Shown one piece after another: positions 1 to 41,094 of a DNA stretch of 41,094 bases. Each line of letters starts with the position of its first letter. Within the stretch, counting starts at the first letter, position 1. The stretch is from a virus, in the IMG/VR virus record IMGVR_UViG_3300049203_000137, positions 1 to 41,094 of that record. One strand, written 5' to 3'. Below the pieces are notes generated by a model. That model saw only the letters and a list, made by a program, of their open reading frames with translations. It ran no database searches and was not told where the DNA came from. Made by a program: the position numbers and the translations under genes.

Positions 1-173
1 GGGTTGCGGGCGCCGCGCGTCACGACATATTCAAGGACGACAAAGGGAACGCCGCTCTCCAGCTCGTCCGCCTCGGCAAGCGCCTGGTCGAGCCTGCCTG
101 TGAATCGCACAGTTTTCGCGCGCGTTTTTCCGCGCAGCGTGATGGTCCATTCATGGGGGTGGTTTGTTTTCAT
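1..173 (-). CDS. Small phage protein, cut by the window edge (58 residues seen)
   Basis: The frame starts at ATG 173-171 and runs off base 1 in an unbroken frame. It reads MKTNHPHEWTITLRGK at the start and contains the beta-strand-like stretch VPFVVLEYVVTRGA. Joined to the right end of the window, it continues PVAAP and stops at TAA 41078-41076, a natural 63-residue protein. The start overlaps the stop of the upstream gene (ATGA at 173-170), so the two are translationally coupled members of the early minus-strand operon. I do not recognise the family. The clean continuation is the main evidence that the window is one circular (or circularly permuted) genome. Confidence 0.75.
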   Translation of the reverse strand, partial: MKTNHPHEWTITLRGKTRAKTVRFTGRLDQALAEADELESGVPFVVLEYVVTRGARN

Positions 174-385
174 ATCACTTGTACTCCCGAGGCTTTGCCC
201 GAGTGGTTGAAAATAATGCCCTGACGCTCAGCGCGCTCGTCGTTGGTGAGGCTCTCGCCACGCTCAATTTTCGCGGTCAGTTCATCGAAGCGCAGAGAGA
301 ATAACGGAGGAGAAGCGGGTCCCTGAGAGGAGCGCGATTGCTCACGGATGGCGGGCGCGGTAGGTGTGGTTCTGGCGCTGCTCAT
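170..385 (-). CDS. Small hypothetical early protein, 71 aa
   Basis: ATG at 385-383, stop overlapping the next gene by ATGA. The N-terminal third is Ser/Pro/Ala rich and probably disordered. The rest (about residues 30-60) has LRFDELTAKIERGESLTNDERAE split over one predicted helix pair, a pattern seen in small soluble phage proteins of unknown role. It lies 16 bases downstream of the RusA-like gene and is probably co-transcribed with it. No function is assigned. Confidence 0.6.
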   Translation of the reverse strand: MSSARTTPTAPAIREQSRSSQGPASPPLFSLRFDELTAKIERGESLTNDERAERQGIIFNHSGKASGVQVI

Positions 386-401
386 TGGTTCACGGGTTTA
401 T

Positions 402-893
402 TCACGGGAAAATTTCCTGCGTGGCCCAAGTTCCCGCGTTGCTCGGATCGAAATGGGCGCCCGCAAAAATGAAAACGGATGTGCCTTGCTCGGAGCGGTG
501 GTCGACGCGCGCTTGATGGTATCGCCACTCTATCAGGTGGTCGGCGTCGTCGAGGCCGAGGTGTCGGGCGATGAGGTCACGCAGGGGCTTGAGTCCGCCG
601 CGGAGGTTGTCGTCGTCGAGCTGGATTCCGGCTCGGTAGGAGGTGATGACGACGAGAGGGCGGCGCTCCAAGCGGCGGTGAGTTGCTTCTTTGTGCGCAT
701 GCGTTGCCCTGGATGCTGGGCGAGGACGCGATTGAGGCTCGGACTTGTCCACGCGAGCCAGAGGGCGAGGACCTGCCGCCGGCCTTGCGCCGGCAGAGCC
801 GAAGAGGTGCGGATTGAGCCGTGCGACGGTAGGCGAGACTCGGGATGAGAGGGCATCTAGGGAGAGGCGGCCGGCGCTGGATTTGGCAGGCAT
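402..893 (-). CDS. RusA-like Holliday junction resolvase, 163 aa
   Basis: Likely a RusA-family endonuclease that cuts branched DNA during phage recombination or before packaging. Residues 78-142 carry the family pattern: a strand (PLVVITSYRAG), then LDDDNLRGGLKPLRDLIA with D93, D95, N96 and K102, then GLDDADHLIEW with D115, D116 and D118, and a closing strand. The spaced acidic residues match the metal-binding aspartates of RusA. Residues 1-75 are a poorly conserved, Pro/Arg-rich extension; RusA itself is about 120 aa, so a later start is possible, but none is better placed. It closes the recombination module on the minus strand. The family call is from motif recognition, not a search. Confidence 0.65.
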   Translation of the reverse strand: MPAKSSAGRLSLDALSSRVSPTVARLNPHLFGSAGARPAAGPRPLARVDKSEPQSRPRPASRATHAHKEATHRRLERRPLVVITSYRAGIQLDDDNLRGGLKPLRDLIARHLGLDDADHLIEWRYHQARVDHRSEQGTSVFIFAGAHFDPSNAGTWATQEIFP

Positions 894-906
894 GGCGATT
901 AGTTGG

Positions 907-981
907 TTAGCGACGCGAAGCCGCGATCTGCGCGCGGTATCGCTCGGGCAACGACGCGGGGTCTATTCGGGTCCGGCTCAT
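907..981 (-). CDS. Possible 24-aa leader ORF before the RusA-like gene
   Basis: ATG 981-979, stop TAA 909-907, sequence MSRTRIDPASLPERYRAQIA plus four residues. The 'DPASLPERYRAQI' wording resembles N-terminal stretches of phage nuclease-type proteins, so this may be the remnant of a longer N-terminus, cut off when the adjoining cassette inserted, rather than a free peptide. Very short, so uncertain. Confidence 0.3.
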   Translation of the reverse strand: MSRTRIDPASLPERYRAQIAASRR

Positions 982-1011
982 GTTATCCGACGCTGAGTCG
1001 CACAATCACTT

Positions 1012-1018
1012 GTTAGGC
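1012..1018 (-). other. Inverse core of a degenerate attC-like site
   Basis: GCCTAAC on the minus strand ends the two-gene cassette, and its eight-base context CGCCTAAC is complementary to that cassette's own start GTTAGGCG at 1374-1367. Only a short hairpin (CGAC/GTCG, loop 5) follows it and no GTTRRRY core is visible beyond, so the distal half looks decayed, or marks the junction with phage DNA. Confidence 0.35.
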
Positions 1019-1225
1019 GGATGCGAGGCGCACGACGGCGTAGATGAGCCACACGAAAAGCGTGACGATGAGCGCCGCGCCGTGGGCCAACAGGACATCG
1101 ACGCCGAAATCGTATTGGCCGCGAATCGGGCCGCGCTTGATTGAGTAGCGAACAGAGCGCCAGAAGGCGTATGCGGTGATTGCGGCCGGGATGAGCCACC
1201 AGCCAAAGGCGATTGTGATGTTCAT
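1013..1225 (-). CDS. Small membrane protein, 70 aa (cassette gene)
   Basis: Starting at ATG 1225-1223 (MNITIAFGWWLIPAAITAYA) the product has two hydrophobic segments, about residues 5-22 and 47-66, separated by a basic loop with RYSIKRGPIRGQYDF, so it is probably a two-pass inner-membrane protein. The start overlaps the stop of the 41-aa gene upstream (ATGA). The stop TAA falls inside GCCTAAC, the inverse-core motif of an attC-like site, as in the neighbouring cassettes. Function unknown; a holin-like role cannot be excluded but nothing supports it beyond topology. Confidence 0.6.
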   Translation of the reverse strand: MNITIAFGWWLIPAAITAYAFWRSVRYSIKRGPIRGQYDFGVDVLLAHGAALIVTLFVWLIYAVVRLASA

Positions 1226-1347
1226 GTGCAGTCGATCACGACGCCGAGCATCGGCACCGGGAAGATGTAGAGTTTGCGTTTCTTGGAGTCCCAAAAGAGG
1301 CCGACCCAAAGGTCATACCACGCGAAGAGGAGTTTGATTCGTTTCAT
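1222..1347 (-). CDS. Small protein, 41 aa (cassette gene)
   Basis: ATG 1347-1345; sequence begins MKRIKLLFAWYDLWVGLFWD and continues with KKRKLYIFPVPMLGVVI. The FAWYD-W-G-FWD then LYI-P-P pattern is one I recall from tiny phage and mobile-element proteins with no known function. It ends in ATGA coupling to the 70-aa membrane protein. It is the first gene after the core site GTTAGGC of the attC at 1368-1424, so the two genes together would make one two-gene cassette (about 1012-1373). Confidence 0.6.
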   Translation of the reverse strand: MKRIKLLFAWYDLWVGLFWDSKKRKLYIFPVPMLGVVIDCT

Positions 1348-1367
1348 GTTTTCGTGGGCGTTTTTGC

Positions 1368-1424
1368 GCCTAACCGGGCGCCTATCCCAACGAGCTGCGC
1401 TCGTGGGATGCCTGGGTGTTAGGC
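1368..1424 (-). repeat. attC-like recombination site 1 (57 bp)
   Basis: Read on the minus strand it starts with inverse core GCCTAAC (1424-1418) and ends with core GTTAGGC (1374-1368), which pair fully. Inside, ACCCAGGC pairs with GCCCGG (one G-T pair), then ATCCC/GGGAT and ACGAG/CTCGT stack into one long hairpin with a single unpaired A and a small loop. Length 57 bp is the classic size for short integron attC sites. The TAA stop of the upstream gene is inside the inverse core. Positions 1379-1426 are identical to 38386-38433. Confidence 0.75.
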
Positions 1425-1688
1425 AGATGATCTGTGCTTAATCGCGAGGTCTAAGACCGCGTTCACGAATTGGTCGAAGCCCTGATCGGTCAGCTTCGCA
1501 CTCAGCTTCTGCGCCTCGGCCATCGTTTTCTGAATGCGGATCTGCGACTTCAGGTATCGGATGTATTCCGCCATCTCTAGGACGGTCGGACGATCCTCCG
1601 CGGAAAGCACGCGGCGCTCGAATTGATCGAGGAAATCCGGTGACTCGAATTGTGTCAGTCTGGCCTCTGTCAGTTTCGTGTAGTCCAT
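1419..1688 (-). CDS. Cassette gene, helical protein of unknown function, 89 aa
   Basis: ATG 1688-1686 with a strong ribosome site (GAGGAG eight bases upstream), sequence MDYTKLTEARLTQFESPDF at the start. Predicted almost all helical; residues 37-66 (TVLEMAEYIRYLKSQI...EAQKLSAKL) have heptad-like spacing. The stop TAA is in the inverse core of the attC downstream. The segment starts with GTTAGGCAGAT and ends ATCTGCCTAAC, an 11-base match of its own two ends, exactly the layout of an integron cassette (about 1374-1714, 341 bp). No promoter is seen, so it depends on operon transcription. No function assigned. Confidence 0.75.
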   Translation of the reverse strand: MDYTKLTEARLTQFESPDFLDQFERRVLSAEDRPTVLEMAEYIRYLKSQIRIQKTMAEAQKLSAKLTDQGFDQFVNAVLDLAIKHRSSA

Positions 1689-1708
1689 AGTTTTCTCCTC
1701 TCAAATCT

Positions 1709-1761
1709 GCCTAACCTGTCATCGGTCCGAACGCGTTGCGTCGGACGCTTGGGTGTTCGAC
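1709..1761 (-). repeat. attC-like recombination site 2 (53 bp)
   Basis: Minus strand: inverse core GTCGAAC (1761-1755) and terminal core GTTAGGC (1715-1709), so the 3' core belongs to the next cassette, as expected in an array. The middle forms a GC-rich hairpin: GTCCGA/TCGGAC plus CGC/GCG with one bulged A and a three-base loop. The central 40 bases are nearly identical to site 3. Confidence 0.7.
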
Positions 1762-2061
1762 CTAAGCGAACGCGTGATGCAGGTAGCGCCCCACGCGTTC
1801 GAGTTTGTGGATAGCGGAAATGGCGATGTCCTCGCGCGCCAAGTCCCCGGCCTTATGCATCATCGTGACGGCTGCGTCTACGTGGCCAAGTTCGTCGGCA
1901 AGAAGAGTCCGATTAGTTAGCTCTCTCGGATAGTTCGGGTTGTAGCTCTCGTAGCCATGTCGCAGGATTTTTCCGACGACCTGGATTACTTCGGCGCATT
2001 CCTCGGCCAAAAGCGCGAGGCGCTCGGCCTCCGCTGGGGTGAGTTTATTGAAGTGTGACAT
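1762..2061 (-). CDS. MazG-like nucleotide pyrophosphohydrolase, cassette gene, 99 aa
   Basis: Likely a small all-alpha NTP/dNTP pyrophosphatase of the MazG/MazG-like superfamily, which hydrolyses (d)NTPs to monophosphates, either house-cleaning or shifting nucleotide pools. Residues 17-25 hold LLAEECAEV, the EExxE metal-binding motif, and residues 53-60 hold LLADELGHV, the matching ExxD helix with His in place of the usual Asp, which may weaken activity. The length fits single-domain members. The stop TAG directly abuts the inverse core of attC site 2; the cassette starts GTTCGACCTA and ends TAGGTCGAAC, a perfect 10-base match. It is thus a mobile cassette with metabolic cargo. Confidence 0.65.
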   Translation of the reverse strand: MSHFNKLTPAEAERLALLAEECAEVIQVVGKILRHGYESYNPNYPRELTNRTLLADELGHVDAAVTMMHKAGDLAREDIAISAIHKLERVGRYLHHAFA

Positions 2062-2072
2062 GATAAAAATAG

Positions 2073-2125
2073 GTCGAACCTGTCATCGGTCCGAACGCTT
2101 CGCGTCGGACGCTTGGTTGTTCACC
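2073..2125 (-). repeat. attC-like recombination site 3 (53 bp)
   Basis: Minus strand: inverse core GGTGAAC (2125-2119), core GTTCGAC (2079-2073). Central hairpin GTCCGA/TCGGAC with CGC-TTC-GCG tip and a bulged A, near-identical to site 2. The core deviates from GTTRRRY at the fourth base, but matches the inverse core of the next cassette perfectly. The upstream gene's last 15 codons lie within the site. Confidence 0.6.
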
Positions 2126-2361
2126 ACACGCCGGATATGGACGAAGTATCCCACGGCACCGGGAGCAGGCGCCGGGCGATAAGCATAGCCGGGCGTGATG
2201 CGCTCTGTCCTTAGGCTAGAAAACGGGCCGGTCCCGCCGACCCAGACCTTGTCAGTAGCACGCGAGACTTCGCCGGGGCGCAGTTCGCGGAATCCGGCCG
2301 GGATCTCCGGCCGCGTGGCGCTGGCAGGCTGCGGGGTGTCGTTGGTGGGTGTAGTGCTCAT
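2083..2361 (-). CDS. Phage protein reading into attC site 3, 92 aa
   Basis: ATG 2361-2359. Residues 21-55 (IPAGFRELRPGEV...TDKVWVGG) resemble the N-terminal part of the protein at 9099-9557 (LPAGWRWLRVGEI...GDEI), so the two are probably paralogues of a small phage family. The C-terminal 15 residues (from VVNNQASDAKRS) are encoded by the attC hairpin itself, so the native end was probably replaced when cassettes joined here. I could not find the expected cassette start (GTTCACC) upstream, so this may be a phage gene adjoining the array, or an old cassette with an eroded start. Function unknown. Confidence 0.6.
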   Translation of the reverse strand: MSTTPTNDTPQPASATRPEIPAGFRELRPGEVSRATDKVWVGGTGPFSSLRTERITPGYAYRPAPAPGAVGYFVHIRRVVNNQASDAKRSDR

Positions 2362-2404
2362 TTGATTACGTTGGGTTTAGAGGCCGGATTGCTCACCGTG
2401 GTGT

Positions 2405-2710
2405 TCAGTATTTCAGTTCCTTCCGCGTGATCGTCGTGACCGGCGGGGGCTGGACGCATCCGCGCACCTCGACCGACTTGTGTCCGGGCGTCAGGTCGAA
2501 GGAGATTTCCAGCGTCAGCTTGCCCTTCATGTGGCCCGACTGGAGCGCGCAGCCCTTGATGATCGGGAAGTTTAGGGCAATCGCCTCGCGAACGGCGTTC
2601 TCCGCTGCCTCGACTATCACCGGCTCCGACCGTTGGAAGTCGTCCACCGTGGCCTCAAGCTCGCGTCGGCGAGCATTGCGTTTCTCGATTTCCTGATGGG
2701 GGCCGTTCAT
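2405..2710 (-). CDS. Hypothetical phage protein, 101 aa
   Basis: The chosen start is ATG 2710-2708, overlapping the upstream stop (ATGA), rather than an in-frame start 48 bases earlier. Residues 1-45 are a charged helix (EIEKRNARRRELEATVDDFQ), followed by a strand-rich half (KGKLTLEISFDLTPG..VEVRGCVQPPPVTTI). The helix-plus-beta layout is common in small phage proteins of unknown role. It is part of the tightly overlapping early operon 2.4-5.7 kb. Confidence 0.6.
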   Translation of the reverse strand: MNGPHQEIEKRNARRRELEATVDDFQRSEPVIVEAAENAVREAIALNFPIIKGCALQSGHMKGKLTLEISFDLTPGHKSVEVRGCVQPPPVTTITRKELKY

Positions 2711-3174
2711 GCCGCCGCTCCCTTCTCCGCGCGCTTGGCCCGGATGAGCGCGATGCAAATCGCCCTAGCCCACGTAGGCGCAAGAGCGTGAATGACTGCA
2801 TCGTCCCCCTCAATCGTTCGCGCAACACCGACTGACCACGGTTTTCCGTTTAGGTGGGATTCGCGCGTAATGTCGCAAAATGGGAAGGCATCCGTGAACG
2901 GCAGCACGGCGTCGGCGGAGGTGGCGAAGCGGGGGGTGCGGTGGAGCCTGTGCGGTGAGCCGCAATAGAACTTATTGCCATCCTCATCTACGAAGGCGCT
3001 AAAGTCACCAAGCTCTCTATTTGGAGAAGATACGTGAAATCGCATCGGGTGCTTCCGGGCCTTTCGGTCTGCCCATTCGTAGAATACCTTTACGGGCCCA
3101 AATTCAGCGCACTCCACGGCGAACACCTCGCTCAACTCGGCGTCGGTCAGTTGGTCTAGGGTGTCGGCGATCAT
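2707..3174 (-). CDS. Phage ABA-sandwich-like protein, 155 aa
   Basis: Resembles small phage proteins with the 'phage ABA sandwich' fold, of unknown function. Features seen: an N-terminal helix (IADTLDQLTDAELSEVFAVE), a central strand region (FSAFVDEDGNKFYCG), the segment FPFCDITRES followed by W at the start of a strand, and the closing helix TWARAICIALIRAKR that in this family follows a short loop. ATGA overlaps link it to both neighbours. Family placement is by pattern only. Confidence 0.55.
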   Translation of the reverse strand: MIADTLDQLTDAELSEVFAVECAEFGPVKVFYEWADRKARKHPMRFHVSSPNRELGDFSAFVDEDGNKFYCGSPHRLHRTPRFATSADAVLPFTDAFPFCDITRESHLNGKPWSVGVARTIEGDDAVIHALAPTWARAICIALIRAKRAEKGAAA

Positions 3175-3494
3175 GTTGAAGCCCTCCCTAAGATCCGGAC
3201 CGCGCGTGAAACAGTTGAGCGAGCGACTCCGAACTGCGCGGCCGTGTCTTCGTGCGAGCGGCCCTTTGCTGCCTTCGCGATTTTCTCGAGGTCGATGCGC
3301 GTCTTCGCCGGCACCAAGTTATTCAGCCGGCACGATCTGCGGACGAGAAACGGCGATACTCCGAAGCGCTCGACAGTCGCGCTTGTGCCGTTGCGTGCGG
3401 CGAACTTGGCCAGCATGCGCGTCTCGTCTTTTGTCAGCCGACGAAAGATGTTTTTCCCGCCGTTGTCTCGGGTGGGTGCGTTGAGGCGTTTCAT
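3171..3494 (-). CDS. Helix-turn-helix DNA-binding protein, 107 aa
   Basis: The start is placed at ATG 3494-3492 (MKRLNAPTRDNGGKN) because it overlaps the stop of the upstream gene. It contains two HTH-like stretches: residues 33-60 (AARNGTSATVERFGVSPFLVRR) and residues 78-102, where HEDTAAQFGVARSTVSRAVR is a clear HTH recognition pattern similar to resolvase/transposase or sigma-type HTHs. It may regulate the early operon or bind the replication origin; target unknown. Confidence 0.6.
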   Translation of the reverse strand: MKRLNAPTRDNGGKNIFRRLTKDETRMLAKFAARNGTSATVERFGVSPFLVRRSCRLNNLVPAKTRIDLEKIAKAAKGRSHEDTAAQFGVARSTVSRAVRILGRAST

Positions 3495-4222
3495 CGTGCT
3501 CCTCCTTCCACCCGCTTGAACGCCACGACCCACACATACGGATTCGCGTCCCACGAGCCGGCGCCGTTTAGTTTTTCCCACAGCTTGCGGTAGCTGCGGC
3601 GCGCCGTATCGAGCAAGGAGCCGGGATTCGGCACCACATGCGTGACCTTGTGCCCCAACCAGTCATCGCCGACCTTCGGGACGCCGTGGACATAGTTGGG
3701 AGCAATGTCGCAGGCGTAGCCCTTGGTGGTGAAAATCGAAACCATGTCTGGGCTGCGAACCTCCGCCACCCCCTCCGCCACCGCGTCCGCCTCGCTGATG
3801 TCCTGCAACCGCTCCAGGCGGACGGAGGTGATTTCGAGGGTGATGCGGGAGGCCCAGCGCGGCATGTGAATCGACGGACGCCAGCGGAACACGGCGCGCA
3901 AGTCCCCGCCTTCGTCGTCCGCCGGATAGCTGACATGGTAGCCATCAGGAAGCGCCTTCGGGATGCCCTTGGCGTAGTCGTAGGCGATACCCTCGCCGTC
4001 GTAGAGTCCCCAAGTTTCGCGGACCCAGAGCGTATCGCCGGGGGCGCCGTAGGGGCAGGGCAATTGATCCAGCGGAACGGGGTGGTCGCCGTTGAGGGAC
4101 CATCCCTCCTCCCACTCGACGAGGTCGCCCTTGAGGATCCGCCGCGTCTGGGTCTTCGGGTCGATCTCGCGGAGCAACGCGCGGATCATGGAAGCTGAAA
4201 ATAGTATCGGCCGGGATTTCAC
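3491..4222 (-). CDS. ASCH-domain-like phage protein, 243 aa
   Basis: The start is GTG 4222-4220, overlapping the upstream stop (GTGA). It opens KSRPILFSASMIRALLRE and then KTQTRRIL, the hallmark of phage proteins often labelled 'morphogenetic' or ASCH-like, a beta-barrel fold related to PUA that binds RNA or modified nucleotides. Other family features: YGAPGDTLWVRETW (about residues 55-72), SIHMPRWASRITLEI (115-130), and a C-terminal YRKLWEKLNG...WDANPYVWVVAFKR. The precise role in phage is unknown; some bacterial ASCH proteins hydrolyse N4-acetylcytidine. A much longer upstream extension in the same frame is not supported. Confidence 0.65.
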   Translation of the reverse strand: MKSRPILFSASMIRALLREIDPKTQTRRILKGDLVEWEEGWSLNGDHPVPLDQLPCPYGAPGDTLWVRETWGLYDGEGIAYDYAKGIPKALPDGYHVSYPADDEGGDLRAVFRWRPSIHMPRWASRITLEITSVRLERLQDISEADAVAEGVAEVRSPDMVSIFTTKGYACDIAPNYVHGVPKVGDDWLGHKVTHVVPNPGSLLDTARRSYRKLWEKLNGAGSWDANPYVWVVAFKRVEGGAR

Positions 4223-4809
4223 GCGGCACCTCCTTTCGCGTCGGCATCCGCTGCGGTCGCTTTCCACGCAGGCAGGCACTCGGCGCCGACGGCTTTTTTC
4301 ACGGCGCCAGGCGGCACGGTTGCCCACCACGCGGACAGCGATGCGGTTCCTTCGCGGGCCTTGGTGTTGCCGATGTCTTCGAGCGTGGCGCGGTCGGGTT
4401 GCTGCGCGGACGCGGCGGGCGCCTGCTCAACCAGTGGCTCGACGCGATGAGGCTTCCGCTTGCCGCGTGCCTCGGTTAGCGCCATGATGATCGCTTGGGT
4501 GATGCCGGACGCGTGCGAGATGCGAATCCCGCCGACTGCCTCACCGCCGAATTTTATCGCGGGATCGCGGTAGAGGGTGACGCGCTGGCCGACGTATGTT
4601 TTTCCCTCGGAGCCCCACAGGGCAACGAGGACGCGGCGCATGGATTTGCTCGGGCGGTAGGCGCGCTTATCGCCGACGAAGTAAATGTTCACCGGCTGCT
4701 CTGCGCTGCCGGCTTCGACGGCTTCGATTGTGACCGTGCGCGGTCCGCCGATCAGGTCGTCGGCGTTCCACTGGTCGGACTTGGGAATAATGGTGTTCGC
4801 GAGATTCAT
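4219..4809 (-). CDS. Conserved protein of the recombination module, 196 aa
   Basis: ATG 4809-4807 (MNLANTIIPKSDQWNADDLI). The pattern IPKSDQ-NADDLIGGPRTVTIEAVE, then EQPVNIYFVGDKRAYRPSKSM, VALWG and TLYRDPAIKFGG..GGIRISH belongs to a phage protein family that regularly sits next to RecE/lambda-type exonucleases. The first 125 residues look like one beta-rich domain, possibly a single-strand DNA-binding or nuclease-partner protein. The last 70 residues are Ala/Glu-rich and variable. Its position immediately downstream of the exonuclease supports a recombination role (inference). Confidence 0.6.
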   Translation of the reverse strand: MNLANTIIPKSDQWNADDLIGGPRTVTIEAVEAGSAEQPVNIYFVGDKRAYRPSKSMRRVLVALWGSEGKTYVGQRVTLYRDPAIKFGGEAVGGIRISHASGITQAIIMALTEARGKRKPHRVEPLVEQAPAASAQQPDRATLEDIGNTKAREGTASLSAWWATVPPGAVKKAVGAECLPAWKATAADADAKGGAA

Positions 4810-4810
4810 G

Positions 4811-5680
4811 TTAGACGGTGATTTCAGTTTCGGACTCGTCCAGGAACGCGGGGATTTCGACCAAGAGGGTCTCGGCAGACGGCACGGGATAAGCGCCGGA
4901 CGCGGCGCACTCCTGCCAGATACGGATGCCCTCGCAGACCTTCTTGCGCGCCTCTGATTTGTAGGTGGACGAAAGCCCGGCCCGGCGAACGGTGTAGGGC
5001 GGCACGGTCTCGAAAAAGACCAGCGTGAAGGAGCGGACTAGCTTGGGCGCGAGCACTTCGAGGCCGCGCAGGTAGAAGGATTCCTGGATGTCGTATCGGA
5101 AATTCGCGATGGCCTTTTCGATTCCGCGGTCGCTGATGTCGCGCGTCGATTTCCAGTCCCAAATGTCGGCGGTGAATTGGTCTGACACGAGAACGTCGTA
5201 TCGCGCGCGGCAATACACGTTGCCCTCCTTCCAGATGGCCGTTACCTCGTGGCGGGCATCGGGGCAGAACGGGCCGCGGTCAATGTCCTTGGCGGCACGG
5301 GCGCGAACATGGTCCGCGACCTTGAGCGCGGACTCGTAGGCGCGAGGCAGAACGGGCACACGGCCGGCCTCGCGTGTGTCGGCACGCCATGCCTGCGCCG
5401 CCTTGCTTTTGAAGTCGTCGAAGTTGCCGACGCTGATCTCGTCCTGATGGCCAGAGAGGATCGCATGGACGAGTGACCCGGTCTCCATGGACTCGGTAGC
5501 CTCGCGCGATTCTGCGCCTAGCCGCGGATGCTCAAGTGCCGCGTGTGCCGGCGACTTCGCTAGCAAAGTCCGCAAGCATCCCGACGAAAGCGAAGGCGCC
5601 GGCGCCGGATCCGCGTGATAGACCGCGGCCGGGATGTTGTGGTGTAGGCCGACGTCGAGCGTCGGTGTGCCTGTGCTCAC
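4811..5680 (-). CDS. PD-(D/E)XK exonuclease of RecE/lambda-exonuclease type, 289 aa
   Basis: Probable double-strand 5'-3' exonuclease that makes 3' single-strand tails for phage recombination. The start is GTG 5680-5678, overlapping the upstream stop (GTGA). Key motifs: an early SSGCLRTLLAKSPAHA helix typical of PDDEXK_1/RecE C-terminal domains; GSLVHAIL, the conserved helix with His; the catalytic core RARYDVL....DIWDWKSTRD, supplying Asp and the D-x-K pair; and QESFYLRG, the QxxxY motif of this nuclease class. No RecT/Red-beta annealing protein is obvious next to it, so the partner may be the protein at 4219-4809 or an unrecognised one. Confidence 0.75.
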   Translation of the reverse strand: MSTGTPTLDVGLHHNIPAAVYHADPAPAPSLSSGCLRTLLAKSPAHAALEHPRLGAESREATESMETGSLVHAILSGHQDEISVGNFDDFKSKAAQAWRADTREAGRVPVLPRAYESALKVADHVRARAAKDIDRGPFCPDARHEVTAIWKEGNVYCRARYDVLVSDQFTADIWDWKSTRDISDRGIEKAIANFRYDIQESFYLRGLEVLAPKLVRSFTLVFFETVPPYTVRRAGLSSTYKSEARKKVCEGIRIWQECAASGAYPVPSAETLLVEIPAFLDESETEITV

Positions 5681-6822
5681 TTCGCACCCCCTTGCAGCGC
5701 GAGCCACTCCCGACGGATTGCATTGAGTAGATCGCCGACAGCAACGCCGACGCGCTGGGCAGCCTGCTTGCCTTCGGGCGTGGTGAGCTCGGGGACTTCG
5801 AGCGTCTTGACCAGCTCGGCGAACGCCTTGAGTTTCTCCTGATCCGGTGCGGCGGCGGCACGGCGAGCGGCTTCGGCTTCCTCTTCCTGCCGCTTCTTTT
5901 CGGCAGCAACGCGGGCGCGCTCTGCGGCCTCCAGTGCCTCGCGCTTCTCGCGCTCGATCTGCGCGAGACGGGCGGCCTCTTTGCGCTCGGCGGCTGCCTT
6001 TGCTTCGAGGGCCTCTCGCTCCTTGCGCGCCTGCTCGGCTGCAACACGCGCCGCCTCCGCGGCCTTTTCGCGCTCGGCTTTGGCGGCGGCTTCCAGCGCC
6101 TCACGCTCGGCGCGGGCCTTCTTCTCGGCCTCGGCGCGTTCGGCGGCAAGTCGCTCGTTCTCCACACGCAGGCGCTCGGCCTCGGCTTTGATGCGCTCAC
6201 GCTCGGCCGCTTCGGCCTTCTCGCGGGCGATGCGTTCAGCCTCCGCTTTCTCGGCGGCGATAAGAGCCTCTTCCTTGGCCTTCGCCTCAGCAGCGAGCCT
6301 GGCCTCGTGCGCAACCTTGGACGAAGAAAGCAACTGCGCGTAGCCCTCCGCGGGCATGGCGCCGAGGTCGTAGAATTGGCAATCGACACCGAAAGCAGAA
6401 AGCTCGGTGGTGCGCTCGGCTTTAAGTGTGGCCTTGCGTGCGGCCTCGGCGCGTTCTGCCGCCTTCTCGATCTCGTCGAGGCGAGCCTCGGCGTTTTCAA
6501 GCGGGCCGGTGACGCGGTTGAAGTAGGCGTCGGCGAGGCGACCAGCTAGCAGGATGTCGGCTTTTACCGTATCCTTGGTTTGCTTACACGCGCTCCGGTG
6601 CGCGCGCATTTCGAGGCGCAGCTTGCGCGCATCCTTGGGTGTCGTGGCGTCCTTCTCCTTAGCGAGGAGCGACGCCGAATCCGCGAAAAGCTTTTGAAAG
6701 GGCGTGAACGATGCCAGCGCGGTTTCTTTCGGCGCGTGTAGTTCTGTCGAGACTGCCGCGACTTCGGGCGGCATGACTTCGAGCTCGAGGGCGGGCTTGA
6801 CTGCGGTGTTTTCGGTAATCAT
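5677..6822 (-). CDS. Long coiled-coil phage protein, 381 aa
   Basis: ATG 6822-6820. Three parts are visible: residues 1-120, a globular N-terminus (FTPFQKLFADSASLLAKEKD, then a basic helix KDARKLRLEMRAHRSACK); residues 120-325, an almost uninterrupted Ala/Glu/Lys/Arg helix (repeats like AEAERIAREKAEAAERERI), predicted to be a long single alpha-helix or coiled coil; and residues 330-381, a small C-terminal domain (LKAFAELVKTLEVPEL...). Similar proteins occur beside phage recombinases, where they may be scaffolds or SbcC-like partners. Function unknown. The biased composition produces long false frames on both strands here. Confidence 0.65.
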   Translation of the reverse strand: MITENTAVKPALELEVMPPEVAAVSTELHAPKETALASFTPFQKLFADSASLLAKEKDATTPKDARKLRLEMRAHRSACKQTKDTVKADILLAGRLADAYFNRVTGPLENAEARLDEIEKAAERAEAARKATLKAERTTELSAFGVDCQFYDLGAMPAEGYAQLLSSSKVAHEARLAAEAKAKEEALIAAEKAEAERIAREKAEAAERERIKAEAERLRVENERLAAERAEAEKKARAEREALEAAAKAEREKAAEAARVAAEQARKEREALEAKAAAERKEAARLAQIEREKREALEAAERARVAAEKKRQEEEAEAARRAAAAPDQEKLKAFAELVKTLEVPELTTPEGKQAAQRVGVAVGDLLNAIRREWLALQGGAK

Positions 6823-6861
6823 GAGACAGGTGTTGTTTTGTTAGTTGCGAATGCTCTTGAG

Positions 6862-6883
6862 CGCCCCGGTTGCCTCCGGGGCG
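6862..6883. terminator. GC-rich hairpin between early genes
   Basis: CGCCCCGG pairs with CCGGGGCG around a 6-base loop. It lies between the 35-aa gene and the coiled-coil gene. On the plus strand it is followed by TTCTGCTTTT, a weak U-tract, so it could act as a weak terminator in that sense; on the minus strand no T-run follows, so there it would be an attenuator or mRNA-stability hairpin. Confidence 0.4.
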
Positions 6884-6905
6884 TTCTGCTTTTCAGGTGG
6901 TGGGC

Positions 6906-7013
6906 TTAGCGGAGGAGGACCCAGTAGAAGCCGACGAAACAGGCGCCAGAGACGGCGACGATGGCCACGTCGGGCCAAGTGGTGGCGGCTGCGAGGAGGA
7001 GGTTCATGTGCAT
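6906..7013 (-). CDS. Tiny single-pass membrane protein, 35 aa
   Basis: ATG 7013-7011 (or the ATG two codons later), stop TAA 6908-6906. One hydrophobic helix (VAIVAVSGACFVGFYWVLL) ends close to the C-terminus. The length and topology match small phage membrane peptides encoded in early operons. Function unknown. Confidence 0.5.
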   Translation of the reverse strand: MHMNLLLAAATTWPDVAIVAVSGACFVGFYWVLLR

Positions 7014-7030
7014 ATTAGGTTGAGGTTAAA

Positions 7031-7537
7031 TCAGGCTGCGTGTTTCGCGTAGCTGCCGCGGTCGTTGCCGAGGACGCTCGGCGTGTCGGGCAGCTCGTTC
7101 GCGGTGAGTATCGCGTAGATGGGGGACTTGGTTTTGATCCAAAGTTGCTGCTCCTTGGTGATCTTGGATGAGACGTTTTCGATGGCCTCGCCGACGGTCT
7201 GCACGGGCATCATGCGGCCCTTCTTGGTGCAGTTGAAGCGGTGCGCGGATTCTTTGATTTTGTCCGTGGCCGACTGAGGCGCGGCGTCCTCGGGAATCTG
7301 GACGACCCAGCCGGTGAGCGCGTCGAGCCCTACGCTTTTGAGCGCGCCGGCAACGCGGCCGTCCGCATCCGCGCATACGAACACGAACTGCTTCTTGACC
7401 GCGGGCGGCTTCTCTTCGTCGACCTCGGGCTCTACCATGTCGGCCAGCATTTGCAGCAGGGCCAAGCGCTGCTCATCGCTGATGCCGGTTTGTTTCGCCG
7501 CTGACTCGACGAGGGCGGGGGTTAGTTTCTTGCTCAT
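7031..7537 (-). CDS. Conserved phage protein, 168 aa
   Basis: The start is ATG 7537-7535 (MSKKLTPALVESAAKQTGI). Residues 45-75 (VKKQFVFVCADADGRV) and 80-100 (DALTGWVVQIPEDAAPQSATD) form a strand-rich core; then IKESAHRFNCTKKGRMMPVQTVGEAIE and a KTKSPIYAILTANELPD strand follow. I recall this pattern from prophages of GC-rich bacteria, always uncharacterised and next to the recombination genes. No catalytic motif is recognised. Confidence 0.6.
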   Translation of the reverse strand: MSKKLTPALVESAAKQTGISDEQRLALLQMLADMVEPEVDEEKPPAVKKQFVFVCADADGRVAGALKSVGLDALTGWVVQIPEDAAPQSATDKIKESAHRFNCTKKGRMMPVQTVGEAIENVSSKITKEQQLWIKTKSPIYAILTANELPDTPSVLGNDRGSYAKHAA

Positions 7538-7539
7538 GG

Positions 7540-7746
7540 CTAGGCGGGCTCCTTCCATTGGCCTGTGTGAATATTGAAGGCGCGAAGCTCTCGCTTGAGT
7601 GCCTTAAGGTTTCTCCACGAGACGTGGCGGAGTCGGCCCCTGATCACTTCGGCCATATTATTTGCGGCGGCGTCGGCCGCGTTGTTTATGCTCCGGGCCT
7701 GTGCGACCGCGGCGCGCATAAGATCGTGCGGGTTGTCGTTGTTCAT
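7540..7746 (-). CDS. Small helical early protein, 68 aa
   Basis: ATG 7746-7744 (MNNDNPHDLMRAAVAQARSI). It is basic and helical, and ends just before the next gene. The middle (NNAADAAANNMAEVIRGRLR) is Ala/Asn rich. Possibly DNA- or protein-binding; unknown. Confidence 0.55.
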   Translation of the reverse strand: MNNDNPHDLMRAAVAQARSINNAADAAANNMAEVIRGRLRHVSWRNLKALKRELRAFNIHTGQWKEPA

Positions 7747-7833
7747 GTTGTTGTAGTGTTTCCTTGATACGTTGTTGACTGACTAAATGGTTTCACCGCC
7801 GGCCGCGTCGGCGCGGGGACCCTTGTTAGCGGC

Positions 7834-8118
7834 TTATGCGCGAGCAGCCTGCTTATTGCCGACGTGCGGAAGATAGCGGCTGCGGCTGGGCTTCGGCATT
7901 TCCCGAAGGAAGATGAATTCCCCCTCAAGCGGCATGGTTGGCGACCTGCCCGTCTTCGGGTCAACTGGGAGAAAGCGGCGCGTGGTGCCGCACTCAAGGC
8001 GGATGACAAAGCTTCGCTCGCCGGCCGGCACGGCAGGGTAGCTCGGACGCGTGCGTCGTGCGTCGCGATTGATTCGGCGCTTGGCCCATTTGATTGGATT
8101 CTTAATGGAGGAATGCAT
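7834..8118 (-). CDS. Small basic phage protein, 94 aa
   Basis: ATG 8118-8116 (MHSSIKNPIKWAKRRINRD). Rich in Arg/Lys (pI clearly basic), with a beta-like core SFVIRLECGTTRRFLPVD and PTMPLEGEFIFLREMP. Likely nucleic-acid binding from its charge, but this is inference only. The overlapping plus-strand frame at 8051-8455 is a shadow. Confidence 0.5.
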   Translation of the reverse strand: MHSSIKNPIKWAKRRINRDARRTRPSYPAVPAGERSFVIRLECGTTRRFLPVDPKTGRSPTMPLEGEFIFLREMPKPSRSRYLPHVGNKQAARA

Positions 8119-8239
8119 GCTGTATTTGTGTTACGATTACGTTTCTGACGGGAAATGGAGCCGGCAGAGGCCTGAAGAGCCTGGCGCGGATGTTTACGCG
8201 CGTTCCCACCGGCAAAAGTTGGCGTGTTGGACTGAAGAT

Positions 8240-8476
8240 TTAAGAGGAGTGCGGCCCGTTCTCTGTTTCATGACTGGCCCTGTCGCCCATCGTCGCAGGA
8301 TCTCCCTGCGCACCATCTGCCGCGGGACCGCACTCCAAAGTGTATTCGTCGGCCATTACGCTGGCCGGGAATTGGCGGCGCATCCGAGCGAGAGACTGGA
8401 CTCTCAGCGGAACAGGCGCGCTCACGTCGCCTCCGCTCGCTGCTACTTCCGCTAGGTATTCGCCGAAGTCGCTCAT
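8240..8476 (-). CDS. Hypothetical early protein, 78 aa
   Basis: ATG 8476-8474 overlaps the stop of the 42-aa membrane protein (ATGA), the usual coupling in this operon. Begins MSDFGEYLAEVAASGGDVSA; the second half is acidic and Gly/Asp rich and probably disordered. Bases 8119-8239 downstream hold no gene I can support. Confidence 0.5.
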   Translation of the reverse strand: MSDFGEYLAEVAASGGDVSAPVPLRVQSLARMRRQFPASVMADEYTLECGPAADGAQGDPATMGDRASHETENGPHSS

Positions 8477-8601
8477 GGATGGTCCTCCTCTTCGCCCTCG
8501 GTGTCGATCTGCGCAGCAAGAGCCCGCCAGTTGAACAGGGCCGAGGCCGCGAAGAATGCCGTCACAGCTACGGCGAAAAGCACGGACGCCACTTCACGCA
8601 T
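8473..8601 (-). CDS. Tiny membrane protein, 42 aa
   Basis: ATG 8601-8599, stop TGA 8475-8473. One N-terminal hydrophobic helix (VLFAVAVTAFFAASALF) follows MREVAS, with an acidic tail (DTEGEEEDHP). It overlaps both neighbours by 4-8 bases, strong support for a real gene. Single-pass phage membrane peptide of unknown role. Confidence 0.55.
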   Translation of the reverse strand: MREVASVLFAVAVTAFFAASALFNWRALAAQIDTEGEEEDHP

Positions 8602-8911
8602 GGCGGGTGCCCTCCTGCTGCGCGGTGTGTGCTACGGTCGTCCGGCGGAGATAGTCGCGCAGGCCGCACTCATAGACGTGGGCCGAATTGTCGTAGCACG
8701 CGACCGGATACAGCTCTTGCCGTCCGATCATTGCGACCACCTCAAAAACGTCGCGGGCAATCAGCGCGGCCGCGTTGCAGATCGTAAGCCGGCGAGCGGT
8801 CTCGAGCTCGTGCTGCTTCCCGAGCGAGTCCTGCCAGATCGGGCCCTCGTCGCCGATGAGCAGGCCGGGGCAGTTGACGAGGGCGGTGATGAGTTCGGCG
8901 TGTGCGCTCAT
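8594..8911 (-). CDS. Hypothetical phage protein, 105 aa
   Basis: ATG 8911-8909 (MSAHAELITALVNCPGLLIG). Mixed alpha/beta, with WQDSLGKQHELETARRLTIC and AALIARDVFEVVAMI in the centre. Coupled by ATGA to the gene upstream. No recognised domain. Confidence 0.55.
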   Translation of the reverse strand: MSAHAELITALVNCPGLLIGDEGPIWQDSLGKQHELETARRLTICNAAALIARDVFEVVAMIGRQELYPVACYDNSAHVYECGLRDYLRRTTVAHTAQQEGTRHA

Positions 8912-9102
8912 AGTTTCGCCTCCTGCTTCACCGGCACGAAACAGCGCATAGTCTCCGCCTCGCTAGTCGCAATTGGCGCACCCGGACCGCCCCACCAGCG
9001 CTCTGCGTTGTCGCGAATAGCATCGGTCAGCGCGCGCTCGCAGTTGCCCGCCTTCGCGCAACCGGTCGCGGTGCAGAATGTTTTGCCTAGATAGGAGATC
9101 AT
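8908..9102 (-). CDS. Small Cys-containing phage protein, 64 aa
   Basis: ATG 9102-9100. The N-terminal CTATGCAKAGNCERA has three Cys within 12 residues, with another Cys late in the protein (MRCFVPV), so it may bind a metal ion. It also has WWGGPGAPIA. Coupled to both neighbours by ATGA overlaps. Unknown function. Confidence 0.55.
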   Translation of the reverse strand: MISYLGKTFCTATGCAKAGNCERALTDAIRDNAERWWGGPGAPIATSEAETMRCFVPVKQEAKL

Positions 9103-9557
9103 CGGCCCTCCTTCGCGAAGTCGGGGTGGAGGGTCGCGAGCTGTCTCCGCGTGTCGGCCGTGATCAGATCGCGGTCGAGTTCCGAGTGCGGATAGCGCGC
9201 GAACATTACATCGACCATCTGCTCCACAATCGCCTCGCGGCTCGCGGCGTCGAAGGGGATGACGAGGACGCGGGAGGATGACGACATCTCGCTACACAAG
9301 CCTACGGTCCTCGACCCAATCACTCGGCCAACCCGCACCTTCACGCGCTTGGCCTTCTTCTTCGTGGCCTTCTTCGCGGGCTTCGCGTCGCGGACGGAAA
9401 TCGGACGGCGGATTTGATTCGGAAATTTGACCTCCAAGCCAACCGTCACCGCTACAGGTCTCCAGTCGCCGGCAATTTCGATCTCGTCTCCGCTGGCAAT
9501 GATCTCGCCAACGCGCAGCCATCGCCAGCCCGCAGGCAGTTTTGTCTGCGTGCTCAT
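9099..9557 (-). CDS. Phage protein with a 'PAGWRWLRVGE' domain, 152 aa
   Basis: The start is ATG 9557-9555 (MSTQTKLPAGWRWLRVGEII), overlapping the upstream stop. Residues 7-45 (LPAGWRWLRVGEIIASGDEIEI..W) form the same small domain as residues 21-55 of the protein at 2083-2361. A very basic linker (AKKATKKKAKRVKVRVG, about residues 60-78) separates it from a C-terminal domain with VLVIPFDAASREAIVEQM and PHSELDRDLITADTRRQL. It may be nucleic-acid binding through the lysine run. Confidence 0.55.
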   Translation of the reverse strand: MSTQTKLPAGWRWLRVGEIIASGDEIEIAGDWRPVAVTVGLEVKFPNQIRRPISVRDAKPAKKATKKKAKRVKVRVGRVIGSRTVGLCSEMSSSSRVLVIPFDAASREAIVEQMVDVMFARYPHSELDRDLITADTRRQLATLHPDFAKEGR

Positions 9558-9904
9558 TTGGCGGCCTCCGGTTTGCTGAGTTCGGCGATCTCTTGCCTGA
9601 GTTCTTCTCGGCGCTTGGTTACCCACGGCTTCTCAATGAATTCGCGGCAAATGGATCCATTCATGGATGGCCCGACGGAGTAGCCCCGAAACCTGCCCTC
9701 TCCGGGACGCTCACTGGGGCACTCGCTGCTTTTCATCCACTTGTCACAGTCGCCACATCTAGTCCCGCATGACCTAAGCGCCGAGCTAAGCTCGGCTAGC
9801 TTGGCCTGACGTTGCATTTCCCTGCCGACATTCGCCGCCCAATCCCATATCTCGCGCCCATCGGGGGAAACCTCGCGAGGGAGTGCTAAATTATCAGTGC
9901 TCAC
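9554..9904 (-). CDS. Cys-rich hypothetical protein, 116 aa
   Basis: ATG 9904-9902. An N-terminal helical half precedes CGTRCGDCDKWMKSSEC, a cluster of four Cys that suggests a zinc site or a disulfide knot, and then CREFIEKPW. The C-terminus is a charged helix (KRREELRQEIAEL). Coupled by ATGA to both neighbours. Unknown function. Confidence 0.55.
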   Translation of the reverse strand: MSTDNLALPREVSPDGREIWDWAANVGREMQRQAKLAELSSALRSCGTRCGDCDKWMKSSECPSERPGEGRFRGYSVGPSMNGSICREFIEKPWVTKRREELRQEIAELSKPEAAK

Positions 9905-11358
9905 GACGCGCCCTCCTTCGCGGCCTGCATCGCGTCTATGGCGGCGCGCAGTGTCCGGCCTTCCTCGTCCTGCGTGTCGGGCTCGGTGAGGTCGCCCTCA
10001 ACCTGAGCAAGGATGTTCCCGTTGCCGTCCCGTATGACGAGGTAGTCATGCTGCGGGCACCAAGCCAGCGTCACGGCCCATCCGTAGTCGTCGTTTACGA
10101 AGGACCAGAGCTTTTGAAGCCGGGCGCTGTCCGGGTGCGGCGTGCCGAGCTTCTCCCGGAGCCTCAGGATTTCCAAGAGCAGCGTCAGCACCCATTGCTG
10201 TTCCGGGCAGTCCTTAAATGCCGCGGTGATTGCCTCTGCGGTTCCGTAGATCTCAACCTTGCCGTCCTGAACTTGCGCCAAGGGGGCCGGAAATACTGTG
10301 TCGTCCGTTGCCTTAAAGCCCCATGCGCCGGTTTCGGTTGGCGAAGCATCATCGAGAAAGCGAACGGCTGTCGGCGTGCCCTTAGCGGGGCCGATAATCT
10401 TGGTTTGTGGGGCCGGCGTGGATACGTTGGCCGCAGTCGCGCCGCCGTTGTCGGCGAGGGCGGCGTCCCATGCGCGAACATCTGCTTTTGCTCCGACGCA
10501 GTCAAAATTGTCGGCTACCCATTCACGCAGCACATTCCCCGCCGCGACGAGGCGCTCTTTGCGGGCTTCGGCTTGCTCTGCCCGGAATCGCTCTAGGTTG
10601 AGCTGCGAGGCGTAGGAAAACCGCTCCTCCATTAGGCTGCCGTTCGCCTTGATGGCAAAGAAGTCGTGAACGATCTGCTCAGGAAGTAGCTTCGCTTGAT
10701 CCTGCTTCCGCACCCACTCGGTAAGGCGCTCCACGCGGCACGCATACCACTGCTTAGAATGCTCCAATGATTCGGTAAGCTCGGACACGCGTGCGCGCAG
10801 GGCGTCGCGCTCTTTCTCCATGCCCTTGTAGAGACCGGGCCACGAGGCGACCTCGCCCTTGAGTCGAGCCACCTCCGCGTCCCGCTCGGCGAGCTGCTGG
10901 CGCAGGGCAATGCGCTCGGCCTTTTCACTGTCTGCAACCTTCGCCATCATGTCGCGTTGCTGCCGCAGCCGCCCGATCTCCTCGCCCATCGTGTCGGGCG
11001 TCTTGGCGAGGGCGGTCCCAGCGTTAGTCCAATGGCTAACGTCCAGATAGGCACCATTCCGCCCGATCAAAATAGCCGGACCATGGAGTTTCGCATATGC
11101 CGCGAAAGGCTCCATCGCATCCCGCAGCTCCGCGCACAGCGCCCGCATCGCGTCGTTCGCCTCCTTCGCGATCTGCTCGCGCGCACGCAGCTCCTGATTG
11201 CGCAGCCGCAAATCGTCGTTCTCCCGCTGCATCATCTCCGTGATTTTCGCCGGCGTCGCCAGCGGTGGGAAATTCGCCGACACTCCCGCTCCTGTCGTCG
11301 CAATATCCAACATTGCCGTGCCGAGATTGCCGCCTGTTCCAGTGTTGTTGTTGCTCAT
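9901..11358 (-). CDS. Large coiled-coil early protein, 485 aa
   Basis: The start is ATG 11358-11356 (MSNNNTGTGGNLGTAMLDI). Residues 45-210 are rich in coiled-coil heptads (ENDDLRLRNQELRAREQIAK; ALRQQLAERDAEVARLKGEV), interrupted by a globular stretch (YAKLHGPAILIGRNGAYLDV). Residues 330-485 are a separate domain (EQQWVLTLLLEILRLREKLG; WAVTLAWCPQHDYLVIRD). Similar ead/Ea22-like multi-domain early proteins occur in lambdoid phages; identity here is not certain. It is the largest gene of the 7-11.5 kb early block. Confidence 0.6.
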   Translation of the reverse strand: MSNNNTGTGGNLGTAMLDIATTGAGVSANFPPLATPAKITEMMQRENDDLRLRNQELRAREQIAKEANDAMRALCAELRDAMEPFAAYAKLHGPAILIGRNGAYLDVSHWTNAGTALAKTPDTMGEEIGRLRQQRDMMAKVADSEKAERIALRQQLAERDAEVARLKGEVASWPGLYKGMEKERDALRARVSELTESLEHSKQWYACRVERLTEWVRKQDQAKLLPEQIVHDFFAIKANGSLMEERFSYASQLNLERFRAEQAEARKERLVAAGNVLREWVADNFDCVGAKADVRAWDAALADNGGATAANVSTPAPQTKIIGPAKGTPTAVRFLDDASPTETGAWGFKATDDTVFPAPLAQVQDGKVEIYGTAEAITAAFKDCPEQQWVLTLLLEILRLREKLGTPHPDSARLQKLWSFVNDDYGWAVTLAWCPQHDYLVIRDGNGNILAQVEGDLTEPDTQDEEGRTLRAAIDAMQAAKEGAS

Positions 11359-11437
11359 GTTGTGTTGTTCCTTCTCGAAATTGCGCCCGCGTTTTGGCTC
11401 CGCTTCAGCGGAGGCGGGCGGTGATTGGGTGGGGCGC

Positions 11438-11725
11438 TTAGGCCGCTGGTGCTGCCATGTGCCGCTCAAGGTAGGCGTCTAGGTCGGTGCGCTTAACGAG
11501 TCGCACGCCTTTCGCGCCGCCCCCCTTCCGGGTCGAAAGCTTAACGCTCGGGAGTCGCTTCGCTTCGTCCTTGGAAGTGCAAAGCCGGGAGAGCGTTGAG
11601 CCCTCGATGCCATAGATCTCCTCGATGTCCCGCGGCCGAAGCCAAACGGCGCGCTCGAGGTCACGGAGCTTGCGGCGACGCTGGACCGGCGGAACGTCGC
11701 GCAGGGTGGGGGATGCCTCGCTCAT
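11438..11725 (-). CDS. HTH_17/excisionase-like DNA-binding protein, 95 aa
   Basis: ATG 11725-11723. Residues 27-90 match a winged-HTH of the MerR/excisionase kind: VWLRPRDIEEIYGIEGSTLS (helix-turn-helix), a basic wing (VKLSTRKGGGAKGVRLVKR), and the closing helix TDLDAYLERH. It could be the phage excisionase, although it sits in the early operon 4 kb from the integrase; a transcription regulator is the alternative. Confidence 0.6.
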   Translation of the reverse strand: MSEASPTLRDVPPVQRRRKLRDLERAVWLRPRDIEEIYGIEGSTLSRLCTSKDEAKRLPSVKLSTRKGGGAKGVRLVKRTDLDAYLERHMAAPAA

Positions 11726-11898
11726 CGCTGATCCTCCGCGGAGTCGTAGCGCGCGCTGTCCTGCTCAAGCAGCCGGAACGCCTTGATCAGGATCCAGGCG
11801 ACACCGGAGAGCGCAAGGGCCAGCAGCACCACGAGCGACGCGAGCGCGAATGGGTTTAGCGCGGCCACCCAATCGACTAGGGCGAGTGCGGTGCTCAC
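11722..11898 (-). CDS. Small membrane protein, 58 aa
   Basis: The start is GTG 11898-11896 because it overlaps the antirepressor stop (GTGA). One long hydrophobic span (FALASLVVLLALALSGVAWI) is followed by a short charged tail that ends SAEDQR. ATGA couples it to the HTH protein downstream. Possibly a superinfection-exclusion or holin-like peptide, but only topology is visible. Confidence 0.5.
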   Translation of the reverse strand: MSTALALVDWVAALNPFALASLVVLLALALSGVAWILIKAFRLLEQDSARYDSAEDQR

Positions 11899-12695
11899 GA
11901 TGCACCCCCTGCCGCAAGCGCGACATGTCGACGGGCACGGCGCGCAGACCGCGCGGGAGCGTAGCTGATCGTAAGTTGGTCCCGCCCGCAAAAGACCCGG
12001 TTGAACGCCTCGCGGAAACTCTCGGGCCGGTGGCGATTGTTGAGCGCAAGGGCCTTCACCACGGCGAGGTGCTCAGAAAGTTTCTGCCGCGCCTCGTCCT
12101 TGAGGAACTGATGGAGCTTCGCGCCGTCCTTGCCGCATTCGGCACGCCGCGCCTTCAGCTCCTCCGGCAGCCCAGCAACCAGCGGCTCGTAGACGTAGTC
12201 GTTGATTACGGTGCCGACGAAGCCGGGCGTCTTGGCCCGCACGTAGTCGACACCCCACACGCCGAGCACGGCAGCGAACCAATCGTCGCTGAATGTCTTC
12301 TTCCACGCGTCCGGGACCTCGGTGAGGAAGTGCTGGAACGCCAGCTCGCGAGCCTGCTGCTCGACCTCATAGCGGCCGTGCTTGCGGATCGCGGGGAGGA
12401 CTTCGGACGTAACCCAGCGCTTGAAGGCTTTGGCCTCGGGCTTGCGGCTACTGAGGACCAAGCTGTATAGGCCGGACTCGTTGACGCAGGCGGTCGCCTG
12501 TTCGCGTCCTGAGGAGTCGATGACCTTACTTGAAGTAATGTCATCGGCGTCGAGGCGGCCGAGTGCGCGGGCGACGTTCTCAAGGCCGAGGCACGCGCAG
12601 ACATCGGCAGCCACAAAGACAGGCTGATCGGTCGTACCGAACACGCGCACGCGCTTGGCGCCGCGGAAGGTGAGGTTCTGGATTGGGTGGCTCAT
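11895..12695 (-). CDS. BRO-N / P63C antirepressor-type protein, 266 aa
   Basis: Likely a phage antirepressor that counteracts the lysogeny repressor. Residues 1-110 fit a BRO-N domain (VRVFGTTDQPVFVAADVCAC, VNESGLYSLVLSSRKPEAK, FKRWVTSEVLPAIRKHGRYE). Residues 140-240 fit the P63C domain (DDWFAAVLGVWGVDYVRAK, GFVGTVINDYVYEPL, LHQFLKDEARQKLSEHL). The BRO-N/P63C fusion is known from phages and plasmids of several phyla. It is the second gene of the leftward early operon, next to the Cro-like protein, the standard place for an antirepressor. Confidence 0.75.
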   Translation of the reverse strand: MSHPIQNLTFRGAKRVRVFGTTDQPVFVAADVCACLGLENVARALGRLDADDITSSKVIDSSGREQATACVNESGLYSLVLSSRKPEAKAFKRWVTSEVLPAIRKHGRYEVEQQARELAFQHFLTEVPDAWKKTFSDDWFAAVLGVWGVDYVRAKTPGFVGTVINDYVYEPLVAGLPEELKARRAECGKDGAKLHQFLKDEARQKLSEHLAVVKALALNNRHRPESFREAFNRVFCGRDQLTISYAPARSARRARRHVALAAGGAS

Positions 12696-12714
12696 TTCAA
12701 CGTAGCTGGATTCG

Positions 12715-13047
12715 TCAACGTGAGCCGGCGCTGGCGGCTATTTCTGCGCGGATGGCCGGCAGATGGGCGGCGATAGGGCTGGGGCGCGTGCCGCGGCACA
12801 CCATGTAGGCGTGCGAGTAGGATACGCCGTAGCGCTCCGCCAGAATCTTGGCCTCAGGGAATTTCGCCGGGCGGCCCATGCGGGCCAAAGCCTGAGCGGA
12901 AAACTGACGCCGGACCTTTCCTGCTCTTTTATTGCGTAACCCCCCGGAAGTGCTACCGGGGACCTTCTCGCTAGTTTTCTTCGGGTTCACGCCGGATGAC
13001 AAACCATCGAAAAAAGAACCAAACAAGAACCAAAAAGAACCAAACAC
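12715..13047 (-). CDS. Cro-like HTH protein, up to 110 aa
   Basis: The divergent partner of the repressor candidate. Residues 55-100 (ARMGRPAKFPEAKILAERYG, then VSYSHAYMVCRGTRP) carry a clear HTH. The first 16 codons encode a strange Phe/Gly/Trp-rich run (MFGSFWFLFGSFF) produced by three phased DNA repeats, so the true start may be GTG 12990-12988, giving 91 aa and leaving the repeats as operators. It would be the first gene of the lytic operon. Confidence 0.55.
   Translation of the reverse strand: MFGSFWFLFGSFFDGLSSGVNPKKTSEKVPGSTSGGLRNKRAGKVRRQFSAQALARMGRPAKFPEAKILAERYGVSYSHAYMVCRGTRPSPIAAHLPAIRAEIAASAGSR
13014..13044. promoter_or_regulatory. Three phased AAGAACCAAA repeats (operator candidate)
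   Basis: AAGAACCAAA occurs at 13014-13023, 13025-13034 and 13035-13044, i.e. with an 11- then 10-bp period, one helical turn. It lies between the divergent repressor and Cro-like genes, where CI/Cro-type operators belong. An AT-rich stretch (13050-13065) next to it probably holds the promoters. Confidence 0.5.
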
Positions 13048-13065
13048 GCATCCTATTTATTACAA

Positions 13066-13683
13066 ATGAGTAAAAACATGATTTTGCTTAAGTTAGTTGA
13101 GGGTAGCAGGAAAAATCGGAGAGAGCTCGCAGAAGAGTGGGGCGTAAACCACTCGGATATAAGCAAGTGGATAAACAAAGGGGTGGTGCCTAGGCGCGAG
13201 ACACAGGAGGTGGTAGCGTCCTCATTTGGCAGGGACGTCGCCCACGTTTTCCCATCGACTGTCGGGCTTGAGTCCATTGCGTCCGCGCGCGCGGAAATTG
13301 CTGATCAAATTAAGCGCGCATGGCCATCAGTGAGGCCCTTTGGGTCACTGCTCCCGCTGTCCTGCGAGCAATGCAATCGGTCCTTTGACTCCGACGCCCT
13401 ATCCATGGAACAGCGAGGCGAGCTTGAGGCCTTTTACTGTGGTGAAATTGAAAAGCAGATAGCTGCGCTCAGCGATGCGGTTGCGGAGCGCGACGCCGCG
13501 ATCCTGCGGGCGGAGACTGCGGAGGCGGCGCTGCGCGAGCTCATGGCTCTGCGTCAGCCAACGGTCGCGCGGAGGGACATGGCGAGCGAGGTCCTGAAAG
13601 CTCGGGCAGCTCAGCAACCGCTAGTTCCCATCGCTCAAGGGCTGACGCCGCCTGATCAGCCGAAAGAAAAGAAGAGAGGATGA
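13066..13683 (+). CDS. HTH/coiled-coil protein, lysogeny repressor candidate, 205 aa
   Basis: First gene of the rightward lysogeny block. Residues 8-40 (LVEGSRKNRRELAEEWGVNH followed by SDISKWINKGVVPRR) form an HTH of XRE-like type. Residues 70-100 contain CEQCNRSFDS. Residues 115-165 are a coiled coil (EIEKQIAALSDAVAERDAAI), and the tail is Pro/Lys rich. No LexA/S24 peptidase domain is seen, so RecA-driven self-cleavage is unlikely and induction would depend on the antirepressor. No good ribosome site precedes the ATG, suggesting a leaderless transcript. Only 18 bases separate it from the longest version of the Cro-like gene. Confidence 0.6.
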   Translation: MSKNMILLKLVEGSRKNRRELAEEWGVNHSDISKWINKGVVPRRETQEVVASSFGRDVAHVFPSTVGLESIASARAEIADQIKRAWPSVRPFGSLLPLSCEQCNRSFDSDALSMEQRGELEAFYCGEIEKQIAALSDAVAERDAAILRAETAEAALRELMALRQPTVARRDMASEVLKARAAQQPLVPIAQGLTPPDQPKEKKRG

Positions 13684-13904
13684 GCACGAGCAATTGCTCG
13701 CGCTTGTTCTGGACCTCAACGCAGGCGTGGCATTGTGAGGGCTGGCAGTTGGTCACGACTATTAGAACACGCAATATTAGGAAATATCACGCGTTCTACG
13801 GTGTTTTTCCCGTAGGTAAATACCTTAGCCTGAATAGGCCTCGTCGCCCCAAAATTGCTTTCTTTTGGCTTTATCGGGCACGCTCCCTAAGTAAAACACG
13901 CACC
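13684..13904 (+). other. Intergenic region before the secreted-protein gene
   Basis: Relatively AT-rich compared with the rest of the phage (for example ATTAGAACACGCAATATTAG near 13760-13781), consistent with a separate promoter for the gene at 13905, but I cannot pick -35/-10 boxes with confidence. An in-frame upstream extension of that gene has no signal of selection. Confidence 0.35.
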
Positions 13905-14603
13905 ATGAATCTCAAGGCGTTACTCTGCGTAGTTGTCGCGGTTTCCGTTTCGAAAGCTGCCGTGGTTCGTCCAGAAATCGCAACTACCATCAAGGGCGGC
14001 AATGGAAATGAGCTCCCCATGACCATCATTGCCGTGTGGTCGGATGGGTTCCACATCAAGCAGGGGGGAACCAAGCCGCCGCTCTTCGTGACATGGGATA
14101 AAGTCGACATCGTTTGGCTGGAGGCAGAGCGCCCTGAGATCGCGAAAATCAAGGCGACGGCGAAGCCATTTCCAGTCCTCACGGAGGCTGAAGCCCGCTC
14201 CAAGATAGATGCCGCCCGAAAAACTTTTAGGGCACCAAAAGAAGTCTCCTATGGTGCGCGCACTAGCAATGGCGCATCTACCATAGGAACCGCGCGCAAC
14301 GAACTCGCCCACACTTACGCGAATAAACTAAAAACAATTACGCCCCAAAATATAACCCAAGCACTCAGGCAGATCATATCTGATCGCAATCGCGATCTTG
14401 AAAAACTAGCCGGTGCGAACGGAGCGGATGGAGCTCAGGGAAGGTGGCTGTCCACACAGTTTGGGCCTTGCCTAGCGGCTCTTGAGAAAGCGCAGCGGGA
14501 AATTGACCCCCTAAATGCTGGCACCTTGGATTTAACTCCGCCCGCCTCAACGGCACGCGTGAGCGACCCGTTCGCCCCCCAGCCTGATCCGACTTGGTTT
14601 TAA
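13905..14603 (+). CDS. Secreted/periplasmic protein, lysogenic-conversion candidate, 232 aa
   Basis: The start is ATG 13905, giving a classic signal peptide: MNLKALLCVVVAVSVSKAAV, with a probable cleavage near residue 19. The mature N-terminal domain (about 25-80) is strand rich (LPMTIIAVWSDGFHIKQGG, PPLFVTWDKVDIVWLE), resembling small beta domains of verrucomicrobial/planctomycete secreted proteins. A helical part follows (ITQALRQIISDRNRDLEKLA). The tail is proline rich. Located among repressor-type genes on the lysogeny strand, it is likely expressed from the prophage and may alter the host surface. No enzyme motif is recognised. Confidence 0.6.
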   Translation: MNLKALLCVVVAVSVSKAAVVRPEIATTIKGGNGNELPMTIIAVWSDGFHIKQGGTKPPLFVTWDKVDIVWLEAERPEIAKIKATAKPFPVLTEAEARSKIDAARKTFRAPKEVSYGARTSNGASTIGTARNELAHTYANKLKTITPQNITQALRQIISDRNRDLEKLAGANGADGAQGRWLSTQFGPCLAALEKAQREIDPLNAGTLDLTPPASTARVSDPFAPQPDPTWF

Positions 14604-14690
14604 TCACAGTCACCGCCTATAGCGGGTCGTTTCGCTGGCGCACTAGCCGGGAGATCGAGCGGAAGCCGGCGCGGAGGAATTAGGCGGAGT

Positions 14691-14737
14691 GCGAAATAAC
14701 TTCGCGTTTAGTGTTGACCGAAGCGAAATAACTTCGC
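14691..14737 (+). promoter_or_regulatory. Twin inverted-repeat operators
   Basis: GCGAAATAACTTCGC occurs at 14691-14705 and again at 14723-14737. Each is an inverted repeat (GCGAA-5-TTCGC), and the copies are 32 bp apart, three helical turns. A TTGACC (14714-14719) between them could be a -35 box. The second copy abuts an alternative ATG at 14738. A dimeric HTH regulator binding cooperatively, perhaps the HTH protein at 15082, is the likely ligand. Confidence 0.65.
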
Positions 14738-14785
14738 ATGGTGCGTGAGTCGAAGGGCAATCCCGCCCGAGAAAACCGAAACAAA

Positions 14786-15085
14786 ATGACCGCCGCCGAA
14801 ATCATCCCGCACAGCACCGACCACACCGCCGCCGACTACATCACCGTCGGCAAGCTCCACGCCGACACCGTCTGCGTCCGCTTTAACCGCGAAGCCAAGG
14901 GCCGCTACCGCGTCGAGATCAGCATCCTCGACCGTGACTATACCCACGCCGACGACGTCGCGGAGGCGCTAAAGTCCGCCGGCATGCTCTCGGCGCGGGT
15001 GCATCGCGGAGGCGACATCTCGGTTGTCGCGCCTATCGGCTTTCGCGCTCCCTCAGGCTTCGCTCGCGTCGATTCCCTCCGATGA
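14786..15085 (+). CDS. Small phage protein of the lysogeny operon, 99 aa
   Basis: The start is set at ATG 14786 (MTAAEIIPHSTDHTAADYI); an ATG at 14738 would add 16 uninformative residues and overlap the operator. The core is alpha/beta: DTVCVRFNREAKGRYRVEIS, then DRDYTHADDVAEALKSAGM, then SARVHRGGDISVVAP. It overlaps the HTH gene downstream (ATGA). It could be a co-repressor or toxin-antitoxin-like partner of the HTH protein, but nothing specific is recognised. Confidence 0.55.
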   Translation: MTAAEIIPHSTDHTAADYITVGKLHADTVCVRFNREAKGRYRVEISILDRDYTHADDVAEALKSAGMLSARVHRGGDISVVAPIGFRAPSGFARVDSLR

Positions 15086-15327
15086 AAAAGCAGATCCGCG
15101 AAGTGCCTGCCCCGAGCACCATGACCCGCGAGAGCTTTGCCGACCAGCTACGACCCCACGTCGAGCGGATCGGCACTGCCGAGTCTGCTCGCATCTGCGG
15201 GGTGACGCCGCGCGCGATTCAACTTTGGCTCGCGAATCCGGAGAACCCGCCAAACGCCGCGACGCAGGCCGGGGCGCTCCTGTTACTCAAGAAAGCAAAG
15301 ACGCCGGCCGGACGCGGCTCGGGGTGA
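15082..15327 (+). CDS. HTH regulator, 81 aa
   Basis: ATG 15082 overlaps the stop of the previous gene. Residues 28-55 (ERIGTAESARICGVTPRAIQ followed by LWLANPENPP) form a clear helix-turn-helix, followed by a helix (ATQAGALLLLKKA). Such small single-domain HTH proteins often autoregulate their operon; the twin operators at 14691-14737 are the obvious candidate target. Confidence 0.6.
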   Translation: MKKQIREVPAPSTMTRESFADQLRPHVERIGTAESARICGVTPRAIQLWLANPENPPNAATQAGALLLLKKAKTPAGRGSG

Positions 15328-15555
15328 TTTTATTTTACCCTCCTCCCTTGGGTCCTTTTCCCCTCTGCTCCCCCGTTATTCGCTGCCGTCGACCTCGTCT
15401 GATTCGGGTCAATCTGAAGCAGTCGGGTTAGTCGTCGCTCCACACTTCACCCCTGCTCGGGATGGAGTGTGAGTTGATTCGGGTCTGAATCAGTTCGGAA
15501 GCCTGCGCCCCTTGTCCCGGTCGGCCGTGCTGGTTCCGCTCTAGCGCCCACGTTC

Positions 15556-15577
15556 CGAAACGGGAATTCCCGTTTCG
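15556..15577. promoter_or_regulatory. Perfect 22-bp palindrome
   Basis: Half-site CGAAACGGGAA and its exact reverse complement with no spacer. Perfect palindromes of this length in a phage control region usually mark a dimeric regulator site; no poly-T follows, so it is not a terminator. Confidence 0.5.
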
Positions 15578-15732
15578 ATCCGACCGGCATTCACCGCGCC
15601 CCACAAGCAGGCACCGCAACATTAAAAGCCGGGAGGGTGTCTTCCAGCTTGCCAGTCTCTCCATCCGTCACGCCGAGGCGCTCAGGGCTGGGTTTGTTTT
15701 TCCGCACCGGGCGGCATCGGGCAAAAACAGAA

Positions 15733-15766
15733 AGCCCGCCAAGTGGGTGACGGGACTTGGCGGGCT
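15733..15766 (-). terminator. Rho-independent terminator after the integrase
   Basis: On the minus strand AGCCCGCCAAG pairs with CTTGGCGGGCT over a 12-base loop, and is followed by TTTCTGTTTTTG. It lies about 120 bases after the integrase stop and fits termination of that transcript. Confidence 0.65.
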
Positions 15767-15773
15767 CAAAGGT

Positions 15774-15814
15774 GAGCGGGCTAGCTGCAAGTTTCCTTGC
15801 AGTGTCACCCGCTC
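15774..15814. repeat. Long two-stem hairpin
   Basis: Outer stem GAGCGGG/CCCGCTC and inner stem CTGCAAG/CTTGCAG with a TTTC loop, separated by small internal loops. Immediately beside the terminator; it may extend it or be a protein site. Confidence 0.45.
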
Positions 15815-15887
15815 GGATGACTACGCACCGAGTCTTTTGGCGTGAGGCTTGGCAAGCCTTGTGTAGTGGATACGTGATACAGCGCAG

Positions 15888-17129
15888 TCAAACCGACGGC
15901 ACCTTGGCCAGCTCTGCCGCGGCTTGGTCAAGCTCCGTGTGGGTATAGCCCCGATTGACCGCCTCGTCCTCGTGCCCGATTAGCCGCATCCGCCAGTCCT
16001 CGCCGACGCCGGCCGCAGCAAGCCACGATGAGAGCGAGTGGCGAAGGGAGTGCAGCGAGTATTCGGCGAGTCGCCGGCCGAGCCCTCGCCCCTCTCCGCT
16101 GGCGAACTCCTGCACGATCCCGGCACGGGGCAGGATGCCGCGGCGGAACTCGTTCGAGACGTGCCGGCGCTGCATCGCCGCAATGTGCGGCATAACCTTT
16201 CCGCGTCGCTCTGGCTCGGGAGTCCGTGCGAGATGCGCAGCAAGCGAGGCATGGAGGGGAATCCAGTGCTCATCCCCGTTCTTCGCGCGCTCGAGCATGA
16301 TCCGGCGCCGCGTCAAATCTACCTGCGCCCATGAGAGCTGCGCCGCCTCCTGCTGCCGCGCGCCGGTGTATCCGCACACCATGACCAACGTTTGCCAGTC
16401 GGGCGGTAGCGTGAAGTTTTTGCCACGCCCTCCGGCCCCCGGTCGCACGTAGTCCGGCGCCGTCACCCTCACCAATTCACGGAATTGCTCAAACGTGAAC
16501 GCACGTCGCTTCTGCGCGGTCCGCTTCTCGCCCTTCACGTTGATCCCGCGGGCGGGGTTGACCGGCACCAAGCCGGTCGTGTGCGCCTCGGCGAACGCCT
16601 GGGCTAGGACCATGAGTGATTTGTTCACCGTGCGCGCGGATTTCCCGGCCGCTGTCTGCGCGTCGCGAAACTCGACCACTCGCGCACCGGTTATTTCGCC
16701 GAGCTGCCCACGGGCCCGCGGCCCAAGGAACGACAGGAACTCGTCGACAATCCCGGCGTATCGCGCGAAAGACGCGGGCTTCAGTGATCGCTCGCGCCCG
16801 CCGAGCCAGCGCCGAAGATAGTCGTCAGCCTGAACCGTCGCGCCCGTCGAAACGCCCACGATGGCCTCGACCTCGGCAAGGAACCGGCGCGCCGAATTTT
16901 CACCCCATCGCTTCTCCGCCGCCGCAATGGCCGCGCGCTCGTAGCTGATAGCGAGTTGCAGCGCCTTGGTCTTGTCATCCGTGCCGGTGGATCTCTGGAC
17001 GCGCCGAAACACGGGCTTTCCCTTGTCGTCGATGCCGCCCGTCGGCATCTTGTAGCACGCGAACCAGTGAGAAGTGCCTGCGCGAGATCGAACAGAAGCC
17101 ATGACAACAGGACTGACCACCGGTGCCAT
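15888..17129 (-). CDS. int: Tyrosine-recombinase phage integrase, 413 aa
   Basis: Catalyses site-specific integration and, with an excisionase, excision. Visible architecture: an N-terminal arm-binding region (residues 10-50, GTSHWFACYKMPTGGIDDKG), a SAM-like core-binding domain (95-190, with FARYAGIVDEFLSFLG), and a catalytic domain with R258 (GYTGARQQEAAQLSW), K283 (AKNGDEHWIP), H360 and R363 (LHSLRHSLSSWLA), H386 (LIGHEDEA) and nucleophile Y395 (GYTH). All expected residues are present. ATG 17129 has a GGCGGGG ribosome site; ATG 17102 is the alternative. It lacks the extra helix typical of integron integrases, so it is not expected to move the attC cassettes. Confidence 0.9.
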   Translation of the reverse strand: MAPVVSPVVMASVRSRAGTSHWFACYKMPTGGIDDKGKPVFRRVQRSTGTDDKTKALQLAISYERAAIAAAEKRWGENSARRFLAEVEAIVGVSTGATVQADDYLRRWLGGRERSLKPASFARYAGIVDEFLSFLGPRARGQLGEITGARVVEFRDAQTAAGKSARTVNKSLMVLAQAFAEAHTTGLVPVNPARGINVKGEKRTAQKRRAFTFEQFRELVRVTAPDYVRPGAGGRGKNFTLPPDWQTLVMVCGYTGARQQEAAQLSWAQVDLTRRRIMLERAKNGDEHWIPLHASLAAHLARTPEPERRGKVMPHIAAMQRRHVSNEFRRGILPRAGIVQEFASGEGRGLGRRLAEYSLHSLRHSLSSWLAAAGVGEDWRMRLIGHEDEAVNRGYTHTELDQAAAELAKVPSV

Positions 17130-17286
17130 AATTGCAATCCCCGCCTTCTAGGCGTTGCCTGCGTAAGCCATAGAATTTCAAGCACTTGCGGACTCCCTAC
17201 AGCTGCACCATTCTCCCCACAACCCGCTAGCCTCCAGAGGTTAGCGGGTTTTTAGTGGCCGCGACTGACAACAGAACCGACAACAG
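17103..17286. other. Putative attP region with arm-type repeats
   Basis: GACAACAG occurs at 17103-17110, 17267-17274 and 17279-17286 (the last two 12 bp apart), flanking a stretch without genes: the layout of integrase arm sites around a core. In the middle, 17187-17210 reads like the 3' end of a tRNA or tmRNA (GACTCCCTACAGCTGCACCA), directly followed by a terminator, as at tRNA/tmRNA attachment sites. The crossover itself cannot be located without a host attB. Confidence 0.45.
17221..17253 (+). terminator. Terminator downstream of the putative att core
   Basis: AACCCGCTA pairs with TAGCGGGTT, with a further small inner stem, followed by TTTTT on the plus strand. No plus-strand gene precedes it in the window, which suggests that it was carried over from the 3' flank of the host attachment gene (tRNA or tmRNA). 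Confidence 0.6.
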
Positions 17287-17296
17287 GTTCACGCCT

Positions 17297-17653
17297 TCAA
17301 AGCACCACCCCGGGATCAGCATCGGGGCGGAAGGGCACGGCGGCGTTTAGGTTGGCCTGTCGCTGGTTGCATCCGCAGCGGGCGGGATCGAGGCCGAGCG
17401 CGTGGCCGATGGGCGCGGCGACCATCGCAACGGCGTCGCCAAGCCCTCCCGTCGGCGCGACAGCCGGGGCAGTGTCGCCGCCTCGCGCTGGAGTGTCGGC
17501 CGTCGCGCCGGGAGGGCATTCCCATCTTCCCCATTTCCCGAGATGGCATGCTCGGCAGGGGTCGGCGTGTGCGGCAGCGTCGCGCTGGATCTCACACGGA
17601 GTTTTGCAGCCGCCGCAGATGAGCCCGCGAGAGACTATGATTCGCTTGTTCAT
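17297..17653 (-). CDS. Cys-rich protein at end of tail operon, 118 aa
   Basis: ATG 17653-17651 (MNKRIIVSRGLICGGCKTPC) overlaps the upstream stop. Residues 13-45 hold CGGCKTPC and CRACHLGKW, two CxxC-type pairs, with WECPPG following; CGCNQRQ lies near the C-terminus. Probably a zinc-binding or disulfide-rich structural or assembly protein. It follows another Cys-rich tail-tip protein, and both end the late operon, so the two may interact. Confidence 0.55.
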   Translation of the reverse strand: MNKRIIVSRGLICGGCKTPCEIQRDAAAHADPCRACHLGKWGRWECPPGATADTPARGGDTAPAVAPTGGLGDAVAMVAAPIGHALGLDPARCGCNQRQANLNAAVPFRPDADPGVVL

Positions 17654-19080
17654 TCGGGGCAGGCCGTGCAGTCGCAGACCGCGCGGACGTTGACGATTTT
17701 AGTCTCTCCGTCCTCCGACGGAACGGGAATTGAACCCTCGTTTACGATGAACGGATAGGTCTCCGTGTCCTCGGGGTCGAAGCCTTCGGGGAGCGTCCCA
17801 TCCCATGTAGCACATCCCGATGTCTCGCCCGCAAGATGGAGGAGAATGTCAGCCTCGACGGCACCAGACACCTTGGAGGTGATTTCGACCTCCGCGTCAG
17901 TGTAGCCAGAACCGCCGGCGCCAATTAGAGCCGTAGCAATGCCGCCGTCTGGCGACATGGTAAACGAGATTGTCGCGCCCGTCCCGTCTCCACTGATTGT
18001 GCCCGTCGGCAGGTAGTCGCCCGCGGTTCCGCCTGCTATCGCGGAAACTTGGCTGCCTGCTAGCGCAGCCAGCCAGCCGACCGAGTTGATTCCGCCGCCT
18101 GTTGCGGATTGCACGGTAACAGTCGGCGCCGAGGTGTAACCTGAGCCTGGGTTAAGTATCCGAATGCTGGACACGCCGCCGGCCGATGACATGACCGCCA
18201 CGGCAAGCGCCTGAATCCCTCCGTCCGGAGGGGCGGAGAGCGTGACGGTAGGGCGATAGACGCCGCGATAAAATACGCCAGCGCTTGAGGCCGCTAACCC
18301 TCCAGCCTCCGGGATTGCGCGGACATTCCACCCAAGGCGATAGCAGCCACGCGGCGGCCGCGCATTAAAGCGAATACGGAACTGGGTTTCAGTGATGCTG
18401 TAGCTGTTGCCGTCGGTGCTATGGTCGGCAGAGCTGTAGGCGACGCCCTCGCCCCACCCCGACCAGTCGCCAATTTCGGCGACTACGGCCTCCTCCAACT
18501 CATCGTCGGTGTATTCGTCGTCGTAGGTGGTCGCCTCAGTATAGGCCGCCCACTCCGGAAAGTCGCAGTCGAAATATAATGTGGAGGTTGAATACGCTGA
18601 CACGGGGCCGCAAGCCGCGGTGCGCCAGAAATCGACCGAACTAACGCGCGAGCAGCTCGGTCCATCGCAATCACCTCCCGTCACTGTCGGATAGTTCGCA
18701 TCGACGCGCTCCTCGCATTTTACCCACGGCGATCCCGTGTCCTCGCGAACGTATTTTTCGGTCGTATCAGTTGACGAATACGAGCCGGTCCAAGTGCAAG
18801 AGGGCGTGCATCCAGAGTAAGTCTCTGTCTTTGTCCGGCTGCCCTCGGCGTGCCTGATGTATCGGAACGCGTCAAGGCCCGTGTTCGTCAGTCGCTCGTC
18901 TGTATCCTGGTCAAAGCTGTAGGTGCGCGTCGTGACCTTCTGGCGGTAATAGCTTCCTCCCGCCTCAAAAGTGCAGGAAGTGACGCCGTCGTTCTTTGAT
19001 CCCGACGCGCTGCGCGAACGATACTCAATCACCGGCGCCGGGCACGCGCAGCAGGAGGGGCACTGGGAGATGACGCCCAT
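17650..19080 (-). CDS. Cys-rich tail-tip / host-recognition candidate, 476 aa
   Basis: ATG 19080-19078 (MGVISQCPSCCACPAPVIEY). Residues 1-170 are unusually rich in Cys, Tyr, Ser and Thr (SGCTPSCTWTGSYSSTDTT, GDCDGPSCSRVSS). Residues 250-420 contain repeats of a beta unit, RILNPGSGYTSAPTVTVQ and LIGAGGSGYTDAEVEITS, a motif common in phage fibres and carbohydrate-associated proteins. The C-terminus is CDCTACPE. The position after tape measure and tail proteins, plus size and repeats, suggests a tail-tip or receptor-binding protein. Not a recognised family. Confidence 0.55.
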   Translation of the reverse strand: MGVISQCPSCCACPAPVIEYRSRSASGSKNDGVTSCTFEAGGSYYRQKVTTRTYSFDQDTDERLTNTGLDAFRYIRHAEGSRTKTETYSGCTPSCTWTGSYSSTDTTEKYVREDTGSPWVKCEERVDANYPTVTGGDCDGPSCSRVSSVDFWRTAACGPVSAYSTSTLYFDCDFPEWAAYTEATTYDDEYTDDELEEAVVAEIGDWSGWGEGVAYSSADHSTDGNSYSITETQFRIRFNARPPRGCYRLGWNVRAIPEAGGLAASSAGVFYRGVYRPTVTLSAPPDGGIQALAVAVMSSAGGVSSIRILNPGSGYTSAPTVTVQSATGGGINSVGWLAALAGSQVSAIAGGTAGDYLPTGTISGDGTGATISFTMSPDGGIATALIGAGGSGYTDAEVEITSKVSGAVEADILLHLAGETSGCATWDGTLPEGFDPEDTETYPFIVNEGSIPVPSEDGETKIVNVRAVCDCTACPE

Positions 19081-19083
19081 GGC

Positions 19084-19635
19084 TCAGTCCCAGATGGCGG
19101 TGCCTGAGCAAATGAACAGCGAGCGCGACTCGCGCACCGGCCGCCCGGTCACGGTGACGGTGCTGCCGCTGAGGGTCACGTCCGCCAAGGTGAGGTGCTT
19201 CAGGGTGCTCGTATCGGCCGGCGTGCTTGCGGCATTCTTCGTGTCGATGGCGGTCGCAGTGCCCGCGGCGTCCACGGTCGCCTCAAGGTAGATCGTGCCG
19301 GCTGTGGTGATTGTGAGCGAGGGCCGCGGAACCGTCGCCATCGTCGAGCCACCGCCGACCGTCGGACTGATGTTTGCCCCGGCATTGGTGATGATACCGG
19401 GCTCGAAGGAGACCGTTGCGGCTCCTGCTGCTGGGATCGGCTCAAATGGGTCGGCTGCGCGCGCCTCTCCGAGATAACGACCACGTGAGGCGGGAGCTAG
19501 CGTAGTGCCATTCGGAGTTTGCGAGACACGGATGAATGCGGAAGGTCGAATGGTGATCGACCTCACGTAATTTCGCATATCCCGACAGAACGTCGGCACG
19601 TCGTGGAGCCCCTTGGGTTGGTCGGGAAACTTCAT
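19084..19635 (-). CDS. Tail-region structural protein, 183 aa
   Basis: ATG 19635-19633 (MKFPDQPKGLHDVPTFCRDM) overlaps the upstream stop. The second half is Thr/Ala/Gly-rich beta structure (TTAGTIYLEATVDAAGTATA; TLADVTLSGSTVTVTGRP), typical of virion surface proteins. Located between two other tail-end proteins; likely a minor tail or baseplate component. Confidence 0.5.
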   Translation of the reverse strand: MKFPDQPKGLHDVPTFCRDMRNYVRSITIRPSAFIRVSQTPNGTTLAPASRGRYLGEARAADPFEPIPAAGAATVSFEPGIITNAGANISPTVGGGSTMATVPRPSLTITTAGTIYLEATVDAAGTATAIDTKNAASTPADTSTLKHLTLADVTLSGSTVTVTGRPVRESRSLFICSGTAIWD

Positions 19636-20441
19636 GTCGCTCCAAAATAAAGGGCGCTATTGTCGACTAATACCTTCTTGGCTCCGGTCCATTCCTCAGT
19701 GCGGACCCAGCGGGTTTGCCCGCCAGCGCGAAGCGCTCGATCAGCCGTCTTCAACCATTCCCATCCAACCGGAAGATTCGGAAATCCTGTTGGAGTTTCC
19801 ATGGAGCCAGCCTCGGAGTCACCCGGAGGGCCGCCGGTGAAGGTCGTGGATTTCCTGGCGACAGGCGCATAGTCGTCGTAGTTCTCGACTCCAATTGAAA
19901 GGTATTGAGCGAATTTTTTAGCGCTTGGATCTGTGAGAACGATAAGCGTCCCGGTTGGGTTCCCGTATTTATCCCTCTGCCAGAATTTATAGAGGGCCTT
20001 TTGCTCTGTATCAGGCTCGTCCTGCCACGCGCGAATTTCAGCCAATGACTGGTCGTCAAGCTCGTAGGTTCCGCCCCCGCCGTTCCTAAACTCCGGATGT
20101 TCGAAAAGTGAGCGGCTTATGTTTACCCACTCGATTTCATAGGTAGTTTCCCGCTCTGTTCCGATGGTCTCGGAGTCGCCGCCGTAATTGAGCTCACAGA
20201 TGATCGTGACGATGCCGTATTCCGGATCTGTGCCCGCGAGCGGCTCGTATTCAGAAACCGTTACGGCGCCGGGGTAGTCGCCCCACGCTTGGCCAGCGAC
20301 GGGCCGGTCTCCGGCTTCAGCAACCGTATCCTTCAGCACCGAGGCGAGTCCGACGTATTGAATCTCTACGCGCTCGCCTCCGTCCGTGCTGGATGGCCGA
20401 GGGAATCCCGGCCGGATGTAATCTGCAAATGGGTCTGGCAT
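19632..20441 (-). CDS. Tail structural protein, 269 aa
   Basis: ATG 20441-20439 (MPDPFADYIRPGFPRPSSTD). Acidic, with strand-rich segments ERVEIQYVGLASVLKDT, YGIVTIICELNYGG and ETTYEIEWVNISRSLFEHPE, and a Gly-rich turn FRNGGGGTYEL. The tail-tip distal-protein position (after tape measure) fits a Dit- or hub-like role, but no signature is clear. Read only as a virion component. Confidence 0.5.
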   Translation of the reverse strand: MPDPFADYIRPGFPRPSSTDGGERVEIQYVGLASVLKDTVAEAGDRPVAGQAWGDYPGAVTVSEYEPLAGTDPEYGIVTIICELNYGGDSETIGTERETTYEIEWVNISRSLFEHPEFRNGGGGTYELDDQSLAEIRAWQDEPDTEQKALYKFWQRDKYGNPTGTLIVLTDPSAKKFAQYLSIGVENYDDYAPVARKSTTFTGGPPGDSEAGSMETPTGFPNLPVGWEWLKTADRALRAGGQTRWVRTEEWTGAKKVLVDNSALYFGAT

Positions 20442-20450
20442 GGTGGGTCT

Positions 20451-21581
20451 TTAGTTGGTCTGCCAAGTGATGATCCCTGAGCGCCGGGCGGCCTTGAGCG
20501 TGCCGTCGATGCTCTCCAAAAGATCGATTTGTCGGTCCTGCTTCTGCATCGCGGCAGAGGCTCCGCCGTCGGCGTCGAGACTGAGCCCGCGCCGCTGGTA
20601 GGAGTTGGCCGGAATCTCAGGCATCAGCGGGCCCTGATTAGGGGCGACACTGCGCGCGCCGCCGTAGATGTCCTGGATTGCGTCGGACACGGCCTGCTCC
20701 ATCCGCTCCTGCGCTCTTTCCGCCCTCCACTTATCGAGCTTCTCGAGCTGCTCACTCGCCTTGAATTCCGCCTTCAGCCGCTCGCTTACGGCCTTCACTC
20801 CGGCCGCAATAGCCTCGTTTTCCGAGTCTCGAATTGTGGCGGCGATTTTCTCCTCGATCTCCTGCCGACTCCTCGCGAGCCGCTCACGCTCCGTTTCGGC
20901 TGCAACGAATTTCGCCTGTGCCTCATCGGCCTGATCAGCCAGCCAATCGGCAAACTGCTGCCGGCGCATCGTCTGCCCGTTCTCGTCTTGGACAGGAACG
21001 CCAGCAATCGTTGCGCCCTTCTTGGTCACGTCATAAGCGCCCATCTGCTTGGCCGCGCCCATCGCCTCGATCATTGCGCGCCGAACCCGGTCGGCTGCTT
21101 CAGCCTGCCCCTTGAGCCGCTCTTCCTGCTTTTGGAGATCCTTGACTTGATCTTCCGGCGAGAGATTGCCGAATGCGAAGTCGCGCCGGCCTTTTGCGAG
21201 CCGCTCGAATGCCTCAGCAAGCTTATCCGTTTGCTCGGTCGCCGCCTTGGTCTCCTTCGTCGCCATGACGATTTGGGCAATGAGAGCCCCGACCGAAACC
21301 ACGGCGCCAGCGACAGCGCCAGCGGGTCCGAACGCCCCCAGCATCTGCGGAGCCTGCTGCCCGAAAGCACGCATGGCGCTGGTTCCGCCGGCGACCTGGA
21401 CCGCGAAGTCCTGAACCTGAAAGCCGACGTTCTGGAATGTCGCGCCCATGCCCCGACCGCTCGACCCGATCTTACTCTCCGCCGCCTTCGTAGCGGCGAC
21501 CGCGCGCGCCATCCCTGCCTCGTATTTCGCGGTGTCGGCGATGAGGCGGGCGTGATGTTCGGAAACTGTGCGGCGTGCCAT
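20451..21581 (-). CDS. Tail tape-measure protein, 376 aa
   Basis: Sets tail length and lines the tail tube. The segment FQNVGFQVQDFAVQVAGGTS (residues 49-68) followed by AMRAFGQQAPQMLGAFGPAG and a hydrophobic helix (AVVSVGALIAQIVMA) is the hallmark of one class of tape-measure N-termini. Residues 110-300 are Ala/Glu/Lys helical (coiled coil). At about 1.5 angstrom per residue, 376 aa predicts a short tail of roughly 55 nm. It lies one gene after the tail chaperones, with an HK97 gp10-like gene between, so the order differs slightly from lambda/HK97. Confidence 0.7.
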   Translation of the reverse strand: MARRTVSEHHARLIADTAKYEAGMARAVAATKAAESKIGSSGRGMGATFQNVGFQVQDFAVQVAGGTSAMRAFGQQAPQMLGAFGPAGAVAGAVVSVGALIAQIVMATKETKAATEQTDKLAEAFERLAKGRRDFAFGNLSPEDQVKDLQKQEERLKGQAEAADRVRRAMIEAMGAAKQMGAYDVTKKGATIAGVPVQDENGQTMRRQQFADWLADQADEAQAKFVAAETERERLARSRQEIEEKIAATIRDSENEAIAAGVKAVSERLKAEFKASEQLEKLDKWRAERAQERMEQAVSDAIQDIYGGARSVAPNQGPLMPEIPANSYQRRGLSLDADGGASAAMQKQDRQIDLLESIDGTLKAARRSGIITWQTN

Positions 21582-21600
21582 GGCTGTATTCGGTCGGTGG

Positions 21601-22188
21601 TTACTGCTGGTTTGCTTTGTCGAACTTTCGCTGAGCGCGCTTAAATTCGGCTTCGATTGCTGCGCCGAAGCCGTCGCCTAGGGCGGCATCTGCGGCGGCT
21701 TGCCCCTGCGCGGCGGCTGGCGCGAGGAAGGGACGCGGCAGCACGTAGCCCGTTTCCGTAAGCGTCCCCTTGCGGAAAGACTTTCCCTTGTTCGCGCGTC
21801 CACTCGTGCCGGTGGCGGTCGCCATGCGGTGCCCGTTCTCGACCAGATGGGAGTAGTTTGCCGGGGCGGCAGCGCCCTTGGGACTCTCGCCCTTGCGGAG
21901 CTTTCGGACACCTCGCTTGCCGGGCTTGTAGTAGCCTCGCAGCGCGCCGACTAAGCCGAGAATCTGGCCCTTCTCAGGGTAGCGCCGGACCACGGAGCCA
22001 AGCGATGCACGCAAGGCCCCCGTGTCCTTCGGCGCCTTGGCTTTTGCCAGAGATACGATGGGCTTGGCGGCCTTCTCCATGGCGCCGCCAAGAATGCGCG
22101 ATTGCGCACTTGGCCTTAGGCCGGCGAGACCCTCGCGCAAACCGGCGAGGCCAGAGAGGTTGATCGTAATGGCTGAGCTGCGGGCCAT
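21601..22188 (-). CDS. HK97 gp10-like tail-completion protein, 195 aa
   Basis: The start is ATG 22188-22186 (MARSSAITINLSGLAGLREG); a TTG three codons earlier also exists. Recognisable features of the HK97-gp10 family: a helix ending in KAAKPIVSLAKAKAPKDTGA followed by LRASLGSVVR, the turn NYSHLVENGHRM, and PRPFLAPA near the C-terminus. The protein joins tail to neck. It usually sits before the major tail protein; here it follows the tail chaperones, a rearranged order. Confidence 0.7.
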   Translation of the reverse strand: MARSSAITINLSGLAGLREGLAGLRPSAQSRILGGAMEKAAKPIVSLAKAKAPKDTGALRASLGSVVRRYPEKGQILGLVGALRGYYKPGKRGVRKLRKGESPKGAAAPANYSHLVENGHRMATATGTSGRANKGKSFRKGTLTETGYVLPRPFLAPAAAQGQAAADAALGDGFGAAIEAEFKRAQRKFDKANQQ

Positions 22189-22197
22189 GTGACGCAA

Positions 22198-22712
22198 TTA
22201 TTGGGGCTGGGAGCTATTCTTTGGCAGCGATTGCAGGAAGTCCTTGAGGCTTGGCCGCTCGAAGATGCCGTGCCGTGCGTTCGTGAGCTTTTCGCGGTCT
22301 TCCCACGCGGCGACTAGCTCGGCGTAGTCGGCGACGGTGAGGGCGTCGAATTCGTCTCGGGAGAGGCCGAGGTTGACTCGGGCCCAAGCCCATTGGGCGA
22401 CGCTTTTTTTTTAGCGTCGGGGTTATCAGCGGTGAAGCAGGCAAGGAAGGACTCGGCGACGGTGGCGAAGTTGTCGGCCGTGATGTGCGTGATTATGTCC
22501 TCGGGCGCGGCAAAGCGCGGGCGGGCGGGCGGAGCGAAGTCCTGCGCGGCCCACAGGTAGTCGCACAGCGCAGACAGGAACCGCTCCCCGCCGGCCTTGA
22601 GGTCGTCGAGGGTCGGCGGCTGCTCGAGCTTGCCGAGCCGGTATTGCGCGCGGTTGGTCCACCGGATCGCCAGCGGACCACCTGCGAGTGGGACTTGGGT
22701 CGGGGCGCTCAT
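22198..22712 (-). CDS. Tail assembly chaperone, -1 frameshift fusion (gpGT-like), 171 aa
   Basis: Slipping -1 on the A9 run at 22412-22404 continues as SVAQWAWARVNLGLSRDEFD then ALTVADYAELVAAWEDREKL and stops at TAA 22200-22198, adding 68 residues to the first 103. The extension has normal composition and covers the otherwise empty space up to the next gene. This matches the gpG/gpGT system of lambda and most siphoviruses, in which a few percent of ribosomes shift. The next gene starts 10 bases downstream. There is no independent start for the extension. Confidence 0.7.
22314..22712 (-). CDS. Tail assembly chaperone, unshifted product (gpG-like), 132 aa
   Basis: ATG 22712-22710 (MSAPTQVPLAGGPLAIRWTN) overlaps the previous stop. 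A helical N-terminus (RAQYRLGKLEQPPTLDDLKA) and a core with LCDYLWAAQDF resemble phage tail assembly chaperones that bind the tape measure. At codons 101-103 the frame crosses nine A residues; in this frame the remainder (SPNGLGPESTSASPETNSTP...) is low-complexity Ser/Thr/Pro, whereas the -1 frame is protein-like. Confidence 0.65.
   Translation of the reverse strand: MSAPTQVPLAGGPLAIRWTNRAQYRLGKLEQPPTLDDLKAGGERFLSALCDYLWAAQDFAPPARPRFAAPEDIITHITADNFATVAESFLACFTADNPDAKKKASPNGLGPESTSASPETNSTPSPSPTTPS
22398..22418 (-). promoter_or_regulatory. Programmed -1 frameshift site inside a hairpin loop
   Basis: On the minus strand CGACGC, T, A9, GCGTCG: nine A residues fit the A-AAA-AAG/AAA slippery type, and the flanks CGACGC/GCGTCG pair perfectly, so the slippery run would sit in the loop. 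Usual sites have the hairpin wholly downstream. Confidence 0.6.
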
Positions 22713-22876
22713 TTCTTCGCCACCTCTTGCGCGTCGGCAGTGCTATCGGGGACGAGCTCGGCAAACTTGGCGTCCACCCATGCCTTTCCAAGATGGTCGG
22801 GAACTTCAACGATCTCGTCTTTCTTGGCGAAAAACGAACCGTGAGAAATCGATCGGCGTAGGATTTTGATTTTCAT
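22709..22876 (-). CDS. Small protein between major tail protein and chaperone, 55 aa
   Basis: ATG 22876-22874 (MKIKILRRSISHGSFFAKKD). It reads like a small beta-barrel (KIKILRRSISHGSFFAKKDE, IVEVPDHLGKAWVDAKFAEL) of the kind found in phage head/tail operons as 'DUF' proteins. Coupled to the chaperone by an ATGA overlap. Unknown function. Confidence 0.55.
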   Translation of the reverse strand: MKIKILRRSISHGSFFAKKDEIVEVPDHLGKAWVDAKFAELVPDSTADAQEVAKK

Positions 22877-22880
22877 GTGA

Positions 22881-23294
22881 TCAGGGCGTGAAGGTGAGCG
22901 CGCCGGTGCCGCGGAAGGAGAAGGTGGCGGAGAGCTTGCCGTTGACCGCAACGGGAACGGTGCAGTTGGTCCAATAGCCGTCCGAGTAGACGACCGCGGC
23001 ACCGGTGTCGGAGTAGGCGAAGCCGGCGGAAACCTTGGTCTTGCTGGTGTAGGCCGTCATGATCGCGGCATGTCCTACGTCCGCGGGGTCCCAAGTGACC
23101 GTGACGCTGAAGCTGAAGCTCTGGTGTGTGCCGGGAACGTGCTCGTCGCGCGAGGTGTCGAGCGTGTTGACCTCTGTCATGTTGAGTTCGCCGAAATCGG
23201 CATCGCCTGACTCGACTTGGCCGGCGGTGCTAGCGGGGGCGCCTCCCGCGGTGCCGTATTTTAGGGCGGTGCCATTGCATGAGAATTTAGACAT
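22881..23294 (-). CDS. Major tail (tube) protein, 137 aa
   Basis: The start is ATG 23294-23292 (MSKFSCNGTALKYGTAGGAP). Beta-rich with the order VESGDADFGELNMTEVNTLD, SFSFSVTVTWDPADVGHAAI, TVPVAVNGKLSATFSFRGTG, typical of siphovirus tail-tube proteins (lambda gpV-like family with the SATFSFRGTG terminal strand). The position between the tail terminator-like gene and the chaperone pair is the canonical one. Confidence 0.65.
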   Translation of the reverse strand: MSKFSCNGTALKYGTAGGAPASTAGQVESGDADFGELNMTEVNTLDTSRDEHVPGTHQSFSFSVTVTWDPADVGHAAIMTAYTSKTKVSAGFAYSDTGAAVVYSDGYWTNCTVPVAVNGKLSATFSFRGTGALTFTP

Positions 23295-23331
23295 GGTGAA
23301 GATGGTTTGAGTTGCGGTTAGGTTCGGAAAA

Positions 23332-23733
23332 TCAGGGGGCGGCCAAGTCCTCGGCATACCAGCACGAGAACGTGAGGAGCTGGCCGCGGAGGTTCACGTC
23401 GTCCTCTCCGGACGTGTCCTGCCCCACACAAAGCGCGCGCAGGCTGTTCTCGTTCGTCAGGACGCGTCGCACCGCGGCAGCGATGGCCAGCGACTCAGTC
23501 ATGGTCCGCCCGTAGCAGGCGGCTTGAAGCTGGATGTTGTCGAGCTGTGCGCGCGTTCCGGAGGCGCCCTCGTCGGTCGTGTTTTGCGGATCGGTCGAGA
23601 GGCGCGCGAAAACGATAAAAGGGGCGGCCGTGCCCTGAGGAACCTCGCCCATCCAGATGGATGCGACCGGCACGAGATCGGTGATTGAGGCCGCACCCTT
23701 GGCGAGCGCTACGACTGTAGATTCGAAGCTCAT
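23332..23733 (-). CDS. Tail terminator-like protein (DUF3168-type), 133 aa
   Basis: ATG 23733-23731 overlaps the adaptor stop. N-terminal helix SFESTVVALAKGAASITDLV, the strand APFIVFARLSTDPQ, LDNIQLQAACYGRTMTESLA and a closing strand LRGQLLTFSCWY agree with DUF3168/lambda gpU-like tail terminators, which cap the tail and join it to the head. Position between head-tail adaptor and tube protein supports this. Confidence 0.65.
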   Translation of the reverse strand: MSFESTVVALAKGAASITDLVPVASIWMGEVPQGTAAPFIVFARLSTDPQNTTDEGASGTRAQLDNIQLQAACYGRTMTESLAIAAAVRRVLTNENSLRALCVGQDTSGEDDVNLRGQLLTFSCWYAEDLAAP

Positions 23734-24104
23734 TCGATGACAGGAACGCTAGTAAGCGTCGGCTCGCCCTGGACGCAGGAGAGCGAGAGCAGCATGTAGG
23801 AGCGGCGCGGCTGCGAGGTGTCCTCAAGCGCCGAGAGAATGTCGTAGTCGCGGCCCTCGGTGCGGACGCGGAATTTTCCGGAGGCTTCGGCGGCGGCGAG
23901 GTCGGAACGGTAGCGAACGCGGTAGGATGCGGCGACGGTTGAGCGATTGGCGCCGGATGCCTGCGCCTCGTTGCCGCGGACTTCCACGCGCTGGCCCCAC
24001 ATAATGCCGGCGTCAGACCACGTCTCCACGGGCGAGCCGGCGCCGTCGGCGGTGACGGTGCGCTGAAGCAGGCAGAGGCGGCGGTCGAGTAGGCCGGGGT
24101 TCAT
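23730..24104 (-). CDS. Head-tail adaptor (SPP1 gp16 / head closure family), 124 aa
   Basis: ATG 24104-24102. Starts MNPGLLDRRLCLLQRTVTAD GAGSPVETW, the typical opening of head-closure proteins (short N-term, then R-rich strand, then W-DA). The middle YRVRYRSDLAAAEASGKFRV, then EGRDYDIL, is the hallmark small beta-barrel. Connects connector ring and tail terminator. Confidence 0.7.
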   Translation of the reverse strand: MNPGLLDRRLCLLQRTVTADGAGSPVETWSDAGIMWGQRVEVRGNEAQASGANRSTVAASYRVRYRSDLAAAEASGKFRVRTEGRDYDILSALEDTSQPRRSYMLLSLSCVQGEPTLTSVPVIE

Positions 24105-24337
24105 TTTGCGGAAAGGGCTCGCTCAGTTCGGGCGGTTCGCTCGTCGATGCGCTCGATCATCGGTCGCATCGCGGCCATCACGTCCTCGAGTTTTTCGACG
24201 CGCTTCTCGATTCGAGCGGCGTTGGCGTCGGCGGCATTTGCACGCGCGGTTGCAGCGCCCCAAGCCACGCCGCCGCCGGCGATGGTTGAGGCAATTGAGA
24301 GGGCGACGGCTACGGGAAGCGTGACTTGCGAGGGCAT
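24101..24337 (-). CDS. Holin-like single-pass membrane protein, 78 aa
   Basis: The start is ATG 24337-24335 (MPSQVTLPVAVALSIASTIA). One transmembrane helix (about 5-28), then a coiled coil (ANAARIEKRVEKLEDVMAAM, RPMIERIDERTARTERA). Short proteins with one membrane helix and a coiled-coil tail occur as holins or spanin-like peptides. It follows a larger membrane lipoprotein; together they may form the lysis module, though no endolysin is seen. Confidence 0.5.
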   Translation of the reverse strand: MPSQVTLPVAVALSIASTIAGGGVAWGAATARANAADANAARIEKRVEKLEDVMAAMRPMIERIDERTARTERALSAK

Positions 24338-24338
24338 G

Positions 24339-24983
24339 TTAGGCGGCAGCGTGTTTGCGGTTGGATGCCCACAGGGCGGCGACTGCGACCGCGACACAGG
24401 CCGCGACGCCCATGACGAGGTTTTGATTTCGCAGGGCCCATCCGTAGGCGAAGGAGCAGAAGAGGAACACGCCGCCCAAGAGGCCCACGCCGACCGACAG
24501 CCAAGGTCCGAGCCCCGGGAAGATCGCAGCGACTTTCGCGGCGAGGAACGCGGACAGGATGCCGAGGCCGATGCAGACCGCGCCGGAGGCGGCTAGCCCG
24601 AGTCGGATAATTTGGTCCGTGCGGCTGTTGGCTTTGTCGAGCTGCGCGCGGAGGTCGGAGATGATCTTGTCGGCGGCGTCGGTCTCTTTGCGCGCGGCGT
24701 CGCGCTCGGCCACGAGGGCGCGGATCGTCGCCTCGGTCTTGGCCCATGGCGACAGGCGCAACACGTCGAGAATGCGAGCGGCAGAAGCGGCGACGAAAGC
24801 CGAGTCCGTCGAGTTGGCCGCGATGCCCTGCGCCTCGGTCGAGATCGCCGCATCCTTCGCCGCTCCCTCCGCGATTGCCGGCGCTGCGTCGGTGGTCGTG
24901 CGCGCAGGTGCGGGCGAGCGTCGGGCGGTTTCGCAGCCGGCGCCGAGCATGGCGAAGAGGAGGAAGATCGTGAGCGCGCGCAT
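24339..24983 (-). CDS. Membrane lipoprotein with coiled coil, lysis-module candidate, 214 aa
   Basis: ATG 24983-24981. The N-terminus MRALTIFLLFAMLGAGCETA has a lipobox-like LGAGC with lipidation expected at Cys17. Residues 75-120 are a coiled coil (TRDAARKETDAADKII-like pattern, ISDLRAQLDKANSRTDQIIR). Residues 125-210 contain three hydrophobic spans (LGLAASGAVCIGLGILSAFL, LSVGVGLLGGVFLFCSFAYG, MGVAACVAVAVAALW). A spanin-like or holin-regulatory role is possible; superinfection exclusion is the alternative. Situated between the fibre and the holin-like gene. Confidence 0.5.
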   Translation of the reverse strand: MRALTIFLLFAMLGAGCETARRSPAPARTTTDAAPAIAEGAAKDAAISTEAQGIAANSTDSAFVAASAARILDVLRLSPWAKTEATIRALVAERDAARKETDAADKIISDLRAQLDKANSRTDQIIRLGLAASGAVCIGLGILSAFLAAKVAAIFPGLGPWLSVGVGLLGGVFLFCSFAYGWALRNQNLVMGVAACVAVAVAALWASNRKHAAA

Positions 24984-24986
24984 GGC

Positions 24987-27392
24987 TTACAGGCTAGTAG
25001 CTCCGAGCACGCCGGCATCGCTCACAGTCAGGCGCCAGCGCGTGCCGTTCGGGCTCTTGAGAATCACGCCCTTGGTGTTGTCCGAGACCTCGACGTCGCT
25101 GATGAATGTGGCGGCGCCGCTGCCGGCCAGCGTGAGCACGGTTGTGAGCGATCCGCCGCTTGGCCGAGTAGAGAAGGCCAAGCTTCCCTCGTTCGTGGTA
25201 TCGTTAACCGAAACGCCGTGGATCGCGGCGACGTTCGAAAATCCGGCATCCTGGAAGGCGAGCCGACTGAAGACATTCGCTCCAGTGGAACTGTTGCGGA
25301 GCGTGAGTTGCGCTCCGCTGTCCGCGTTTGTGTTGAGGTTTGTTCCAGCGTTTTGCCCAGTGATGGTCATCGACGCCATCGCGGCGGCTTGGATGACGGA
25401 CAGGCCAGCGAAGCTAGGTGAGGAGCTGGTCGCGATGCTCTGCGGAGTCGAAAGCGTGATGGTCCCGGCGCCATTCGTGACCGTGACTTGGTTTGCCGTT
25501 CCGGTGATCGTCGCCGATGTATAGCCGGTGCCGTTGCCGATCGGTAGCGCGCCATTCGCGGGCGTGGTCGTGATGCCGAGTCCGCCCTGTGCGACGGCTA
25601 CGGTGTTGAGCGCGGCAGAGAGGATCTTGCCGGCGGCGTCGGTGAGCGTGGTTGGCGTCGTGCCGGCGGAGAGGATGCCCGAGACTAGAAGCGTATTCGC
25701 GAACGTCGCAGCACCTGCCGGCGTGAGTGTGAGGATGGCAGCCTCAAGAGGAGTGAGGAAGCGGGTCGTCCAATCAGTATCGAATTCCAGGCGGCCGGCA
25801 AAGCGCTCCACGCCGAGGTAAGTCCCCTCTTGGAGAAGCCGGAAACGCGGCGGAGCGGCGGGGGTGTAGCCCTCGGTATAGGGCTGCGACGCGCTGATAA
25901 AAAACGTCCGGGCGAACGGCGCCCAAACGGTGTCATGCGACCAACCGATTGCACCGCGCTCGCCGCCGGTCGGATCCACAAAGCGAATCGCACTCGGCAG
26001 GGGGCGTCCATCGTTGGTCGTGCCCGTGTTCTGAATCGCAAGGACGTTGTTCCGGCAGAGAGTCGCGCTACTGTGAACCAATCCGCTGATCGTGTTTTTG
26101 ATCAGGGTTTCGCCGTTGGCAGAGGTGATGATCGCGCCGCCCGAGGTGGTGAGCGCCGGGGTGTAGCTGTAGCCGCCGCCCTGCCCGGCGCCGCCGATGG
26201 TGCCGGCCGTCGCAGTCGAAACACGGACGTCGCCGGAAAAGATACTGCCCCCGGAGAGCTCGTAGTCGCCAACGATAGTGACGCCGGGACCGACCGGCTT
26301 GTTCATCGCCACGCCGCGCAGATAGACCGTGCCGTTGTCTATGATAGAATAGTCCGCGGACGCGTGCGAAAGGAGCTTTGAGTTCTCAAGCTCAAGCGTG
26401 ATGATGTCCGCGAACATCATGTTGACCGGCTGGCTGCTCGCGCTCGCGCTGGCATCGATCCGGCAATTGCGAAGGATGAATTTCCCGGATCCGTTCGCCA
26501 CCTCAGAGAGGAAGCCATTACCGACAAATGTTCCCTCAATGACCGCCTCAAACCCCACGCCGCCTCCGCCCGCAAGAATCGCGTAGCTTTCGGTGGATGA
26601 GGTGTGATCACCGTAGCCTATCCAGTAGTAATTTTTGGTCGCGCTGGTGTTGGTGCTGATCTCGAGGATATTGTCCTCGCAATCGGCATAGGCCACGCGG
26701 GCGACGACGCGGCCCTCTGCGTGCCAGATGCCGTCATAGGCGGCGTTTACCATCTCCTGCCCGTCCAAGTAGAGCGTGGCGGCGACGTTGTTGATTTTGA
26801 AATTCGCCATCCCCGGGCAGTTTCCGACCGTGGATTTACCGAACTCTATCGTGACCGTTGAAGCGCCGGTAAGGCTGACTGCGCTTTTGCTGTAGGGCGC
26901 CGTGTCCGGGCTGAGGAGGTCCGGCCGGCCAAGAATCCTGCAATTCACCGCAGCGCCGTTGTCCGATACGAGATACTCGCTAGAGCCGTCGGCGGTATAG
27001 CTGCGCGTGATGACCACTCCGGGGTCGCAGACGATGTCTACGCCGTCTTTCAGTGTGACAGCGCCGCTGTAAGTTCCGGAAAGGACGTGAATGGTCTCCC
27101 CTGAACTGGCCGCGGTGATCGCCGCCTGAATCGTGGCAAAAGGCTGGGTGGTATCGTAGGCGCTGAGGCCCGTGCGCGTGTCGGTCGCGGCGTCTCCCTT
27201 CGCGACAAAGAGAACTTTGCGCCCGTCGAAATCGATGGCGCTTTGCTTGGTCGCGATGGCCGCGGCCTGAGGAGTCGACACCGGAAGCGTCGAAAGCGCG
27301 GCGCGGCTGTTCGTGCCTGACTCGACAATCTCGATCAGCGATGCGCCCGCGGGCGAAGCGACAAGAGGGAGCTCTGAGATTTTGCCTGCCAT
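24987..27392 (-). CDS. Tail fibre / spike with beta-helix domain, 801 aa
   Basis: Receptor-binding or depolymerase candidate. The N-terminus MAGKISELPLVASPAGASLI matches fibre anchoring segments. Residues 75-400 form a right-handed beta-helix of pectate-lyase/DUF1565 type (PFATIQAAITAASSGETIHV, LSGTYSGAVTLKDGVDIVCD, RILGRPDLL, ILRNCRIDASASASS). Residues 400-620 carry Gly/Ala/Thr repeats, including TLLVSGILSAGTTPTTLTD and LGITTTPANGALPIGNGTGY. The C-terminal end TKGVILKSPNGTRWRLTVSD is a classic fibre ending. No catalytic residues can be assigned. It sits unusually in the head-tail connector region rather than after the tail genes. Confidence 0.75.
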   Translation of the reverse strand: MAGKISELPLVASPAGASLIEIVESGTNSRAALSTLPVSTPQAAAIATKQSAIDFDGRKVLFVAKGDAATDTRTGLSAYDTTQPFATIQAAITAASSGETIHVLSGTYSGAVTLKDGVDIVCDPGVVITRSYTADGSSEYLVSDNGAAVNCRILGRPDLLSPDTAPYSKSAVSLTGASTVTIEFGKSTVGNCPGMANFKINNVAATLYLDGQEMVNAAYDGIWHAEGRVVARVAYADCEDNILEISTNTSATKNYYWIGYGDHTSSTESYAILAGGGGVGFEAVIEGTFVGNGFLSEVANGSGKFILRNCRIDASASASSQPVNMMFADIITLELENSKLLSHASADYSIIDNGTVYLRGVAMNKPVGPGVTIVGDYELSGGSIFSGDVRVSTATAGTIGGAGQGGGYSYTPALTTSGGAIITSANGETLIKNTISGLVHSSATLCRNNVLAIQNTGTTNDGRPLPSAIRFVDPTGGERGAIGWSHDTVWAPFARTFFISASQPYTEGYTPAAPPRFRLLQEGTYLGVERFAGRLEFDTDWTTRFLTPLEAAILTLTPAGAATFANTLLVSGILSAGTTPTTLTDAAGKILSAALNTVAVAQGGLGITTTPANGALPIGNGTGYTSATITGTANQVTVTNGAGTITLSTPQSIATSSSPSFAGLSVIQAAAMASMTITGQNAGTNLNTNADSGAQLTLRNSSTGANVFSRLAFQDAGFSNVAAIHGVSVNDTTNEGSLAFSTRPSGGSLTTVLTLAGSGAATFISDVEVSDNTKGVILKSPNGTRWRLTVSDAGVLGATSL

Positions 27393-27400
27393 GGTCGTGG

Positions 27401-27538
27401 TTATTCGATTTTTCGGACCTGCCCGGTTTCCAGGGTTCGGGGCGTGCCGGTTTCGAGTCGGCGGATGTTGCTGCGCGGCTCAGGCGCGCGTCCGAAGAAT
27501 CGGAGCAACGGCCATGCGCGCTTAAGGAAGGTGATCAT
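27401..27538 (-). CDS. Small basic protein, 45 aa
   Basis: ATG 27538-27536 overlaps the stop of the gene upstream (ATGA), stop TAA 27403-27401. Sequence MITFLKRAWPLLRFFGRAPE, then basic and Pro-rich. Overlap with its neighbour supports it; short, so only moderately sure. Function unknown. Confidence 0.5.
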   Translation of the reverse strand: MITFLKRAWPLLRFFGRAPEPRSNIRRLETGTPRTLETGQVRKIE

Positions 27539-27939
27539 GAGGTGGCGACTACGCCGGCGGGCGTGATTGCGGCCTGTCCGCCGTAGGTGCGGATCTCGCC
27601 CGTTGAGAGTTTGACCTTGAAGAAGGCGGGGTAGACGCGGGCCTTGAGTGTCGAAGACTCGACCAACGAAGCGGCCTGAAATTCCAGCTGCCCCTCGCTC
27701 GCCGCGGCGTCGGTGATTGTGATCGTGCCGGCGCCCGTCGAAAGCGACACGAGCGCATCCGCATCCGCGTCATTGTCGTCGGCTTTGATCATGAACCAGA
27801 TCGTCGCGCCAGCGAGGCCGGGCGAGGGGATGGCGGTTCCGTCCGCTTCAGTGAGCGCGAACGGGATCGTCGGCGCCGAAGAAAGCGGGAGCTCGAAGGC
27901 GAAGGCGTTGGCCGCGGAGAATGTCGCGTATTCGCTCAT
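27535..27939 (-). CDS. Beta-rich structural protein (BppU-N-like), 134 aa
   Basis: ATG 27939-27937 (MSEYATFSAANAFAFELPLS). The stretch ATIWFMIKADDNDADADALV followed by SLSTGAGTITITD and EGQLEFQ has the shape of N-terminal baseplate/fibre-adaptor domains in which a strand, an acidic loop and a Gly-rich hairpin alternate. Just upstream of the fibre gene, so it may be the fibre adaptor. Family assignment is tentative. Confidence 0.55.
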   Translation of the reverse strand: MSEYATFSAANAFAFELPLSSAPTIPFALTEADGTAIPSPGLAGATIWFMIKADDNDADADALVSLSTGAGTITITDAAASEGQLEFQAASLVESSTLKARVYPAFFKVKLSTGEIRTYGGQAAITPAGVVATS

Positions 27940-27944
27940 TGGAT

Positions 27945-28547
27945 TCAGCCGACCCAGCCGCCGACGCGCTGGGATTCAAGGAGAGGAATTGCACCCTTTG
28001 GGATGTCGGTGGGGTCAAACGTGCCATTTACGCCCCGATTCTCCCAATAGTGGGTAGAAATGAATCGCACCGCATGAACCAGAGTTGGCGGAATGCCCGA
28101 GGGAGAAGTAGCGCCGGCCGTGAACTCGACCTGAACAGCGTCGGCGCGATCCTCCAGCGCGGGCGGATCAATCAGGAGTTGGATGCGTCCGGGCGTCGTG
28201 CCGGTTATCACGATGTAATCGGTGTTAGCGACCAGCGTCGTAAGCGTATCCTCGTCCTCGGCGTAGTATTTGACCGAAGCCACAGAGGCCAGGGGCGAGC
28301 GGTCGAGCGTGAGAACTTTACCGTTCGGACAATTATCTTCACCCGTCCATGAGTCAGATACCAAACGCCAAACTGAAGTGAGGAGCGCGCGCCCCGTGAA
28401 GCCCTCCGCGTGTTCCCGGGCCACGCCGATCATGGTCGCAATCGTCGCGGTATCCTCTGGGCCGCCAGCGGCCTTCACGAACGTCGCAACGTCGGCGACC
28501 GTCAGCGGCTCCTGTGTCGGCGGAGTGATTTGCGTGTAGTGCTTCAC
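27945..28547 (-). CDS. Head-tail connector (HK97 gp6-like), 200 aa
   Basis: ATG 28547-28545. The gp6 pattern is clear: EPLTVADVATFVK (residues 13-26), DTATIATMIGVAREHAEGFT (a helix with E91-type position), the strand WRLVSDSWTGE, LTLDRSPLASVASVKYYAED, the strand DYIVI, and RIQLLID. The connector binds the portal and forms the neck. Followed by beta-rich adaptor and fibre genes. Confidence 0.75.
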   Translation of the reverse strand: MKHYTQITPPTQEPLTVADVATFVKAAGGPEDTATIATMIGVAREHAEGFTGRALLTSVWRLVSDSWTGEDNCPNGKVLTLDRSPLASVASVKYYAEDEDTLTTLVANTDYIVITGTTPGRIQLLIDPPALEDRADAVQVEFTAGATSPSGIPPTLVHAVRFISTHYWENRGVNGTFDPTDIPKGAIPLLESQRVGGWVG

Positions 28548-28557
28548 GGGCTACGGA

Positions 28558-28803
28558 TCAACCAACGCGCAGGCAGTTTATGGGTTCAGCGATGGATGCC
28601 TTGCGCGATGGGCGGCGCGCGGCGGTTTCAACGGTAGATTCGCGGTCGCGATTTGCTTCCGCGCGCTCGACTTCATCGACGGTCGCAGGGCGGACGGCGC
28701 CGCGACCATAGAGTGATTCGGCCTCGACGGCGGAAACCTCATGGACGCCGCGCGAAAACTCGCGGCCGTCATAGCTCAGGGGATTGTTTACGAATACGTG
28801 CAT
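28558..28803 (-). CDS. Small head-region protein, 81 aa
   Basis: ATG 28803-28801 (MHVFVNNPLSYDGREFSRGV). The first 42 residues (EVSAVEAESLYGRGAVRPA) resemble small head-region proteins often encoded between capsid and connector; the C-terminal half is basic and probably disordered. Function unknown; possibly a capsid-stabilising or head-tail joining protein. Confidence 0.5.
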   Translation of the reverse strand: MHVFVNNPLSYDGREFSRGVHEVSAVEAESLYGRGAVRPATVDEVERAEANRDRESTVETAARRPSRKASIAEPINCLRVG

Positions 28804-28899
28804 GGTCGGGTTTTCGGTTCGGTTGCTCTATGAAGCCCCGCGCCGCACTGATTGCGCACGCGCGGGGCTCGAAGAACGGCCGATGTCGGGCGTTATGGC

Positions 28900-29277
28900 T
28901 TATACGCGCTCCTTTTCTCCGAGGAGAACGACGCCCATCGTAAAGCTGGGGGTCGTGCCCGCGATGGTGCCGACGTAGCGCAGGTATTTCGCGGCCTGCG
29001 TGACATCGATGCCGATTTTCTGGAACGAGTCAGAGGCGGTCACTTCGGTGAAGGTCGCGCCACTGATGTCGCTCCAAGAGGAGTTATCGGCAGAGCTTTG
29101 CAGCTTGCCGTTGAGGGTGGGAGTAGTGCCGGAGACGGCGCCGACGAGCTGCTGGACGATGAGGCCGCCTTTGTAGCCGCTGATGTCGATGCCGGTGGCG
29201 GTTACCGTGGAGGTCCGGGCCGCGATGGCGGAAACGCTGGTCTGCGTGAGAGGGCTATTAATATCGCGAGTATTCAT
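28900..29277 (-). CDS. Capsid decoration-type protein, 125 aa
   Basis: ATG 29277-29275 (MNTRDINSPLTQTSVSAIAA). The beta-sandwich pattern TGIDISGYKGGLIVQQLVGA, then LNGKLQSSADNSSWSDIS, SFQKIGIDVTQAAKYLRYVG and FTMGVVLLG is the signature of small phage head proteins with 'DNSSW' motifs. Encoded directly after the capsid, as decoration proteins are. Confidence 0.6.
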   Translation of the reverse strand: MNTRDINSPLTQTSVSAIAARTSTVTATGIDISGYKGGLIVQQLVGAVSGTTPTLNGKLQSSADNSSWSDISGATFTEVTASDSFQKIGIDVTQAAKYLRYVGTIAGTTPSFTMGVVLLGEKERV

Positions 29278-29298
29278 GACTATGTAGTCCTTTCTTGG

Positions 29299-30585
29299 TT
29301 ACTGCTTGCCCGAGTCGCTCGACACGGAGAACGCCTTGCCCTGGCGAATCACCATATCGACGAACTTCTGCATGGTGACGATGACCTGACCAGTGCGGGC
29401 GGCAGTCAGCGCGTCGACGGTAAGGTCGATGCCGGCCCACTCGCCGTAAATCACTTGGCCAAACTGGCCGTAAATGACCTTGTCGCTGGGAACCTGGTTG
29501 GTGCTGCGCGCGGTGTAGCCGTTGACGAGGTCGCCATTCTCCCAGAGGAAGGAGGCAGTGTTGGCGACCTTACTGGTGGTCTTCCACGCACCCTTGACAC
29601 CGGGAGTGGTGAGGTAGGCGTAGGGGCCGCCGGCGAGGCCGAGGGCATTGGCGGTCTCGACGTTAGTCTCAAAGGAGACGACCTTGGCCCAAGTGGGCGC
29701 AGCGCCGAAGGTAACGCCGGTGGCGCGGTCGCCACTGGCAAGGTTTAGGATGCCGAGGGGCTCGGAGCCGCCGGCGCCGTTGATAGCAACGCGGTCGAGC
29801 TCAACGCCAAAGGCGCCGAAGATGTCGTCACGGACAAACATTTCCGCGCCGATCCCGCTTTGATTCAGGAACTGCTTCGAGTAGGGAACGGAAGCGCCGA
29901 GGCGCTTGGGCTTCATCGCGACCTGCCCGAACGTGGCAGAGGACTGCGCGATGCTGCCTGTCTCGGAAACCCAATAGGCGGTAGCGCCGGTGAGAACGCG
30001 GGGAATGGCGACATCGCCCACGAGCCCAGGAATTACGCGAGCGCCGAGGCTGAGCACGTGCGACTGATTGCGCAGGAGCTGGACCATGTTTGCGTAATCG
30101 ATCGATGCGCCGACGAGGTAACCTCCGTCGGCGGCGGTGCCTACGGCGTTGGCGCGGCGCTCGCGCTCGGAGACAACGCCGCGGGCCATGACCTCGAAAG
30201 GCACGAAAAAGCCGGTCGGATCTTTGCCGAGGCGCTTGGCCTCGGCTTGGCTGGCCTCGGCTTCGAGGCCGTCGAGCTTGCGGCCCTCGATCAAGCAGCC
30301 GATGGCGCGAATGAGGGAGTATCCGCGGATCTCCTTTTCGGAGAGGCCGAGGCGTTCGTCGGCGCCCCCGTTGCGCTGCTCAACCGAGCCTTGCGCGGTG
30401 GCGAGATTGTTGGCGCGTTCCTCGCGCTCGAGGTCGGCATTGATGCCGCGGACTTCGGTTTCAAGGGCGTCGAACTTCTCCGACTCCTCCTTGGTGAAGG
30501 CGCGCTTTTCGGCGCCGGTGCGAAGGGTATCCAGCTCTTTCAGCTTGGAGCCCCGGAGTTCTTTGAGGTGCTTGATGCGACTCAT
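29299..30585 (-). CDS. HK97-fold major capsid protein, 428 aa
   Basis: The start is ATG 30585-30583 (MSRIKHLKELRGSKLKELDT); an upstream same-frame extension is not protein-like. Residues 1-110 are a helical delta/scaffold domain (EESEKFDALETEVRGINADL) that would be removed by the protease after assembly. Residues 130-428 are the capsid domain: GGYLVGASIDYANMVQLLRN, GDVAIPRVLTGATAYWVSET, KPKRLGASVPYSKQFLNQSG, FGVELDRVAINGAGGSEPLG, GQFGQVIYGEWAGIDLTVDA. All are standard for HK97-type capsids. Confidence 0.9.
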   Translation of the reverse strand: MSRIKHLKELRGSKLKELDTLRTGAEKRAFTKEESEKFDALETEVRGINADLEREERANNLATAQGSVEQRNGGADERLGLSEKEIRGYSLIRAIGCLIEGRKLDGLEAEASQAEAKRLGKDPTGFFVPFEVMARGVVSERERRANAVGTAADGGYLVGASIDYANMVQLLRNQSHVLSLGARVIPGLVGDVAIPRVLTGATAYWVSETGSIAQSSATFGQVAMKPKRLGASVPYSKQFLNQSGIGAEMFVRDDIFGAFGVELDRVAINGAGGSEPLGILNLASGDRATGVTFGAAPTWAKVVSFETNVETANALGLAGGPYAYLTTPGVKGAWKTTSKVANTASFLWENGDLVNGYTARSTNQVPSDKVIYGQFGQVIYGEWAGIDLTVDALTAARTGQVIVTMQKFVDMVIRQGKAFSVSSDSGKQ

Positions 30586-30610
30586 GATGTGTTGGGTTCC
30601 TGTCGTTTGC

Positions 30611-31645
30611 TTACTGAGAGCTGAGGTTGAGAATCCGAGCACGACGCTCCCGGTCGTAGTCGGGTGATTGGGTGGCACTCGCGGCGGCAGGCGCGGCGGG
30701 CGGAGGAGTGGCGGCTCGGGCCTCGGCAAGCTTGTCGCGGGCGCGTTGCACGGCGGCGGGGTTGACCTCGGCGCCATTCGTGGCGAGCCAGTCGACCAGG
30801 GTCTTCGCGTTGGCGGCAGATGCGGCGACTTCGGCGCGGGCGTAATCGACAAGGGCGCCGGCCTTCACGGCACTTCCGGAGGTGGCGATGGCCTCGACCG
30901 CGCGCAGATATTCGAGCGCGTCGGTGAGTGCCCAGGTGGCACGGCTCAGGGCATTGCCGGCAAACTTCGTATCGGGCGTGATCGTGGGATCATACCAATC
31001 GACGCAGCCGCCACCGTTCGCGCTGAGGTAGGCGCCGCGTGACTCGCTGGCGTCGATCTCCTCGCCTGCGTCGTGACGGCTACGGCGGCGAAGCTCTACG
31101 GTGAGCGAGCTATCCGAGTAGGCGGGCCACGCGACCGGGTTGAATGCGATCAACTTGGCGTCGAGAATGGTTCGCTCGTCGAGGCGGTCATCGCGCTTCT
31201 CCCACTTTTCGCCGGCAGCGCCGCGGATCTCGAATTCGAACGACGTGCCGCGGATGATCTTCTTGTCGACAAGGCTGAGCATGTCGCGGCCTGCCTGCGT
31301 GTCGGGCACAAGGGCTTCCCACGTCATGGAGCGCTCGTCGCTCGTGACGGTAATGTTCTCTCCGATACGGCCGAGGGCGGCAAGCGGGTCGTCGGTATGG
31401 CCGGCGAAGCCCATGATGTCCTTATCCTCAGAAAGCGACCGCTTGAACGCGTCGGGTGCGATCTTCTCGACGAAGGGCTTCGGGCGTCCGCGCTTCGAAA
31501 GGATCTCGCTGTCGGAGTTGTAGGGGATGACGCCTTTGATTGCGCCGATGTAGCCGGCGGACTTTTCAGCCTCGGTGAGGGCGCGGCGTTCGAGGCTGGC
31601 GCGGGCGCGGACTTCGCGGGAAAGAGTGGAATTTTGCGCGGGCAT
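30611..31645 (-). CDS. HK97-family prohead protease, with C-terminal extension, 344 aa
   Basis: Serine protease that cleaves the capsid delta domain. Residues 30-190 carry the fold: GYIGAIKGVIPYNSDSEILS, FVEKIAPDAFKRSLSEDKDI, catalytic His83 in GFAGHTDDPLA, catalytic Ser135 in IRGTSFEFEI. Residues 200-344 are an extra Ala-rich helical region (YLRAVEAIATSGSAVKAGAL, AAVQRARDKLAEARAATPPP), probably a scaffold-like extension. Lies between portal and capsid, as in HK97. Confidence 0.85.
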   Translation of the reverse strand: MPAQNSTLSREVRARASLERRALTEAEKSAGYIGAIKGVIPYNSDSEILSKRGRPKPFVEKIAPDAFKRSLSEDKDIMGFAGHTDDPLAALGRIGENITVTSDERSMTWEALVPDTQAGRDMLSLVDKKIIRGTSFEFEIRGAAGEKWEKRDDRLDERTILDAKLIAFNPVAWPAYSDSSLTVELRRRSRHDAGEEIDASESRGAYLSANGGGCVDWYDPTITPDTKFAGNALSRATWALTDALEYLRAVEAIATSGSAVKAGALVDYARAEVAASAANAKTLVDWLATNGAEVNPAAVQRARDKLAEARAATPPPAAPAAASATQSPDYDRERRARILNLSSQ

Positions 31646-31647
31646 GG

Positions 31648-32979
31648 TCAGGCAGCGGAGGCGGGTTGCGGTTTAGTTTCAGCGGAGGGCGCGGATCCGC
31701 GCGCGGCCGTGCCGCCGGAGCCGTTGAAGGGCTGGGCGAAGTTTTCCCCGGAGCCGCCCGGGATCTTGTTGAGCTCCAGAAGCCCGCGGACCTCGTCGTT
31801 GTTGATCGCGCCGATGTCGCGCATCGTGCGGAAGAAATTCGCCTGGGACTCGAGGAGAACGGCGAGAAGGGCGCGGCGGTTGAACTTGAAATAGTAACCC
31901 GCCTCCCGCTCGTCAGTCCGGAGCAGGGTGAAGTTAAGCGACTGCTCCCAGTTCACTAGAATCGGATCGAGCGTGAGGGTAAGGAAGCCGTTTGTGAGCG
32001 TCTCGATTCCGGTCCCCCAAGAGCTCGCTTTGTCGGAGTTGCCGAGGAGAACCTCGGGAATGCGGAAGAGGGTGCAGATCTCGGTGCGCTCGAACTTGCG
32101 CGAATCGAGAAACTCGGCATCGGCCATGGTCATTCCGTTAACCGCGGCATAGCTCCACGCTCCGTGGAGAATCATCATCTTTCCGGCGTTTTCAGCGCCG
32201 CCATACATGCGCTGAACCTCGACGCGGGCGGCCTCAAGTTGATCAGGCTTCAGCGCGGCGGGCGTGCTGAGAACTCCGGGGATTCGCGCGCCGTTGGCGG
32301 CGATCTTTCCGGCCTGTTCGCGCTGACTTACCGAAAGCCCGAGCGACTCGCGAAGCTGGCGAACGCGGGACATTCCGCACACGCCATCCAAGGAGGGGCC
32401 ACGAACGTGGAAAATTTCGTCTCGGTTGAGCGGGCGCGATTCGCCGTTGATGTGGTAAACAACGAACCGGCGGCCATCGGGCCGCTTGATGCACTCAGGG
32501 CGAACATCGCAGGGGCGCAGCCAGTAAATTTCTTGCGGGTCGAAGTAGCGGTCACGGAAGACGCGGGCGTATCCGTTTCCGCCGTAGCCAAGCCCGGTCT
32601 GGATTTGGTGCCGGAGCTCGAAAGAGGTCCCGATTTCCGACGGGGTTCCGGTCATGAGCCGGCCGGCGGGGTGATTGGCCATCTCCTCCGCGCCGTCGGC
32701 AGTCTTCCGGTAAAGTTTGATCGGCAACTTGGCCACCATGTCAGACTCGAGGTCGACACACGCACCGAAGACCGGGATCGTCGCGGCGGTCGACTCACCA
32801 ACCCGGACGCCTGAGGACGACGAAGCGGCGCCGAGCGCCTCAAGTAGCCATGAGGCCGGAGTAGTGAGCCCAGAAGTCCCGGACGCGGAACGGCCCTCGG
32901 ATTCACCAGTTCGGCGCGCACTCTGCCGAGCGAGGTTTCGCTCGATCACATGGCGCGGTGGCGTGATGGTCCTGAACAC
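31648..32979 (-). CDS. HK97-family portal protein, 443 aa
   Basis: Forms the dodecameric portal. Recognised from IPVFGACVDLESDMVAKLPI then KLYRKTADG, the ETYEIYWLRP-type segment (FDPQEIYWLRPCDVRPECIK), VYHINGESRPLNRDEIFHVR, MADAEFLDSRKFERTEICTL, FRIPEVLLG, and FNRRALLAVLLESQANFFRT. The C-terminal 40 residues are variable. ATG 32979 (MFRTITPPRHVIERNLARQS) is the only reasonable start. Confidence 0.9.
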   Translation of the reverse strand: MFRTITPPRHVIERNLARQSARRTGESEGRSASGTSGLTTPASWLLEALGAASSSSGVRVGESTAATIPVFGACVDLESDMVAKLPIKLYRKTADGAEEMANHPAGRLMTGTPSEIGTSFELRHQIQTGLGYGGNGYARVFRDRYFDPQEIYWLRPCDVRPECIKRPDGRRFVVYHINGESRPLNRDEIFHVRGPSLDGVCGMSRVRQLRESLGLSVSQREQAGKIAANGARIPGVLSTPAALKPDQLEAARVEVQRMYGGAENAGKMMILHGAWSYAAVNGMTMADAEFLDSRKFERTEICTLFRIPEVLLGNSDKASSWGTGIETLTNGFLTLTLDPILVNWEQSLNFTLLRTDEREAGYYFKFNRRALLAVLLESQANFFRTMRDIGAINNDEVRGLLELNKIPGGSGENFAQPFNGSGGTAARGSAPSAETKPQPASAA

Positions 32980-33077
32980 GCCCTCAGCGTGCGCGACACA
33001 AAGCGCTCACCAAGTATCCAAGGCGACAATACGCGCCCATTCGCGCCCGAAAGTGACAATTTCCGACACTGAAAACG

Positions 33078-34958
33078 CTAAACAACGGCGAGCCCGCCGC
33101 CCTGCTGCCCATTCGCCAGCTCGTGCTGACGCGCCGCAATCGCCATCGCGAGCGCCGCAAGTCCATCAATTCGGCCGGTGCTTCGTGACTTCGCCAGCAA
33201 GATTCCGCCGACTGCTCCCTTGGCCACCGTGGCAACCGACGCGTTTGCGTGCGCGATGGGGTTTCCGCCGTGGTCGAGTTGCTTTGCAATGACCCAACGC
33301 TCCAACTCCGAGAGCGGCGCCGTCATTGTGCTGTATCGCTGGGGGCATTGCAGCATGGGCAAGCCGTGCTCGTCTTGGAGTCGCTGCCCCGCGCCCTGCG
33401 CCCATCCGGGATCGTAGGCGAAGGCGCCAACATCGGCTTGTGATGAGCCCTCGGGCGCGAGTTCGGCGAGCTTGGCGACGATGTCGCGCTCTATCTGGTT
33501 CACGTCCACGATTGGGCCGGGAATCAGTGAGAGCCAACCCTCTTTCGCCCATAGGTCGTATGGCGCATGGTCTCGAGCACATCGGCCGGGAAGGTCCTCG
33601 TCGGGCAGCCAGTAGAGCCACGCCGCCAAGATGTGCCCCGGGCGGTCCGGGTCGTCAGCGATCACGCAGAACGAAGAGGTGTCCGTTGTGCTCGCCAAAT
33701 CCATGCCGCACCGGAGGCGCAGACCCTTAAGCCGCGTCCAAGCATCTGGCGGCGAGACGATCTTTACGCCCGGCGGCACGCACCCTTCCCATAGCTCAAT
33801 GTCGAGCCAGCGCTGCGGGCCGGTGGTTTGCCGGATGTTGAGCTGTTTCGTGAGGAAGTCGCGCCGCGCCGAGAGCGATGATCGGGCGCCGGCCATCAAA
33901 GACCGCATCTCCGTGATGTCCTTCACCGTTCCGAGTGAGGGGTTCGCTTTGTGCCAGGTCGCAAGCTCGTCCCACTTGTCGCCCTTGTCGGGCTGCCAGA
34001 GGATGCCGAAGTAAATACCCTCGTCCGCGGTCGAGCCCTCGGGCAAGCCGCGGTAGGTGCCGCGCTCGACGGCTTCCAGAACGGCAATCACGCGGTCATC
34101 CTGCTCCTTCAGTAGGCCGCAGGGGTCATCACCCTCGGTCGTGATTTGCAGCATCAGCGGCGAAAACGCGGCGCCGCACGCCGAGTTCATCACGTCCCAC
34201 AAGCGGCGATCCTTCCACGCGTGCAACTCGTCCATGTTCACCAGCTCGGGGCGCAGGCCGTCGAGGGTATCGGAGTCGGAGCCGAGCGGAATCCACTCCG
34301 AGTTACTCGCGTTGTGCTTGATCGTCTTGTGATACGCGCGGAACTGCTGCGCCCATTCCGCATTCGTGCGGAGCAGGCCCATTGCGTCGTCTTTAAGCGC
34401 AATTTTCGCGATCTCCTCTTTTGTCGCGAGCGAGTAGACCTTTGCATTTGCTCCCGGAGGCGGGTGCGAAAGCTGAAGCAAGCCGAGGGGTGCGATGAAG
34501 CCGGTTTTCCCGTTTTTGCGGGGGACTTTGATAAGCGCGTAGCGAAACCGGCGTTTCAGCGGTTGCTCTCGCTTCCGCCATCCGAAGATCTGAGCCGCGC
34601 AGAACCTTTGCCACGGCAGGAACGCCAGCGGCTCGCCGGCGCCGTGACCTTGAAGGCCCTTGAATTGAGCGGCGAACAGCGTCGGGCGCAGCGCTCGGCG
34701 CACGTCGTAAATAAACGGGAATGCCGGATCTCGAGAGAATCGCAGGTCGAGGGCGTGCCGACGGCAGGCGAGATGAACGAAGCGGTTATGTCCGCCGGGA
34801 TTTGCAACGACATCCTCCGCGAATGGCCGGCACGGGTCGTCCTCGGCCAGATCAGCCAGATGTTCCGCCGTGAAGTGCCAGCGCTGCGCTTTCGTCTTCG
34901 GCTTCTCAGGGAGCGGGCGCTTGGATTTCTTCGGCGGTGCTGGAGCGGGTGCGCTCAT
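33078..34958 (-). CDS. terL: Terminase large subunit (Terminase_1/HK97 type), 626 aa
   Basis: ATP-driven DNA-packaging motor and headful/cos nuclease. The start ATG 34958-34956 overlaps the preceding stop. ATPase: adenine-binding LPWQRFCAAQIFGW (114-127), Walker A VPRKNGKTG (145-153), Walker B LVNMDELHAW (239-248), coupling motif in LQITTEGDD. Nuclease: D420 in RCGMDLASTTDTSSF, then VDVNQIERDIVAKL and GAFAYDPGWAQGAG. Pairs with a P27-type small subunit and an HNH nuclease upstream, as in HK97-like cos phages. Confidence 0.92.
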   Translation of the reverse strand: MSAPAPAPPKKSKRPLPEKPKTKAQRWHFTAEHLADLAEDDPCRPFAEDVVANPGGHNRFVHLACRRHALDLRFSRDPAFPFIYDVRRALRPTLFAAQFKGLQGHGAGEPLAFLPWQRFCAAQIFGWRKREQPLKRRFRYALIKVPRKNGKTGFIAPLGLLQLSHPPPGANAKVYSLATKEEIAKIALKDDAMGLLRTNAEWAQQFRAYHKTIKHNASNSEWIPLGSDSDTLDGLRPELVNMDELHAWKDRRLWDVMNSACGAAFSPLMLQITTEGDDPCGLLKEQDDRVIAVLEAVERGTYRGLPEGSTADEGIYFGILWQPDKGDKWDELATWHKANPSLGTVKDITEMRSLMAGARSSLSARRDFLTKQLNIRQTTGPQRWLDIELWEGCVPPGVKIVSPPDAWTRLKGLRLRCGMDLASTTDTSSFCVIADDPDRPGHILAAWLYWLPDEDLPGRCARDHAPYDLWAKEGWLSLIPGPIVDVNQIERDIVAKLAELAPEGSSQADVGAFAYDPGWAQGAGQRLQDEHGLPMLQCPQRYSTMTAPLSELERWVIAKQLDHGGNPIAHANASVATVAKGAVGGILLAKSRSTGRIDGLAALAMAIAARQHELANGQQGGGLAVV

Positions 34959-35215
34959 GGTCCAACGCAAAGCACGCCCGCGCGCGGGGCCTTTGCGGAG
35001 AATGGCGACCAGTCGGGGTGGTCGATGAGCCAGCGAGCGGCGTCCGAGGCGCGGACGTATTTCCGGCGGACTACAGGCACGCCGTCAGCGCGGACCGCAT
35101 TGACCAGCCGGCGACACGCGCGCAGGTCAAAGCCCTGGATTCCCTGCGAAACTAGCGCGTCCCCCAGCTCCTTGGGCGGCAGGTATGGCTCGGGCTTGGC
35201 GGCGGGGGCGATCAT
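34955..35215 (-). CDS. Small DNA-binding-like protein between terminase genes, 86 aa
   Basis: The start is ATG 35215-35213, overlapping the TerS stop. YLPPKELGDALVSQGIQGFD then RACRRLVNAVRADG (HTH-like) then VPVVRRKYVRASDAARWLID (wing and helix) is a winged-helix/MerR-like pattern. Such a gene between TerS and TerL may help cos recognition. The longer in-frame extension into TerS is a shadow. Confidence 0.6.
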   Translation of the reverse strand: MIAPAAKPEPYLPPKELGDALVSQGIQGFDLRACRRLVNAVRADGVPVVRRKYVRASDAARWLIDHPDWSPFSAKAPRAGVLCVGP

Positions 35216-35661
35216 GCGGCGTCGGCGCCGTGCTCGGCGGCGAAAGCAGCGGGGCCGGTCGGTGAGTCGGAGGCAGGCAAGCCGGCGGGCGAGCCGGACC
35301 GCGCACGGGCGGCAGGCGACAGGCCAAGAGCAGCCGCGCACCGCTCGATTGTCTTCTGAATCGTGCTGCGGGCGTTGAAAAGCGGGTTGAGGTATTCGCC
35401 GCCGGTCGCGGCCTTCACCGTCATGTTCTCGGTGGTGAGCTTCTTTGAAATCTCGGCGTGCTCGTGCACGGCCTGTGCGTAGGTTGCCAGTAACACCGAG
35501 TCCGACGCGGTCAGCGTCTTCACGATCTCGGCAATCCGCCGATACTCCGCGGCCGCTCCCGGCAGCAGCCAGTCAGGCGGAGGCGGCAACGGCTCGCCGG
35601 CCGACGTGTTGCCGGTTTTGTTGCCAGTCGCGGCGCGGGGAAGTGGTCCTCGTTGGCCCAT
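35212..35661 (-). CDS. terS: Terminase small subunit (P27 family), 149 aa
   Basis: ATG 35661-35659 (MGQRGPLPRAATGNKTGNTS). P27 hallmarks: GxRGPxP N-terminus, PPPPDWLLPGAAAEYRRIAE, LTASDSVLLATYAQAVHEHA, a YLNPLFNARSTIQKTIERCA helix and LGLSPAARAR at the end of the conserved region. Recognises viral DNA and recruits the large subunit. Confidence 0.85.
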   Translation of the reverse strand: MGQRGPLPRAATGNKTGNTSAGEPLPPPPDWLLPGAAAEYRRIAEIVKTLTASDSVLLATYAQAVHEHAEISKKLTTENMTVKAATGGEYLNPLFNARSTIQKTIERCAAALGLSPAARARSGSPAGLPASDSPTGPAAFAAEHGADAA

Positions 35662-35663
35662 GG

Positions 35664-35891
35664 TTAGGCGGATCGAAATGGAATGCTACGATACCATCCG
35701 GATTCCGACCATGAACCCCTGTATTTCTCAACGTGTGCCTTCGCCACATCTTCAGAATCGGTAACAAAGTCGTTGTGGTCTCGCTGGCCCGAGCCGCAAT
35801 CGACGCCCGTTCTGTGACCGCAAATAAATACAATCCGCGAAGATGCAGCGGGGGCAGGCCTGTCGGGAGATGTGCTGTGTTCTTTTTCCAT
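35664..35891 (-). CDS. Hypothetical protein before terminase, 75 aa
   Basis: ATG 35891-35889 (MEKEHSTSPDRPAPAASSRI). RIVFICGHRTGVDCGSGQRD, then HNDFVTDSEDVAKAHVEKYR and a terminal WSESGWYRSIPFR look like a folded alpha/beta domain. It lies just after the HNH duplicate, immediately before terS. The stop sits in GCCTAAC, but no attC hairpin follows. Function unknown. Confidence 0.5.
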   Translation of the reverse strand: MEKEHSTSPDRPAPAASSRIVFICGHRTGVDCGSGQRDHNDFVTDSEDVAKAHVEKYRGSWSESGWYRSIPFRSA

Positions 35892-35907
35892 GTGTTCGCG
35901 GTTTGCC

Positions 35908-36024
35908 TTAGAATTTACGTGTCAGCCCCGCGCGCCGGTCCGCGTGAGTCTTCACGGCGTGGCATCGGCGGCAGAGCGATTGATGATTGTCGGGGTTGAA
36001 AAACTGCGGGTCGGACTCCCATGG
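35908..36024 (-). pseudogene. Duplicated C-terminal fragment of the HNH endonuclease
   Basis: Directly after the HNH stop, and in the same frame, the minus strand reads DPQFFNPDNHQSLCRRCHAV then KTHADRRAGLTRKF and TAA. The intact gene ends DPGFFDPDNHQSLCCSCHTD then KTHADKRAGNTRKF. Only this 3' third exists, with no start of its own. Divergence shows it is not a recent tandem copy. Confidence 0.8.
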
Positions 36025-36357
36025 TTAGAATTTACGGGTATTTCCCGCGCGCTTATCGGCGTGCGTTTTGTCCGTGTGGCAACTGCAACACAGCGACTGA
36101 TGGTTATCCGGGTCGAAGAATCCTGGGTCGTTGGCGCCCTGAACGGGGCGGATGTGGTCGACCAACTCAGCGAGCGTCGACCGCTTCACCGTCAGGCACC
36201 GCGCACACAGCGGATTCTGCGCGAGGTGCAGCGCCGCCGCCCGCTGCCACCGCGCACCATACCCGCGCGCAGCCGAGGACGGGCGACGGTCAACCCGCGC
36301 GACCGTCGGCGCGGTAATCCTCGGGCGGGCTCCAATAGTTGGTGGACGTTGCGGCAT
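36025..36357 (-). CDS. HNH endonuclease next to terminase, 110 aa
   Basis: The start is ATG 36357-36355 (MPQRPPTIGARPRITAPTVA). Core: YGARWQRAAALHLAQNPLCA, first Cys pair CARC, catalytic VDHIRPV, then NHQSLCCSCHTDKTHADKR with the second Cys pair and HNH His. HNH proteins beside P27-TerS/TerL take part in cos cleavage in HK97-like phages, probably the role here. Confidence 0.8.
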   Translation of the reverse strand: MPQRPPTIGARPRITAPTVARVDRRPSSAARGYGARWQRAAALHLAQNPLCARCLTVKRSTLAELVDHIRPVQGANDPGFFDPDNHQSLCCSCHTDKTHADKRAGNTRKF

Positions 36358-36651
36358 TTTCGCGAGCGCTGCGACAGGGGGACGCAATAGCACAGCCACC
36401 GACTAGAGCACAAGCAGAAACCCCCGCCCCTATCAAAACTCCCTGTGTTTTCGTGAAGACACCAAGTGTGGTCTAGGCCGTTGGTCCATAGGCTTTTACC
36501 CCTCCCCGGGGGTGCGATATTGATCTGTAATGGATACGTGAATACATTTAGACTCGACAGGTCTCCCGAAGGGTGAAAGCCGTATAGCATACGGTTGCGC
36601 GCCGACGCGAAGCGCAGGCGGCAAGGCGAGCGGAAGCGGTAAGCCTTTGCT
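36358..36651 (-). other. Noncoding region before HNH; candidate cos site
   Basis: Reading frames here are poor. The region contains ACCCCCGGGGAGGGGTAAAA (minus strand, about 36515-36496), a GC-palindrome followed by an A-run like those at cos sites of HNH-carrying phages, and a hairpin CCGTAT/ATACGG near 36583-36595 (minus strand, followed by CTTTC) that may be a terminator for the gene at 36652. The location upstream of HNH-TerS-TerL is where cos is expected. Candidate only. Confidence 0.35.
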
Positions 36652-36846
36652 TCATGCTGATTGCTGCGCTGTCCCTGCTGTCGTGGTGCTGGCGGGCGAT
36701 GCTATCGCCTTCCCCGCCGAATCGAACCGCTCAGCGAACCAAGCGACGCCGCTCTTGGGCTGATGCGTGCAGGTAGGTCCGCCGACAGCGGCGACGATGT
36801 TGCGAGCGAGGCAGGCGGGGCAGTGGTCGGGCGCGATGTTGTGCAC
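36652..36846 (-). CDS. Small Cys-containing protein, 64 aa
   Basis: The start is GTG within the repeated leader (GTGCACAACATCGC, read MHNIA). It continues DHCPACLARNIVAAVGGPTC with a CPAC motif and two Cys/His more (CTHQ), so it could bind zinc. Alternative start codons are absent. The leader is duplicated upstream of the 101-aa gene, so part of it may be regulatory rather than coding. Confidence 0.4.
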   Translation of the reverse strand: MHNIAPDHCPACLARNIVAAVGGPTCTHQPKSGVAWFAERFDSAGKAIASPASTTTAGTAQQSA

Positions 36847-36864
36847 GGTCTGATATACAAACGG
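36833..36864 (-). repeat. 32-bp direct repeat, copy 1
   Basis: Identical to 38035-38066 for 32 bases, from GCGATGTTGTGCACGG to ATACAAACGG on the plus strand, and followed in both copies by CAGTGGTTC (36878 and 38071). The pair flanks a 1.2-kb block with the 101-aa gene and the DpdA-like gene. Confidence 0.8.
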
Positions 36865-36896
36865 TCGTTGGCTGAATCAGTGGTTCGGCAGAGAGG

Positions 36897-37640
36897 TCAT
36901 GCGAATGCGAGCGCCCCCTGCCGTTCTTGGCGCTCAATTCGGAATTGGAAGGCTTGCGCCTCCCGGTAGTCGTTCGCGTTGCGGCCCTGCTTCCGAGCTG
37001 CAAACGACCACGCCATGCTGTCGGCGGTGTGCAGCAGGTCGAAGACGCCGCCGTCTCCTAGGGCCGTCGTCTTGAGGCCGAAGCCGTGCAGACGGAGGTC
37101 GGGACGCTCGCGCTTGATCGCGCTCAGCACGTCGTAGATCGCGCCGGGGTCCGCGTTGCGCTTGCACACGCTGCCGACGCCGACCCACATCCCGACCGTG
37201 AGCCGCGAGCCGTAGGCGCGGGCGTGGGCGACGTAATCGGACGGCGCGAACCCTTGCAGGACGGGCATTATGTAGGCCGTGGTTTTCGCGCGGATCGCGT
37301 CGTATCGCTCGATTGTCAGCCGCTGGTGATCGGGGATTGTGAGCCCGGTTTTTCCCAGAATCCACGGCTCGCACATGTAATCCTGCGAGACGGCAGCGAG
37401 CATGTTTCCGCACTTCCGCCACCGCTCGATTTGCGCGACGTAGCCGTCCACGCTCTCACGGTAGCGGCCATGCGTTGCGATTTCCGTGAAAGCTCCGGAG
37501 TCCATTATCCAGTCCCCGACCACGAAGTCAGACCGGCGATTCCGCAGTCGATTCACCGACACGAAAGCGGACGCGAAGTGCTGCGCGTCGCTTGGCTGAT
37601 GGAGCCCGACGAAGAGACGGCATTTCGTTGCGTTGTTCAT
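36897..37640 (-). CDS. dpdA: DpdA-like deazaguanine DNA transglycosylase, 247 aa
   Basis: Likely swaps guanine in phage DNA for a 7-deazaguanine base (preQ0 or a derivative), which blocks restriction. Recognised from the TGT-related pattern: MDSGAF (46-51, Asp expected in the active site), a YVAQIERWRK helix, QDYMCEP (86-92, second Asp), DHQRLTIERYDA, MPVLQG (125-130), WVGVGSVCKR (152-161), HGFGLK (185-190) and ADSMAWSFAARKQGR. These match small phage DpdA proteins of the DUF7221 type. There is no folE/queC/D/E in the window, so the precursor would come from the host. The gene lies in the block bounded by direct repeats. Confidence 0.75.
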   Translation of the reverse strand: MNNATKCRLFVGLHQPSDAQHFASAFVSVNRLRNRRSDFVVGDWIMDSGAFTEIATHGRYRESVDGYVAQIERWRKCGNMLAAVSQDYMCEPWILGKTGLTIPDHQRLTIERYDAIRAKTTAYIMPVLQGFAPSDYVAHARAYGSRLTVGMWVGVGSVCKRNADPGAIYDVLSAIKRERPDLRLHGFGLKTTALGDGGVFDLLHTADSMAWSFAARKQGRNANDYREAQAFQFRIERQERQGALAFA

Positions 37641-37683
37641 GTTCGTTTTTCGGAGCCGAACCAGACGGTGGAGGAGACGGCTT

Positions 37684-37989
37684 TCAGCCGCTCCTCACCT
37701 CGGTGTTCGACGGACGACCGTAGGCGGTCGCGTTCATCGCGGACCACTCGCCGAGCTGCCTCTCCATATCCCGCAGCGCCTCCTGCGCCTTGACGATGTG
37801 GTCGAGCGCGACGGCGAGCTTGTGGCATCCACAGACTCCGCCTGCCGGATACTCAGGGAGCTCCATGGCGCGCAGGGGATGCTGGACGTTTTGGAGTGCG
37901 TTGCCCGCTGCATCCAGCACGTCGAACCAATCGCTGGAGGAAGGAACGCCGGTATCTGCCGGCCGTTGGGAGTTGGTTGGTGTTTCCAT
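37684..37989 (-). CDS. Hypothetical phage protein, 101 aa
   Basis: ATG 37989-37987 (METPTNSQRPADTGVPSSSD). Ordered part: WFDVLDAAGNALQNVQHPLR, LPEYPAGGVCGCHKLAVALD, then HIVKAQEALRDMERQLGEW. The CGCH could bind metal. It follows the second leader repeat and precedes the DpdA-like gene; could be a helper of it, but no homolog is recognised. Confidence 0.5.
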   Translation of the reverse strand: METPTNSQRPADTGVPSSSDWFDVLDAAGNALQNVQHPLRAMELPEYPAGGVCGCHKLAVALDHIVKAQEALRDMERQLGEWSAMNATAYGRPSNTEVRSG

Positions 37990-38034
37990 GGTTGCGAGGA
38001 TAGCTCATCCCGTGCGATGGCGACAACCCCGCAG

Positions 38035-38066
38035 GCGATGTTGTGCACGGTCTGATATACAAACGG
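38035..38066 (-). repeat. 32-bp direct repeat, copy 2
   Basis: Second copy of the repeat described at 36833-36864. On the minus strand it reads CCGTTTGTATATCAGACCGT followed by GCACAACATCGC. The TGTATATCA in it could serve as a -10-like element, so the repeat may carry a promoter. Confidence 0.8.
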
Positions 38067-38082
38067 CCGTCAGTGGTTCAGC

Positions 38083-38358
38083 TTAATCGCCCCAGTAGGA
38101 CATTTCGTCATCGGCGGCGTCCTCTGGGTTTTCGGTGAGATCGTCGTTGAGGTTTTCAAGCTGCGATTCCGCGAGGCCCTTTGCGTCCTCGACCGACATG
38201 CTCGGGCAGACGCTGCGGAATCGCGCAGCGCACCGCTCAAGCCATTGCTCGCGGGTTGGTGTAGGAGCCTCGGGATGCAGCACGCCGGCTTCGACGCTCT
38301 GCCCTTCTTCCTGTTGTGCCTTTTTCATAATCCAGTCTTTCGGTATGTTGAATTTCAT
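38083..38358 (-). CDS. Acidic phage protein, 91 aa
   Basis: ATG 38358-38356 (MKFNIPKDWIMKKAQQEEGQ). TREQWLERCAARFRSVCPSM, then SVEDAKGLAESQLENLNDDL and EDAADDEMSYWGD: an acidic helical protein ending in YWGD, a pattern frequent in small phage genes. Upstream, between the start and the cassette, the phrase GTCCAGC marks the cassette junction. Function unknown. Confidence 0.55.
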   Translation of the reverse strand: MKFNIPKDWIMKKAQQEEGQSVEAGVLHPEAPTPTREQWLERCAARFRSVCPSMSVEDAKGLAESQLENLNDDLTENPEDAADDEMSYWGD

Positions 38359-38374
38359 CGGTGGGATTTTCGGA

Positions 38375-38431
38375 GCTGGACCTGACGCCTATCCCAACGA
38401 GCTGCGCTCGTGGGATGCCTGGGTGTTAGGC
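38375..38431 (-). repeat. attC-like recombination site 4 (57 bp), end of lone cassette
   Basis: Minus strand: inverse core GCCTAAC (38431-38425), then the same hairpin as site 1, but the final core reads GTCCAGC instead of GTTAGGC. In cassette chemistry the last six bases come from the flanking DNA, so this is expected for a cassette inserted at a non-attC target. Bases 38386-38433 are identical to 1379-1426. Confidence 0.7.
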
Positions 38432-38620
38432 AGAGACGGTCCGTGCCTTTTCGACGAGGCCGTGAATCGGCAGGCAGTTCATGACTGCGAGCGTTCCTAG
38501 ATCCTTTTCGGCGGCGGGCGGCAAAGTGATGCGATATTTATCCCAAAGCATCATCGCCATTCCCCGCCCGATCTCGTCGGCAAGAGCTTCGGTTTCTTTG
38601 GTGAGTTCGGCATTGGTCAT
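38426..38620 (-). CDS. Cassette gene, helical protein, 64 aa
   Basis: ATG 38620-38618 (MTNAELTKETEALADEIGRG). Helical, with MAMMLWDKYRITLPPAAEKD and ending VEKARTVSA; the TAA stop is inside GCCTAAC. The cassette starts with GTTAGGCGCC (38647-38638), complementary to its own inverse core. About 266 bp in all, in keeping with single-gene cassettes. Function not recognised. Confidence 0.7.
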   Translation of the reverse strand: MTNAELTKETEALADEIGRGMAMMLWDKYRITLPPAAEKDLGTLAVMNCLPIHGLVEKARTVSA

Positions 38621-38663
38621 GGTTTCGAAAGGTTGAGGGCGCCTAACCTCGGGGCTCGCTGTG

Positions 38664-38688
38664 AACTATCCGGAAATTCCGGATAGTT
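38664..38688. promoter_or_regulatory. 25-bp inverted repeat after the DnaC-like gene
   Basis: Arms AACTATCCGGA and TCCGGATAGTT with a three-base centre AAT. It lies right after the DnaC-like gene and just before the lone cassette, without a following poly-T on either strand. Could be a hairpin attenuator or a dimeric protein site. Confidence 0.5.
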
Positions 38689-38702
38689 GGCTGGAACGGT
38701 GC

Positions 38703-39422
38703 TCACCGCGCGAAGTCGACGACCTCGCAGATGTCCAAGAGGCGGGTCAGGATCGCGTCTTGGCGGATGGCGTTGCGGTCGTTTGTGCCGGCGATTTCGG
38801 CTGAGCGGAGGTTGGTCGATGCGATGAGCGGGAGGGCCAGCTCGCGGCGGATGTCGAGGAACTGCATGAACCAGCCTTCCGACCAATCGGCGCGGGCTGA
38901 GAGCATAGCCTGTTGCCCGATGTCATCCATGATGAAGACGGGGGCGGTGGCTTGATCGCGCAACCATCGGCGGGCGTCGTCGGTGCCGTAGCGCACCTGC
39001 TCGTTGAGGCGGGCGAACCAGTCGGCGGCTTTGGCGTAGCGCACGGTGACGCGCTCGTCGATGGCGAGGCGGCGGTATAGATCCGCAATCGCGCGAGTCT
39101 TTCCGCGGCCGGACGGACCGGCTGCCAGGATGCCGCGCGGGGACAGTTGCCAGCCGCGAATGTGTGCGATTTGCGGGGCATACGGGGCAAGGTTAGGGTT
39201 ATACCACTGGGTGGTGCGGTATGTCGGCCCGATGTCGCTTTCGTAGGCTGCCAGCCGAGCGGCTGCGACCTGCTCGGCGATCATGCGGGCGGCTCGAGCT
39301 TCGCGGCGGGTTGCGATCTCCTCGGGCGACTCGGCCGGGATGCTCGCCATGTCTACGCCGAGTTGGGCAGCGAGGGCGGCGACAAAGTCGGCGACGGGAA
39401 GGGTGTCGTTAGCGCGGGTCAC
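38703..39422 (-). CDS. DnaC/IstB-like helicase-loader ATPase, 239 aa
   Basis: Probably loads the host replicative helicase at the phage origin. Walker A GPSGRGKT (102-109) and Walker B FIMDDIG (163-169) are clear, followed by sensor-1 LIASTNL (199-205); EGWFMQFLDIRRE precedes it and NAIRQDAILTRLLD (arginine finger region) follows. The N-terminal ~80 residues are a variable helicase-binding part. The initiator-like gene upstream completes a phage O/P-type pair. Confidence 0.75.
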   Translation of the reverse strand: MTRANDTLPVADFVAALAAQLGVDMASIPAESPEEIATRREARAARMIAEQVAAARLAAYESDIGPTYRTTQWYNPNLAPYAPQIAHIRGWQLSPRGILAAGPSGRGKTRAIADLYRRLAIDERVTVRYAKAADWFARLNEQVRYGTDDARRWLRDQATAPVFIMDDIGQQAMLSARADWSEGWFMQFLDIRRELALPLIASTNLRSAEIAGTNDRNAIRQDAILTRLLDICEVVDFAR

Positions 39423-39434
39423 GGCAGGGAAGAT

Positions 39435-39881
39435 TTAATAATAGCATCCACCCTCGCGGTCCTCCTGATCTCTGGGATCTTCATGTGATCTCGGGTCGTC
39501 CATGTCGGATGACTCTCTAGCTTCGAGCTGCGACAAGTGCTTGTTGAGAATTTCCTCAGCGTTCAGCATGGCTGGCTCGTTCAGCCGAGCGATTGCGGCC
39601 GGGTCGTTGATCAGGGTGATCTCGATGTCGGGATCTTCGCCGCATGCGAGCGAGTGGCTGGTCGCCAACGATCCGCACCAACACCAGCTGTCACCGTCGG
39701 CCAGCTGTTCGGCATATTGGTCGAGCACGTCGTGCGTCTCGTCTTTCGATCCAAAGCAAAGCTCGGCGAGATTCGCGAGGATGTCGGAGCCACGGCAAAC
39801 GCGCGACTCGTAGGTTTCGCCGCCGGCCGTGATGTGATACCACGATTCGGCGACGCCATCAGGGAGAAGAATTGTCTTCAT
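39435..39881 (-). CDS. Hypothetical protein between replication genes, 148 aa
   Basis: ATG 39881-39879 (MKTILLPDGVAESWYHITAG). N-terminal beta segment, then ILANLAELCFGSKDETHDVL, a WCWCGSLATSH stretch, IEITLINDPAAIARL, and an acidic, probably disordered tail (DMDDPRSHEDPRDQEDREGG). The tail looks like a replication-module accessory protein, but no family is recognised. Confidence 0.55.
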   Translation of the reverse strand: MKTILLPDGVAESWYHITAGGETYESRVCRGSDILANLAELCFGSKDETHDVLDQYAEQLADGDSWCWCGSLATSHSLACGEDPDIEITLINDPAAIARLNEPAMLNAEEILNKHLSQLEARESSDMDDPRSHEDPRDQEDREGGCYY

Positions 39882-39893
39882 GATTTCTTTAGG

Positions 39894-40835
39894 TTAAAAC
39901 GCATTCCTGCGCTGCATGATCGGGTCGTCGGGCGACATGCCCGGGTATTCGCGGGACGTGCCGTGGCCGTGGGCTTTCGCGATGTCGCAGCGGGCCCAGT
40001 GCCGGGCCAAGGCCGGCGCAGTCAGGGCGGCGCCGTCGAAGTGCGTGTGGTAGTTCGCGGCACGTCGGGCGATTTCGAACGGCGTCAGGTCGGGCGAGAC
40101 CTTGACGATCTTGGCAAGGGACACGCCGACAGCTCGTGCGGTGTCGGCGGTCAGCTGGGACGGCGCGCCGTCTGTGGCCTCGGCAAGGGCGTCGAAGAGC
40201 GGGTTGCGGTCGCGGGTTCTGGGCGGCGTTGCGGCGGGCGTGGCAGGGGCAGGGGCAGGCGGCGGAGGCGGGGTTGGCTCAGGTGCGGCGGGAGGCACCG
40301 CGAAAAGCTCTGCGGCCTCGCCCCCATCCGGTGCCCCGGCAGGGGCGGCGGAAGATTGATTCCCTTTCTCCTTCCTTTCCCCTTCTCCTTCCCTTTCCCC
40401 TTCCGCTTTCGCAAAAATAACCGACGTTGGTTTCTCTTGGGTTATGCCGTGGGTTATCTCGTGGGGGCCAACGTTGGGTCCCACGTTGGCCCCGGTATTG
40501 GTTTTTTCAGGACGGCCACCACGCAGGCCGTTCTTGCGGGCAACCTCGCGCCGAGTCTTCACCTCGTTCTCTTTTTCTCCGGGGTAAAAGCCGACGATCA
40601 GGTCGTCGCCATCCCACTTCCAGAGGCCGCAAGAGACCGAGACCTCGCGCAGGGTGACGCGGGCGAGCTGCTGCCACTGGCGATCCTTCCAAGTGCGTCC
40701 GCCGACGATGCGGCCGGAGTTCTCTTGGCCGATACAGAAGCGGAGCAGGCAGAGCCAGGTCGAGCGCTCGACGGGTGATGAGCCGACGAACTCGGGGGAG
40801 TCGAGGGTGGATGTGTGAAGATTAAGCCAGTCCAT
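39894..40835 (-). CDS. Replication initiator / DnaT-like protein, 313 aa
   Basis: The start is ATG 40835-40833 (MDWLNLHTSTLDSPEFVGSS); an upstream in-frame ATG would add 11 unconserved residues. Residues 1-95 form a winged-helix-like domain (RSTWLCLLRFCIGQENSGRI, WKDRQWQQLARVTLREVSVS, LWKWDGDDLIVGFYPGEKE) recalled from phage initiators. Residues 100-130 (RREVARKNGLRGGRPEKT) are basic. Residues 150-220 are Glu/Lys then Pro/Ala low complexity. The C-terminal domain (FEIARRAANYHTHFDGAALT) ends in a WARCDIAKAHG motif. Encoded upstream of the DnaC-like loader, so initiator is the likely role. The name is by position and pattern. Confidence 0.6.
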   Translation of the reverse strand: MDWLNLHTSTLDSPEFVGSSPVERSTWLCLLRFCIGQENSGRIVGGRTWKDRQWQQLARVTLREVSVSCGLWKWDGDDLIVGFYPGEKENEVKTRREVARKNGLRGGRPEKTNTGANVGPNVGPHEITHGITQEKPTSVIFAKAEGEREGEGERKEKGNQSSAAPAGAPDGGEAAELFAVPPAAPEPTPPPPPAPAPATPAATPPRTRDRNPLFDALAEATDGAPSQLTADTARAVGVSLAKIVKVSPDLTPFEIARRAANYHTHFDGAALTAPALARHWARCDIAKAHGHGTSREYPGMSPDDPIMQRRNAF

Positions 40836-41075
40836 GGCTAGAAAAGAGACTCCGCGCCCCGCGTCCATTTTTGGAAAGACCCTCGAAAGACAAAGGGCGT
40901 GGACGCGGTGGCGCGGGTAATTGGGTGGTGTCTTTCATTTGAACTGAGACTTTTCCGGCGCTTTCCACGCACCGAACCTAAGCCTGAATCGGTCGTAGAA
41001 ATCGGCGCGTGAACTTCAAGAAAGTATTGGTGATATGAATACGTATGTGCGGATTCACTCCGCCATTACGGATGC
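40836..41075 (-). other. Intergenic region before the replication genes
   Basis: Holds no well-supported gene. A 38-codon frame (40822-40938, MKDTTQLPAPPRPRPLSFEG) and a 44-codon GTG frame exist but overlap each other and the initiator start. The region lies between the early operon and the replication operon if the genome is circular, so it may contain a promoter; none is clear. Confidence 0.4.
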
Positions 41076-41094
41076 TTACGGGGCGGCAACTGGC
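41076..41094 (-). CDS. C-terminal end of the gene at bases 1-173 (if the window is circular)
   Basis: Reading the minus strand from 41094, the two bases left over at position 1 complete a proline codon, followed by Pro-Val-Ala-Ala-Pro and TAA. This is inference from joining the ends; on a linear molecule it would not be a gene. Confidence 0.55.

Follow-up and report, generated by a model that had tools for sequence, protein, structure and literature searches.

Integron-type cassette arrays with apparently inverted genes in a temperate siphophage

Introduction

Integrons are usually seen as bacterial gene-capture platforms that phages pick up at times. Phage-borne attC arrays have already been published by Qi et al. 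(2023, PMC9892861), in whose E. coli experiments the attC sites of virulent phages underwent recombination with IntI1. The intI-bearing examples of that study are either a class 1 integron or the integrons of Vibrio and Shewanella hosts, and it reports neither systematic gene inversion nor a phage integrase family with arrays of its own. The direction of a cassette can be read from its recombination site—the extrahelical bases that bulge from a true attC site decide which strand recombines, and hence the orientation of the cassette (PMC8946536).

Here we analyse a 41,094-base virus contig (IMG/VR record IMGVR_UViG_3300049203_000137; "the window"), which resembles the CALINs and integrons of Qi et al. 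in having cassette arrays and attC sites within a phage genome. With cellular integrons (class 1, and the chromosomal integrons of Gammaproteobacteria and Verrucomicrobiota) it shares bulged hairpins, complementary R'/R'' cores and the G|TT boundary; it differs from them in that its genes appear inverted within their cassettes, that it has no intI, and that many of its cores read GTTC..., outside the textbook GTTRRRY. Our main reading, to which we give a probability of about 0.78 from sequence comparison, is that this temperate siphophage carries two integron-type arrays without an intI of its own, that the cassette genes are inverted, and that IntI acts in trans. A literature search of incomplete coverage returned reports of phage integrons and none of inverted cassettes; relative to the literature searched, the inverted cassette genes are new, as is the number of phage contigs with IntI beside such arrays.

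Two cassette arrays in a phage genome

The window encodes a large terminase, a portal, a major head protein, a tape-measure-like protein and a phage tyrosine integrase, and the minus strand carries nearly all of the genes examined; the phage is a temperate siphophage. An earlier sequence-only reading had proposed integron-type cassettes inside a phage genome, and the terminase, portal, major head protein and phage integrase, together with the circular-cassette signature described below, uphold that view. In a close relative (L004), a match to window positions 438-404 is followed within 0.9 kb by a match to 41081-39893, so the two ends of the window probably adjoin in the phage genome.

Folding places hairpins at all three positions of array 1 where attC-like sites had been proposed (1368-1424, 1709-1761 and 2073-2125), and the genes between them do share one orientation—the minus strand, which the proposal had left unnamed. 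The proposed "decayed fourth" site (from 1018) is a sound end core that no further hairpin follows, and it therefore looks like the end of the array. On the gene strand, the order is the native gene (2361-2083), attC3, GTTCGACCTA, gene 1, TAGGTCGAAC, attC2, GTTAGGCAGAT, gene 2, ATCTGCCTAAC, attC1, GTTAGGCG, two small genes and the end core CGCCTAAC. The first hairpin directly follows the AAC of the native gene, attC3 is 88% identical to attC2, and the stop of the 70 aa hydrophobic gene falls within the end core.

A second locus, suspected at 38350-38700, is real and larger than that; array 2 spans 38700-36887, with four genes and three hairpins (Table 1). The attC4-like hairpin has a decayed 5' half, since its first core is GAGC instead of AAC. 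attC5 differs from attC1 only beside the second core, although the cassette genes of the two differ. The last cassette gene of the array is that for DpdA, with cores GTTCGGC / GCCGAAC. Within the attC4-like hairpin lies a near-perfect inverted repeat, AACTATCCGGAATTTCCGGATAGTT (38664-38688), which has two copies in L004 (18416-18438 and 18762-18786) after the DnaC-like gene. The window contains two copies of a leader, GCCGTTTGTATATCAGACCGTGCACAACATCGCC... (36833-36892 and 37937-38070), each immediately following an AAC core, and L004 shares it (19397-19554); it may be a promoter or another type of array end.

Table 1. Features of the two arrays and related elements in the window (hairpins as predicted by folding).
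Feature	Position	Strand	Remarks
39-nt element, attI-like candidate	976..1014	-	End of array 1, directly before the ATG of the next gene
Cassette 3, two overlapping small genes	1013..1347	-	41 aa (1347-1222) and 70 aa, hydrophobic (1225-1013); 8 bp core match
attC1 hairpin	1375..1417	-	Fold; bulged base on 3' arm
Cassette gene 2, 89 aa	1419..1688	-	No confident family; cores GTTAGGCAGAT / ATCTGCCTAAC
attC2 hairpin	1716..1754	-	Fold
Cassette gene 1, 99 aa, MazG-like nucleotide pyrophosphohydrolase	1762..2061	-	phrog_4856 E 1.8e-18; cores GTTCGACCTA / TAGGTCGAAC
attC3 hairpin	2080..2118	-	Gene-strand cores 2119-2121 AAC and 2077-2079 GTT; fold and bulge count
Phage tyrosine integrase	15888..17129	-	phrog_1 E 9.4e-44; not an integron integrase
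Cassette gene D, 247 aa, DpdA (deazapurine-in-DNA protein A)	36897..37640	-	PF23859 E 5.9e-40; phrog_1279 E 2.9e-64
attC6 hairpin	37662..37704	-	3'-arm bulges (fold)
Cassette gene C, 101 aa	37684..37989	-	Start codon upstream of start core GTTCGACG; end core CGTCGAAC
Cassette gene B, 91 aa	38083..38358	-	End core AAGCTGAAC
attC5 hairpin	38382..38424	-	Nearly identical to attC1; second core decayed (GTC)
Cassette gene A, 64 aa	38426..38620	-	Cores GTTAGGC / GCCTAAC
attC4-like hairpin	38648..38700	-	After the DnaC-like gene; first core GAGC, not AAC

Cassette signature and controls

The self-matching of cassette ends that had been noticed in array 1 is recovered by an unbiased chain search, with complementary cores of 8 bp (end core at 1012-1019), 11 bp (1418-1428 / 1705-1715) and 10 bp (1755-1764 / 2070-2079). 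The detector looks only for GTT...AAC cores that complement each other over an intervening gene and are followed by a hairpin ahead of the next GTT. The window reaches a chain score of 9.5, whereas none of 400 dinucleotide-preserving shuffles of the whole window does so (maximum 7.0); the same detector also recovers class 1 plasmid integrons (L121-L123), chromosomal integrons (L181, L189, L190, L197) and the published array of phage TJE1. A stricter RYYYAAC/GTTRRRY pair finder was dropped, as it missed even class 1 arrays. Among the window cores, GTTAGGC fits the RYYYAAC ... GTTRRRY consensus; GTTCGAC, GTTCGGC and GTTCAGC deviate at position 4. The hairpins have extrahelical bases on one arm, as attC sites do, and with at least two attC sites bounding short genes and no intI nearby the array of the window is a CALIN by definition.

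Hairpins alone could be something simpler. Intergenic hairpins are common in phages, and the near-identical pairs attC1/attC5 and attC2/attC3 would suit terminators or RNA-processing sites that do not recombine themselves and have spread via homologous recombination. The complementarity, however, spans each gene and not each hairpin, and the cores vary between cassettes while matching within one; in other phages, moreover, IntI genes directly adjoin such arrays. We therefore regard non-recombining elements as a very improbable source of this pattern.

Searches by similarity returned little. An Rfam search of the window gave no match, nor did exact attC patterns run against viral contigs. A gapped attC pattern picked out 9 viral and 22 genome-contig stretches, all of which were judged to be chance after folding. 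The two pattern scans, over viral and genome contigs, thus yielded no host integron and no other viral integron with the attC sequence type of the window. Relatives of the cassette proteins are absent from the other fetched loci, apart from an 18-residue piece of gene C, and a search for cassette gene 1 on plasmids found none.

Cassette turnover in a close relative

One sequencing series supplies two contigs (L002/L004/L209 and L003) that are closely related to the window. Identity between relative and window is 99.7% over 1.2 kb around the replication gene and 95% over the DnaC-like gene; at the position of array 1, L004 has three other cassettes, with cores GTTCAGCC/GGCTGAAC, GTTCAGCT/AGCTGAAC and GTTCGCTAC/GTAGCGAAC. 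Another L004 array, of six cassettes, occupies the interval from the replication gene to DnaC, where the window has one plain gene. The crossover of integrons falls at the dinucleotide boundary G|TT, and it is directly after TTTTAAC (G|TTAAAAC on the plus strand), where the replication gene ends, that relative and window begin to diverge. By its own account, the sequence-only reading would be undermined by homologous phages whose genes were the same and whose hairpins were different or missing; the relative instead has the same flanks, other whole cassettes, and hairpins of the same kind.

More distant phages related through the terminase (58-59% identical) have no comparable array in the parts examined. 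One L004 cassette (15130-15966) encodes a PAPS-reductase-like protein (PF01507), a function listed as "moron" in PHROGs.

Cassette genes inverted relative to attC

We counted the small bulges on each arm of the predicted hairpins (minimum-energy folds with RNA parameters). Among the sites of the window and L004, bulges on the gene strand favour the 3' arm in 9 and the 5' arm in 0, with 7 ties; attC2 and attC3 are among the sites whose two arms have equal counts in the predicted fold. Cellular integrons give the opposite picture, with 5'-arm bulges on the gene strand by 18:0 (L189), 12:0 (L197), 20:0 (L181) and 7:0 (L184). In a canonical cassette the gene runs in the direction of its attC, and all nine informative sites of the window and L004 depart from this. 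Since the bulges of the gene strand lie on the 3' arm, the attC direction should be plus while the genes are minus; recombination is thus expected at the plus-strand G|TT, and the genes, all on the minus strand, would sit backwards in their cassettes. It follows that the hairpin upstream of a gene is read as travelling with the gene below it.

A more conventional origin has to be weighed here—that a phage captured ordinary cassettes from a host chromosomal integron, as in the CALINs of Qi et al. 2023, with normal gene polarity. Phage CALINs of canonical polarity exist; TJE1 and Rctr41k both have 5'-arm bulges when measured here, and in this respect the TJE1 array is unlike the window. Cassette structure and self-matching cores, for their part, are common to capture from a host and to our main reading. 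Host capture is nevertheless unlikely in our judgement, given the opposite-arm bulges at every informative site, the AAC of the native gene immediately preceding the first hairpin, and the outcome of the pattern scans. The suggestion that such a phage would move a host's cassette pool is accordingly not supported: the genes run opposite to those of cellular cassettes, the cargo is of phage type (MazG-like, DpdA, PAPS-reductase-like), and neither scan found a host integron of this attC type. A cassette pool circulating among phages fits better.

Flipped arrays beside phage integron integrases

The same layout recurs in dozens of other phages, and these encode IntI. The clearest case, L226, was fetched with the replication protein of the window and is a phage contig (head-tail connector, capsid); at 1322-6880 it has ten consecutive self-matching cassettes, ending 52 bases upstream of a co-directional integron integrase (TIGR02249 247 bits, E 2.6e-73, slightly below the curated cut-off of 265). 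Several of its cassette genes begin in a hairpin loop and finish in the next hairpin, so that each of these genes overlaps a recombination site at either end.

An alignment of four phage IntI sequences retrieved 261 viral stretches with relatives, some of which may be other tyrosine recombinases, as identity drops to about 30%. From the best 80 of these 261 stretches we counted arrays lying within 1 kb upstream of intI, with duplicates by core sequence removed, which left 33 viral arrays, set against 12 cellular ones. Cassette genes are co-directional with intI rather than antisense by 80:15 in the viral arrays and by 3:52 in the cellular arrays; gene direction was taken from the longest ORF, which makes some wrong calls in GC-rich DNA, by the same method for the cellular controls. 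Counted per array, 26 viral arrays lean towards co-directional genes, 2 towards antisense and 5 are undecided, whereas all 12 cellular arrays lean towards antisense. Fisher's test gives p values of 7e-23 when cassettes are counted and 1.6e-8 when arrays are counted, neither of which allows for relatedness. The polarity of attC relative to intI, as read from the bulges, agrees at 62:9 viral and 37:2 cellular sites—the attC-to-intI geometry of IntI-bearing phages is the same as that of cellular integrons.

Placing the viral rows on the IntI tree takes 7 changes, compared with 42 after shuffling. Flipped arrays are spread over about five distinct viral IntI branches, next to different terminases, portals and tail genes. 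The contigs are derived from metagenomes, and those with flipped arrays are taken to be phages because several bear terminase, portal or tail genes. In the flipped arrays the apparent start codon lies before the GTT core, in the upstream hairpin, in 63 cases and after the core in 29. Where the start lies in the hairpin, the start-to-core frames are evenly spread (22/22/19), which fits a hairpin and its downstream gene moving as one unit, since a split at the crossover would favour one frame; longest-ORF starts may lie too far upstream, and the frame spread serves as supporting evidence only.

A further viral IntI branch has the array downstream of intI. It includes phage Rctr41k (KX853513; L291 4680-9977), in which we find an IntI-like gene and five self-matching cassettes. 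Rctr41k differs from the flipped phages in having its array downstream of intI with canonical gene polarity, which is the other way to bring intI and cassettes into the same direction. A simple reading would be that phage operons favour one coding strand and that integrons in phages adapt to this in one of the two ways. In the Rctr41k record the "xerD integrase-like" gene is a relative of IntI, and the cassettes are annotated merely as ordinary genes.

Source of the integrase and a proposed mechanism

A complete integron includes an integron integrase gene, which L226 and other phages have; none was found in the window or in the examined parts of its relatives. The tyrosine integrase of the window is its sole PF00589 match and reaches 18 bits on the integron integrase model TIGR02249, against a cut-off of 265. 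As the window encodes this recombinase and no IntI, one might suppose that hairpin cassettes are moved by a different enzyme, such as the phage's own tyrosine integrase, which would have evolved this ability separately from integrons. The low score on the IntI model argues against this, as does the pairing of the same type of site with true IntI in other phages, and of the alternatives we consider this one the least probable.

We return to the main reading, an IntI acting in trans, for which the cassette unit would be a hairpin plus a gene, bounded by mutually complementary cores. The integrase would presumably come from a co-infecting or resident IntI-encoding phage, or from a host integron, and would most likely act while the phage replicates, excising and inserting units at the G|TT of sites folded from single strands. 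The benefit to the phage would be that inverted genes align with its early operon, where the early promoter would express whatever is inserted.

The 39-nt element at the end of array 1 has two copies at array ends in L004, and its position resembles that of the stretch which separates intI from the array in phages that encode IntI, with a weak sequence match. We do not claim it as an attI; it ranks 75th of 918 AAC sites by a position-weight matrix built from phage attI regions.

More broadly, integrons may be run by phages themselves—many phages would encode IntI and share a phage-specific pool of inverted cassettes, with inversion adopted repeatedly because operons need one strand, and the phage of the window, lacking intI, would draw on this pool in trans. 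We lean towards this wider account, with somewhat better than even confidence. Most detectable arrays beside viral IntI relatives have turned-round genes, which points to a viral cassette economy that swaps small genes, for example those for anti-restriction DNA modification. The arrays also bear on how genes and attC sites become joined: the flipped units have their start codon within the hairpin or close to it, and some native genes of phages are found with a hairpin attached at the stop codon. On the practical side, integron finders that assign direction by attC would put these cassettes on the wrong strand.

Host and minor observations

The nearest cellular IntI (L372 / L387; G144:C60) is of phage type, 50% identical to that of L226, and groups with the phage contigs L296/L297. 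It comes from a Verrucomicrobiota genome bin, on a 3.7-kb contig too short to reveal its surroundings; Verrucomicrobiota are a weak lead to a possible host. Within the replication gene of the window, short palindromic repeats, GGGGCCAACGTTGG / CCCACGTTGGCCCC, lie at 40464-40493.
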